Source: Patiria pectinifera (Eukaryota > Echinodermata > Asteroidea > Valvatida > Asterinidae). Taken from it: a stretch of DNA of 64,000 bases. Below the pieces are notes generated by a model. That model had not been told where the DNA came from and did no database searches. It worked only from the letters and a program-made list of their open reading frames with translations. Position 1 is the first letter of the stretch. The number at the start of each line of letters is the position of its first letter. The stretch lies in contig CM057146.1 of the NCBI GenBank assembly GCA_029964075.1, forward strand, positions 14,031,501-14,095,500, given 5' to 3'. Below are positions 1-64,000 of this stretch, piece after piece. The translations under genes were made by a program, and so were the position numbers.

Positions 1-164
1 GTTTTTGTGGCCATTTTGTTGTTGTCGCCTCTAAAGGTCAATTTTTCAGGTTTGGTGTGGTTCTTTGTTCTAAAAATTCACATAGTGGAGGCAAGCTGGC
101 TCTGTTTTTATTTACAGAGCTGTGTTTTGGGGTTTTCTTTGGTAGGAGGACTTTAGAATTAACA

Positions 165-712
165 TTAAAGGGAATATACAACATTTGCTTTTGCTGTAAT
201 TTTCAGAAATGGATGGATTGGGAGGGTTAGTATATTATAGCAGATATTGTTACACTGACTTGTTTCACCTTTTGAATTCGTAGATGCTGGAAAAACCAAG
301 AAAAACAATCATGTTCCTGTAGTCTGGTTCCCTGACCCCACTTGAGATGAAACGGAGCAATTTATAGATGTCAGGGAGTTGTAAGGTCAGGGAACTAGTC
401 TAGCTGGCTTGTACCCGTCATAGGTGTGTAATCGATTGCAAACAAAATGTGGTCTAACTAAATATGGTCTAACTAAATATGGTAAATTGTGGGCAGTATT
501 TGAAAAAAGCCAATTTTTTTCAATGCTGGTCGGCCAACCAGCGTTGGAAATTGATACAAAAATACCACTTTTCTTGAAAATGACAGCACACCAGGTGCCA
601 TGATTTTACAGGATGCTTTAGACTGTCGTTCACTAACAGTCCAGTAAGGTATTTCATAATAATTTGGTAGTTTTGTTTTTGGATGTTTGCAAATGTTGTA
701 TATTTCCTTTAA
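165..712 (+). mobile_element. TTAA-flanked MITE, family 1 copy A
   Basis: The element begins TTAAAGGGAATATACAAC and ends with its near-perfect inverted complement GTTGTATATTTCCTTTAA, so it has terminal inverted repeats of about 24 bp flanked by TTAA on both sides. Three more copies of the same body lie at 9593-10110, 28905-29399 and 31573-32106. They share a central segment around 'gtctggttccctgac' and 'gtaaggtcaggga'. There is no coding capacity, so it is non-autonomous. TTAA target duplication is typical of piggyBac-type transposases, but the superfamily is an inference. Confidence 0.85.
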
Positions 713-2642
713 GTACGGCTAAGTCATTCTGACTGACAAAAGAGGAATGATAGATGGAGCACATAAGTGCCTAGGAACGGCAGGGGAGGGACATTGTACG
801 TTGCACTGTGCATGCACCGGGTATTCAATTGCTTGATGTATTTCCGTGGTATTAATCAATGTTAATAACGGACTAATTGGCCTTGGTATAAAACAGTCGC
901 CGCCGAATGGGACAATTACCTCTAAAGAGCTACGGAAATGACCACTACAGGATCGTTGACAGAAGAGTATCCTGCCTTGTGCTTGATTACAATTTGAATG
1001 CGGGTACGCCGCATGGCCTGTACATTTAGTGTAGTATCAGTGTTTGGCCATTTATTTCTTGTCATCAGTGAAATGTTCGTTTCATTACAGTTTGCTTGTT
1101 AGGTAAGGGCAGTTGAAAACAAGTGCTCTCTGTCCTTTTTTTGGGGGGGGGGATGCATTTTCAAGTTAGACAACCACATCAATTTGAAGTGAAGTTGTCA
1201 CTGGGGAAACTGCAAAGATACTGTATGGGCTCCGTGCGCCAACAAAAGAGGGCACGTTTTTACCACTTTTGAGAGCCCCTTGGATGGAACACACAGTATG
1301 TGCGTACTGTACTGTACTGGTGATCGTGCGCGAATTACACACGACTTCCTGAATGTGCCAAAGCTATTAGCCACAGCGTCTTCACGTGAGTGTCAGGCGT
1401 CGTCGGCATGCGAATTCGTTCAAATTTTACTTGCGATGGTCTCCCTGACTAATCCCCAATCCCAATAACTTTGGATCATTCCAAATACGCAGTGGATGAA
1501 CCAGGAACCAGTCTATGTCTCCCACAACTCTTCTTTTCTGGCCGTTGAAGGGGTTGAGATTGTCTTTTGAATGTTTTATCAGCCCAATGAGCAGGTTAAA
1601 AATTATGTTGCACCTTGAGCACCAAGACTAGTGGATATGTGCGCTTTTAAATACACATTATTATTTTGTTGTGATTGAGTGTGGTTTTCCTTTAAAAAAC
1701 AAATACTAATTATAACAGGATAAAAAGAATTGTTAAGATTGAGGTGAAAATAATCATTCCTGTCAAGATTATTTTCTTTACAACTTTTATTTTTATGCTT
1801 TGTGGTTTCCAAAACAGAGTCTCAAAAAAAAATTTCCTCAGTGTACTATTTCAGCCTCAAAAGAAACCTGTCAACGTGTGCGGGAATCCACCTGGGAGAT
1901 GCACAAGATACCCATCACAAGGACAAGATTCCGGCTTCCTTTTGTGTGCCAGTGATAATTGAGCCACGTGCGGGGATCGGAGAGGCTTGCCCTTTTCAAA
2001 CCTCTCCTCATCTGAGCTTTTTGATGTGCCTTCAGGGCACTTCATAATAACACACCGTACAAGTTGCGTATCACCGGAGCTTGTTGTTAGCTTCATAATA
2101 ATGTACAGGGTTGTGTCCATTACCGGTATTGAATTGGTGCGATATTTTTTTTGTTTGCTCTCGGTGTTCCGCGTCTTTCTCATTCCGTTGGGATTAGCAA
2201 GATTCTTTTGTCCGGCGTTGGGTTAATGGATTAGAGCGCGGTAACGGAATCGCAAGAAATGGATCGGATTAAGTCAATCTGACGGCTTGGGTGTGGAGAA
2301 GAAAGCATCGCAAATGGTGTCAAGTTGCAACTAGCCTAAAAATTAGTGGGATTTTCAGTCCTTGGACAGATTTTTACCGGTAGCTACATGTATTATTATT
2401 ATTGTAGTATCGACTGTGACGTCTTTTCATTTCTGGGAGATTTTATAAAAAATAGCGATGCTGTCTTTCAAATGTTTATCAGCCTTATGAGGCACTTGTT
2501 TTGATCATAGTCATATTCTCAGTCTGGTCCTGAATGTCCAATGCATGATATTTCCATTAGACATTATGTAGACTTGGGGCAGAAGTTAGCTTTAAGTGGT
2601 AAATAGGAGATTATTAAAATAAGAATGAAATGAAACAATCTG

Positions 2643-3021
2643 TTAAGGTATGTAGGACAAGTTGCTTTGTGATGCACTTTTTTTCGTTTGAAGCAAAATT
2701 GCTCAAAATCTTAAGAACGGTGTGTTACAACAACTAACTTGATGCAGTTTCAGCTCAGTGGATACTATACATTTTGAGAAAACAGAGAAATGCACGCACA
2801 AGTTTTGGGGTTTAGTAACTAGATGCAATTGCTAATGCTGGAAAACCTGTGTATGTGGGCACATTTTTATCTTCTTTATTGATTGTGTTCTTCTGAATAA
2901 TATCATTTCAGGCAAAATAAATCACAGCGTATTTGGTCTGTCTTCACTTTGAGCAAGAATGTTCTTGTTTTATTCGTGAGTACGTTTCCAGGTAATTGCA
3001 AATGTTCCTATGAGCCTTTAA
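2643..3021 (+). mobile_element. Decayed TTAA MITE, families 2/3
   Basis: The sequence starts TTAAGGTATGTAGGACAAGT and ends GCAAATG...GCCTTTAA. The interior carries the shared body motif 'gtttgaagcaaaattg', then 'caactaacttgatg' and 'gtttcagctcagtgga', also seen at 10604-11035 and 30263-30794. It is diverged but recognisable. Confidence 0.6.
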
Positions 3022-3818
3022 GATTTAAATTTTAAATGAGAGTCCACATTTGCTTTAAATATATTTGTAGAAAGGCTAATTTGCTTTCTTTTTTATTATT
3101 ATTATTATTAAATGGTTTATTTAAAAAACTTAAGTTTTCTTAGTGCCCAAGAAAACTTAAGTCATCAATTAAAGCATTTTTTTCTGCAATTGAAAAAAAC
3201 AAAACAAGCCTACACATGTACATGTTTTATTCTCTTGTTTTGTTTTAATTATTTTGAGAAATAAAGATGTCTGGACTATATGCTAATGATGCAGTTTTAC
3301 CCTGTAGACTAAGTGGAAATTTACCCAGAAATGGTAAATTGGAGCAATGTCAAAACTGATTCAAATCAAATTGTAATATGACGGCCGCCATTCCTTGTTT
3401 AGTGTCATCTGTTGAGCTTAAGATTATTCATTGCGACTTCATTAAAGCTACAGTGTAATGTATTTTGCCATCTTCCATTGCATGACAAAACATAGGTAGT
3501 AAATTAAAAACAAAAACAAAAACTTTAAACTCTTTTTGAAAATCCCAGCAAGTGTTTTATGTTTAAGGTTTGTTTTAAACAATGTCAGATGGAACAGAGA
3601 AACTTATTGTGATGGATTCTAATCTGTGCTTTGCAAGACAGTTTTTCATCCATGTTGGCTGTCTTCTGATTTTTCTCTATTTTTGTTCATAGGAAAGTAT
3701 TGTGCTGTTTGTTATCCATAAACTACATGTATGTGTGCATTGTACATCTCTGCAGTTGTCAATCTTTGTTTCCACCTGAAGTTACACAACACATGCAAAA
3801 TAGCCACAGACTTTTGAA

Positions 3819-3885
3819 CCAATCACAGCACAGTATTGGCCATAGAGCACCGCCCCTTTTTCCTCTCATCCAATCACAGTCCAAT
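3819..3885 (+). promoter_or_regulatory. Candidate promoter: CCAAT boxes and GC box
   Basis: Within 67 bp there are CCAATCA at 3819, an inverted CCAAT (ATTGG) at 3835, a GC box CCGCCCC at 3850-3856, CCAATCA at 3870 and CCAATTA at 3881. Such clustering of NF-Y-type and Sp/KLF-type sites is typical of housekeeping-gene promoters and is the densest cluster I saw upstream of FOXRED2. A consensus splice donor follows about 275 bp downstream. The assignment to FOXRED2 is an inference. No good ER-stress element (CCAAT-N9-CCACG) was seen. Confidence 0.4.
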
Positions 3886-3889
3886 TAGT

Positions 3890-4160
3890 CACTCACCTCC
3901 ACTGCATGCACCTGATTGTACACAGCACAGCGGCATGCAGTACTCAGTGCAAAAAAGCTGAGATCCTTTGAGGGAACTACATACTGTACATGAACATATA
4001 CTATAATATCCTGTAATATTAGAGTACGTGTACATTTAGATAACGCATTGCACTGGTGTGGCACTCAATTGTTGCCATCTCTGTAGCTGAGGTATCTACA
4101 CATTGCAAGTTAAGTTTGTGTTGCATCTTTCACTATTAAACTTGATAAGCCGCGGAGTTG
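3890..4160 (+). other. Candidate non-coding first exon of FOXRED2
   Basis: The stretch downstream of the CCAAT cluster ends in a consensus donor (gagttg|GTAAGT, GT at 4161). The first coding exon at 12,325 has a clear upstream acceptor, so at least one 5' untranslated exon must exist upstream, and this is the best candidate I found. The transcription start is not determined. RNA reads spanning 4160 to 12,325 would settle it. Confidence 0.25.
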
Positions 4161-4689
4161 GTAAGTTTTCATTAATTTTTATTTCTTCCAAACATTTATG
4201 TTTTATTTTTTTTCTATTTTACATCTCATAAAATTATAGAAATATAAGCATATATATATATTTTTTGCATTTTTGGGGGGAGTTTAGGAGAGTTACTGAT
4301 GAATGGGTTTTGGTTCTGTTGTTAGAAGGTTTTTGCCATTTTTTTCATCTTCTTCCTTTTTATTTTATATTTTTTCGTTTTATTAAATGTTATGTTTATT
4401 GATTGATTGATTGATAATTTTTTTGGATGGTTAGGTGTTTGTTCTAGTTTTAACATGTTTGGTGTAAGAGACCACACATATAGCTGTCATACATGTACCA
4501 GTAGATAGAGACAAATTTCCTTTTCAACATGAACAATTACGTTCTGTTTGAAATAAGCTACAAACATATTTTCTTCCCCCGGATCAATGTGGAATTTGCA
4601 TCATAGAGATTATTTATTTCCCCAAGGAAAATTCTCTTATAGAAAATTTAGTTGCAGTACCCGCTGCTACATCAGACTCGAACTGGCCA

Positions 4690-4890
4690 GCCGACCCCGG
4701 CAATCTTGGTGGTCAAGTGATAAGACTTCTGCACTAGTAAGAAGGAGGTTGTGGGTTTGAGTCCCACCCTTGTGAATTTTTCTCACATTTACTAGGAAGC
4801 CTTCAGACAACACTGAGTAGGCCTATACATAAATATGTCGGCGAAGGGCATTTAAAAATGGTACTTAAACGTAGTTTTTCTAACACTTGC
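4690..4890 (+). mobile_element. tRNA-derived SINE fragment
   Basis: An A-box-like segment (cttggtggtcaagtgataag) is followed about 35 bp later by a B-box-like GGTTTGAGTCC and then a non-tRNA body. This is the layout of a SINE with a tRNA-derived RNA polymerase III promoter. The cloverleaf is not intact, so a functional tRNA is unlikely. Confidence 0.6.
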
Positions 4891-5415
4891 TTGATTTTAC
4901 ATTGACACATGTACATACATAGATCTCTTAAATCTTGTTAGCTACAAGTGTACTGGACAATACGTAATTGCTGGGAACAGGTGGGACTACGTCTTGGCAA
5001 TTTCACCCCTGAATTGTCTGTCCTTATACTCACACAGTCGAACAGATGCCAATCTGCTACATCCTCGGGCATTGCCAAATTGATTTAGATTTTACCAATC
5101 AAGCTCTCAGCCCCACGCCGGACAAAATTCAGGGATTTTCTTTTTTTTTAAATTAAGAAACGTGACGAGGCCATTTTACCGTTACAAGTTGATGATGGAA
5201 GCACGACAACATGTTGATGACACAAGAGTGATTATTTGAGGTACAGTTTGGGACGTGCAAGCCTTTGTGACTGGCTAATCAGCTCGAGTTTTAGTTAACG
5301 TTTGCAAGGGAACCACCTGCGCTTGTCGTTAGTGAAGGTCACTTTTTAGTTCAACAATTTCGCCTGCTGTTTCTTTAAAGGCATAAATATTAAATCAATG
5401 TGTGTGTGTGTGTAC

Positions 5416-5852
5416 TAGGGATGTGCATTTATGGGTAGTACGGGAACCGGATACCCGATTGAAAAAAAACATGGATACCCGATTACCCGTGAAAAAAAAT
5501 TTCCCGAAATTCATAAAGGTCCGCACAATAATACTGCCACATCGGTGCGTCAATGCAGCAAGATACAATTGTGTGTACAGTGAGCTTTAGGCCTACAGCT
5601 TTACGGTGTAAATTGCAACTTTCACGAGCGTCATAAATTTTAAAATATGTATTGTTTTCCCAAGTAGCCTGGTTTTCATTTTTTTAAATCCTCTACAAAT
5701 GACATTTGAAAAAAAAATATTTTTTTTATTGTCTGAGAAATTACTTGAATAATTTGTAAAGTTGGTTGCGGGTACCCAATTCCATAATCTGGAACCGGTT
5801 CCTGACATGAACGGTTGGGTGCTCGGGTACCCGGTTCCGATGCACAGCCCTA
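5416..5852. mobile_element. hAT-like MITE, TIR TAGGGATGTGCAT
   Basis: The 437-bp element begins TAGGGATGTGCAT and ends ATGCACAGCCCTA. It is flanked by 8-bp near-duplicates, gtgtgtac on the left and gtgtgtaa on the right (7 of 8 match). An 8-bp target duplication with TAGGG termini points to hAT. The interior contains several GGTACCCGA/ATACCCGAT motifs in both orientations near the ends. No transposase is encoded. Confidence 0.75.
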
Positions 5853-6279
5853 GTGTGTAATAGACATTTATTCAACGTTGTTTATTACATAGTACAAACA
5901 TTATTTTAAAAGTACATTTATGTAAACCAAGAAATGATAGACCTAATACGAATTAGAAATACATTTACAACATGTATAGGTCATACAAAAGTTATTTACT
6001 TTTACTAAAAAGACGGTTTATTAAAGAAGTTTTTTAACAAAAAGACCCACTCGCGTTTAGTTATGGAATATTTAGTTTACACATTTTAAAATTGTTTGCG
6101 GGCCGACGATAATTCAGGTGGATCTTTTGTGCAATATGGCCGCAAAAGCATCCCAAAAACAAAGGTAGATTTTTCCACTGAAAAAAAATGTATGAAATGA
6201 AAATTTGTTTGAAAGAAAAATTAACATGTTGAAGACCTGGAGCAGACATATCACTTTAAAATGTGATTACTCCCCCAAT

Positions 6280-6670
6280 ATTTTGTAAAGACTGCCCTTT
6301 TTTATTCTATGCAAGTGTCCCCCCCCCTCCCCAAATATTTTGAAAGAGTGGCCCTTTTTTTGTTAACAAGTGCCCTTTTTTTTAAACAAATGCCCTTTCT
6401 ACCAAAAAAATTCCTTTTTTTAAACAGCGGCTGTAACGAGTGCCTTTTGTGAGTTTCGCACATGCCTCCCTAAAAAACATATATTGTCCGATAGTGTGTA
6501 TGGTTGTCCATTTTGAACATCCCCCTCATAGAAAGATGGTACCAGCCTCCCCCCCCCCCCCTTCCAAATTTGATTTTACGGAGGCCAAATGTCTGGAGCA
6601 AATAATTTTCTACATTTCAGCAGGGATGTGCAAGTGCCCTTTTCAAGAAATTTTTACCCCCAAATAAAAA
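6280..6670. repeat. Low-complexity poly-C / 'gcccttttt' tract
   Basis: Degenerate repeats of 'tgcccttttttt' alternate with runs of C (6319-6326, 6550-6562). The stretch resembles the interior of the poly-G/poly-C hAT MITEs seen elsewhere in the window. I found no clean termini, so it is probably an old decayed copy. Confidence 0.4.
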
Positions 6671-6840
6671 TGACCTTGCTACGCCTATGAAAACTGATCA
6701 TTGTCAGACAACTTTAACATCTGCTTGGATAAAACTGATCTTTGTATTATACAAACCAACTTGCACCATATACGGTACAGTTAACCATAACATGTAAGTA
6801 CAGTTGCTCCTCGCAGATATACATACTATGCACACCATTT

Positions 6841-7060
6841 TTAGGGGGCCAACTTGAAGCATTCGCAATCGCTTGAGAACGGACCCTGCGATTGTGGAGC
6901 ATGAAGCCGTGGCATTGTAGGGTCCGGAGCCCGTTTAAGGGCCCCCAGACAATTTTGGATTCTAGATGCTCTGTGGTTCAATCTAAGGCAATTATCTGGC
7001 AACTTTCCCCTTACTTTTTTTTGAGCAAAATCTGTTGAGATTACAAGCAAAATTTATTTT
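6841..7060. mobile_element. Fragment of a hAT-like MITE body
   Basis: The segment with 'gtttaagggccccc', 'tttggattctagatgctctg' and 'tctaaggcaatt' matches the body of the well-bounded element at 43,484-43,788 (which reads 'cttaagggccccg', 'ttggattctagatgctctgt', 'tctgaggcaattt'). Both termini appear to be lost here. Confidence 0.55.
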
Positions 7061-8249
7061 TTATTTGTTTAGAATATATACTTTTGTTTTTTCCGTACAA
7101 AAAGCTATGCATTTTCATAAGTTTCCATATTTTCTTTGTGAAAGTGATGTGTAGCCTTTGACATTATTTGTAAATTCTTGCTTTCTGAGATATATCATAT
7201 TCTTTCCTCCGTGTTTTGTCAAAAGTACCTAAATGAGTCGTGGAATGATTTCTTAAGAGAAACCCGTGTACCCCATATGCTGGCATTGCGCGATCTTTTT
7301 AGAAAAATGGGTAGTTCCATATGTACACAGCGCACATCGAGCTGATGAGACCAGCGTTTCCATATGATCACATTAATGCTACCGTACCTACTCCTGCCAC
7401 ATTCGCTCAACGTAATTTATGCGGCCGTAAGGAGAGGTACATCTGTGCTCTTAAAGTCCGCAAACGGTCCACTGAACTTTAGGGCAGGCAGAGGCGCGGC
7501 ATATGCGCCAGTATGGTATATTTTGCAAGGTGTGGCCGACTCATTTTAAGAAAAAAAAAAATTCTTGTTTGGCTGGATCCACGGATGACGCACACATATT
7601 TGTACAGAAGGACAGCATTGTCATTACGTGCATAGGAACCAGCACTTTATACAAATGTATAATTACACGAGGAAGTTCTGTAAACAAACAGAATAAAGCT
7701 TGCTTTTTTTTATACAACCCGACAAAACTGTCCTGAAATTGATTTTTTTTTTCTGCAATAGAGCCTCCAGCATGTTCCATTGCACTGTCTTGATTGATTA
7801 AGTTGATGAAAAATGTGATAATCATGAAAAGTGCAGGGAAATTATTAAAATAGATATTTTTCTTTTTATGTACAATGTACCATTACATCAAGCTTAATTA
7901 TTTCTGACATGAAACCTGGTGAAGGGGGATAGGGGTTATTCTTGAACTTCCAAAGTGGGAATTTTAACTTCCATGGCAATGGCGCTACTTAGTAATGGTC
8001 ATCGTGCACACCAGTTGTATTGGCTAGGGTTGTGATGAATGTACCAAATATTCAAATATTTGATAACCGATCGTCTGAATATCATCTATTTTTTTTTGTT
8101 CAAATAAATAACTACAAAAAATTAAAAACATTTGTTCAAATAAAAATTTAACAAAATTTTAAATGTGGGATGTCTTAGGAAGATGCCTGAAACATCCATG
8201 ATGTTCTTTTAATCGTATAAGTTGTGCGGTTTTACCGTTTGTCTAAATG
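7061..8249. other. Non-coding stretch, nothing distinctive
   Basis: AT-rich sequence with homopolymer runs of A and T. No gene, terminal repeats or tRNA-like segment was recognised. If the promoter near 3.85 kb is real, this is part of a 5' intron of FOXRED2. Confidence 0.5.
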
Positions 8250-9008
8250 TGATGCGATCAAGCTACATGAGTCGTTTGTTGACCCCACTGATCTCTATAT
8301 AAAGACTGGATATCGGATATCCATACACCAGTCACACAGCAGACTTTGCTTATTGACCAATTCGCCCTGGTCTCACAAAGATGGCCGCGTATGTTATGAA
8401 CGTTCTACGCGTAAAAGCGCGTAGCGCTGTATCAAGAGTTGACGCGCATTTTGGTCACGTACATGTATTATGATGTTCTAAAAAGGACACATTTCCGCAG
8501 TGATGATTTTTTCCAAAACGCCGAAAAAGGAACTGCGGCATTAAAAAAAAGTAAACCACGACGTTAGAAAAGTTGTAAACCGAGATCAGTGGTGGTGGTT
8601 AAAATATAAATCAAGTGAACCGCGATGTTACAAAAGAAATCATGATGCTATGAAGACGGCAATTTGTCCATTGTAGATCACCAGCCGGTCTCACCGGTCT
8701 CACCAATATGGCGTCAAATTCATTCATTGTGCGGCTCTTTATCCGCTATCCAGTCTTTATATAGAGATCAGTGGTTGACCCTGGTCAAAACATTTTTATT
8801 ACAGATTTTAAAAGAGCAGCATTAAAAGAGCACAATCTCAGCATTACTGCTGTAAAAAAACGCAAGCTGATACCATCTTTAGTTCAAAAATTATGGAAGT
8901 CAGATCACCAAGAGATGTGATGAAGTGATGTGATGAAGCGACCCTATTTTGGCCTGTATCTCCACTTAAAAATTCCAGGCAAACGACTCATTTAGCTTGA
9001 TCGCAGTA
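8250..9008. repeat. Outer inverted repeat enclosing a MITE
   Basis: The left arm near 8251-8277 (gcgatcaagct...gagtcgtttg) is matched in inverted orientation near 8979-9004 (caaacgactcatttagcttgatcgc). The hAT-like MITE at 8286-8773 sits inside. This looks like an older element whose interior was hit by the younger MITE. Confidence 0.5.
8286..8773. mobile_element. hAT-like MITE with perfect TIR and 8-bp TSD
   Basis: The 488-bp element starts CACTGATCTCTATATAAAG and ends with the exact inverted complement CTTTATATAGAGATCAGTG. The inverted match continues to about 27 bp. It is flanked by an identical 8-bp duplication, GTTGACCC, at 8278-8285 and 8774-8781. Perfect ends and target duplication indicate a fairly recent insertion. 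No coding capacity. The 8-bp duplication and CA..TG ends fit the hAT superfamily. Confidence 0.9.
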
Positions 9009-9592
9009 CAAATGCTACAATTTTGTTGAAATCCACTTTCATTGTTTTGAGAGCTTCCATTCCAGTATTGGCTAAAATTTGTTCTTTTTATTAAAAATGG
9101 TCAAATAGGCCTATCAACCATTCTGCTATCTCTTCGTTATCTGTTCTTAACCCCAGGATGATCCAAATCCATTTTAAGTCTGGCACATGTTAATATCATC
9201 AGCGCATTTTGAATATTGGATTACTTGATCGAGTTGGAATTTAATTAAATACTAAATTCAGCTTTTACGGGACATAAACTACCCGGTAGTATTATCTCGG
9301 TGTACATGCAAATTGCGTAGAATTTATTCATATTTTGTGTCGCCATAATGAAATTTAAAATTCATTGAATATGATTGGGAAGAAAAAAAAAATTAATTTC
9401 AAAGCTCGAAAAGAAACTGAGACTATGATCATTCAAGCGTGCATGAAAGTTAACGATTGTGACCATCTGTTGTGGATCTGTTTTATTGTGTCTGGCTTTA
9501 CTGTTATTAATTGTTGTGTGTTGAGGCTTGCTCATGCCTAGAAGCATTCATTAAAAGGCCCTACAAATTTATGTGTTAAAAATGCAAACCAC

Positions 9593-10110
9593 TTAAAGAC
9601 AATGTACAACCCTTGCTTTTGCTGCAATTTTCAGAAATAAATGGATTTGGACGATTAGAATGTTATTGTTAAACTGACTTGTTTTGCGTTTTGGGCTTGT
9701 ATATGCTTGAAAACCAAGAAAATCAATCATTTTCTTGTAGTCTGGTTCCCTGACCCCACTTAAAATGAAACGGAGCAATTTATAGACTTTGGGGAATTGT
9801 AAGGTCAGAGAATCAGTCTAGCAGGCCTGTACCTCTTCACAGGTGTGTGTAATCAATTGCAAAGAGAGTGTGGAATAACTAAATATGAAAAAGTTGGAGC
9901 AGTTTTTGAAAATCAGCCAGTTTTCTCCAATGCTAGTCGGCCGACCAGTGTTTGAAAAATACAGGTTTTCTTGACAATGTCAGCACACCAGAAGCTACAA
10001 CTTTACAGGATGCTTTAGACTGTCATTCCTAACAATTCAGTAAGGTCTTTCGTGATAATTTGATCGTTTCGTTTTCTAATGTTTGCAGATAGATGTATCT
10101 TCCCTTTTAA
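9593..10110 (+). mobile_element. TTAA-flanked MITE, family 1 copy B
   Basis: Same body as the copy at 165-712 (TTAAAGACAATGTACAACC at the left, TATCTTCCCTTTTAA at the right), with more mismatches in the terminal repeats. The central motif 'tagtctggttccctgacccc' is kept. Confidence 0.8.
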
Positions 10111-10198
10111 GACACACATTTCTTAATAAAATGGCACAAAATACATGTACCGGTAGTACTCGTAAAATCTTGCTAATCTGCTAATGCTTTTAACACTA

Positions 10199-10520
10199 AC
10201 ATACCTGAATCCATCAAAACCCGTGCCCCTGTTTTGGAGGATTTCGGCGAGTTCAGGATACCGGTACCTCCATATGGAAAAAGTTGGGGGATTGTGATGG
10301 ATTCAGGACAGTGAGCCTAGCAGTACTGCAGCATTTTGATGGATTCAGGAATTCAACAGTTTAACTCCTTGGCTATATGTTTGGTGTGTACGAGGTACCG
10401 GTATATATGTACTACACTGGTGGATTCTGATGGACTCACTGGTGGATTCTGATGGACTCAGGACACCAACATTTTTTGGCATGACAAAATTGATGGATTT
10501 TGGTGGATTCAGGATACTTT
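10199..10520. repeat. Repeats of 'gatggattcagga'
   Basis: The motif GATGGATTCAGGA and close variants occur about eight times in 320 bp. The left edge carries the inverse form (cctgaatccatcaaaa, 10,205-10,220), matching the right edge (ttgatggattttggtggattcagg, near 10,488-10,512). An inverted-repeat element with internal subrepeats is likely. Confidence 0.5.
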
Positions 10521-10603
10521 CTAGTAAACGTGCTCAAGGGGTTTGGGTTAAAATATTCAGGCAAACCATCTAAGCAACAAATAGTTGTGAGAGTGTTCAG
10601 ATT

Positions 10604-11035
10604 TTAAAGGCATAGGCCTATATGATCATTTGCTTTCATGCATTTTGTTCATTTTCCAATAATAACACCGCTCCATGTCCATAGAAGAGTGTTCAAAACC
10701 TAACCTGATGAAGTTTCAGCTCAGTGGAAGTTAAACTTTTCCGAAAAAAAAACAGTGAAAAACCATGCACAACCTTTTCATAATGATATACATGATTTCG
10801 TCTAGATATCAATTTTTATTTCTAAGAATCACTTAATTGATCGTTGGAAATCACGTACATTTCTTGGTTTCTTTTAAATAACAGCAAGCCAGAGGGAATA
10901 ATTTCACGGGGTGTTTAGAACCAGTACGATCTTTAATCCATGTAAGCTTTTTGATAATAATTTGGTACATGTAGGCCTACTGTAGGTAGGTTACTTTTGG
11001 GATAAATGCATGACCCCATACATGTATGCCTTTAA
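10604..11035 (+). mobile_element. TTAA-flanked MITE, family 3
   Basis: TTAAAGGCAtaggcc...atgatcatttgc at the left and gcatgac...ATGCCTTTAA at the right. The interior has 'gtttcagctcagtgga' and, in inverted form, the 'atttatcccaaaagtaacctac' segment that also makes up the intronic part of the 80-bp tandem repeat in intron 8. Confidence 0.75.
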
Positions 11036-11129
11036 CATGTGAAAGTATTCAGAAAGCACAATTACCAAGTATTTTTGAATGACATAAATACATCAATAAA
11101 GTCTTATAATCTAAACATTTATTTTTTAT

Positions 11130-11620
11130 AACACTATTCACCATCATCATCGGTAGTCTGCCGTAGGCAGGTCCTTGTACATGAGCTACAGATGCGTAAA
11201 TATTATGAATTCCTCCATGCCACTCGGTCTCGGCCCATTCTCTTCGTCTCCACGTACCTCCCTCTCTTGATCCCATCCAGCAATTCTTTCCTTCTTCCTT
11301 TTCCTCTCTGAGTTCTCTCAAGTCTTCCTTCCAGGACATCCTTCAGTAGACTGTTCCCTCTCAAGATGTGTCCGATCCCTTCTCCTGTCTTTGTGCAGTA
11401 ACCTTTCGTAAACTTCTCTCTTCGATAACTCTTACTGAGAACTTCAACATTGATACTTCTCTCTATGCACTCAGCTGATCATCAGCATCCTTCTCCAATC
11501 CCAACATCTCGAACGCACTTCACAGGTCTATCCCCTTTTTTCTTAACGTCCACGTCTCCGACTCGTACATGTACAGCACAGTGCTCCAGATCGAGCATTT
11601 CACAATTCACAGTTCTATTA
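11130..11620 (-). pseudogene. Decayed LINE reverse transcriptase, C-terminal part
   Basis: Read on the minus strand, broken frames contain the non-LTR reverse-transcriptase C-terminal signature: a 'YESETWTLRKK' segment (family form YGSETWTL), 'SAFEMLGLEKDA', 'LRELREEKEEGKN' and a basic tail ending 'GPAYGRLP'. Stops and frame shifts interrupt it, so it is dead. It lies upstream of the first coding exon of FOXRED2 and is followed directly by a MITE at 11,618. Confidence 0.6.
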
Positions 11621-12140
11621 AAGGCATATGGGATCGTTTGCAAACACTCAAAAAACAAAACTGCAAAATAATATTATGAAACAGCCCACTTGATTGTAAG
11701 TAAATTATACTAGTAGTTGAAACATCCTGTGAAATCGTTGAGCCTGGTATGCTGTCATTCTCAAGACAAGAGGAATTTTGTATCACTGTTAACAAGGTTT
11801 GTATGGTGACCATTTTGCTGAGTACAAAACAGTTTTCTCAAATACTACATCCATTAAACGGCCTGCGAGCCAGCTGTTGACTTCACTTAGGTATCTGTAT
11901 GTATTACTTTCCCACGATGGAGCTGTCACTCAGGAGACCTACCGCTATGGGTTCAATGCAGGACATATCCCGCGAGCACACTTTGACAGTTGAAAGCGAA
12001 CAGCCTTTTTTCTAGCACCAATGGACACAGAACATTGAACAGCTAGTGGAACGATGTCTGCTATATTTTTTTCTAATAGCCCTTAAATCAGTCCATTCCA
12101 TGAAATTATGACAAATGCAAATAGTATCCATTAACTTTAA
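11618..12140 (+). mobile_element. TTAA-flanked MITE, diverged
   Basis: Starts TTAAAGGCATATGGGATCGT and ends ATAGTATCCATTAACTTTAA. It shares with other copies the 'catcctgtgaaatcgttgagcctggtatgctgtcatt' block (compare 'gtgaaattattctttctggcatgctgtcatt' at 21,090). TTAA is present at both edges. Confidence 0.65.
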
Positions 12141-12324
12141 GACTGTCAAAAAGACTGGCTACTTTAACTATAAGATACCAGGTAGAGGTGAGTGGTTACA
12201 GTAAAGCCCCTTGCTCAGGGACAGGAGTATGGTTTACTCTTGTGTTACATGATGATTGAAAGATACGTAGTTGTGCACTACTGTTACAAGCTTTCGTAAT
12301 AACCATTTCTTGATTTGCTTGCAG

Positions 12325-12384
12325 AACCAAAGTCTGCGGACAGTGCCTTCTGACAACCGGGCCTTCATCAGACACAAGGTCGTC
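12325..12384 (+). other. FOXRED2: 5' untranslated part of FOXRED2 first coding exon
   Basis: A polypyrimidine-rich acceptor (tttcttgatttgcttgcag) ends at 12,324. The following 60 nt are open in the coding frame but look unlike any FOXRED2 N-terminus. The ATG at 12,385 begins a typical signal peptide. Translation is therefore placed at 12,385, leaving these bases untranslated and implying an upstream non-coding exon. Confidence 0.7.
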
Positions 12385-12734
12385 ATGACAACCACCTGGT
12401 ATGCATTCCTCCTGGTGCTCCTGTCCCAGCTCATCGGCAACCTGCAGGCCGGGTGGCATACCGGTACTGCCCCGCCCGCCGGACAGTCCTGGCAGTACTG
12501 CATTGTTGGCGCCGGCCCGGGCGGTCTTCAGATGGGCTTTTTCCTCGATCGGGCAGGGCGGGACTACGTGATCCTAGAGCGCGCCAACACCAGCGGGGTC
12601 TTCTTTGAAACCTACCCGCGACACCGGAAACTGATCAGCATCAATAAGCGACACACAGGCAAGACCAACAAGGAGTTCAACTTGAGACACGATTGGAACT
12701 CGTTGCTGAGTGACGACGAAAGCTTGCAGATGAA
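12385..12734 (+). CDS. FOXRED2: FOXRED2 coding exon 1: signal peptide and FAD motif
   Basis: Encodes residues 1-116 plus two bases of codon 117. Residues 1-22 form a signal peptide (short polar start, hydrophobic [11 protein letters not shown] core). [17 protein letters not shown] (38-54) is the dinucleotide-binding fold that holds FAD, with E65 at the end of the second strand for ribose binding. [15 protein letters not shown] (78-92) and [12 protein letters not shown] (97-108) are strongly conserved FOXRED2 blocks. The donor is atgaa|GTAAGT. Local GC content is much higher than in the surrounding intron, as expected for a real exon. Confidence 0.95.
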
Positions 12735-15700
12735 GTAAGTGCAGTTAGGAATTGTTTCTCATTGGGTCTTATTCTTGAGCAAGTGAGGGCGCAGTATTGT
12801 TCATATCACTCATGTACTTTTCAAGTTATGGACTTTTAAACACAAGCCAAGTTTTATAATTTTGTCCACAGATCACAGTAAGTGATATTTCAGCAAAATG
12901 AAAACAATTCACATTTAAATCAAATCACCTCAGAACACTCTCATAACCGTGATAACTTGCACTTATATCATAACCTTTATTTAAACACCTTCTTGCTTCC
13001 AATGTTAAAAAAAACCCATACTTTATAATGTCAAGATATTATAGCCTCGCTCGCCTTCTACTTGCCTACCCGGAGACTTATGGGATTACTTTGATATCGT
13101 TTTCATGATACGACATAGTTTCATGTTACGGAAACATCATGTACCTTAAATGTGGTCAATGGACAAAGTTTTAAAGCTGTGTTTTTGTTCAAAATTCCAG
13201 GACTAAAAGAAAGCTCATTAATTTGGCTTTCACATCCTAGATCTGGAAAGCGCAAGCCGAAATGCTTTTTAAAATAGGGGGCGCCATTTGGGCTTTCTTT
13301 GTTTTACTCACCCTGTAGACATGAAACCCATATTATTTGATGTAAGAATGAAACACTAGCTTTTATTCAGTTAAAGGTAATGGACAGAATTCACCAAAAA
13401 AACACTTTACTAAAAATCTGAAGCAGGTTATTAAAAAAGAATATCCTGTCGAAATTTTAGATCAGTAAAATTTATACTATTTGAGAAAATTCAAAGGAAG
13501 AAAACTGAAAAAGCAAGATTTCTGTTGAAATTTTCAAAGTGGTTTTGACTTCCATCTTCCAATGTTATGATCCCAGATTGTCATGTGAGAAGAATAATTT
13601 CATTCACGGATATTTGAAAAATGACTTTTTTCTCTCTTAAAAAAAACACAATGTTTTAGACATTGTCAAGAAATGATGTTAATTCCTCTTTTCTTGAAAA
13701 TGACAGCATACTAAATAACGATTTCACAGAATGCTTGACCCTGTTATTTACTTACAATCAAGTAGGATATTTTGTAATACTAATGGTTTAATTGGCAGTT
13801 TCGTTTTGAACGTTTGCAAATGGTGTCCATTACCAATAAGGAGGATACTGAAATACCATCCAAGGTAAAAATGGAAACCATAACAATGTCCATACAAACG
13901 AGAATTTATGTGGTTCTTCTTTTTGAACATCCACGATATAGAAACTTTCAGAAATGCAAACAATCTCCTCAGTTCTGAGTAAACTATGTCTTTGAATTCT
14001 CTCTTTTTTCTCTGTAGACATTATTCCAAGGACTTCTTCCCGCACGCCGACACGTACGTTAGGTATCTCAAGGACTATGCCCAGAAACTCAAGCTCAACG
14101 TCAAATACAACACCAACGTGCAAAATATCAGCCGCTCGTCAAGAAATGGGCCCTTCACGTTTCTGGACCAACACAGCTACAGTTACAAATGCAGGTAAGA
14201 AATACTGCACAAGAAATACTTTGTGTACAGATATGGGCATGGTTGATATATGTGTAATAATATTTTATTAAAAATTTGGGGGGAAAAACACTGTTTTTCA
14301 CAAATTTGAAATGGTGCATTGTGGTATGCCAATATACATGTACCGGTACTTACCGGTATTATTCTAATATACTATTATGCAAGTATACATAAAGTAAAAC
14401 AGTCATAGGTGACAGGCCAAAATTTCTTAGGATGCAAAGTAAAAAACAATCAAAATGAGAGAGGGGCAATTCGACAGAATTTAATGTCTTTAAACCTTGA
14501 CAATTTGTGTTAAATCTTTTTTATAGCTTGTTTTCTGTATTTTATTAATATAATTGTTTATTTCCAACAATGTTCAACAGTTCTTTGTTACTTTTAACTG
14601 AAAAAAAAATTAATCAGTTCACCAAAAAGAAAAATATTTTTTTCTGAATACATCCGACACCATGGTGTTTCGAGCCACTTTGTACTATAGCAAAAAGAAG
14701 TTGGATTAATAATTTCTTGTTAAAATCATTGTAAAAAGTAATTGATACATGTACGTTTTATCATAATTAAAATCCACTTTATGATTTAGCTTTTATTATG
14801 CGCACTGTCGAATTGTCCAAAATGTACATCCGATACCGTGCAACTGCCAAGAGACATGATTGAGGTTTCACTGTGGGCAGAATCAGGCAGTGTCGTGGTG
14901 CACTGTTAACCCTTTAATCTTTCTCCATTGTACAACCACACGCACAAACCGCATATAATCCTGCTTTCAACCACGATGCAATTTCATTAACTAATTCATC
15001 AAAATAAGGGGAACAAATCTGGAAATATCTGAAATTCTACCCCTTTTTCTTTATTGTTATTGATTTTGTTAATATATATTTCATGAGGACTTTTCAGCTG
15101 TGCATCTCGGACGCTCCATGCAATTTGTCACAGTTGAGATCCGAGTTGCGCTTTTGAGTTTCCGTCAGAACACAAAACGGGGTCAAATATGCACAAAAGT
15201 GCCCTGTGCACTTGTAACGTCAGCGTGTTTTAGAAACAGGACTTTAGATTATGACATTTTTCGGGGGCACGAGGCCCGAAGGAAGTCGTGTTCAGCGGGA
15301 ACGTGTAATGAAAAATCAATTTCCGGTCGGGTGGACAACATAGTGAGACAGCATGTAGCAAATGAAGCATCAAACGGCGACGGATTTAAGAAGCAGGCAC
15401 TTTCTTGTTGAATTTGTTCCACCGCTTTAACATCATCTCGTTGTCTGTGCATTCTGAAAAAGCATCTTGCTGTCCGTACATGTTTATTTAATGTATGTGG
15501 GTCATTCCATAAATTTGGGGTCCAAAGTGTCAGGGGCGGATCTAGCTTTTAGGAAACGGAGGATTGATATGAAGGTGGAGGGGGGAGGGGTGAGTGAAGC
15601 ACGCCTTGCAGGGGCGTCCTGGTGTCCAGGGGCTTGCACCCGGAAGCATTTTGAAATCTACGAAGCTTTCTCCTACATTGTAAGGCAATTTGAGAATAAA

Positions 15701-18700
15701 ATTATTTACAGATTTTTTTCGGTTGATCCCTCATTCAAAAGTGAATAACGTTTGTATTGCTAGAAAAATAGCAGTTGAGAAAAGAAATCTATTTTTCAGG
15801 ACACTAAGAAGTAGCACTAGGAGTGCGACCTTAATTTGTTTTATTCTTTAAACCCATCAGCACTTTTATGGCACTATACAGGGTGAGTCCAACAAAAGGA
15901 AACCCAAATGATGCCCATTATTTTTTTTTTAAAGTTCTGCATGTAGCGCTTTCCAGATCTAGGATATGAAAGCCCAATTTCTGTTAGTGAAAGAATCATT
16001 CAAATCACTAAATGTACTTTTCCAGTAATGGAATGTTGAACACAAACACCGAAACTATTATCCCAAAACACAGATCACTCTCTTAACCATGATAACTGGC
16101 ACTTATCATAACATTTATTTATAAACCTGCTGCTTCCAATGTTAAAATAACATGCTTTACAATGTCGAGAGTTTATAGTCTTGCCCTACCTCCTACCGGG
16201 TACTTGGCTACCCCGGAGACTTGTGGGATTATTCTGATATCATTTTTAGGATACGACAAGGTTTCATTTTTACTGAAATATCACGTACCTTAAATGTGAT
16301 CCATGGACAAGGTTAAAAAACGATATTAATGTTCAAAATTCCATAACTAAAAAAGAAGGGCCTACATGAGTGATTTGAGTGCTTCTTTCAAGTCCTTGCT
16401 CTATGCTTTCACTAAAAGAAAGCTTATTAATTGGGCTTTCATAGCCATAGTAGATTAGGAAAACCTTACATGCAGAAATTCTGGAAAAAATTGAGGGCAC
16501 CATTTGGGTGGTTTTTTTTTTACTCACCCTGTTCATATAAAGAGCCTGAAAGTAAAAGGTCACCCGGCGAGCTACCGAAACCCTGGTGCGGCCCGCCTGT
16601 GGGCATTTTACACTGGGTTGCCCTTTTGCTTGCTAAACATTTCGGACAGAATGATTTCTAACCGTAATCACCCCAAGAAACATTCATGTTGGAATTTTAT
16701 CGTGGTATTCCTCAAGAAAAAATGATAAGAAATGACTTGGAGATGGGTAAAAATGAATTTTACTTACAAATTTTCAAATCCGGCATTTTCGTTCCTAGTT
16801 CTCCTTGTTCATTCACGTTTTTTTTTCACATCGTGTACTATGTACATACATGTACGTGAGAATGAAAACGTATGACGACGCAAAGATTGACCTATCTACA
16901 TTGTGTACAGCCGATGGGTTCTAGATTGTCTTGAAGTTGAATGCAGTCCTTATCGGTGATCAATTTTGATTTGTTTTGTAATTGCACATGAGTCCTTCAA
17001 GTTTATTCGTAAAAAAATTTATATCCTAAAAGACATTTTAGTCTCCTATTTAAGTTTCAGTTTTCACCCAATGACCGCCACAAAATTATTTCATAAATTT
17101 TCATCTTTGTTGGAGTACACCGAGTTCCACTAGTCCACATGTATTTTAGATTTTCGGAAGTGAGAGGTCCATTTTTGGCACGATATTTGTCTTCCACGTC
17201 AGGCGATTGTTTAGTTTCCATAAATTGAGATGTTAGTAATAATTTTACAATTAAGGCCTTTTTCGAGGGTAATTTTCCAGGGTGATTGCACATTTTGGAA
17301 TGTTTGCATGTTGATTTTCCTATTCCAGGGTTCCGGAAGCGCGCCACAAGGGGTGAACTTTCAAGCTCTAGGCCCTATTACGGTACATTAAAAAAATTGG
17401 GGGGAAAAACAAATAAATTTTGGCAATTCTCAACCACCCTTCACATCTGCTACTACCCTGACTACTGGCTGCTAACCTCATTGACAGTGTATAATTAACT
17501 CCAAACACATCTTGATCAAAAGCTTTTTATCTGCCAAATCTGCCATAACTGTGAAGAAGAAAGAAAATTGTGCATTTATTCAACAACATTCAGACATCCA
17601 ACCCCATGAAGCATGTTTAGTATAAGAGTGGCTTGGCTTTTAAATAATTACTTACAGATGGACAGCGACTGATATAAATCACAAATTTCTCTACTCCAGT
17701 CGAACCTACCCTGCTTTTTGCTACATTCATGTATTCATTTGGCTTGTCTATGTGAGGAATTTACTGAATGTTTGTGCTTCCACTTTTTGTGTCGTTCTTT
17801 GGAAATTGCATTCTTTGTCCCAGAAATTGAATTCCATTTTGTGCACCTTTACTTCCTCTGGCAACAACAAAACAAGAGCCATGAACAGTGCTTGTTTTTA
17901 TAAATTGATTCTGAGATGAATGTTCATGAAGTCAGCACAGCAACAGAGTACAGAATTGTCTGTCTCTTTGCTGAATTTTATTATAAATATTCAAATGTAT
18001 ACTGATATTTGATGTCAGTGCTTCTGCAAATAAAATACACTTATAACATTACAAAGGTCCAAAAGTTGTTGTGGATATAAAGTGTATAAAGCAACTCATG
18101 AAATGGTTTGAAATAGATCTTATACTCTCAACCAAAAAAGAAAGTCCCCCCCCCCCCACCTTTCAATACTGCTTTGTCTAACTCAACAACTACTGAGCAC
18201 CTCTCGCTCAAATAACGCCTTGTTTACGTGCAAGTTGTGGTTCACACTCACCTTGCAGGTGTACAAAAGTGCAACTTTTTTCGGTACCATTTGTCATAAA
18301 CTGCATAATTTTGTACACATTATCACTGTTTCGGGCCAAACAAAGAGTATGGCTGGATTGCTAAGGAATTTCTGTACTGATCAGTCGTAATTTGAGCAAG
18401 ATGTGCCCAGTAGTTTTTGAGTTAAGACAAACAAAAAAAAATTAAGGGGACTTTCTTGTTTGGTTGAGTGTATTAAAAACACAAAAATGAAGATGATACA
18501 TATAAAGGAGGACTTTCGGATTGAGGTTTACCTAAAAAGAAAAAAAAAATATGACTATACTGGCATCCTTCCAGTTTTAGCTTTGTCCCGCTGTACTGAA
18601 AACTGGCAATTTACCATGTTTACATACATGTACATGTAACTTCAGGCTCATATCATGATGGCAGGCCAAATAATCTACTTTTACAAAACATGGTTCTAGG

Positions 18701-21700
18701 CCTATAATAGACCTACATGTATAGGGTATATTTTTGGACATATATCCGCAGCCGGTTAGATGACGTCCGATAATTACTTGTCAGGTTTCATCTTAGGTAA
18801 CTGCTCCTTCTGGCTCATCATTATCATTCCTCCTTCAGGCGATCAGCTTTCCTCCCCTTGGACACTTCCGTCATTGCATCATTGCCTCCCGGTCCCCCGG
18901 CGACGGTCTCGCATCTGTGCCAAGCCATCTCATTTCTTTCTCCTGACAAGTTGTCTCAATCACTGCCACAATTGTTGGTCGAGTCAGCAAAAGCCAATAT
19001 CTTAACAGCGTACGGGGTGTCGAGTAGAATCTCCTTAATTGGGAAATGGATTGTTTGCTGGTTTAATTTTAGACATAACTGGCCTGTGACTGGTATAGAT
19101 GGTGTCTGTTTAAATGTTCTAGGACTTTTTCTCTGAAATTATTAGATCTGCAAAAATATAATACCGTAAGTGCATTCTACTTTCATGCAGCTTTACAACA
19201 ATGAAGATTTATCCTTTGATAATGTTTATAAACCAAGTGTGTTGGTTACTGATAGTTTTGGCAGTCACTATTGTCATGGTGATGACAATGTAGTAGTTCA
19301 GAATTTTGTGGGCTGATTGTTTTGAGGGGCCTTGTGGCCGAGTGGTTAGAGCGTGGAGCTATGGAGTGGAAGGTTGTCGGATTGAATCCCATTCAGACAA
19401 AAAAGTGGAAAAGTCTCTCTGATGACCCAACAGTAAAATGGGTACCTGATTCGTTCAGGGAGGGTAAGACGGCGAGAGGAGAGGACTGGGCCCCCGCCAC
19501 TCATATGCCGCGCCCAAGACACAGACGACCTCCAACATCCCACTGCCCCCACCGTCAGTAATGGCTATGGGACCTTTACCCTTTACCTTACCTTGGGTTG
19601 CTGTTTTGTCAATGTTTTGATCAAAATTTGATGAGAAGGGGGTGGGAGATTTGGAGGGTAAGAATGGTTAAGAAATGGTAAGGCTGAAAACAAATTTGTC
19701 TGGAGGTCACTTCAGTAAAACCATGCTGCAAGAAAAGTATTGATTCGGAGGACGGAAAAACAATCTGTATATATTCTAAATGACTTCATTTCACTGAGCT
19801 TACTGCCTGCGGCTTCCAGCCAATCGCACGCAATTTGAACTTTATCACGCCGTACAGAAATACCCCTTCTGAAAAACAAAATCCATTAATGCTGCTGTCG
19901 ATTGAGGCACCGTTGATTAACTTTCTGGTTCAGTGAACAGCATCTTCAGCAATGCCTCCTCAATCTTCAGGTATTTCATAGCTTTGCACAACATCCCCCG
20001 CTTTCTCTTGTTTTTCCCTTTTCCGACAGCGATCAAATATTCCATTAGTTTACGGCCTTGCGCTAATACAAAGAGGGTTTTTTTTCCTTTAACTTATAAG
20101 GAGTCGAGGAGGTTCATGTAATAGCTTTACGGTTGGAGCTCAGAAAAATCCCGCTACAGTTCCCATACCTTGCGTGCCTGTCAGCGGCAGCTCACGCCGT
20201 TAAATTCCGCCGCGGAAATGAATTCAGGTGTATGATGTCTGTAGCTGTTTTCAATTGCCCCCCTTGAAAGCTGACGGAACGGTATTCTCCCCAAAATGGA
20301 AACGTAAATCCCCCGCGAGTTTGAGAGCTGACATTTCGGCTCCGAGCGGGGGAGACAGGTATGATGCGAAGTGACGTGTGAAGAAAACAGGGTTAAGTGT
20401 CCGGGACCGCAAGTCCCGGAAGGATGGATGCGGCTGTGCAGTGTTGTCGTGGCAACAGCCGGGGAAATTGAATCAAAGTGTGTATCTTGCAAGATATGTT
20501 TCTCGAATGAGACTTGTCCCACTGTGGTTTTTATGTGTTTTTGTGTATTTTGCAAAGTACTTTTTTTTACATTACCATCTCAAGCATATTGTAGATGAAA
20601 TATCTTCTCTGTTTATCTATTATTTATTATAATAGATACCGGTAAACAGTTTTTTAAAATGTGATTCTTTATTACTTTATCTTTTTAATGTGTACAGCTC
20701 CTAATAGCATATTATGGATTTTCGGGCGCTCTATGTTACTTATTATTATTTTGATTATATAGCTTGGAATTTCCCTTTTTTTTTTACTTCCCAGTTGCAT
20801 GTCTGAAGAATCACAAGGTAGCATTTTAATTGATAAAATGTACACTTGAGAAAGTGACATGTACTTTGGAATAAAAGTAAACTTTCAAAATTTCATTAAC
20901 ACTTTAAAAATCAAAATAATAGACCTCCATGAAACAGAAAGAAAAAAAAACAACTTAAGGTACCATGTAATCTTGTTCGCTATTCTAGTTAAAGCTACAG
21001 TCCATCCTTTGCAGCTATCCAAAAAGTAACTGACATTATTGTTGAATCACATACTTGGTTGAAAGATAGTAAGGGGACTAAACTCCCTGTGAAATTATTC
21101 TTTCTGGCATGCTGTCATTTTGAAGAAATCAACAAAAGAAGGCCTTTTCAACGGTGCGTCTTAAGACGCTCCGTTGGAAATTTCCGTTAGTAATTCGTTT
21201 TTTTATTCGGCGAAGCTCACGCAAGTGTTGACACGAAGCACACACGCGTGCGCCCTCTTTAGTTCGTCGGATCAGTGCGCGACATTGCATAGCTGCAATC
21301 AGCTAAGTGAGAACGTTTCTCAGACACTGAATTCAGGCCCATTTCAAGACATGATTCAGCAACTTTTGATTCGAATTTTGAGATCCTAGAATGTTGTTTT
21401 TCTCAAAATATACAGCTGAAGCCGAGCTGAAACTTCATGAGGTTAGTTCTTAAGCACCCTTATTTAGATTTTTGAGCACGTTTGTTGGGTCAACAAACAA
21501 AATCCACAAATTACAAATGATGGACTATACCTTGAAGTCTGATAACTTATCATATGTATATTTTTGTCTCCATTTTTGTCTCTCTCTAGAGTCATGATTC
21601 TAAGCAGTGGCGTGTCCCTACCCAACGATGCCCACTTTGAAGGTATCCAGCACACAGAGGGCTACGGCACTGTCTCTTTAGATCCTGAGGACTTTGAAGG

Positions 21701-24700
21701 CAAGAGCGTTCTCATCCTCGGGAGGGGCAACTCGGCGTTTGAGACGGCCGACCACATCCTGGGCTCGACCAATGTCATTCACATGGTTGCTAAGTCCCGT
21801 CTGCGAATGGCCTGGGAGACACATTATGTTGGTGATTTGAGGTAGGTTTTGTTTTGGGGGGGGGGGAGCATCTGTTCAGTAATTTAAATATCTGGACTAG
21901 TGCTTGTGCTTTGCTGAGACAATAATGAAAAGAGATATGTTTCAGTAATTATACATGTGCATGTATAAAGGGCATTTCACACTGCACGCAAAAGCAACAA
22001 CGAACCAAATGTCATGATGTCAACAATTGAAATTTCAATGAGACTTTGCCGTTACCCTAACCAATTTGTTTCGCAATTAACTTCGCGTGAAGCATGAACC
22101 GGCTTTGATACTTCTGATGTCTTATCATGACATAAACTAATCATGGTTACTTAATTACTGATTGATCAGGCCAGTTTCTTGTTTTGTTCAGTGTGTTTTT
22201 GGCTTTTATGCAAGGTTGTGGTAAAGCCTTTGTTTTTGTTCTGATTTTTTTTTCTTTCTTCTGCCTCTTCTTCTTGTTCTATCCCAAATCCCATAGAGTT
22301 TCAAACATTAATCTGTGATGTCTTAACAATTTTTAAACGTTGTTGATAGTTACTTTATTTCAACATTTTGTGATTTATCTTCTTTATCGACACCTCTTCA
22401 TAACATGTTGAAGACAGTTTTTTCAGACATCTCAAGCATTACAATAAATACATGTTTTTATACTATCCTAAGTACCAATTTGATAACATCTAACAAATGT
22501 TATAAAAATATCGCATTAGTGAAATACTTTTTCCTAAATAAAACCTGTTTAGAGTATTTACTAATAGCATTTGTATGATATTGCTTTAATATACAACGCC
22601 AAATTTGAGGCATTTAAATTATTTTTAAATGAACCACACTAACTAGGTGAATGATAGCAATTGAAAGTTGAACAAAGAAATTGACCGGAGTGAGGCTTGA
22701 ATGTGCGACCTCCGGATAACAGCTCCGGTGCTCTTAGCAACTGAGCTATCCAGGCCTATGTTGGTGGTTCCCCAATTAGTCAATATCTTTGTTCAAGGGG
22801 CGCTAGTCAGAAGCCATAAACCAGTATGCCAAATAGCCACTTGAGGATCACGCCCAAAGTCACGATACAGACCTGGGAAATAGCAAACAGGGATCACTCG
22901 GAGAGGATAAGGCTTTGTACATGTATGGCCAATTTTCAAAAATGAACCACACATGGAAATTGACTAGGTGAATTGCAACAATAATTAGTGGCAGACCTGC
23001 AATAAAACTTTGTTCAAAACAATAAACGTGGGTATGTTAATTGCACTTGAAGTGTGGAAATATTTTCTGAAGTGTCACGCTGTTTATACCGTGGAAAATT
23101 GTATTTTTGGCTACCAGCAAAAATGTACATTAAATGCACTTCGTGTACGAAATTATTATTTACTTGACTGCAAAACTCAAGTACTAATACTATAAAATAC
23201 AATGTAAATGCTTCTATAGGCCCCCTAATACCAGCATTATGTCTTTGCTGGGAAGTAAGTATATATGGCATCATTTAAACTTGTAATCTTTTGTAAACAT
23301 ACAAAACATGATAATGTTGTAATAACATTATTTAGACATACAGGTATCACAGTCAAGTGCACTTTCAAACTTCACGCAGAAATGGTTGTATGTACAGTTT
23401 TGTTAGTTCCTTGGACTGGAACATTTAGGATATATTTTAATAATGTTGTCAACCCTTTTTTATGATCCATATGAAACACACAGGGAAACTGATGAGGAGA
23501 ATTCTATCTATCTATGATCTATCAGGCTACGTCCATTCACTGTCGAATGAAGCCCTCCTCATGACGTTTCCAATCACTTCTGTTTCTGGCTGTCCTAGTC
23601 CAAGTCGCTGTTCCCATATATGTAGTTATATCATCTCTCCATCTTTTCTTTGGTCTTCCTCTCCTTCGCTTTCCCATTCGTGGTTGCCAATCTGTTAATC
23701 TGCATGTCCATCTATTATCCTGAATTCTTGCTATATGCCCTGCCCATCTCCATTTTGCTTCGCTGACTTTCTCTATGGCATCTTTCACCCCAGTTTTCTG
23801 CCGAATTACTTCATGTTTTACTCTGTCTCGTAGGGATACATGTAAGTGAAGCATCTGTCTTTCCATAGCTCTCTGTGCTGTTGTGAGTTTCTGTTCAAGT
23901 TCTTTAGTTAATGACCAAGTTTCTGATCCATAAGTCATAGTGGATAGCACACACTGATTGAATAGTCTCTTCTCTTAGGAGAATTATAGCAATTGAAATG
24001 TTATCTATAATACTACGCAAGTATCTGTTCGGCTGTTTGTCCGGGCTTATTTTCGCAAGTGGCAGGCCGCACGGTGCTCAAACTCGGTGGGTGGGTGAGA
24101 CTTGGTCCAGCTTAGATTTTTTCAACGTTTGTTAAGCGATTGCGACCCCGGGGGGCCCCTCTCTGGGGGTCCTCTCTTTTACATACGTATACGTATGTAC
24201 AGTGTGTGTACGTTTATACATTCACGCACATACGGTACATGGGAAAGATTTCCATATACGAAGTTCACTCAACACCCTGTGTACAAACCCTATGAGATTG
24301 GACTGAAAAATTCTAAGTTTTTTTAAAGAAAATGTTGTGCTTTCATTGACTTTGATGACATGAAATTGCTATCTTGGGGCTTGTTAGTCAATACAGAGGA
24401 AAATTAGTGAACTTCGCATATGGTAATCTTGCCGGTACATGTACATGAACGCATACACGTTCACACGCTGTGATTGCATCTGAAAGGGGAACTCCCAAGC
24501 TACACACCAATATGACTATAGAGGTCGTTGGTCATATCGGTCTGTATGATATATGTACAGACCGACAAAAAGAGCACCGATTGCAGGGCGGTTTCGGGCG
24601 CAAAAGTGGGACAACTTCTCATGGTAATCAATCGCTACATCCAGCAACTCTATGCTGCTTCGAACTGCCAAAGCCGGGTAACCGCCTAGTTTTGTAATAA

Positions 24701-27700
24701 TGGTGGTAGACCTGTTGTCACCTGTAATAAAACTTTGTTCAAAACAATAAATGTGGGTATGTTATTTGCACTTGAAAATGAAATTCTTTTCTGAAGTGTC
24801 AAGCTGTTTATACCATGGAAATTTATATATTTTTGCTACCAGCAAAAATTTAAATTAACTGCACCTTGTACAGGAAATTATTTACTTGACTGTACATCAA
24901 CAAAAAAGCCTAAACTCATAAAATAAAATCATAATGCGGAAAAGCCATATGTTCTGTTCTCAGACATAGACCTCCAGTTTGTTTTTTAGATTGATATAAC
25001 ATCAGGGACGGGTCTTACTTTCAGGAAAGAGGGGGGGGGGTTTGATGTAAAGGGGGGAGGGGGGTTGAAGGCACACCTGAGCCCTACTAGGGGGTCTGGT
25101 TTGGATTTGCAATGCTTTATCCTGTATTCTAAGGCAATTTGAGAATAAATTTAGGAACGTTAGTATACATGTACGTGTACCATTTATTATTTTTGGCCCA
25201 TTTTAATACTAGCATGATATGTCAGTGGCTGAACTGGGGGGGGGGCAACTAGATCCAGACAGGTTAGTGCCGGGGGAGGGGGGCAGTGCCCTGGGGGGGG
25301 GGGGCACCAAAAAATGTTCACACTTTTGGACCCAAACTTCTGGAATGACCCATTTGTCAGTTTAAAAATTCTTATCCATCTAATTAGCATTTGTCTGTTC
25401 CTTTTTCATTTTCCAACATTTTCTCTTTCTCCCATCGCTTTGTTCTTTTCCATAATTTATTTCTGGCAGTTCATTCAATCAAATATCGCATTGCAGGTAA
25501 TCCCATAAACCTTATACCATATTGGTAAAAACTATGAAAAATAGACAAAAAGTTACCGGTTGCAGGGACATACATGTAATGTGTACATGTATTTGTACAT
25601 GTCAGCAAATGTGAGGTTAACCCATTAGCTATTCATTGCATTTATTCCCAAATGAATTCACTAATTCATGCAGTGCTGCGACAGTTTTGGGTGTTAAAAC
25701 GGGATCATGACATGACTGTTACAGTGGCACATATTTTGTGCAGTTTTTTATTCTCCTGAAAGTATAAGTATTAATATAAGGGAATAAATGCATGTGCTTG
25801 GCCAGTTTTAAACAAGTACATTAATCGGCTCAGGGGACTGGACGCTGCTAATTGTCTGAGACAAGGGCAAGGGACATTATAAGCGATCAGGTCCCTGAGC
25901 TGGTCTTAAAAGTACTTAAAGGGCATTTGCATTTTTTTTTTTTTTTTTTTCCTTTTTTTTTTTTCTTCAGGCTTGGATTGCACAGACAAGGTGGGCACTA
26001 TTTTGCTTTTTTGGTGTCCTCATATACATTGGCCTCCATAATTTGCCTTGGTGCTTTCGATCATTTGCCTTGGTGCAGTTTCCCATTCCTTGGTGCTCTT
26101 TGGTAAAAAAAATTTGAGGAGGTGCGGAAATAGAGGGCGCTGTTGGAGCTACCGCGGAACATTTTGAAAAAAAAAAGATAGACGCGCATGCTTAAAATCG
26201 ACGCGCGTGCTGACCAGAGACCGACTTATTTTTTTTTTTGGCCTTATCTGTGGTTTGATACATTATCTACAGCTGTGTAAATGCATTTTGGCATGTTTTG
26301 TCCACAAAGTACCAATGTTTATAATGCTTTATTGGCCCAAAATGTGTCCACATTTTATGAATCTTAACAGCGAAGGAAATAAACATAATGAATCTGTTTG
26401 TTGATAAAGTGTTGGGAGAAAACTGGGGGGGGGGGGCAAAAAAACAACTTTGGGGGGAAATGCCCCCCCCCCCCCTTTTTTTCTTTCACTCTTTCTATAC
26501 TTTTTCTTCTGGTTTTTTGGTTTGATCTCTCCAGATTTTTTGGTTTGATCATTGTTTGCATCTTTTTGGTTTTGAATATTTCCTGGGAAATGTTTTATTG
26601 TTGAATATTTTTTTTACTTCATTTCAAAATCTCAGAGCGGTCAACAATGGCCTCCTGGACACGTACCAGCTCAAGTCGCTAGATGGCATCCTGGAGGGCA
26701 ACATTGAGGACATGGCCATCCTGAAGCGCCCGGACGGCCGTCTGATCCTGGTGGACCAGTACGAGCTTGAGGAGGTCTTACAAGAGAACGTGACGGACTC
26801 AATGATCAACAGTCACCTGGCCCGCATCATGCCCGACAACTTTGCCCTAAGGGAGCCCTATGACAAAGTCATACGCTGCATGGGCTTCAAGTTCGACAAC
26901 AACATTTTTAACAAGTGAGTTCCTCTCAACCACATAAGATTAAATACCAGACTCTACGTTTTAAACGAAGGTGTTCTTGTACACTATTGTAACATAGTTT
27001 GAGGGTGGATAATCAATATTATAACACCTCACCCACATATTCTGTATCTTGATTGGCCGAGAGCGAGGCTCATGGCATTCAATATTTTGGTTACCTTGCT
27101 TTCAGTGGTGGCACCAGACTCTAAAAATTCGAGGGGGGCACAATTGGGGGGCAAGGAAATATCTAAATGAAATCTTAAGCCTGTGTACGCACTTGCACGT
27201 ATGCACTGGGGGGGGGGGCTTGCTGGATACCACATGACTCTAGGGGGCGCTGTTTGTGATACAGATGTACATGTTTTGTATTCTTAAGCCCGTAACCTTA
27301 CATCAAAACGGCACATTTACATTTTTTTGTACTTTCCCTTTTTCAGCACTGTTCAATACATTTTACTTGTTAAGAAGTTTGCAAATTACGCCTTTTTGTG
27401 GTTTCTCAACTCGAAAAAGTGGAGGGATGATCCAATGGCCCATCCCCCTTCCCTGCCCTGGTCAAAAAGTGGGGGGATATACCCCCCCCCCCCCATCCAC
27501 CCCGGGATTTACGCCCCTGCTTGTAAAGGTTTTGCAAGAACCGCACACGGGTCATCACACAATCAGAGAGACTCTATTTTAAACTCACTGCCTACCGGGA
27601 ACGGATTTAATCAGTCCTTCCAATAATTAGTACACAATATAAAAAAAAAAAGTTTAAAGATGAAGAGAGTGCAGAAACTGCTTTAATTGCACCAGTGGGA

Positions 27701-30700
27701 AGTTATTTCCTGTTTGGAACTAATGACCACAGCTGAAATTGATTAACGAACTGTCATGGGGTTTTGGATAGGATCTAACTAATAGGATCTTTCATGGATC
27801 ACAAGTATGAAAGTGCCAACTCTGATACACACTTGTACATACATGTACATGTACCTACTGTCATGTGTAGTCTTTTCAAAAACATTTTTTTTTTATTCAA
27901 AATAAGGGAAAATACAAAAGGAAATTGTAAGCAGCTTCATGTTTAATTCACACTTGTATAAATTTCAATGAAAACAATTGATTTGAAGTTACATTCCCTA
28001 TGCTCTTCAACAAATCAAATTTGTGTTTTTCTATTTAATAAATTTTCAACATGTGTGTTGTATTCCAACCAAAACGCTCCTTTTTTCCCTTTTGTGGATG
28101 TCTGTGACCTTCTGAAAAAGGATGTTTTTGAGCACAAAACAAATCACTTTTGCGAACAGACTGGCTTCACGTCCATACATTATTGATACTGATTGTGGAG
28201 CAGGAATTATCTTCTGGCAGCCACTAAATTCAAAATTGTAAAGTAAAAGTTCAATAACTAACCATCGTCTGGGTTTTTTTTTTCGGTTGATGTCGCGTTC
28301 AAAAGTGAATAACATTTGTATTGCTAGAAAACTAGTAAAGTAGAAAAGAACATTTTTTCGGGATGAAACCAGCAAGTTGCACAGGGAAGTAACTTTAACT
28401 TAACGCCAGTGGATATGCTTTTTCACCCCCCCCCCCCCCCCCCCAGTGATTCAAAACCAGAGATGGGACAGAAGAAACTCAGCAAGTACCCCAAGATGCT
28501 GGCCAGCTACGAGTCCACAGATGTGCCGGACCTGTTCTTTGCCGGGGCAGTATCTCACGCTGTGGATTACCGCAAGTCAGCTGGGGGGTTCATCCATGGA
28601 TTCAGATACACCGGTAGGTTGGTCAGGGTCTCGGTTCGCTGGTTGCACCGTCGTGACCTGTCACTTAGTCTTTGGTCAAGACCCATGGATTCAGACGCGA
28701 TGAGTCGTTTTTTTAAACATGCAATATTCAGGAAACGGCAAAGCGGCTTCTGTAGTGATTTATTCAAGTCCTGCAAAGTAAAGACAAAACACATGTTGTC
28801 AGGTCTTTGTATATGACATTGGTAATAAATCGGAAATAAAACAAAACAATGTTTAGACTTTCAATCAAAAAGTAAACGTTCAGTAAATAATTTAGTAATG
28901 TAACTTAAAGGGAATAAACATCATTTGCTTTTGCTGTAATTTTCAGAAATGGATGGAATTGGGGGGTTGGAAATATATAGCAAATATAGTTACACTGACT
29001 TTTTTGAGGTTTTGGGTTTGAAAATGCTATAAAAACCAAGAAAAACAATCATTTTCCTGTAGTCTGGTTCCCTGACTCCATATGAGAAGAAACAGAGCAG
29101 TTTACATACATTGGGGAATTGTAAGGTCAGGGAACCAGTCTAGCTGGCTTGTACCCGTTCATAGGTGTGTAATCGATTGCAAACAAGTGCGATGGTCAAT
29201 TGGGGCCAGTATTTGGAAAAAAGCCAGTTTTTTCAATTGATACAAAAATACCACTTTTCTTGAAAATGACAGTATACCAGGTGCCATGATTTTACAGGAT
29301 GCTTTACACTGTCATTCACTAACAGTCCAGCAAGGTATTTCATAATGATTTGGTAGTTTTATTTTTTTGATGTTTGCAAATGTTGTATTTTCCCTTTAAG
29401 CAATATTTACAAACAAGTTGAAATTGTGGGAATATAAATCAAAATTTGAGGTTCCCTTCAAAGCTATTCTTGAGGCCTTCATCATTGCACTTGCCCCGAG
29501 TTAATCAAACAAAGTAATGAAAGTGTAATTCTAACGAATCAAGGAACATCAAACTTATTAAGTTAGTTGAATTAAGCGTTAAAAGGAAAGTGGGAATAAA
29601 GTATAATCTGAAACTACAAAATATATTGGTGTCGGACTTAAGACTTTGAAATTGACAAATCAGTGAGATTAGTCTTCAGGGCATAATAACTATTTCTATA
29701 AGTTATATAATCACTCTTGGAGGATGACTGCATTAAGGAGTGCATCAGAATTATAAAATCATAGATGTAACAGGGACAGGGAAAAAGTGAACCCAAAGTT
29801 TAATTTTATAGTATGACCCCTATTGTAATTTTGCAGTACAATGGGACAAAGCCAAAATTCAAAGGAGTTGTTACTTATTTTTGTTTTTTGTAAACCTTGA
29901 TCCTTCAAAGGCATATCATTTGCATTTATCCCAAAAGTAATCTACCAAATTATTAACAAAAAGCTTACGTGTACTTGTAGTTGGTTTGTCTGGCTTGCAG
30001 TCATTTAGAAGAAATCAAGAAATGTAGGTGATTTCTAACGATCAGTCAGTTGAATTATTTTTGGAAATAAAGAGTGCTATGGGCAAAATCATGTTTTGTA
30101 ATCAAAAGGTTGTGCGTTAGTTTGCACAGTTTTGTTGAAAATTGTTATATCCGGTGAGCTGAAACTTCAACAGGTTAGGTTTTGAACATTCTAGTTGATG
30201 TTGAGTGGTGTTATTATTGGAAACGAACAAAATGCATGAATAACAAATGAGTCCATATGCCTTTAAAGGCATCGTCCATCATTTGTAATTTGTGCATTTT
30301 GTTCGTTTGAAGCAACAAAAGTGTTCAAAATCCAAAGCAGGGTGCTTAACAACTAACATGATGATGTTTCAGCTCAGCTTCAGCTGTATATTTCGAGAAA
30401 AACAGCATTCTAGGATCTCGATTTCAAATCAAAACTTGATGAATCATGTTTTGAATTGGGCCTGAATTCAGCATCCGAGACACGTTCTCACTTAGCCGAT
30501 TGCAGCTACGCGATGTCGAGCATCAATCCGACGAATTATAGCAATTGCGCGCGCGCGTGTGCATCGTGCCAACGCTTGCGCAGGCTTCGCCGAATAAAAA
30601 AAACGAACTGTGCTTCTTAAGACGCACCATTGGGAGGCCTTCTTTCGTTGATTTCTTCAAAAAGACAGCTTGCCAGAAAGAATCATTTCACAGGGAGTTT

Positions 30701-33700
30701 AGTCCCCTTACTATCTTTCAACCAAGTATGTTTGTCAACAATAATTACGTCAGTTACTTTTTGGATAGCTGCAAATGATGGACTCGGGCTTTAAGACCTA
30801 ATTTTGTGGAATTCTCAGGATTTCACCAGCTTTTTCCAAATTGGAGAGAACAGTACATGTACATGTAGAGGCACCATCCATATGTGTGCACTTTTTTACT
30901 GCGAAATGGCAGAGTCCACTAACATACATACATGTACATCCCTGATTGATAATCAAGTCTTAGATTTCATTTTCTTTTTTTTCTGTTTTTTTAGCTCGTG
31001 CCTTATTCCGAATTCTCGAAGTTCGTTACCAGTCCGTGCCCTGGCCCTCGGTCCGATTACCCATCACAGAACTCATCAACCACATCATCAAGAGAATCAA
31101 CGAAGCCTCAGGAACCTATCAGATGTTTAGCGTCCTCGCGGATGTCATTATCTTACATGGGTGAGACTAAACAGGATACAAATAAATTGAATCAAACCAA
31201 ATTTAAACAGATCCCTCAAGAAGGTACAGAACTGAAAACAGCTCATGCATAGTGCCTTTCAGTGATTGGATGAACTCAGACAAATCACACGCTCAGTTAC
31301 CAGATTTGCATAAATTTCAGATACATAAATGGGGAACAACATATAAGTTTCGGTGTTACACACTACACCTTGCTTAATATTTATTTTCCATTCAGATGAG
31401 CTGTTTCTTTTTAACACGCAACACTTCAGTAGCAATCTTCAGAGATCCTGCAAGCTTACATGAAATGTCAATTTCATGATTTCATTTGTGATGTGTTCTG
31501 TCAAAAGCAGACTCCTCTGGGTAGCTGGCAGGTTGATTTTTTCCCAGCTATTTAAAAGAAAGAGATTGTCCCTTAAAGGGAATATACATCATTGGCTTTT
31601 GCTGTCATTTTCAGAAATGAACTATTTGAGGGGTTAGTATAATAGATCAAATATTGTTACACTGACAGCGTTTGAAGTTTTGTGTTCGAAAATGCTGGAA
31701 AAACCAAGAAAAACAAAACTGTTCAAGTAGTCTGGTTCCCTGACTCCACTAAATATAAAATGGATCAATTTACAGATGCCCGAAAATTGTAAGGTAAGGG
31801 TACCAGTCTATAGCTGGCCTGCACCCGTTCATGAACGTGTTACCAATAGCAAACAAAATTTGGACTGAATTAATGGTAAATTTGGAGCAGTAGTTGAAAA
31901 ATAGTTAGGTTTTTCCAACGGTGGTCGGCCGACCACCGCTGGAAATTTTTACAAAAATACCATTTTCTTGAAAATGACTTCACACCAGGTGCCATAATTT
32001 TACAGGATGCTTTAGACTGTCATTTATCAACATTCTATTAAGGTATTTCGTAAAAACTTGGTAGTTTTATTTTTCGATGTTTGCAAATGTTGTATATTCC
32101 CTTTAATGACTACAATAACTTTTAAAAAAAAGTTGCCTTGACAACTTTATGGCCATTTGAAGTTTGTGATTTTACAAAAGTGGAAACAGAGAAATTGCCT
32201 ATTGAAGTTTTTCCTTTGCATTTCTGGAACTGTACACCTTAAAAATCGTACCAAAATTTCACCTTTAGAAGTGAAATTATGGTCTGAAACTTCTACAGTA
32301 TATCAAAAGACTTTGATTATGTCACATTTGAAGAAAAAAAATGAAAATATAATAAAAATGACCCTTACATCATGTTTTGGTTGTATCTCCGATTCAAACT
32401 CCGCAAAGAAGCGTCTGGTTTGGACAGTGTACTTCACATTTCATTCAGTTTTCACAAATTGTTTAGTTCTTTATATTTTGATGTTTATTTTTATTTCGTT
32501 GACTGCAGTGATGGTATGGAGTGTGAGTACATCGAGGAGTTTCCAGTCAAGTTACTGCCCGAGTTGTCCTCCATTACTGGCAGGAATGCCAGCCGAGTCA
32601 TTGTGGTCTCCATGGAGTACGGCAAAGATTTCTCAGGTAGGAGACCGGGATTCGAACCGGGTACCTCTGAATTGCAGTCTCAGTAGTGACATGTCGGAAA
32701 AGTGACATGCCTACAGGACATTGCCCAACAAATCTCAGTATTTTGGAGCTGCCCCCCTCATGTTTATTTTTCTCATTGTCATTGCTGTGTTATTTTTTAT
32801 TGTGCAAAGCCAATTTATGCTACATTTTGTATTATCTTGTGAAGGTTTTGATAGCAATTTTACAAAAAAAAATTGATGCTCTAGACCACGACAAGGCAAG
32901 CATCCCACGTGCTACCAATAAACGGAAAACCGAAATTCAAATTTAAAACAAAAATCACTAGGTTGGGTACCATGTTGCCTGTATTGGAAAAATCACTTTT
33001 GCATTTTTATACTAATGTCTTGCGGATGTTTTGTCAGCAAATTAACAAAAACAATTGATGCTCTAGACTACAACAAGCCAAGCACCTCACGTGCTACCAG
33101 TAAACAGAAAACACAAAATACAAACTTAAAACAAAAACCAACAGACGGATACCATGATGCCTGTATTGGCAAATCACTTTGGCAACATCAAAGCATTTTT
33201 TTCTTCTTTTCAATTACATTTACATTAATCCATTTCTTTGTCAATGATTGGCAAAGCCCAATATTGAATTTACTTCTTCCTGATGTAGAACTTCCTTCCT
33301 TCCTTCCTTCCTTCGTTCCTTCCTTACAAGTGCTGCCTTCATATGGTTGAAGATAAACGCACTGCCAGAAACACCGGGACGAACCCCTTCTCTCAGCGAT
33401 AAGTGTTACTGGGTTCTTTTCCGCGCATTACACACGGGACCTACGGCTTTACGTCCCATTCGAAGGACGAAGCAATTATGGTTAAGTGTCTTGCTTAAGG
33501 ACACAAGTGTCAAGACCGGGACTCAAACCCACACTCTGCTGATCAGAAACACCAGCAGAGCTTGAGTCCGGTGCTCTTAACCGTTCAGCCATGACACTCC
33601 ACACCGTAGTGTACAAGACAGTGAAGTCCCTTAGTGTAGTCTTCCGCTTCCCAAACCTCTTCTTTTCTGATTTTGTCTCCAGGACCTGGCAAGGATATTT

Positions 33701-36700
33701 TTGGGCCGATGCGAGCCACAGCCCTGCCAGTGTTAGCCCATCTCTCCAACTTCCTTCACCCAGTGCTCTATTACTACAGTGCCTTACCTACAGGTAAATC
33801 TACCATTACTATTTATCCTAAAAGTAACCTACCAAATTATCAGTGCTCTATTACTACAGTGCCTTACCTACAGGTAAATCTACCATTACTATTTATCCTA
33901 AAAGTAACCTACCAAATTATCAGTGCTCTATTACTACAGTGCCTTACCTACAGGTAAATCTACCATTACTATTTATCCTAAAAGTAACCTACCGAATTAT
34001 CAGTGCTCTGTTACTACAGTGCCTTACCTACAGGTAGATCTACCATTACCATTTATCCTAAAAGTAACCTACCGAATTATCAGTGCTCTATTACTACAGT
34101 GCCTTACCTACAGGTAAATCTACCATTACTATTTATCCTAAAAGTAACCTACCGAATTATCAGTGCTCTATTACTACAATGCCTTACCTACAGGTAAATC
34201 TACCATTTGCATTTATCCTAAAAGTAACCTACCGAATTATCAGTGCTCTATTACTACAGTGCCTTACCTACAGGTAGATCTACCATTACCATTTATCCTA
34301 AAAGTAACCTACTGAATTATCAGTGCTCTGTTACTACAGTGCCTTACCTACAGGTAAATCTACCATTTGCATTTATCCTAAAAGTAACCTACCGAATTAT
34401 CAGTGCTCTGTTACCACAGTGCCTTACCTACAGGTAAATCTACCATTTGCATTTATTCCAAAAGTAACCTACGGAATTATCAGCGCTCTATTACTACAGT
34501 GCCTTACCTACAGGTAAATCTACCATTACTATTTATCCTAAAAGTAACCTACCGAATTATCAGTGCTCTATTACTACAGTGCCTTACCTACAGGTAAATC
34601 TACCATTTGCATTCAGTAGTAGTAGTAGAAACATTTATTTCAATGTTGCCATTTCCACACAATAACATGTTACAATGCCGTGTAAACATATTATACAGAG
34701 CGACAGACAAGTGGACATGACGGAGAAAAACAGAGACAGTGACAAAGGACAAAATGGACAACAGTGAGACACACAAAGACACAACCTAGAAAAACACAAA
34801 CTGGTATGAGACGAGGGCATACATCTAGATTCATAAATTATAACTAGTTATTCGAATAAACGTAGAAAAACACAAACTGGTATGAGACGAGAGCATGCAT
34901 CTAGATTCATAAATTATAACTAGTTGTTCGAATAAGAATTGATTTTATAAGAATTGAATTTATCCTAAAATTAACCTACCGAATTATCATCAAAATGCTT
35001 TCTTGGATTAGAGATTGTACTACCTTGCTCTATGGTTAAACTATTCCGTCAGGCTTGTTGCTATTTAGAAAAAAGATCAAGAATGTAGGCAATTCCAACG
35101 ATCAGTTTACTAAATTTTAGAATCAAGAATGCTATTGACAAACTTGTGTTTTGTGATCAAAAGGTTGTGCATGGTTTTTCACAGTTTTTTTTTCTTTCAA
35201 AAATTGTAATATCTACTGGTTTTTGAGTGGTGTTATTATTGGAAAGAACAAAATAAATGAAAAATGATCTTATAAGTATGCCTTTTGGAGTAATTGCAGA
35301 ATACCCCGCCACTCGGAAATACCCCCCCCTAAATCAATGGCTGGTTGGTTGGAATGCAAAAAAAAAACAATTCAAGTTGCCATTGCCAGCGGATACTAGT
35401 GAGTTGGGGGTCCATTACCTGAAAAAATTGTAAGTCCCAACCAACCACCCTGTTGGGGCTACGGAGCTCTGGGAGGGGGAGTCCTCTTGATATGCTTTGA
35501 GCAAGCAAAACAAAAAGGAATGGCTGAAAAAAAAAAAAAAAAAAAACCAAACTACCCTGTTGTGGCTCGGACAGTGGGAGTGCAGTGCAATGGAATCGCA
35601 GCGTCATCGCATAGTACAAGTAGCGCTGAGTTGTTTGTGAGTTAAATGACCTCATAGAACCATACGAGAGGTGGATAGATCGAGTGACGGGGTATTCTGC
35701 AATTGTGCCTGCCTTTAACTGGTGTACATGCAATGGAAGGGTCATCGCAGCTAAACTGTATGGACTTCGTGTTTAAGGTTTTCATGCAAACCATAATCTG
35801 ACAAATCTCATTGACTTTAATACAAGCCATTATTAAAAGAAACAATCACAAATTTCCTTTTTTCTCATCTCTCTCTCTCTCTCTCTCTCTCTGTCGTCAG
35901 CTGAAGATATGTCCGCCCTAGGCCCCAAGGACGTCCTTCCATCCCCAGATCGCCTTCATCACATCGTGGAAGACTTCTTGACGGACTGGACCGCACCAGT
36001 CAGGTCTGTAGTAAAGCCAAGTCAGTAATGGACCCTTCTCGCCCCGTCAATCCAACAGTGCTCATTGACCAATCAGATACGACTAACGGTCAGGTGACCA
36101 CAATGCCTCTGTGCGATGGTACCTAGGTTAGAACCCTGACAGGGGAGCATGGTGTTTGTGTTCTTGGGCAAGACACTTTACTATAATTGCCTTTCTCCAC
36201 CTAAAGTATAATTGGGTACCTGTAAGGCTGGAGACCAGATTGTGCCGGTCTGCTTCTGAAAACTGGTCTTATGGGCCATATGCAGGAGTCGGCCAAATTG
36301 AATTGAAAGTTAGGTAAAATCTTAATTTTTGGAACTTGCAAAGATAAATAAAAGCAACTTAATTACTAATTGATGCCAGTCTGCTTCAAAGAATAATTTC
36401 GAATTTGTTACTAAACATTCCCTAATGTGTAAAGCCAGATTTTAAAAAAATGTCAGTAAAATAAGGCTGCATTATGCCTGCATAAATAGTCTGGCTCCAT
36501 CCCATTCAACAGTTAACAATTAATGAAATATAAGGCCCATGGCCTGATGAGCATTAAACATTCCTGTCCATAAAGTTGAGTTTATCTATTTTGAAGTGCT
36601 CAGTAAACCCTTCTAAAAGGCGCCCCCAAAAAACAGTAAAAAAATAATGTTCTGACAAACATGTTGTTGGATATGCGAGTGGAGATAATAAGGGTTTATC

Positions 36701-37382
36701 AGAATTTGTCAACTTTAAAGAAATGCTTAGATGTTTACTTGGGGTAATCTGAGGTTTGTTGAAGTGCGGCATGTTGGGGAACAATCAGCCGATTTTATGC
36801 CCAATTTCTGGACACCACCATTTTTGATATTTTGATTAAATTTCATGACACCTAAAACCGTTTGCAGGGGTTCAACAGCAGGCATTACTAAGGTAATAGC
36901 ACCAGTATTTAACTGAATAAATTTGAAGTTTGTCAACAAAGAGGTTGGGCAGCACTGCATGAGAAAAGTCGGGAAAACGTCGAAGTGCGCCACATCAGGG
37001 TACACCACTACTCATTTGCAGCGCTGCTTAAGCACCATATTATTCTCAGTAATTGACTGCAGATATTAGCCACATGTGGTTTATATGTCATCCATTTTTA
37101 CTGTCCGTATTTACGTTCTGCAGTCACATCTTGGTCTTGCGTCGCTTCCTGGAGTCCTGCATAGGCAGTGACCTGCGCTACTACTTTGACGCCTCCTGCT
37201 TCCGACTTGCCATGACCCACACCGCCGTCCCCATTCAGTGCCAGCAGCACTACCTGCAGGGTCAGGGGTTAGAGGGCACCGACCTCCACTGGCAACATGT
37301 GCAAGAGATGCAGAACATCCTCGGGAGCGTTGCCATGGAGGCAGCATCAGAAGCAGGCAGCTCCGTCTGGAGGCAGAGATGA
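12385..37382 (+). CDS. FOXRED2: FOXRED2 (ERFAD) gene, ten coding exons
   Basis: Ten exons join to a 663-residue protein: 12385-12734, 14018-14194, 21590-21841, 26636-26914, 28447-28613, 30995-31160, 32509-32636, 33683-33793, 35901-36003, 37124-37382. All borders are GT-AG, phases agree at every junction (2,2,2,2,1,2,1,1,2) and the sum is 1992 nt including the stop. The protein follows vertebrate FOXRED2 (684 aa in human) from end to end: signal peptide 1-22, FAD motif GAGPGG 42-47 with acidic E65, [12 protein letters not shown] 78-89, second Rossmann motif GRGNSA 220-225, [10 protein letters not shown] 338-347, [10 protein letters not shown] 399-408, then the FOXRED2-specific C-terminal half. 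In mammals this is an ER-lumen flavoprotein that works with SEL1L, OS-9 and ERdj5 in ER-associated degradation, probably helping to reduce or unfold substrates. The human protein ends in a KEEL retrieval signal; this one ends WRQR, so retention would need another means. The gene looks intact and functional. Confidence 0.95.
12932..13315 (+). mobile_element. Truncated copy of the CAGGGTGAGT element
   Basis: From 'cactctcataaccgtgataac' to the right terminus 'gggcgccatttgggc...actcaccctg' it matches 16,073-16,531 in the same orientation. The left terminus is missing. It lies in intron 1. Confidence 0.7.
13371..13838 (+). mobile_element. Diverged TTAA MITE in intron 1
   Basis: Starts TTAAAGGTAATGGACAGAAT and ends GCAAATGGTGTCCATTACC, an inverted pair. 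The right TTAA is lost. The block 'cttgaaaatgacagcatact' is shared with family 1 ('cttgaaaatgacagcacacc'). Confidence 0.65.
14018..14194 (+). CDS. FOXRED2: FOXRED2 coding exon 2
   Basis: The acceptor tttttctctgtag ends at 14,017 and the donor tgcag|GTAAGA follows at 14,195. It encodes residues 118-175 ([21 protein letters not shown] and on), matching the human HYSRAYFPDARDMVRYL block. YNTNVQNIS contains a possible N-glycosylation site (N-I-S), in keeping with a lumenal protein. Phase 2 on both sides. Confidence 0.93.
14195..15878 (+). other. Intron 2, proximal part
   Basis: AT-rich intronic sequence. A 'caggggcggatctag' start near 15,531 followed by purine-rich sequence resembles the left end of the hAT-like element family at 43,484, but I could not find a matching right end. 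No exon was recognised. Confidence 0.5.
15879..16531. mobile_element. DNA element with TIR CAGGGTGAGT
   Basis: The left end is CAGGGTGAGTCCAAC and the right end is ACTCACCCTG, with the inner segments 'cccaaatgatgccc' and 'gggcaccatttgggt' also inverted. It is a complete copy of about 653 bp with no coding capacity. A second, left-truncated copy is at 12,932-13,315. I could not identify a clear target duplication. Confidence 0.75.
16532..18120 (+). other. Intron 2, middle part
   Basis: Mostly unremarkable AT-rich sequence without recognisable exons or clean repeat termini. Confidence 0.45.
18121..18474. mobile_element. MITE with TIR TACTCTCAACCA
   Basis: The left end TACTCTCAACCAAAAAAG, then aaagtcccc, is mirrored at the right by ggggactttcttg and TTGGTTGAGTGTA. 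Internal 'ctcaacaactactgagcac' and 'tgcccagtagtttttgagt' are also an inverted pair, so the whole element could fold into a long hairpin. TA flanks are consistent with a Tc1/mariner-type target, but that is an inference. Confidence 0.7.
19325..19592 (+). mobile_element. tRNA-derived SINE
   Basis: The head GGCCTTGTGGCCGAGTGGTT is a good A box in a tRNA-Leu/Ser-like context. A B-box-like segment (gtcggattgaatcccatt) follows, then a body and a tail of ACCTTTACCCTTTACCTTACC repeats. The order (tRNA-like head, unrelated body, short-repeat tail) is standard for a SINE. Confidence 0.8.
19593..20988 (+). other. Intron 2, distal part
   Basis: Contains a moderately GC-rich stretch (20,150-20,470). No exon with homology or matching phase was found, and FOXRED2 residues run without a gap from exon 2 to exon 3. 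Confidence 0.5.
20989..21535 (+). mobile_element. TTAA MITE family 2, copy just upstream of exon 3
   Basis: Begins TTAAAGCTACAGTCCATCC and ends GATGGACTATACCTTGAAG (right TTAA mutated to TTGA). An inverted copy is at 30,263-30,794; shared landmarks include 'ccaaaaagtaactgac', 'gtcttaagacgc', 'cggcgaagc' and 'gaattcaggccca'. It ends 54 bp before exon 3, so the branch-point region of intron 2 lies at or inside its edge. Confidence 0.85.
21590..21841 (+). CDS. FOXRED2: FOXRED2 coding exon 3: second Rossmann motif
   Basis: The acceptor (tttgtctctctctag) ends 54 bp after a TTAA MITE. It encodes residues 176-259: [12 protein letters not shown] (the ATG-like loop of flavoprotein oxidoreductases), [13 protein letters not shown], and [20 protein letters not shown] (215-234). 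The last is the second glycine-rich nucleotide-binding motif, which in this family would be placed for NAD(P)H. THYVGDLR joins exon 4. The donor is gatttgag|GTAGGT. Confidence 0.95.
21842..22683 (+). other. Intron 3, proximal part
   Basis: AT-rich, with a G run just after the donor (21,856-21,867). No repeat with clear ends recognised. Confidence 0.45.
22684..22900 (-). mobile_element. tRNA-derived SINE, minus strand
   Basis: On the minus strand 22,757-22,684 reads like a tRNA: GGATAGCTCAGTTGCTAAGA (A box), a CCGGA/TCCGG anticodon stem, and a B-box-like CACATTCAAGCC. The variant B box and the missing clean acceptor stem suggest a SINE head or tRNA pseudogene rather than a working tRNA. A non-tRNA body lies to 22,900. 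Confidence 0.65.
22969..23200. repeat. Direct repeat, left copy
   Basis: The segment starting near 'gtggcagacctgcaataaaactttg' and running past 'gaagtgtcacgctgtttatacc' and 'taccagcaaaaatg' is present again, diverged, at 24,697-24,935 in the same orientation. The two copies bracket a LINE fragment. Confidence 0.75.
23480..23985 (-). pseudogene. RTE-like LINE fragment, 3' end with RT C-terminus
   Basis: The minus-strand frame 23,950-23,537 (137 codons, no stop) encodes the C-terminal part of a non-LTR reverse transcriptase: [46 protein letters not shown] and a [15 protein letters not shown] basic block. This resembles RTE-clade endonuclease/reverse-transcriptase proteins. The 5' part (endonuclease and catalytic RT) is absent, so it is a 5'-truncated insertion. 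A short (ctat)n tract at 23,504-23,515 marks the 3' tail. Confidence 0.85.
24697..24935. repeat. Direct repeat, right copy
   Basis: Diverged direct repeat of 22,969-23,200 (common parts: 'aataaaactttgttcaaaacaa', 'gtgggtatgtta', 'ctgaagtgtca', 'taccagcaaaaat'). Confidence 0.75.
24936..26635 (+). other. Intron 3, distal part with G-rich and T-rich runs
   Basis: Contains G-runs (25,032-25,041; 25,238-25,246; 25,293-25,304), a T-rich tract (25,932-25,964) and a G12 / C13 pair at 26,424-26,475. These resemble interiors of the poly-G/poly-C hAT MITEs of this genome. No additional exon was found. Confidence 0.45.
26636..26914 (+). CDS. FOXRED2: FOXRED2 coding exon 4
   Basis: Encodes residues 260-352, starting [17 protein letters not shown] (human [17 protein letters not shown]). 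It holds an acidic variable stretch with a possible N-glycosylation site (NVT, 311-313) and ends [15 protein letters not shown] (338-352), the conserved strand that closes the FAD domain. The acceptor is catttcaaaatctcag and the donor aacaa|GTGAGT. Confidence 0.95.
26915..28425 (+). other. Intron 4
   Basis: Holds decayed poly-G/poly-C element pieces: 27,130-27,225 with G runs, and 27,465-27,530 with a C14 run followed by 'gggatttacgcccctg'. No clean termini. Confidence 0.45.
28426..28446 (+). promoter_or_regulatory. Splice acceptor with a C19 tract
   Basis: Nineteen consecutive C residues directly precede the AG of the exon 5 acceptor. It is both the polypyrimidine tract and a homopolymer microsatellite, so its length may vary between individuals or be miscounted in assembly. 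Confidence 0.85.
28447..28613 (+). CDS. FOXRED2: FOXRED2 coding exon 5
   Basis: Encodes residues 354-408, with [20 protein letters not shown] (371-390) and [16 protein letters not shown] (393-408). This is the last FAD-contacting segment and is nearly identical to vertebrate FOXRED2. The acceptor is unusual: its pyrimidine tract is an unbroken run of 19 C directly before the AG. The donor is acaccg|GTAGGT, phase 1. Confidence 0.95.
28905..29399 (+). mobile_element. TTAA-flanked MITE, family 1 copy C
   Basis: TTAAAGGGAATAAACATC...GTTGTATTTTCCCTTTAA. It matches copy A closely, with about 50 bp missing around the 'ctggtcggcc' segment. Lies in intron 5. Confidence 0.88.
29904..30266 (-). mobile_element. 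TTAA MITE family 3, inverted copy
   Basis: Left end TTCAAAGGCATATCATTTGC (TTAA changed to TTCA), right end GAGTCCATATGCCTTTAA. It carries 'atttatcccaaaagtaatctac', the segment found in each 80-bp repeat of intron 8. It shares its right TTAA (30,263-30,266) with the next element. Confidence 0.78.
30263..30794 (-). mobile_element. TTAA MITE family 2, inverted copy
   Basis: TTAAAGGCATCGTCCATC at the left and GATGGACTCGGGCTTTAA at the right. The body is the inverted complement of 20,989-21,535. It directly abuts the family 3 element to its left, sharing one TTAA. Confidence 0.85.
30995..31160 (+). CDS. FOXRED2: FOXRED2 coding exon 6
   Basis: After the acceptor ctgtttttttag it encodes residues 409-463. 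The conserved blocks are [19 protein letters not shown] (430-448) and [14 protein letters not shown] (450-463), equal to human [13 protein letters not shown]. This begins the C-terminal region that is specific to FOXRED2 rather than general to flavoproteins. The reading frame is supplied by the split codon from exon 5, so a plain ATG-based search misses it. The donor is catgg|GTGAGA. Confidence 0.93.
31573..32106 (+). mobile_element. TTAA-flanked MITE, family 1 copy D
   Basis: TTAAAGGGAATATACATCAT...GTTGTATATTCCCTTTAA, nearly perfect terminal repeats, full body. Lies in intron 6. Confidence 0.9.
32509..32636 (+). CDS. FOXRED2: FOXRED2 coding exon 7
   Basis: Encodes residues 465-506: [20 protein letters not shown] (471-490), then [11 protein letters not shown]. 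It matches human YLEEFPIQMLAQLETLTGR and NMEYGRNFSG. NAS at 490-492 is a possible glycosylation site. The donor tctcag|GTAGGA is followed within five bases by a tRNA-like repeat, so the intron begins almost immediately in repeat DNA. Confidence 0.93.
32638..32720 (-). repeat. tRNA-like fragment abutting the exon 7 donor
   Basis: On the minus strand the segment contains GGTTCGAATCCCGGTCTCC, a perfect B box with T-stem context, preceded by tRNA-like sequence with no good A box. It looks like a truncated SINE or tRNA pseudogene, starting within five bases of the intron 7 donor. Confidence 0.55.
33297..33330. repeat. (CTTC)n microsatellite
   Basis: About eight imperfect CTTC units in intron 7, just upstream of the SINE at 33,365. 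Confidence 0.8.
33365..33600 (-). mobile_element. tRNA-derived SINE, minus strand
   Basis: On the minus strand: TGGCTGAACGGTTAAGAGC (A box), then GGGTTTGAGTCCC (B box), followed by a body with 'aagcaagacacttaacc' and 'gaccgtaggtcccgtgtg'-like segments ending near 33,365. This body type is common in deuterostome SINEs. Confidence 0.8.
33683..33793 (+). CDS. FOXRED2: FOXRED2 coding exon 8, 3' end amplified in tandem
   Basis: The acceptor tgattttgtctccag ends at 33,682. It encodes residues 508-543, with [18 protein letters not shown] (526-543) matching human [18 protein letters not shown]. The donor is acag|GTAAAT at 33,794, phase 1. The last 33 nt of the exon plus 47 nt of intron form an 80-bp unit repeated eleven times (33,761 to about 34,980). 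Only the first copy is joined to the exon body. Use of the donors in copies 2 and 3 would shift the frame and lead to early stops, and an in-frame stop at the copy-3 border blocks longer read-through. Confidence 0.93.
33761..34980 (+). repeat. 80-bp tandem array spanning the exon 8 / intron 8 border
   Basis: Unit starts fall exactly every 80 bp: 33,761, 33,841, 33,921, 34,001, 34,081, 34,161, 34,241, 34,321, 34,401, 34,481, 34,561. Each unit has 33 nt of exon 8 end, then GTAAAT (GTAGAT in units 4 and 7), then intronic bases up to 'gaattat'. Unit 11 is split by an insertion at 34,614-34,957 and resumes at 34,961. Small differences (ATTACTATTTA, ATTACCATTTA or ATTTGCATTTA) group the units and suggest repeated rounds of unequal exchange. 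Eighty is not a multiple of three. Confidence 0.97.
34614..34957 (-). mobile_element. Insertion splitting tandem unit 11, possible LINE tail
   Basis: The last 80-bp unit breaks after 'atttgcatt' and resumes 'tatcctaaaattaacctac', with ATT on both sides. On the minus strand the insert ends 'gaaataaatgtttctactac', a polyadenylation-like AATAAA followed by a (TAC)n tail, as in CR1/L2-type LINE 3' ends. It contains a 73-bp segment repeated twice (34,789-34,861 and 34,863-34,935). No protein frame. Confidence 0.6.
34958..35287 (-). mobile_element. Remainder of a TTAA MITE (family 3) in intron 8
   Basis: From 'tttatcctaaaattaacctacc' to 'aagtatgccttttgg' it parallels 29,920-30,266, including 'gatcaaaaggttgtgc' and 'gagtggtgttattattgga'. 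Its left end supplied the intronic part of the 80-bp tandem unit. Confidence 0.7.
35869..35900 (+). promoter_or_regulatory. Splice acceptor of exon 9 built on a (CT)n microsatellite
   Basis: About twelve CT units (35,869-35,892) followed by gtcgtcag form the polypyrimidine tract and AG. Confidence 0.85.
35901..36003 (+). CDS. FOXRED2: FOXRED2 coding exon 9
   Basis: Encodes residues 544-577. The N-terminal part is variable ([17 protein letters not shown]); [16 protein letters not shown] (562-577) is identical or nearly so in vertebrates ([15 protein letters not shown]). The acceptor tract is a (CT)n microsatellite. The donor gtcag|GTCTGT is weaker than the others but fits the phase and the homology exactly. 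Confidence 0.92.
36085..36310 (+). mobile_element. SINE fragment in intron 9
   Basis: A B-box-like 'aggttagaaccctgac' followed by 'ttgggcaagacactttact', 'ataattgggtacctg' and an 'aattgaattgaaag' tail. This is the same body type as the SINE at 33,365 but in the opposite orientation; the tRNA head is eroded. Confidence 0.65.
37124..37382 (+). CDS. FOXRED2: FOXRED2 coding exon 10 and stop
   Basis: Starts [12 protein letters not shown] (human HILPLRRFLENC) after the acceptor tacgttctgcag and encodes residues 578-663. [18 protein letters not shown] and [14 protein letters not shown] correspond to the last conserved blocks of vertebrate FOXRED2. The tail beyond residue about 630 is not conserved and ends SSVWRQR at a TGA (37,380-37,382), without a KDEL-like signal. 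In the frame one base back of the coding frame, the same DNA reads ...GGRDEV followed by a stop at 37,387. This may be chance. Confidence 0.92.
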
Positions 37383-38300
37383 AGTGTGACAATGTGGACT
37401 TGCCAAAAGACACTTTTAAAGACGTTCAATGGAGGGTATATTCCAGAGGCTTAGATTGCGAGATATTGCATATCTTGCGGTGGGAGCCCCTGATGTCCAT
37501 TTCCCCATTCTAAAATGGGGAAAAAATAGTAACTTGAACCCCAGAAAAGCACATCCAAGTCTTTCTACAATTTTCATTCTGTTCCATCTGACAAAAAAAC
37601 TGCTAATCAGGAAATTTTGGCTTACGAAATAAACACGCCAAGAAAATGAAAAAAAATCAGCTGACGCCAACAGGACCAGTTCAGCTTGGTAGGAATCAGT
37701 AATGTCGTATTTTGAGATAATTTTCCCCTAAATGTGGTTTTCACGAGCCTTACATTTAAGCTGTGACTGTAATTGTGCACACCAATTGATAATTTATTTT
37801 TGTCCACTCTGAATGGTAGGTCATAACATTTTGGTTTGCTGGGTTTTATGGGTTTTCTGGGTGTGGGGCCCAGTCACATTTTTTGTTGGATATTTTGGGT
37901 TTGATTGGTTTTCCCTGGGTTTACTGGGTATGAGGCACAATCACAATTTTGTTGGAAAGAGTTGGTCATAAGACAAACTTTTGGGGATTTAAAAATATGC
38001 CTTTTTCTCCTTTCCCCATTCCACATATTCTTGCCTAATGCAAAATATGTAGTATCGAATAAAAAGAAGCTTCCCTTAAATAGTTAAAGCTTGAATATTT
38101 AAAGCAACTTGCGCCATGTTTCCCAACCACCGAACATACTGCATAGGATGGTACAGTCCATTATTAAAACAGGGTTATATTGAGTCCAGCTTATGGTAAT
38201 CACATGTTCAAATGTTGAATATTTCCTATACAGCATTGAACATTGTGAGAAATGCCTCTATTTTGGTAAAGGTTATTATGCTGAATTTTTGAAATAAATA
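37383..38300 (+). other. FOXRED2: Likely FOXRED2 3' untranslated region
   Basis: Non-coding after the stop. AATAAA occurs at 37,628, near 38,058 and near 38,292; any could direct polyadenylation. No competing gene starts here. The transcript end was not determined. Confidence 0.45.
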
Positions 38301-38653
38301 ATCAGTTTAAGGTTTCTCTGTTGATGAAATTGCACTTATGGAGGGGATTTGGGGTTGTTGTTTTTTTGCGTTGCTTTTAAGTCTGTATTACCACCATCAT
38401 TTATGGCTTTTTTTCCACAGTCTGTATATAGGCTACTGATCATGTTTTGATTTATTTTCCATCATAGCATTGTCAACCATTAATTATGCTAAAAATATGT
38501 ATTTTTTTAAAGATAAAAGCACTTTTAAATGTGACCAAGCATGGTCTCGGTGAACAAACAGTAGTTTGTACTTTGTGGCTTCAGGACAAGAGTGTACTGG
38601 TTTACGAGCCCAAACAAGGAGTACGTGTGCGTGTGACAATTTGTTTCTTTTAT

Positions 38654-38887
38654 GAATGAGCACAAACCTGAGCCCAGTTTCACAACCCTGGTAACCACAG
38701 ATTTGAGCGTTTCAAAATCACCATTCTGTGCTAACACCTTTAGCACAGAAATTCTGTGCTAACCCTGTAAGCACAGAATATTGCTTGAGCACAAGCCAAA
38801 AAGTTCTTGCTTACTTGTGAAATGTGCTTACCATTTAAGCTTACCGCAGGAATTTTTTGCTTAAGGTCCATAAAATTGTGCTCATTC
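38654..38887. mobile_element. MITE with TIR GAATGAGCACAA
   Basis: Perfect 12-bp inverted ends, GAATGAGCACAA at 38,654 and TTGTGCTCATTC ending at 38,887. The interior has several copies of 'ctgtgctaa'/'ttagcacag' in both orientations. No coding capacity. Confidence 0.65.
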
Positions 38888-39189
38888 TACTTCCGCACAG
38901 TGCCCATGCATACAAGAGGATTGTGCATAGAGATTATGTACTGCACCTCCTCCACTGTAAAATGTGGTAAAGTTGGGAGTTACATCTGGGAGGACTCTTG
39001 ATTGCATTTCCGACAGCAACTGATGCTCACACAAAGATGCTGTGGGGTTGTGCATATTAAGAATTAAATCAATGATGCGTAGATTGTGCTATACACCTGC
39101 AAACCAGGGTGTACGTGTTCATCTTTTCAAACCGTGGACGAAAAATACCAGAGAACAATATCGTCCACGATTCCCAGCATACGTCCGCA

Positions 39190-39650
39190 ATTGAGGTCGT
39201 GTACAAAACCTATGGGAGTCTTCCTAAAAAGTTAGAGTACAAACAAAAGAGGGACAATAGGACCTCCACGATCAACGGTGAACACACGTTTGTGTGAGTT
39301 TGTCTCTGCATTCAATAGGGGACAAAAGAGGACATTAGGGTCCCCAATTCCCGAAGGTCCCCAATTTGGCAATCGTGTACAAAACATATGGGAGGAGGGA
39401 GGTCTTGCTAAAAAGTTAAGGTACAAACAAAAGAGGGACAATAGGACCTCCACGATCGACGGTGAACACACGTTTGTGTGAGTTTGTTTCTGCATTCAAT
39501 AGGGGACAAAAAAGGACATTAGGGTCCCCAATTCCCGAAGGTCCCCAATTTGGCAATCGTGTACAAAACATATGGGAGGTCTTGCTAAAAAGTTAGAGTA
39601 CAAACAAAAGAGGGACAATAAGGGGTCCCCAATTGCAGGCAAATACACAC
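39190..39650. repeat. Tandem repeat of about 180 bp, 2.5 copies
   Basis: The landmark 'gttagagtacaaacaaaag' (or gttaaggta...) recurs at about 39,231, 39,413 and 39,592. Other recurring parts are 'gtgtacaaaacatatgggag', 'gacctccacgatc' and 'ggtccccaatt'. The long-looking open frames here follow from the repeat and are not genes. Confidence 0.8.
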
Positions 39651-41168
39651 TTGTGTGCACGCATTCGTTTTTGCTATGCTTCCGAGGATCGGCTTTGTGT
39701 TTTCCTTTATGCCCTCATCTAAACCTTTCCCATAGACCAAGTGCACAAACCTGCATTCGAGGACAAAGGGACCTTCGATCGAGACCACAAAAGAACCTTT
39801 GTGCTCCCTTTGTGTGTGATCCTCGGTCGTAAAGCCATGTAAGAGCACATGCACCATGTCCCCTCTTCCTGGCGCTTTTGTGAGTATCCGGTTCGTAAGT
39901 GACTGCACCAGTGATTACTGGCCCCATTGGCTAAACACGCCACTTTGTACTACTTCTGGTTCCAATGGTTCCAATGCTACTCCATGTGCAGTGGGAGTGG
40001 TTAAGTTGAAATGACGTCACACTTACAAACCGGATAGTGATGAAGCGTCACCTACTGTTCAAGCACAGAGTACTTAAAGTTGCACATTACAACTCGAGTA
40101 TCACATACTATGCGTGTTTGTATAATCCGTATATTTTCTTATACCCAGAAAGCACAAATGAGATATATGTAGATAGGACATCTCATTTAATTTTCATATT
40201 ATTTTCAATTAGCAGATGAATGGTCTGAAAGTCGGTCTAGCATTAGCAATCATGCAGAGTTTATTTGCCATTTTTGTATCCAATGCAAGACATCTAGGTA
40301 TTTTGTTTTGGTAAACTTTTATGCACTTAATTTTGTTTTTTGTTCGGGTTAAGACATGCGGAATTGTACATGCAAAGTTTTTGAAGTATGAGTCCTATCA
40401 TGACAATAAAAGAAATTGAAGAAATAAACAATAAGTTGAGAGAATCAAGTCCATCTGGTGTCATGTTTTGTTTGTAGCAAAATAAAGATAACATGTATTG
40501 GCTAAAACATGAAGTCAACATTAATTGAACAAAAACGCAAACTCGTTGTCCAGATGATAACTTAAGATATAACTGATGTATTGAATTGAATTTTAGTCTA
40601 ATGATTGGACGCGAAGTCTGAAACAAACGTCACAAATTTCAAAAGGAAATGTCAACCGATAAATTTAATACAATTAATACAGTTGAGCGTAAGTGGTGCG
40701 AAAAATGCAAACCAAATTAAAATCAACTTTGAAGCTGGCCTCGGGTCGACCTGCGATTTTGCTTGTGCTTGGGTCACCATTTGAGAATACATGATACGCA
40801 AAGTGTAATTATATTTTTCAACTTTCACTCGGGAGGTAACACACTGAGTATACAGTGTTTAAAAACGTCGGTGAAGGGCAAAACCTAATTTGATTTATAT
40901 CCGTGTCATTTTGACTTGGTTGTTCCATTGACTGATCTTCAGACACGTGAGACCGCAAGATGGCGCTCTTCAAATGTATCATCTGAATCAAAAGAAAAGA
41001 AAAATCAAAAGCATTGATTTTGTATCATACCTTGTGAAAATAGATCACAATTTGAATATGTTAACTCATTGGTAAAGCAAACATGGAAAAATTAGGCAGC
41101 AATTGTTGATATGGCGGCTTTTCTTCCAAATTTAAGTAGGCCTATCTCAAGATATTTTGTATTCATTG
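39651..41168. other. Intergenic, nothing distinctive
   Basis: Unique-looking AT-rich sequence downstream of the 180-bp repeat. No gene or clean repeat termini found. Confidence 0.5.
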
Positions 41169-41542
41169 CAGGCGCGGTTCTACGGGGGGGCTAGGGGGGG
41201 CTGTAGCCCCCCCAAAATTTTGTCTAGCCCCCCCAAAATAAATATCGTAAAAAAAAAAATTGCGTTAGCAAAAAGAAGGATTGTGATGTACATGCGAACG
41301 GTCTCCCCCTAAAGAAGAAATAGCCGTGACAAGGGTGCATTAGTTAATATAGTGTGAATGATTTTATGATTTTATTGGCGCTCCCCATTGAAAATATGGC
41401 ATGAGCCTACACCACCTATTGATTTTCGGAGGCCTAAGTGTCTGGAAAAAATAACGGGTGTACATTTCAGCACGCCTCCCTGAAAAAAATTCTGGATCCA
41501 CCGTGCTAGCCCCCCAAAATATTGGTTCTAGAACCGCGCCTG
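41169..41542. mobile_element. hAT-like MITE with perfect 8-bp TSD
   Basis: The 374-bp element starts CAGGCGCGGTTCTA and ends TAGAACCGCGCCTG. It is flanked by identical ATTCATTG at 41,161-41,168 and 41,543-41,550. The interior has poly-G and poly-C stretches. The perfect flanks mark a recent insertion. Confidence 0.92.
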
Positions 41543-42276
41543 ATTCATTGGTAAAACTATTTCAGAAGTTGGTTGCCTTAGGTCTGTCATGATGTTGACC
41601 TCAGTCGCGAAATACATCATGTGCAGCCTGGAACGGTCTCATTGTGTCTTACGCTGACAGAGGATCGTGATCTTGACCTTGACCTTCATCATGACATCAG
41701 TCGACGTCACTGCTGTCGCCTACGTCATACGTCATTAATATAAAATGATGTCATTAATACATGCTCAGGTTTTCAAATATGGCAGAAGTACATGTTGGTC
41801 TACATGCTTACACCATTAAACACATGCATACGATTAATAAACATATGCCTACCTAATTAATAAGCATATCCATGCCTAATTAATAAGCTTATCCATATCT
41901 AATCTAATTACATTATCACTGTATTCCTACGTCATTCATCAATTTTAAGCCTACAACTTCATGATCTTGACCTTGTGGGATTCTCATCTTAGGTCGCATT
42001 CAGGATACTCAGATCTCTGACCCTTGACCTTAGATTTCTGATCCCTGATCTTTAAATAATCATACTTATAGTTCAACAGTCATCGTCATCTGTTCTGTTT
42101 CATTATAACATATACTTCTCTTCTGAGATAGGCTAACTGTCTCATGGCATGGGTTTTGTGTAAAATATCTGCCTCAAAGAACTTGATCTAGGCCTACGAG
42201 TTTTACCAAAATGCTCTTGTTTGTGAATTGCAGTTCATCCTTATTCTTTGAAAATTCTTGAACTGTGTTTTTTTTT
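41543..42276. other. Intergenic, nothing distinctive
   Basis: Contains repeated 'gaccttgacc'/'cttgacctt' motifs and 'taattaataagc' motifs (41,855-41,890) but no clear element or gene. Confidence 0.45.
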
Positions 42277-42714
42277 TAACCCTAAAGGGGCCGGGGGGGG
42301 GGCGGAATCCGCCCCCCCCCCCTCAACATTTTCCGTGATAGCCTCTAAAAAAAAATTTTCGCGACCCGAGCTGTTATGACTTTTTAGCCTCGAGCTTTGC
42401 GCATCTTTTGATACCAAAAACATAAAAATCGGACCACGGGTTGCCGCGTAGCGAAAAATTTTCCGGCGCTACGCGCCGTGAAAACTGAATTTTCCCATAT
42501 ACGTCGTGTACACAGAGCAGAATTGCCATTCGTACATATGAATAATTAATTAGCCATAATTCCAAAACCCTTGGACCTATAGTCATGAAATTTCTTGGGT
42601 ATGTTTAGGAACAGTTGCTCTATGCATGTGCCGAGTTTCAAAATTTTTCGTCACTCGATGGCTGAGATCTCCGGCTGAGAGATGGTCAAAATAACCCGGC
42701 CCCTTTAGGGTTAA
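42277..42714. mobile_element. MITE with TIR TTAACCCTAAAGGGGCCGGG
   Basis: The left 20 bp TTAACCCTAAAGGGGCCGGG is exactly mirrored by CCCGGCCCCTTTAGGGTTAA at the right. The 438-bp element has no coding capacity. The TTAA or TAA at the edges may be the target site. Superfamily not determined. Confidence 0.85.
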
Positions 42715-43483
42715 ATTAATTCACTCAGCCACCTCCCCCTTTTGAATTTCCCGAAGCTACAATGGAAATCTCCATTTGTTTTTCTCTACACTCTATACTG
42801 AAAAAGCAACAGTAACTTACCCGTACCTTGTAATGTCCTCGTATTGTGGAGGTTAAATGAGGCTGGGCCTGCGTTCTACATCTTCTGCCATTATGGCGAC
42901 TCGTGAAATTCGGTCTCCCTAGAATTTCAAAGGTAAATCATGTAGAGATAATTAATAGGCCTACTCGGAGGATGAGTTCTTAACGAGAGAACTCAACAAA
43001 TCAAGCAACAGTCTGGTGCAAAGAACCAAGTCTGTCATTAATGATGGTGCTTCTCAAGTTACCGTGCGCTGCATTTCGCCTCCGATATTGCCGTGAATTC
43101 CAGAGCAAAACGAACCCACGACGACAGCTTAAAATGTCTTCTGGGTTACCTAGAATTAGAAACATTTATATCGTCGCTCTACTCATGCGAGTCAATTTCG
43201 GAAATAGTTTATCGCTGATAAAGAAAGGACTTCTGAAACAAAAAAGTACTTACGAGGCGTAAACGCACGGCTTACATCTTGAAATGCAAGCAGAGTGGGC
43301 GAAAGTCTGACGACAGGTACGAAGCGTAAAAATCCCAATCACTGTTTTATCTCTCCGCACATAAACAAAATACCAATTATTCTGGATTATTTTATTTATT
43401 TTTTACATGTCTGCTGCTTATGTGTTTTATTTTATTTTCATTATGGACTGCAACGAAAGAGTGCTTCATGCTAAAAGTGAATT
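42715..43483. other. Intergenic, nothing distinctive
   Basis: No gene, no repeat termini and no homology recognised. Confidence 0.45.
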
Positions 43484-43788
43484 CAAGGGCGGATCCAGAA
43501 CACAATTTGGGGGGGGGGGGCAAAAACAAAATTTGGTCCCCCCCAAAAAAAGTGGGTCAAAAAATTACGGCGTGGGGTTCGGGGCCTGCTTAAGGGCCCC
43601 GAATTTTTTTGGATTCTAGATGCTCTGTGTTGCGATCTGAGGCAATTTCTGACCACTTTAGCCAATGTTGACTTTAGCCAACTCATTGCTTGCCTTTATT
43701 GCGATGTCACATAAAAAAAAATTAAAAATGGTTTCGTTTTTGGGGGGCCATGGCCCCCTTTGGCCCCCCCCCCCCGGATCCGCCCTTG
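43484..43788. mobile_element. hAT-like MITE, TIR CAAGGGCGGATCC, at array edge
   Basis: Starts CAAGGGCGGATCC and ends GGATCCGCCCTTG, a perfect 13-bp inverted pair, with G12 and C13 runs inside. The flanking 8-mers do not match (agtgaatt left, ttaaggtt right). The first unit of the large array begins at the very next base. Confidence 0.85.
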
Positions 43789-43849
43789 TTAAGGTTCATG
43801 TTTTTGACCCAGCTTGTCTTTGAATTCAGCTCATTCGGATTTGAGATCG

Positions 43850-44010
43850 TTTGTACATGAGCACGTCTGGACCTTAGCTAGTAAAAACTTCAGGTCATTC
43901 GGACTTCAACTCAGACTTGAGCTCGTTTGTACTTGAGCACGCCTAGACTTTAGCTAGTAAACTCGAGGTCATTCGGACTCATCCGGACCTGAGGTCTTTT
44001 GGAGTTCGTT
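43850..44010. repeat. Minisatellite of about 74 bp, unit 1 copy
   Basis: Units of the form 'gacttgagctcgtttgtacttgagcacg', then 'agactttagctagtaaactcgaggtcattcg' (split here for length). About two copies. Confidence 0.7.
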
Positions 44011-47000
44011 TGTCGGGACAACTGAGATTTTGAGGAAGGCTTGGTCATATCATCCCCATTTTGAAAGGTAGGCCTTCGTTTTAACATTTCATATTTAGTC
44101 ATAGCTAAGTGCAGGTTATCACGTTGACAATAACGAATATTAAACTTTTATGCAGCTTAACAACGAAAAACTGCAACCCTCATAAAAACTGGATTTTATT
44201 TAGATTTTTGTCTTGCCCCCTAACAAATCCTCCCTGTCGGTATACTGGCATTATCGAGTCCGATGGGGAACGGGGCCATTCTACCCTGCAAGAACTGCAT
44301 TATTGTCGGGCACCAAATAATTTGACCTCTGTAAAGTGATTGTTTGAAAACTAAACGTGGTCAGCGGTCTCATTCGATGTTTCATTCGATGTCACGTCGG
44401 TTGGATAGGCCCACCCCGAAAGTTTGACCCTTGGTATATATTCACGCCTAAAAGATGAACCGACCAACACTCAGAACAAAGCTAATGTGAAGCATTTCTT
44501 GATGTGATACAATATTTGTTCATATTTCAACGCAAATTGTTGTCTTTGATTCCTAAACCAAATTCCTCAACCCTCATTCACAATTGATATAATATACATA
44601 ATACTCCAACGACTGCGTGCCGGTGTTTCTTGATCTAGCGATCTTGGGGTAGCTTCCTGGTCCCGTGACTAGTAGTGCTTGTGACGGTCCGTATGTCCGC
44701 AAATGCGGGGCAATTTCTTAAAAGTTTAACAAATGGTTTTTAAATTTAAAAAGTCAATCTCTATTTTATGTGCCACTAAAGGGCGCCCTTTCCGGTGATA
44801 TCGCCATCATTTTTTTCTTGGTGTTTGGCATTTCTCACTAAACACTCAATTTCACAAATTACTTGTCTGTACTAAAATGCTTCCGTTTTCGAGTTAAATT
44901 CAATTTTCATTGCACTTCCAATAACACCGGAAGTGAAGGTCAAGCGGTTTTGTGACCGGGAAGAAAATGTTGCTGAAGGCACCGTCTACCACCTCGCGAC
45001 AAACGATAACGACACTCAGATTCAGTTTGTTAGAGAGAGTTGAAAGTATTTTGTCTAAGTCTGCCCTTAAATCGCTTGTAATTTAATATCTGATGACGTC
45101 ATGATGACGTCACAAAATCCATTACATCTTCGAACCCATGTCCAAGTTCTACCAGGTTTTATTATGACCACGTCAACCGTTCGGAAGAAATCTTGGTTGT
45201 TATGACTGAGGCTCATTTCTGTATTTTTAATTCAACTTACTTTGACTTTTCGGTCATACCAAAAACTGTTTAGGAGGAGAAAACCTGCCGAATATAGACT
45301 TTTTACTATAAATTCATAATAATGCAAGCATGTGCACAAATGGGCCTGGCGACAAAAAGTGAAAGTAGCCCACTGTAATGTACAGGGGTCAAATTGTTGT
45401 CATCTGCTCTCAATTTCTCCAGGATTTCTCACTTTTTTAATTCAGAAAAGGCCCTAAAATCGTCATTGGCATACCTTTCTGGTCTCAGTTCTGGTCTCAT
45501 TTTTTTGAGGGGGGGGGGGGGGCCACGAACAATCATCTTTAAAAATTGCTTGTGTCCCGTGCGCACAAGGGCGACTATCAGCAGGGTTCCTTTCCGCAAC
45601 GGTGCAAAAAATAAACATGCTTGGAAGATTCCCGGTTCAACTACAAAACACTAGCGATCATCTTTTCAAATATCGGGTTTTGAAATACCATCGAGAGCCA
45701 AAGGTGGTGATTGACGAGAATGTTGCAACTTTTTGCCGCTGACCGATATAGTGCAACGTGATTTTCGCGTGGCAGGCGCCCGGGCAAGTACACCCGATCC
45801 CTGGTCAACGTGACCGTCAGTGCACGGTGAAATCGATTTGTGCCGGCGTATATATCCCTTTCGCCTTGTGCCCCCAAAAACCACTAAAGCCAGAAAATAA
45901 TGCATATGACGATTTAGGGATTTTTCATGCAACAAGTACAAATTTCCGTGAAATTTGCGTTCATGAAACCAAAAAACTATTTGGATTTTATATTCCGGCA
46001 AAATATAATCAAATTGCTTTCTTTCTTTACATACAAAATGTACAAATTTCCACTGTAGTTTTTCGTAAATAAAACAAATAATGCAATAAACGTACAATAG
46101 CTCAAGCATTAAAATTCACTAAAGAAGCAGTCAGGCTGAGCCCTCTCCTTTGGCTTCTCTATATCGGTAAATTCACATCAATTATTTTTCAAAATCATCG
46201 AGGCTGGTCTCTGCCCTCTCCTCGGAATCTCATCTCAGAATCTGCTCCATTCCAAACTCGTCTTGCTTATAAACCCCGGGAGAAATATTTAAGCGATGCC
46301 ACATGGTCCAAGAATTTGGTAGGCATTCAAAAACAAACTAAGTATTCGACAATCAAAATGATGCAAAGTTCTGGCCAAAGTGGGCTTTTTGGGGTTAAAA
46401 AAAAATCACAACTTAAAAAAATGCTTTCTTCCCGAGCGACTATGAGGGCGAAAGGAATCAGCAGGGCTCCTTTCCGCACGTGTGAAAATTAGTAACTGCA
46501 CTTCGCGGTACCATCCACCAGACTACGGGACAAATCGCTACTGAATCGCGTCGGGCTGAACGGCGGGCTGAATCATGGACTGCGCCGACATAAACGATGT
46601 CGATGTCACCGTGCACGAACCTTTACGTTGACCGGGCACTGGGCGTACAGGCCCGGCGGGCGCCACACGAAAAATCACGCTGCGCTATATCGGTCAGTGG
46701 CAAAAAGCAGCAACATTCTCGATCCCGATATTTACAATTATCTCTCTTTCTTATTATATAAATAAATGTAGTGGTCGGCCCTGCTGTCTTAATCAGAGGG
46801 GGGAGACTTGTCCACCAGTTAAGGAGGATGGGAGGCAATCACTAAGCATGGACAATCATCAGAGACACTTCTCATCGGTTTCTGTCAGTAGTTGATTTGG
46901 TTGATTTATTGATGAGTGATGAAGCTCAGTTGAAATACAATATTTCAATAGAAATATAAAAAAGAAGACGTCTTCAAATCCTTGCTTAAATGACTTCAAA

Positions 47001-49079
47001 AGCAGCTATGCAGCACTTCACTCCAGTTGGTGGGCTGTTCAGGTAGGGGTCTTCAGGTTTTTAGTTTGCAAAAGAAGGTTGTTGACGTGAATCTGGCTCA
47101 CATCATGCAACGGCATGGCGAAGAAAAGGAAAAAAGGACGTGCAAATCCTGCACGTAGGCCACTTACTTCCGAAAAAAACCGAAGAAGTCCGAAGCACAA
47201 AAACCAGATTTACTTTAGTAAAAGATCACATTTCTGGAATGATTTCACATTATGAAAAAACTTTAAATGTATTCTGCAAACTTATACATGCCCAATAAAG
47301 TAGTAGGAATAAAGTTTCCGAACGCACTTAGCAACCACGAGTCAATGACGTCATCAAGCTTATGGCGCGTACGTACGTTTTTAAAGGGGAATTCCCAGAT
47401 CCATACATAAAGAAATAAACAAAACAAAGCCCAGTCAATAAAAAAAAAAAGAATTTAACAAATATTTTCCAAAGTTAATTATCAAATTGTATCTTTCAAT
47501 GGTGATTGACGACACTGATGCCACTTTTTGGCGCATTGTAAGGGTTTCAGGGGCTTGGTTTTCATATTCCTCGTTCATATCAGAACTTTCTATACCATTT
47601 TGGGAAATGGTTAGGGATAACAAATTATCAGAAACTTTATGGCCAGTTTTTGTTTTCATCTCGAGGGGGCACATTAATGCTCGAGGGCCACGAGGGGGCA
47701 CATTTATGTCCGCAAAAGGGGCACTTGGGTAAATCTGGGTGGGGGAAGTCCCCCCCCCCCCCCGGTTTCGCCGCCCCCGCGCTGACCGGTATATTTAGCG
47801 CAGCGTGATTTTTCGTGTGGCTTCCGCCGGGCCTGTACGTCCAGTGCCCGGTCAATGTGACTGTCCATGCACGGTGACATCGTTTGTTGCCCGCAGCCCG
47901 TAATTCAGCCCGCGGTTCAGCCCGTAATTTGGAGATGGAACACCGAAGTGCACAGTTACTCATTGTCACTCGTGCGGAAAGGAGCCCTGCTGATATCCCT
48001 TCGCCTTCGTGTGATCGGGACGAAGGCAATAATTTAAGTCTTCATTTTGTGCATCAAGACAAAAGCGAGGAGTCCTTGGAAATTGCGAAAAAAACCGACC
48101 CGAATGTTTGTACCCCTGTACATTTTCGAAGGACCTTTTTCGCTTCTTGCCTCAATACCATTTATGCACATGCGCATTATTTATATTTATCATTTATAAG
48201 TAACAGGTCCATGACATCCCAACTGGAGCCGACCACACATTCTTACACGGTTCAATAACTTTGACAAAAAATGTTTGGGCGTGGCAGCCCCAAGAAAATA
48301 TAATTTTGTATTTCATCTACTACATGCGTGTTCAGCAGAAACCAAAAAAATCCCTGCCACGTAAACTAAATTCGTGTTTGTCATTTTAAACAGAAATTAC
48401 GTTGAAAAAAAATATATCACCTTGTGACACGCGACCAGCGGTTTCATTGGATGATTCAATAAAACCAACAATTGTGTTGTGAGTCAGTCAGGAGCACAAT
48501 AACGTTTTCCAATAACAAATTGATACCAAGGGGTAAATAAGCATTATTACTTAAGGTAGATGTACGGGGTTTATCATCCCCACCCCAAACTAGAAGGAGT
48601 TAGTACTTGAAAGTTATAAACTTAGGCATTTTCAGTAAGGTTGGATCACGGCAATTGCGTCCACGCCGTCATATATGACTAAGAATCATTCATTTCAAAA
48701 CAAAGACTAAAATTCGTTAATCACGTTGTTCCGATTCATTGGTAAAATGAGTTGTCAAGTGTCGTCGTGTTGACGTCATCATCTGTTAGGCGACACCACC
48801 CTAAAGGTCAATTTCTCAAAGTCGTGTATCTACAGAACCACAAGCCGCATTGGCTTACAACTTTGTTGGTGAATACTCGGGCACGAGTTCAAAATGAACA
48901 GTGGAGAGACGTCATGATGACGTCTTCAAGTGATTTTAAACGGATTTCCAATCTTTGTATAATTGTTATGAGTTGAAACAAATAAAGAAAAATACTTTTG
49001 AGGCCCGAATCAGACAAAGGAAACATATTTTGTGACCGAAAAGAAGATACTACTGAAAATAGCAAAAAAGAATCGTAAT

Positions 49080-49160
49080 TGCCAACCAGGGATTCGAACT
49101 CCGGACCGTTTGTATGCCAAGCAAGAGTCTTAACCACAAGCCAACGCAGCTTGCACGGCC
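49080..49160 (-). repeat. tRNA-like segment in array unit 1
   Basis: On the minus strand: TGGCTTGTGGTTAAGAC (A-box-like) and GGAGTTCGAATCCC (B box) about 40 bp apart. The stems do not pair fully, so it looks like a tRNA-derived SINE head that is now copied as part of the array unit. Confidence 0.65.
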
Positions 49161-50260
49161 GCGCGCACTGAAAAAAATGACGTCCGTAAAATAAATATTT
49201 ACATCTTATCATTAATAAAACCGCCAAAACATTCTTTACCCCAGATACCTGTGCGATATACATTAACTTTCAAAAATTCCTGTGTTAATTACAAATATGC
49301 CCACTTAAAAAAAATATATCAGGCCAAATACTCCCGACTCTTTAGGTACGTGCGTGTTTCGTGCACACATCAAAGTAAAGTTATTTTAAAAGCCTGTCAT
49401 TATGTTCAATTCTTAGACGTTTATTGGTCACTTTCGGGAATGAAATATCCATCCAGAAATGATCACCTCTACAAGTAGTCCAATATCCCATCGCCGTTAA
49501 AAAAACCCCTGTATTCCTACGCCCCAAGTAGATCAGTTTAAGGGTCCGATTCTTTCAAAACGGTAGGCCTATACGACATCACACAACGCACGGCAGCCAA
49601 CCTTACGTTTCTTAAACCCTCCAATTGTTGACCTTCCAAATGCTCAAGTAACAGAAAATTTCATTTGCGTGGGTAAAAATTAAAACCAACAAATCATCCG
49701 GAGCCACGAATCACACGAAGACAAAAGATTGTTGTGACCGGAACGAAGATCCGGCGACAGGAAAAAAATAGATAAAAGGGACACATAATCGTAACTGCAA
49801 ACCCAACATTCGAACTTGTGATCTTTCGCATCGCCTTCCTGTTCAATGCACCTTCAATTGAAGTATAAAGACTCCAAGAACGATATTTTAAGGCATGGTC
49901 ATCAATGTTTGCTTTTGATTTATATTTTGAGTTATTACACAGACAATTTATATGCAGGTGTAAAATCTTGCCGGTTGCGTCCCGGATGAAAAAAATAGAA
50001 ATAAAAGGAATCAAAAAAATGTGTGTGTTCATATCATCTCATCCCCTCCTTAGGGATCGCTGCCCACGTAGATAAAACAAATTGAATGGAAGTAAATTGA
50101 TTGAGGCTTTTTCATCAAAATTTAATGATAATAAATGCAGGTGTATTAGGTAACAACGATTTTGCAGATCACGCCATAGATAATGTTACACAGCGCACAC
50201 TGTCCAAGAGTGATGATTGAGAACGCACCTGCAGTGCTGCAGCAGTCCACGCCGTATTCA

Positions 50261-50419
50261 GGCCTTTTTTAGACAATTATTTTTTAAAACTCGTTCACCT
50301 TTGTACGAAAGCCCGTTCGTGCCAGGTTTTGAAAGTAAAACAAAAATATTGCGCAACAACGCAATAGTTTTTGTTTTCAAAATATCGTGGTAGTTTTTCG
50401 AAATCACGCTCAAGTATTC
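50261..50419. repeat. 'gcgcaacaacgcaatag' repeat DNA left of the LINE
   Basis: AT-rich DNA with the short motif AACGCAATAG, matching the sequence found at the other side of the LINE (51,340-51,760). The LINE appears to have inserted into this repeat. Confidence 0.5.
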
Positions 50420-51350
50420 AAATCAAATCACATTTATTTCCTCTTCATGACAGAAATGAAAAAGTAATATAAGTACTTAAAGATATAAAGGCCACTAGAG
50501 GTGGCAAAACCTTAAAAGCATAGCTTGTATCAGGCATGCCATTACACAAAACAGACGAATAATAACAGGGAAAAAACGAGAGAAAAAAAAACAATTAAAA
50601 ACAAAGACCAATTACACACATGTATAATTCTAAGCAGTTAGCAAAGTTGTGAAAAAGTTATAAAAATAATATTAATAATTAATAATGGGCTACGAGTAGG
50701 ATCGTCGTGGATACAGAGTCCAATTATGGCAGAGGCATATAACATATAAAATATATTACATGACATAAGATACAATTTAAGTTTGCGTTTGAAAATATTA
50801 TAAGACCTTAAACATCTGAGAGACAATGGTACATTGTTCCATATTTTAGGTCCGGTGTATTTAATGTTGTATTGGAAGGCAGATGTTCTATGTTGCGGTA
50901 TGTGGAAATGTAAGTTAGTAGACACACGAGTATTATAGTTATGCAAATTGCAGTTTAGTACAAACATGTTTGAATAGGAAATGGGCAGTAAATTGTTTTT
51001 AAACTTGTACATAAATAGAGCTTGTTGGTATTTATTTAGGTTTGTTATGCTTAAATATTTTAGTTCACGCAAGAGAGGTTGACTATGGGCCCTATATGGT
51101 GAATTTGTAATAATTCGAACAACTCTTTTCTGCAATTTTATTAGTTTATCCAAATTCGTACGGAATGTATTCCCCCAAACAATGTTACAGTAAGAAAAAT
51201 AAGGAAGTATTAATGAACTATAGAGAGTATTTAACACCTCAGAGGGAACAGTATGTTTGTTGTATTGCGTAATAATAAAGTGTTGCAAAATAACGCAATA
51301 CATTAATTGCGAAACCACTAAATATTGCGAAACAACTCAGTTTTGCGAAT
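50420..51350 (-). pseudogene. LINE fragment (CR1/jockey-like), RT C-terminus and 3' end
   Basis: A 226-codon minus-strand frame (51,318-50,638) encodes the C-terminal part of a non-LTR reverse transcriptase: LYSSLILPYFSYCNIVWGN, KLIKLQKRVVRIITNSPYRAH, LLRELKYLSI and GPKIWNNVPLSLR. These are typical of the region after the RT domain in CR1/jockey-group elements. The frame is open and little decayed, but the catalytic RT and endonuclease parts are missing, so it is a 5'-truncated insertion. The 3' end has AATAAA and a short repeated tail (gatttgatttga) near 50,420. Confidence 0.85.
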
Positions 51351-51769
51351 TAACGCAATGGTATTTCGAAATATTAAACGTTATCTGAGTATTGCGAAAA
51401 TAATGCAATAATGCCTGAGTATTGCGAAAATAATGCAATAATGCCCGAGTATGACTAGAGCAGGCTCGTCGAAACGTTGAGACCAAATACCAGTTCTTTT
51501 AGAACTAAGCGGGACTGTTCTTATCAGAACTAAAAACTACTTAGCGAAAGTTGATAATAAGCAGGAAAGTTCTTATCAGAACTAAATATCTACTGAGCGA
51601 CGGTAGTTATTGGTGTTACCGCAAACCGAAACGATACTGATACTCCACAATGCAAAACCTAAAATCTTAATGCAATAGTATTGATAAATAGCAATTTAAC
51701 GCAATAGAATTGCAAAATAACGCAATGGTATTGCGAAATATTGAACGCATTCAATTTGAAGAAAGAAAA
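51340..51769. repeat. 'attgcgaaataacgcaat' repeats with inverted 'gttcttatcagaac'
   Basis: Includes two exact 30-bp tandem copies (51,391-51,420 and 51,421-51,450, one base different), several ATTGCGAAATAACGCAAT-like motifs, and two copies of the palindrome-like GTTCTTATCAGAAC (51,507 and 51,570). It fills the place where unit 2 should begin. Confidence 0.6.
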
Positions 51770-54700
51770 ACTAAATATTTGGATTTAAAATTCCAGCAAA
51801 GTGTATATGAAATTGCTTTCTTTCTGTACATAACAAAATGTACAAACTTTCCACAGTAACTTTTCGTTAATAAACAAATAATGCAATAATCTTACAATAG
51901 CTCAAGCATTAAAATTCAATAATGCCGTAATCTTGCAAAGCCCTCTCCTTTGGCTTCTCCATATCAATAACTTCACACCAATTTTTTCTCAAAATCATCG
52001 AGGCTGGTCTTTGCCCTCTCCTCGGAATCTCATTTCAGAATCTGCTCCATTCCAAACTCGTCTTGCTTATAAACCCCAGGAGAAATATTAAAGCGATGTC
52101 ACATGGTCCAAGAATTCGGTATGCATTAAAAAACAAACTAAGTATTCGACAATCAAAATGATGCAAAGTATAAACACGCTACTCAATAAACCTTTTCACT
52201 GTGAAATAATAATTTATGCCCTAAAAATGGTTTTGAGGCAAGAAGCGAAATCGGTCCATTACAATGTACAGCGGTACAAACAAACAGAAAAGGCCCTGAA
52301 ATCGTCATGGGCATTACTTTCTGGCCAAAGTGGACTTTTCGGGGATCAAAAAAATCACAACTTAAAAAAAATGCTTTGTTCCCGAGCGACTATGAGGGCG
52401 AAGGGAATCAGCAGGGCTCCTTTCAGCACGAGTGAAAATCAGTAACTGTGCACTTCGCGGTACCATCCACCAAAATAACGGGACGAATCGCGCTGCTGAA
52501 TCGGGCCAGGCTGAACCACCGGCTGAATCACGGGCTGCGCAGGCACAAACGATGTCGATGTCACCGTGAACGAAACGTCACGTTGACCGGGCACTGGGCG
52601 TACAGGCCCGCTGGGCGCAACGCCAAAAACCACGCTGCGCTATATCGGTCATTATTATAAAAAATAAAGCAATAAACAAAACAAAGTCCATACAATTAAA
52701 AAAGATATTCAAAAATATTTTCCAAAGTTAATTGTCAAATTGCATCTTTCGATAGTGATTGACGACACTGTTGCAACTTTGTGTGCTCGGGACGAAGGCA
52801 ATAATTTAAGTCTTCATTTTGTGCATCAAGAAAGAAGCGAGAAGTCCTTGGAGAAATTGTAATAAAAACACACCCGAATGTTTGTACCCCTGTACATTTT
52901 TGATGGACCTTTTTCGCTTCCTGCCTCAAGACCATTTATGCGAATGCGCATCATTTATATTGATCATTTATAAGTAACAGGTCTATGACATCCCAACTGG
53001 AGCCGACCACACATTCTTAGACGGTTCAATAACTTTGACAAAAAATGTTTTGGCGTGGCAGCCCCAAGAAAATATAATTTTGTATCTCAACTGCTAGACG
53101 TGTGTTCAACAGAACAACAAAAATCCCTGCCACGTAAACTAAATTCGTGTTTGTCATTTTAAACAGAAATTACGTTGAAAAAAAATATCACCTTGTGACA
53201 CGTGACCAGCGGTTTCATTGGATGATTGTGTTGTCAGTCAGTCAGGAGCACAATAACGTTTTCCAATAACGAATTGATACCAAGGGGTAAATAAGCATTA
53301 TTACTTAAAGTAGATGTACAGGGTTTATCATTCCCACCCCAAACTAGAATGAGTTAGTACTTGAAAGTTATGAACTTAGGCATTTTCAGTAAGGTTGGAT
53401 CACGGCAATTGCGTCCACGCCGTCATATATGACTAAGAATCATTCATTTCAAAACAAAGACTAAAATTCGTTAATCACGTTGTTCCGATTCATTGGTAAA
53501 ATGAGTTGTCAAGTGTCGTCGTGTTGACGTCATCATCTGTTAGGCGACACCACCCTAAAGGTCAATTTCTCAAAGTCGTATATCTACAGAACCACAAGCC
53601 GCATTGGCTTACAACTTTGTTGGTGAATACTCGGGCACGAGTTCAAAATGAACAGTGGAGAGACGTCATGATGACGTCATCAAGTGATTTTAAACGGATT
53701 TTCAATCTTTTTATAACTTTTATGAGTTTAAACAACTAAAGGAAAATACTTTGGAGGCCCGAATCATACAAAGGAAACATATTTTGTGACCGAAAAGAGG
53801 ATCCGACTAAAAAATAGCAAAAAAAAAGAATCGTACTTTGCCAACCCGGGATTCGAACTCCGGACCTTTCGTATGCCAAGCGAGAGTCTTAACCACAAGC
53901 CAACGCAGCTTGCACGACCGCGCGCACTGTAAAATGACGTACGTAATGATACACGTACACCTGCATGTTAACATAAACATGTACATCTCAATATCATAAG
54001 TCAAGCCGCCCAAACATTTTTTACCTCAGATACCTGGGCGATATACATTAACTGTCATAGATCCCTGTGATAATTACAAGTATGTCCACTTAAAAAAACC
54101 CAATAATTAGGACAAATACTCCCGACTCTCCAAGTACGAACGTAATTCATGCACACATCAAAGTAAAGTTATTTTAAAAACATTTCATAATCTGTTCAGT
54201 TCTTAGACGTTTATTGGTCACTTTCGGGAAAAATGATCCATCCAGTAATGATCACCTCTAAAAGTGGTCCAAAATGCCATCGCCATTCTTCGCCCCAAGT
54301 AGCCCAGTTAAAGGGGCATATTCTTTCCAAATTTCACAACGGTAGGCCTACGACATCACACAAGGCACGGCAGCCAACCTTATGTTTCTTAAACCCTCCA
54401 ATTGTTGGCCTTCGAAATGCTCAAATAAGAGAAAATTTCATTTTTGTGAGTAAAAATAAAACCAGCAAATCATCCGGAGCCACGAACCACACGAAGACAA
54501 ACGATTTGTGTGACAGGAACGAAGATCCGACAGAAAATTAATAGATAAAAGGAACACATAATCGTAACTGCAAACCCGACATTCGAAATTGGGACCTTTC
54601 GCATCACCTTCCTGTTCAATGCACCTTGAATTGAAGTATAAAGACTCCAAGAACGATATTGTAAGGCATGTTGATGTATTTTGGCGTGTGATTTATATTT

Positions 54701-55058
54701 TGAGTTATTACACAGAATATTTATGTGCAGGTGTAACATCTTGCCGGTTGCGTCTCGGATGAAAAAAATTGAAATAAAATGAATCAATAGAAATTTGAGT
54801 GGCCATATCATCTCAGCGCCTCCTAAGGGATCGCTGCCCACGTAGATAAAACAAATTGAGAGGAAATTTGGAAGTAAATTGATTGAGGTGGCTTTTTCAT
54901 CAATCACAATTTTCAAACAAATGATAATAAATGCAGGTGTATTAGGTAACAACGATTTTGCAGATCACGCCATAGATAATGTTACACGTGCAGCGCACAC
55001 TGTACACGAGTGATAATTGAGAACGCACGAAGCGTTCAGCAGCGACGCCGTTACGTAG
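51770..55058. repeat. Large array, unit 2 (5' truncated)
   Basis: Starts part-way into the unit, at the segment equivalent to 45,970, and lacks the first 2.2 kb. It has the minus module at 52,270-52,660 and a plus module whose GC-rich core is deleted (junction near 52,778, 'gttgcaactttgtgtgctcgg'). The block at 53,160-55,058 is almost identical to 48,400-50,240. Confidence 0.85.
53840..53920 (-). repeat. tRNA-like segment in array unit 2
   Basis: Copy of the unit 1 segment, B box GGAGTTCGAATCCC intact. Confidence 0.65.
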
Positions 55059-55109
55059 TAAGGTTCATGTTTTTGACCCAGCTTGTCTTTGAATTCAGCT
55101 CATTCGGTG

Positions 55110-55410
55110 TTGAGATCGATTGTACATGAGCACGTCTGGACCTTAGCTAGTATAAATTTCAGGTCATTTGGACTTCAATTTGGACTTGAGCTCGTTTGTA
55201 TTTGATTGAGCAAGCCTAGAATTTAGCTAGTAAACTCGAGGTCATTCGGACTTCAACTCGGACTTGAGCTCGTTTGTACCTGAGCACGCCTAGACTTTAG
55301 CTAGTAAACTCGAGGTCATTCGGACTTCAACTCGGACTTGAGCTCGTTTGTACTTGAGCACGCCTAGACTTTAGCTAGTAAACTCGAGGCCACTCGGACT
55401 CATCCGGACC
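55110..55410. repeat. Same minisatellite, unit 3 copy
   Basis: About four copies of the 'ttagctagtaaactcgaggtc' unit; the second and third are nearly identical. Confidence 0.8.
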
Positions 55411-58400
55411 TGAGGTCTTTTGGAGTTCGTTTGTCGGGACAACTGAGATTTTGAGGAAGGCTTGATCATACCATCCCCATTTTGAAAGGTAGGGCTTCGT
55501 TTTAACATTTCATATTTAGTGTTAGCTAAGTGCAGGTTATCACGTTGACAATAACGAATATTCAACTTGTATGCAGCATAACAACGAAAAACTGCAACCC
55601 TCATAAAAACTGGATTTTATTTAGATTTTTGTCTTGCCCCTAAACAAATCCTCCCTGTCGGTATACTGGCATTTTCGAGTACGATGGGGAACGGGGCCAT
55701 TCTACCCTGCAAGAACTGAATTATTGTCGGGCACCAAATAATTTGACCTCTGTAAAGTGATTGTTTGAAAACTGAACGTGGTTAGCGGTCTCATTTGATG
55801 TTTCAATCGATGTCACATCGGTTGGATAGGCCCAACCCGAAAGTTTGAAATTCGGTAGTCACCCTAATAGATGAACTGACCAACACTCAGAACAAAGCTA
55901 ATGTGAAGCATTTCTTGATGTGATACAATATTTGTTCGTATTTCAACGCAAATTTTTGTCTTTGTTTCCTCAACCAAATTCCTCAACCCTCATTCACAAT
56001 TGATATAATATACATAATACTCCAACGACTGCGTGCCGGTGTTTCTTGATCTAGCGATCTTGGGGTAGCTTCCTGGTCCCGTGACTAGTAGTGCTTGTGA
56101 CGGTCCGTTGGTTCGCAAATGAGGGGCAATTTCTTAAAAGTTTAACAAATGGTTTTTTAATTTGAAAAGTCAATCTCAATTTGATGTGCCACTAAAGGGC
56201 GCCCTTTCCGGTGATATCGCCATCACTTTTTCTTGGTGTTTGGCATTTCCCACTAAACACTCAATTTCACAAATTACTAGTCTGTACTAAAATGCTTCCA
56301 TTTTCGAGTTCATTTCAATTTTCATTGCACTTCCAATAACACCTGAAGTGAAGGTCAAGTAGTTTTGTGACCGGGAAGAAATGTTGCTAAAGGCACCGTG
56401 TACCACCTCACGAAAATCGATAACGACACTAAAAGATAGAGTTAAGAGTATTTTGTCAAAGCCTGCCCTTAAATCGCTTGTGAGTTGATACCTGATGGCG
56501 TCATGATGACGTCACAAAATCCTTAACATCTTTGGACTGATGCCCAAGTTCGTACCAGGCTTTATTATGACCACGTCAACCGTTTGGAAGAATTCGCGGT
56601 TTGTTTTGACTGGGGCTCATTTCTGTCTTTTGAATTCACCTAACTTGGACCTTCCGGTCATACCAAAAAATTGTTCAGGAGAAAACCCGCCGAATTATAG
56701 ACATTTTGTGCTAAGACATTCATAATTATGCACGCATGCGCATGAATGCACCTGGCGACAAAAAGTGAAAGCAGCCCACTGAAATATACAGGGGTCAAAA
56801 TTTTTGTCATTTGCTTTCAATTTCTCCAGGATTTGTCCCTTTTTTTAATTGAGGAAAGGCTCTAAAATCGTCATAGGCATTGCTTTCTGGTCTCAGTGGG
56901 TTGGGGGGGGGGAGGCACAAAATAAAATATTTAAGAATTGCAAAGGATGCTAGCAGGGTTCCTTTCCGCACTGGTGCCAAAAATAAACATGCTTGGGGGA
57001 TTCCCAGTTCAACTACAAAACACTAGCGATCATCTTTAAAAATGTCGGGTTTTGAAATACCATCGAGAGTCAAAGGTAGTGATTGACGAGATTAATGTTG
57101 CAACTTTCTGCCGCTGACCGATATAGTGCAGCGTGATTTTCGCGTGGCAGGCGCCCGGGCCTGTACACCCGATCCCCGGTCAACTTGACCGTCAGTGCAC
57201 GGTGAAATCATTTTGTGCCGGCGTATCCCGTAATTCAGCCACGGTGACGCCTGGCGCAACTCTGCACCGAAATTCGGCCCGAAATTTGGTGGATGGTATC
57301 CCAAAGCAAACGGTTATTTTCTGGCACTAATACAGACAGGATCCCTGCTGTTTTCTCGCCCTCGTGCGCACGAGACGAAAGCAATTTTAAACAGTTTTTA
57401 TTTTGTGCCCCCAAAAACCACTAAAGCCAGAAAATAATGCTTTTGAGGATTTTAGGGATTTTTTATGCAACAAGTTCAAATTTCCTTGAAATTTGCGTTC
57501 ATAAACCAAACGACTATTTGGATTTTATATTCCAGCAAAATACAATCAAATTGCTTTCTTTCTTTACATACAAAATGTACACATTTCCACTGTAATTCTT
57601 CGTATAAACTAAAGAAATAATGCAATAAACGTACAATAGCTCAAGCATTAAAATTTACTAAAGTAGCAGTCTGGCTGAGCCCTCTCCTTTGGCTTCTCTA
57701 TATCGATAACTTCACACCAATTATTTCTCAAAATCATCGAGGCTGGTCTCTGCCCTCTCCTCGAAATCTCATCTCAGAATCTGCTCCATTCCAAACTCGT
57801 CTTGCTTATAAACCCCAGATGAAATATTAAAGCAATGCCACATGGTCAAAGAATTCGGTATGCATTCAAAAACAAACTAAATATTCGACAATCAAAATGA
57901 TGCAAAGTATAAACACGCTACTCAATAAACCTTTTCACTGTTAAATAATAATTTATGCCCTAAAAAATGGTTTTGAGGCAAGAAGCGAAATCGGTCCATT
58001 ACAAATGTACAGCGATACAAACAAACAGAAAAGGCCCTGAAATCGTCATGGGCATTACTTTCTGGCCAAAGTGGGTTTTTTGGGGTAAAAAAAAATCACA
58101 ACTTAAAAAAATGTTTTGTTCCCGAGCGACTATGAGGGCGAAGGGAATCAGCAGGGCTCCTTTCAGCACGAGTGAAAATTCGTAACTGTGCACTTCGCGG
58201 TACCATCCACCAAATAACGGGACGAATCGCGCTGCTGAATCGCGCCGGGCTGAACCGCCGGCTGAATCACGGGCTGCGCCGGCATTAACGATGTCGATGT
58301 CACCGTGCACGAACCGTCACGTTGACCGCGTACAGGCCCGGTGGGCGTCATATATGAATAAGAATAATTTATTTCAAAACGTCATCACTGTTAGGCGACA

Positions 58401-58685
58401 CCACCCTAAAGGTCAATTTCTCAAAGTCGTATATCTTCAGAACCACAAGCCGCATTGGCTTACAACTTTGTTGTTGAATAGTCGGGCACGAGTTCAAACT
58501 GAACAGTGGAGAGACGTCATGATGACGTCTTCTAGTGATTTTAAACCGATTTCCAATCTTTTTAAAATTGTTATGAGTTTAAACAACTAAAGGAAAATAC
58601 TTTGGAGGCCCGAATCAGACAAAGGAAACATATTTTGTGACCGAAAAGAAGATCCGACTGAAAATAGCAAAAAAGAATCGTACTT

Positions 58686-58766
58686 TTCCAACCCGGGATT
58701 CGAACTCTGGACCGTTCGTATGCCAAGCGAGAGCCTTAACCACAAGAAAACGCAGCTTGCACGACC
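58686..58766 (-). repeat. tRNA-like segment in array unit 3
   Basis: Copy of the same segment, with B box AGAGTTCGAATCCC and a changed A-box region (cttgtggttaaggc). Confidence 0.6.
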
Positions 58767-59896
58767 ACGCGCACGGTAAAATGGCGTACGTAATGATATA
58801 CGTTAACCTGCATGTTAACATAAACATGAACATCTTATCATTAGTCAAGCCGCCCAAACATTCTTACCCCAGATGCCTGCGCGATAAACATTATCTGTCA
58901 TAGATCCCTGTGATCATTACAAGTATGTCCACTTAAAAAAACCCCAATAATTCGGACAAATACTCCCGACTCTCCAAGTACGGACGTATTTCATGCACAC
59001 ATCAAAGTAAAGTTATTTTAAAAACCTTTCATAATCTGTTCAGTTCCTAGACGTTTATTGGTCACTTTCGGGAAAAAAATGATCCATCCAGAAATGATCA
59101 CCTCTAAAAGTGGTCCAAAATCCCATCGCCATTCTTCGCCCCAAGTAGCCCAGTTAAAGGGTCATATTCTTTCCAAATTTCACAACGGTAGGCCTACGAC
59201 ATCACACAAGGCACGGCAGCCAACATTATGTTTCTTAAACCCTCCAATTGCTGGCCTTCGAAATGCTCAAATAACAGAAAATGTAATTGTTGTGAGTAAA
59301 AATAAACCAGCAAATCATCCGGAGCCACGAACCACACGAAGACAAACAATTTTTGTGACAGGAACGAAGATCCGACAGAGAAATTAATAGATAAAAGGAA
59401 CACATAATCGTAACTGCAAACCCGACATTCGAACTTGGGACCTTTCGCATCACCTTCCTGTTCAATGCACCTTGAATTAAGTATATAGACTCCAAGAACG
59501 ATATTTTAAGGCATGTTGATATATTTTGGCGTGTGGTTTATATTTTGAGTTATTACACAGAACATTTAAGTGTGTGTAAAAAATCTTTGCCGGTGCGTCT
59601 CGGAAAAAAAAAATGAAAAAAAAAATGATATAATAATTTGGCCATGTCATCTCAGCCCCTCCTCTGGATCGCTGCCCGTAGATAAGATAAAAACAAATTG
59701 AATTTGGAAGTAAATTGATTGAGGCGGCTTTTTCATCAATCACAATTTTCAAACAAATGATAATAAATGCAGGTGTATTAGGTAACAACGATTTTGCAGA
59801 TCACGCCATAGATAATGTTACACATGCAGCGCACACTGTACAAGAGTGATAATTGAGAACGCACGAAGCGTTCAGCAGCGACGCCGTTACGTAGTA

Positions 59897-62800
59897 AGGT
59901 TCATGTTTTTGACCAAGCTTGTCTTTGAATTCAGCTCATTCAGATTTGAGCTCGATTGTACCTGATTGAGCACGCCTAGACTTTAGCTAGTAAACTCGAG
60001 GTCATTCGGACTTCAACTCGGACTTGAGCTCGTCTGTACCTGAGCACGCCTTGACTTTAGCTAGTAAACTCGAGGTCATTCGAGCTCGTCTGTACCTGAG
60101 CACGCCTTGACTTTAGCTCGTTAAACTCGAGGTCATTCGGACTCATCCGGACCTGAGGTCTTTTGGAGTTCGTTTGTCGGGACAACTGAGATTTTGAGGA
60201 AGGCTTGGTCATATCATCCCCATTTTGAAAGGTAGGCCTTCGTTTTAACATTTCATATTTAGTCATAGCTAAGTGCAGGTTATCACGTTGACAATAACGA
60301 ATATTTAACTTTTATGCAGCATAACAACGAAAAACTGCAACCCTCATAAAAACTGGATATTATTTAGATTTTTGTCTAGCCCCCAAACAAATCCTCCCTG
60401 TCGGTATACTGGCATTATCGAGTCCGATGGGGAACGGGGCCATTCTACCCTGCAAGAACTGAATTATTGTCGGGCACCAAATAATTTGACCCTTGTAAAG
60501 TGATTGTTAGAAAACTAAACGTGGTCAGCGGTCTCAATCGATGTTTCATTCGATGTCACATCGGTTGGATAGGCCCAGCCCGAAAGTTTGACCTTGGTAT
60601 ATATTGACGCCTAATAGATGAACCGACCAGCCCTCAGAACAAAGCTAATGTGAAGCATTTCTTGATGTGATACAATATTTGTTCATATTGCAACGCAAAT
60701 TTTTGTCTTTGTTTCCTCAACCAAATTCCTCAACCCTCATTCACAATTGATATAATATACATAATACTCCAACGACTGCGTGCCGGTGTTTCTTGATCTA
60801 GCGATCTTGGGGTACCTTCCTGGTCCCGTGACTAGTAGTGCTTGTGACGGTCCGTTGGTTTGCAAATGAGGGGCAATTTCTTAAAAGTTTAACAAATGGT
60901 TTTTTAATTTGAAAAGTCAATCTCAATTTGATGTGCCACTAAAGGGCGCCCTTTCCGGTGATATCGCCATCATTTTTTTCTTGGTGTTTGGCATTTCCCA
61001 CTAAACACTGAATTTCACAAATGACTTGTCTGTATTAAAATGCTTCAATTTTTGAGTTAAATTCAATTTTCATTGCACTTCCAATAACACCGGAAGTGAA
61101 GGTCAAGCGGTTTTGTGCCCGGGAAGAAAATTTTGCTGAAGGCACCGTCTACCACCTCGCGACAAACGATAACGACACTCAGATTCAGTTTGTGAGAGAG
61201 AGTTAAAAGTATTTTGTCTAAGTATGCGCTTAAATCCCTTGTAATTTGATATCTGATGACGTCATAATGACGTCACTAAATCCATTACATCTTCGAACCC
61301 ATGTCCAAGTTCTGCCAGGTTTTATTATGACCACGTCAACCGTTCGGAAGAAATCTTGGTTGTTTTGACTGAAGCTCATTTCTGTATTTTTAATTCAACT
61401 TACTTTGACTTTTCGGTCATACCAAAAACTGTTTAGGAGGAGAAAACCTGCCGAATATAGACTTTTTACTGATACATTCATAATTATGCACGCATGCGCA
61501 TAAATGGGCCTGGCGACAAAAAGTGAAAGTAGCCCTCTGTAATGTACAGGGGTCAAATTGTTGTCATCTGCTCTCAATTTCTCCAGGATTTGTCATTTTT
61601 TGAATTAGAAAAGGCCCTAAAATCGTCATAGGCATAACTTTCTGGTCTCAGATCTGGTCTCATTGGGGTTTTTTTTGGGGGGGGGGGGGCCACGAACAAT
61701 CATCTTTAAAAATTGCTTGTGTCCCGTGCGCACAAGGGCGACTATCAGCAGGGTTCCTTTCCGCACCGGTGCGAAAAATATACATGCTTGGAAGATTCCC
61801 GGTTCAACTACAAAACACTAGCGATCATCTTTTCAAATGTCAGGTTTTGAAATACCATCGAGAGCCAAAGGTAGTGATTGACGAGAATGTTGCAACTTTT
61901 TGCCGCTGACCGATATAGTGCAGCGTGATTTTCGCGTGGCAGGCGCCCGGGCAAGTACACCCGATCCCTGGTCAACGTGACCGTCAGTGCACGGTGAAAT
62001 CGATTTGTGCCGGCGTATCCTATTCGCCTCGTGCGCACGAGACGAAAGCAATTTTTAAAGTTTTTATTTTGTGCCCCCAAAAACCACTAAAGCCAGAAAA
62101 TAATGCATATGACGAATTTAGGGATTTTTCATGCAACAAGTACAAATTTCCGTGAAATTTGCGTTCATGAAACCAAAAAACTATTTGGATTTTATATTCC
62201 AGCAAAATATAATCAAATTGCTTTCTTTCTTTACATACAAAATGTACAAATTTCCACTGTAGCTTTTCGTAAATGCAATAAATGTACAATAGCTCAAGCA
62301 TTAAAATTCACTAAAGTAGCAGTCTGGCTGAGTCCTCTCCTTTGGCTTCTCTATATCGGTAACTTCACACCAACTATTTCTCAAAATCATCGAGGCTGGT
62401 CTCTGCCCTCTCCTCGGAATCTCATCTCAAAATCTGCTCCATTCCAAACTCGTCTTGCTTATAAACCCCAGTAGAAATATTAAAGCGATGTCACATGGTC
62501 CAAAAATTCGGTATGCATTCAAAAACAAACTAAGTATTCGACAATCAAAATGATGCAAAGTATAAACACGCTACTCAATAAACCTTTTCACTGTGAAATA
62601 ATAATTTATGCCCTAAAAATGGTTTTGTGGCAAGAAGCGAAATTGGTCCATTACAATGTACAGCGGTACAAACAAACAGAAAAGGCCCTGAAATCGTCAT
62701 GGGCATTACTTTCTGGCCAAAGTGGACTTTTTGGGGGTCAAAAAAATCACAACTTAAAACAATGCTTTCTTCTCGAGCGACTATGAGGGCGAAGGGAATC

Positions 62801-64000
62801 AGCAGGGCTCCTTTCAGTGAAAATTAGTAACTGTGCACTTCGCGGTACCATCCACCAAAATGACGGGACGAATCGCGCTGCTGAATCGCGCCGGGCTGAA
62901 CCACCGGCTGAATCACAGGCTGCGCCCGTGCGCCGTCACAAACGATGTCGATGTCACCGTGCACGAACCATCACGTTGACCGGGCACTGGGCGTACAGGC
63001 CCGGCGGGCGCCACGCCAAAAACCACGCTGCGCTATATCGGTCATTATTATAAAAAATAAAGCAATAAAGAAAATCAAGTCGATACAATTAAAAAAGAAT
63101 TTTAAAAATATTTTCCAAAGTTAATTGTCAAATTGCATCTTTCGATAGTGATTGACGACACTGTTGCAACTTTTTCCGCTGACCAATATACATGTATATA
63201 GCGCAGCGTGTTTTTTTCGTGTGGCTCACGCCGGGCCTGTACGTCCAGTGCCCGGTCAATGTGACTGTCCATGCAAGGTGACATCGTTTGTGGCCCGCAG
63301 CCCGTAATTCAGCCCGCGGTTCAGCCCGGCGCAACTCATCACCGCGTTCAGTCCGAAATTTGGAGATGGAACACCGAAGTGCACAGTTACTCATTGTCAC
63401 TCGTGCGGAATGGAGCCCTGCTGATTGCCTTAGCCCTCGTGTGCTCGGGACGAAGGCAATTATTTAAGTCTTCATTTTGTGCATCAAGAAAGAAGCGAGA
63501 AGTCCTTGGAGAAATTGCGAAAAAAAAACACCCGAATGTTTGTACCCCTGTACGTTTTTGATGGACCTTTTTCCGGTTCTTGCCTCAAGACCATTGATGC
63601 GCATGCGCATCATTTATTTTTATCATTTATAAGTAACAGGTCTATGACATCCCCACTGGAGCCGACCACACATTCTTAGACGGTTCAATAACTCTGAAAT
63701 ACTGTTTGGGCGTGGCAGCCCCCCCCCCAAAAAAAAAATTGTATCTCAACTACATGCGTGTTCAGTAGAAACCACAAAAATCCCTGCCACGTAAATTGGT
63801 GTTTGTCATTTTGAACAGAAATTACGTTGAAAAAAAATATATCACCTTGTGACACGTGACCAGCGGTTTCATTGGATGATTCATTAGAACCAACAATTGT
63901 GTTGTCAGTGCAGCGTGATTTTCGCTTGGCAGGCGCCCGGGCCTGTAAACCCGATGCCCGGTCAACATGACCGTCAGTGCACAGTGAAATCATTTTGTGC
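59897..64000. repeat. Large array, unit 4 (cut by window end)
   Basis: Begins like unit 3. Modules: minus 61,515-61,780, plus 61,860-62,110, minus 62,680-63,050, plus 63,120-63,620. Near 63,908 it jumps from 'attgtgttgtcag' straight into another plus module ('tgcagcgtgattttcgc'), so the array continues beyond the window with a rearranged order. Confidence 0.85.
59945..60145. repeat. Same minisatellite, unit 4 copy
   Basis: About three copies, one shortened ('gaggtcattcgagctcgtct'). Confidence 0.75.

What the first reader, a model, noticed from the sequence alone, without database searches (positions are those of the whole stretch)
33761..34980. A splice junction of FOXRED2 amplified eleven times in tandem
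The 80-bp repeat contains the last 33 nt of coding exon 8, the splice donor and 47 nt of intron. It is not a minisatellite that merely lies near an exon: the unit boundary cuts inside the exon. All eleven copies keep a GT donor in the same context (acag|GTAAAT or acag|GTAGAT). The splicing machinery must choose the first donor; donors 2 and 3 give frame shifts with early stops. Keeping eleven competing donors without obvious decay suggests either very recent amplification or active homogenisation.
Basis: seen in the sequence. Interest (0 to 1): 0.88.

Follow-up and report, generated by a model that had tools for sequence, protein, structure and literature searches.

The report
Splice-donor minisatellite in FOXRED2-like gene
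An 80-base stretch that spans the end of a gene's coding exon and the start of its intron is repeated about eleven times, so the gene carries eleven near-identical 'cut here' signals; the repeat is really in the assembly, but it looks like an ordinary minisatellite that the cell can probably splice around, and similar cases are already known.

Summary
The array is in the assembly: ten full 80-bp units plus an eleventh split by a young SINE-like insert (33761-34613, resuming 34958-34987). Each unit holds the last 33 nt of exon 8 of a FOXRED2-like gene, the donor (CAG|GTAAAT in 9 of 11, CAG|GTAGAT in 2) and 47 nt of intron. Most of the intronic part is the 5' end of a dispersed MITE; the unit junction shows a 2-bp (CA) microhomology. 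Likeliest origin: a microhomology-joined tandem duplication across exon edge and MITE, then unequal exchange. The ten full units differ by 5.1% on average, so 'very recent' is not needed, and an untouched AGGT is expected by chance (P about 0.5). All ten later donors give premature stops if upstream units are retained. But every unit carries AG|GT, so splicing by whole units would rebuild the same junction; 'must choose the first donor' is not established. Consensus, U1 pairing and accessibility do not favour donor 1. Known relatives: the IFI6 minisatellite with several splice donors and the UBC tandem dual-specific sites. RNA, other individuals and related species could not be examined.

The parts
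33683..33793 (+). Coding exon 8 of the FOXRED2-like gene (phase-1 end; ...[17 protein letters not shown])
   Evidence: acceptor tttgtctccag|GA, donor CTACAG|GTAAAT, open frame continuing into exon 9
33761..34613 (+). 80-bp tandem array: units 1-10 (33761-34560) and the first 53 nt of unit 11 (34561-34613)
   Evidence: TRF, unit listing, pieces of unit 11
33794..33799 (+). Donor of unit 1 (GTAAAT), the donor that gives the open frame; further donors begin at 33874, 33954, 34034, 34114, 34194, 34274, 34354, 34434, 34514, 34594
   Evidence: 11 of 11 AG|GT; 9 GTAAAT, 2 GTAGAT
34614..34957 (.). Young SINE-like insert (my label; AGT-repeat start, internal 2 x 76 bp) inside unit 11, flanked by a possible 3-bp ATT duplication
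   Evidence: positions 89-330 of the query up to 99% identical to dispersed copies in the same genome; in those copies extra sequence lies between this part and the first 89 bases; 76-bp repeat; flanks
34958..34987 (+). Rest of unit 11 (unit positions 51-80)
33804..33840 (+). MITE-derived part of unit 1 (unit positions 44-80; same part in the other units); the MITE copy continues 34958-35285 with its 3' terminal inverted repeat
   Evidence: dispersed copies; alignment of 30 rows and 397-bp consensus with 24-bp terminal inverted repeats; window 34954-35285 has 278 of 314 aligned positions identical to it, plus 79 gap columns
34988..34989 (+). CA shared by the two original breakpoints (exon 33761-33762 and intron 34988-34989): 2-bp microhomology at the unit junction
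   Evidence: direct reading...TTCACC|CAGTGC...GAATTAT|CAGTGC...GAATTAT|CATCAAAA
35901..36003 (+). Coding exon 9 ([33 protein letters not shown])
   Evidence: acceptor after a (TC)n tract, frame continuous with donor 1

Best explanation
A minisatellite that was born across a splice donor and is tolerated. A MITE lay about 10 nt inside intron 8 (shown). A tandem duplication joined by 2-bp microhomology (CA) copied the last 33 nt of exon 8 plus the first 47 nt of the intron (junction shown, mechanism inferred). Unequal exchange or conversion then raised the number to eleven units and mixed them (inferred from interspersed variants). A young SINE-like element landed in the last unit (shown; its order relative to the last amplifications is open). 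The normal mRNA is most likely made by joining donor 1 to exon 9, so units 2-11 leave with the intron (inferred). Occasional use of a later donor gives a premature stop and probably decay of that transcript (stops shown, decay inferred). No function of the array itself is needed.
For: Array anatomy and unit-by-unit reading. Full-length unit matches in the genome lie only here. MITE identity of most of the intronic part and its continuation beyond the array. MITE letters TTTGC kept in units 6, 8, 9 and 11, changed in units 1-5, 7 and 10. Donor 1 gives an open frame through exon 9 into exon 10, while 10 of 10 later donors give earlier stops. No special protection of AGGT (P 0.51) or of the exonic part (4 of 33 against 8 of 47 variable sites, Fisher P 0.75). 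Other minisatellites exist: 6 arrays (period 25 or more, 3.5 copies or more) in 261,798 bases from 50 sources, two of them in the window and one being this array, so one straddling an exon edge somewhere is not remarkable.
Against: No transcript was seen, so use of donor 1 is inferred. Consensus and U1 pairing do not favour donor 1, and predicted accessibility is highest at unit 11 in both settings, though low everywhere. From recalled splicing literature, when several strong donors are occupied the one nearest the acceptor can win, which would favour unit 11. The sample for the array rate is small, partly centred on repeats, contains one place twice (L012 and L048) and includes the window.
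Confidence: 0.55

Rival explanations
1. A ladder of dual-specific AG|GT sites. Any donor i can join the AG of any later unit j, which rebuilds the same CTACAG|GTAAAT junction; the intron is removed in whole-unit steps and the mRNA does not depend on copy number or donor choice (recursive, zero-length-exon splicing).
For: AG|GT in 11 of 11 units at exact 80-nt spacing. The AG|GT acceptor tract (scored in units 2 and 3) has 0.69 pyrimidines and a longest run of 4, inside the range of this gene's eight scored acceptors (0.62-1.00, runs 4-18; exon 6 not scored); 13% of all AGs in the window reach 0.69. UBC is a documented tandem array of such sites, and introns that are whole multiples of a repeat unit are 8.4-fold enriched in human (PMC10809524).
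Against: Two further AGs lie 14 and 30 nt upstream of each AG|GT, whereas the eight scored acceptors of the gene have no AG for at least 37 nt. No RNA evidence.
Confidence: 0.25
2. A copy-number-dependent brake on the gene: competing donors divert part of the transcripts into premature-stop isoforms, so array length tunes expression.
For: 10 of 10 later donors give premature stops if upstream units are kept; donors score nearly alike.
Against: No sign of preservation of donors beyond chance; no expression data.
Confidence: 0.08
3. Assembly artefact or wrong copy number.
For: Only one assembly is held and no reads could be examined; units 1 and 2 are identical, and so are units 3 and 5.
Against: Eight distinct sequences among ten full units, with a different element inserted in the last unit; the contig is 24.2 Mb long.
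Confidence: 0.07
4. A series of ten 30-nt in-frame microexons ([10 protein letters not shown]) made by the junction-created acceptor TTATCAG|TG and the donor, giving a protein with a variable repeat.
For: 30 nt, phase 1 at both ends, open frame with 1 or 10 inserts.
Against: The acceptor tract has 0.50 pyrimidines, which 59% of all AGs in the window reach; the intron would be only 50 nt; the four variable sites of the exonic part all change the amino acid when read in the exon-8 frame (sites; codon reading mine; weak, since most random changes do).
Confidence: 0.03

Closest known systems
[quoted passage not shown] the paper itself, PMC306954, is not held; seen as a reference-list entry in PMC3618361, PMC4526556 and PMC2572611 and as one sentence in PMC4526556)
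   Same: Tandem repeat units supply several donors; PMC4526556 says that downstream repeat units are used as donors in transcripts.
   Different: There the unit is 12 nt and in frame (recalled); here it is 80 nt and 10 of 10 later donors lead to stops. Use of later donors is untested here.
UBC tandem array of dual-specific splice sites (PMC10809524; abstract, 12 of 30 passages found, and section 7 read)
   Same: Regularly spaced AGGT sites in a tandem repeat, so splicing by whole units is possible.
   Different: UBC units are 228-nt coding units and keep the frame whether removed or retained; here units are part intron and all must go.
Fission yeast genes with multiple tandem copies of a 24-bp AGGT segment and introns spanning them (SPOG_01682, SOCG_00815; Zhu and Niu 2013, as told in the introduction of PMC4974935)
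   Same: Several tandem AGGT copies, with an intron that covers whole copies.
   Different: There the repeated segment is exonic and 24 bp; here it is 33 nt exon plus 47 nt intron, and intron use within the array is untested.
[quoted passage not shown] potato RdRp case PMC4974935, abstract and introduction read)
   Same: Tandem duplication of an AGGT-containing segment; in the potato case the segment also crosses an exon edge.
   Different: Here the segment crosses the donor of an existing intron and is amplified eleven-fold; no new separate intron is shown.
Recursive splice sites / ratchet points (PMC8605326, search listing and start of abstract only)
   Same: Acceptor and donor directly joined (AG|GT).
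   Different: Tandem, repeat-derived, at the start of a roughly 2.1-kb intron; use untested.

Membership tests
Minisatellite | tandem units of tens of bp, many copies | tested here: met
   80 bp, 10.6 copies, 95% matches
Minisatellite with multiple splice donors (IFI6 type) | each unit carries a donor-like site, the first at the exon end | tested here: met
   11 of 11 units, 8 of 9 consensus positions in nine and 7 of 9 in two
Minisatellite with multiple splice donors (IFI6 type) | later donors used in transcripts | not testable with these tools
   no RNA data
Tandem dual-specific splice sites (UBC type) | AGGT at every unit, constant spacing | tested here: met
   11 of 11, 80-nt spacing
Tandem dual-specific splice sites (UBC type) | same site used both as donor and as acceptor | not testable with these tools
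   no RNA data; acceptor tract 0.69 pyrimidines, but other AGs 14 and 30 nt upstream
Tandem dual-specific splice sites (UBC type) | frame kept whether a unit is removed or retained (true of UBC itself) | tested here: not met
   80 is not a multiple of 3; 10 of 10 retained forms meet premature stops
[quoted passage not shown]
   AGGT present, but the segment is 33 nt exon plus 47 nt intron
[quoted passage not shown]
   no RNA data
Recursive splice site | good pyrimidine tract before AG|GT | tested here: inconclusive
   0.69 pyrimidines, longest run 4; within this gene's range but near its low end, with nearby upstream AGs
FOXRED2 | flavoprotein of the Pyr_redox_3 / FMO type | tested here: met
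   Pyr_redox_3 E 3.1e-11 in exon 1 (43.5 bits, cut-off 30) and 7.4e-7 in exon 3 (29.1 bits, below the cut-off); no family in the other 4 of 6 translations; exon 1 also matches FAD-binding proteins of known structure, best E 4.9e-5
FOXRED2 | orthology to FOXRED2 rather than another flavoprotein | not tested
   no animal protein collection is at hand; the name rests on recalled similarity

The most novel reading that the evidence does not exclude
The array works as a staircase of zero-length exons: FOXRED2 intron 8 is removed in random 80-nt whole-unit steps, so the mRNA is indifferent to copy number, and a splice-site minisatellite is invisible to selection because AG|GT repeats erase themselves from the transcript.
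Probability: 0.2. Interest if true: 0.68.

Novelty: new variant of a known kind. Interest (0 to 1): 0.42.

Why it matters
If real in the animal, this is a natural experiment on how a spliceosome picks among eleven near-identical donors at regular spacing in a native gene; single-nucleotide differences between units can mark some of the choices. It also tests the idea (PMC10809524) that AGGT-bearing repeats are tolerated because splicing can remove them by whole units. As genome biology it is otherwise a minisatellite in an unlucky place.

Tried and rejected
Donor derived from the MITE's terminal inverted repeat: the outer 17 nt of the repeat against the 16 nt at the donor give an alignment score reached by 8% of 20,000 random window 16-mers and by 45% of 49 other AGGTA sites in the window, so not supported; only unit positions 44-80 are clearly MITE.

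Selection keeping the donors: not supported (one test each for AGGT, for the 9-nt donor and for exonic against intronic sites).

Accessibility as a way to mark out donor 1: each donor sits in the same hairpin TTACC-TACA-GGTAA. P(9-mer unpaired) is 0.001-0.007 over units 1-11 with the 80/40 setting and 0.000-0.003 with 150/100; unit 11, not unit 1, is highest in both. Six other donors of the gene give 0.000-0.113 with 80/40; four of them (exons 2, 3, 4, 7) exceed every unit, exon 1 equals unit 11, and exon 9 is lower (exons 5 and 6 not scored). So the array donors are less accessible than most of the gene's scored donors by this prediction, which may mean something or nothing.

Similarity against distance between units: mean differences 3.8, 3.5, 3.6, 4.2, 4.2, 5.3, 5.0, 5.5 and 2.0 for separations 1-9: a slight rise up to 8, then a fall in the single pair at 9; not tested.

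Rfam scan of the window at gathering scores: no match. Papers: no hit for FOXRED2 plus starfish (the animal's identity was my guess); searches on splice-donor minisatellites, intron gain, recursive and dual-specific sites gave the precedents named and, in their listings, no report of this array. That is a statement about those searches only. FOXRED2/ERFAD papers were seen as a listing only.

Rows dropped: the MITE alignment kept 30 of the 32 loci examined (L013 and L049 failed the length rule); L012 and L048 are the same place, so the 30 rows hold a duplicate. One search scored 40 of 2154 first-look candidates, 40 of 168. One search compared the ten full units only; unit 11 is not in the divergence figures. 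The U1 snRNA of this genome could not be fetched, so a U1 5' end typed from recall was used.

Full report
What is there. TRF reports 33761-34607, period 80, 10.6 copies, 95% matches. Reading the sequence gives ten full units and an eleventh that runs 53 nt to 34613, is interrupted by a 344-bp insert, and resumes with unit positions 51-80 at 34958-34987. Exon 8 is 33683-33793 with a good acceptor and donor, and its frame continues into exon 9 at 35901-36003. The unit is therefore 33 nt of exon and 47 nt of intron. The window lies on a 24.2-Mb contig of a 613.5-Mb genome. In that genome full-length unit matches lie only in this array (11 of 14 matches; the other 3 cover positions 51-80), and the exon-8/9 peptide matches only this gene (2 of 2 matches) (the tool scores only the best candidates).

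The gene. Exon 1, near 12.4 kb, matches Pyr_redox_3 (E 3.1e-11), and exon 3 does so just below the cut-off (29.1 against 30 bits); the other four translations scanned, exon 8 included, match no Pfam family. Exon 1 also matches FAD-binding proteins of known structure (best E 4.9e-5). Candidate exons were read near 14018, 21590, 26636, 28447, 31.1 kb, 32509, 33683, 35901 and 37124. The joins 8-9-10 were made by script, the others judged by eye; the end of exon 5, the edges of exon 6 and the end of exon 10 were not fixed, and no cDNA was seen. The name FOXRED2 rests on similarity recalled from the human protein; no database here names it.

Where most of the intronic part comes from. Unit positions 51-80 match three dispersed loci exactly, and the sequence downstream of the array belongs to the same family, with 2154 first-look candidates of which 40 were scored. 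Thirty aligned rows (29 or fewer distinct places) give a 397-bp consensus with 24-bp terminal inverted repeats, a MITE. The copy in intron 8 is recognisable from unit position 44 on and, beyond the array, to 35285 (278 of 314 aligned positions identical, with 79 gap columns besides). Its outer 17 nt at the donor side are not recognisable, and the idea that the donor itself came from the MITE is not supported.

How it probably arose. The exon breakpoint (CACC|CAGTG) and the intron breakpoint (TTAT|CATCA) share CA, and the unit junction reads TTAT|CAGTG, the mark of a microhomology-joined tandem duplication (inference). The MITE gives the older letters: TTTGC at positions 46-50 is kept in units 6, 8, 9 and 11, whereas units 1-3, 5 and 10 read TTACT and units 4 and 7 TTACC. 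These types are interspersed, and site 10 is incompatible with sites 37 and 48, so units have been exchanged or multiplied in blocks, or site 10 mutated twice. Mean divergence among the ten full units is 5.1% (exonic part 3.2%, intronic part 6.3%). The array looks younger than the MITE copy (about 11% substitutions from its consensus) but need not be very recent; exchange between units would also lower the figure. The insert in unit 11 is up to 99% identical to other copies of its family over query positions 89-330.

Are the donors protected? There is no sign of it. Twelve of 80 positions vary; the chance that none falls in AGGT is 0.51, and that at most one falls in the 9-nt donor is 0.60. 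Variable sites are not significantly rarer in the exonic part (4 of 33 against 8 of 47, P 0.75). All four exonic variable sites change the amino acid if read in the exon-8 frame (my reading of the sites).

What splicing can do. Donor 1 joined to exon 9 gives an open frame; donors 2 to 11, with upstream units retained, all give earlier stops (10 of 10). The donors score nearly alike: 8 of 9 consensus positions and -8.8 kcal/mol with U1 for nine, 7 of 9 and -8.5 for two (U1 5' end recalled). All sit in the same predicted hairpin, with unit 11 slightly the most accessible. So sequence alone does not single out donor 1. Because AG directly precedes GT in each unit, joining any donor to the AG of a later unit rebuilds the same junction; whole-unit removal would leave the mRNA unchanged. 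The AG|GT acceptor has 0.69 pyrimidines and a longest run of 4, within the range of this gene's eight scored acceptors (0.62-1.00, runs 4-18; exon 6 not scored), but other AGs lie 14 and 30 nt upstream, unlike those acceptors, which have none for at least 37 nt. A 30-nt in-frame microexon is possible on paper, but its acceptor is weak (0.50 pyrimidines). I consider donor 1 to exon 9 the likeliest main route (0.55) and the whole-unit ladder the main rival (0.25).

What is known. Papers cite an interferon-induced gene (IFI6) whose minisatellite provides multiple splice donors (Turri 1995; seen as reference-list entries and one sentence). UBC has a tandem array of AGGT sites that act as both donor and acceptor, shown by RT-PCR (PMC10809524). 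Tandem duplication of AGGT segments is a standing model of intron gain, with fission yeast genes carrying several 24-bp copies and a potato case crossing an exon edge (PMC4974935). The present array works like these on paper; membership in the dual-specific and intron-gain groups needs RNA data, and one feature of each was tested and not met (frame kept when retained, as in UBC; purely exonic segment). What differs is the out-of-frame unit across an existing donor, much of it MITE, in eleven copies.

How unusual. A sample of 261,798 bases (50 sources, including the window and loci centred on repeats, one place twice) holds 6 arrays with period 25 or more and 3.5 copies or more, this one included. 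At such a rate a genome of this size holds thousands (my extrapolation), so one lying across an exon edge is not surprising. Interest 0.42: a neat natural test of donor choice, with known precedents.

Noticed in passing
43835-63913: Large repeated blocks (up to about 2.3 kb, 84-96% identical) recur through the last 20 kb of the window, e.g. 43919-45851 with 60082-62018 (95.7%).
   Followed up: partly
50641-51336, minus strand: A long open frame that looks like a remnant of the C-terminal part of a LINE-type reverse transcriptase (resemblance recalled).
   Followed up: no
33781-33799 and the same place in each unit: The exon end CTTACCT resembles the 5' end of U1 snRNA (recalled) and pairs with the donor as a hairpin TTACC-TACA-GGTAA, so each unit carries a donor and a possible donor mask.
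   Followed up: partly
34614-34957: A SINE-like family (my label) with an AGT-repeat end and internal 76-bp repeats; 168 first-look candidates in the genome, 40 scored; at C18:21074352-21075054 several matches follow each other at about 78-bp steps.
   Followed up: partly
33804-35285: MITE family of about 397 bp whose consensus has 24-bp terminal inverted repeats; 2154 first-look candidates in the genome, 40 scored.
   Followed up: partly
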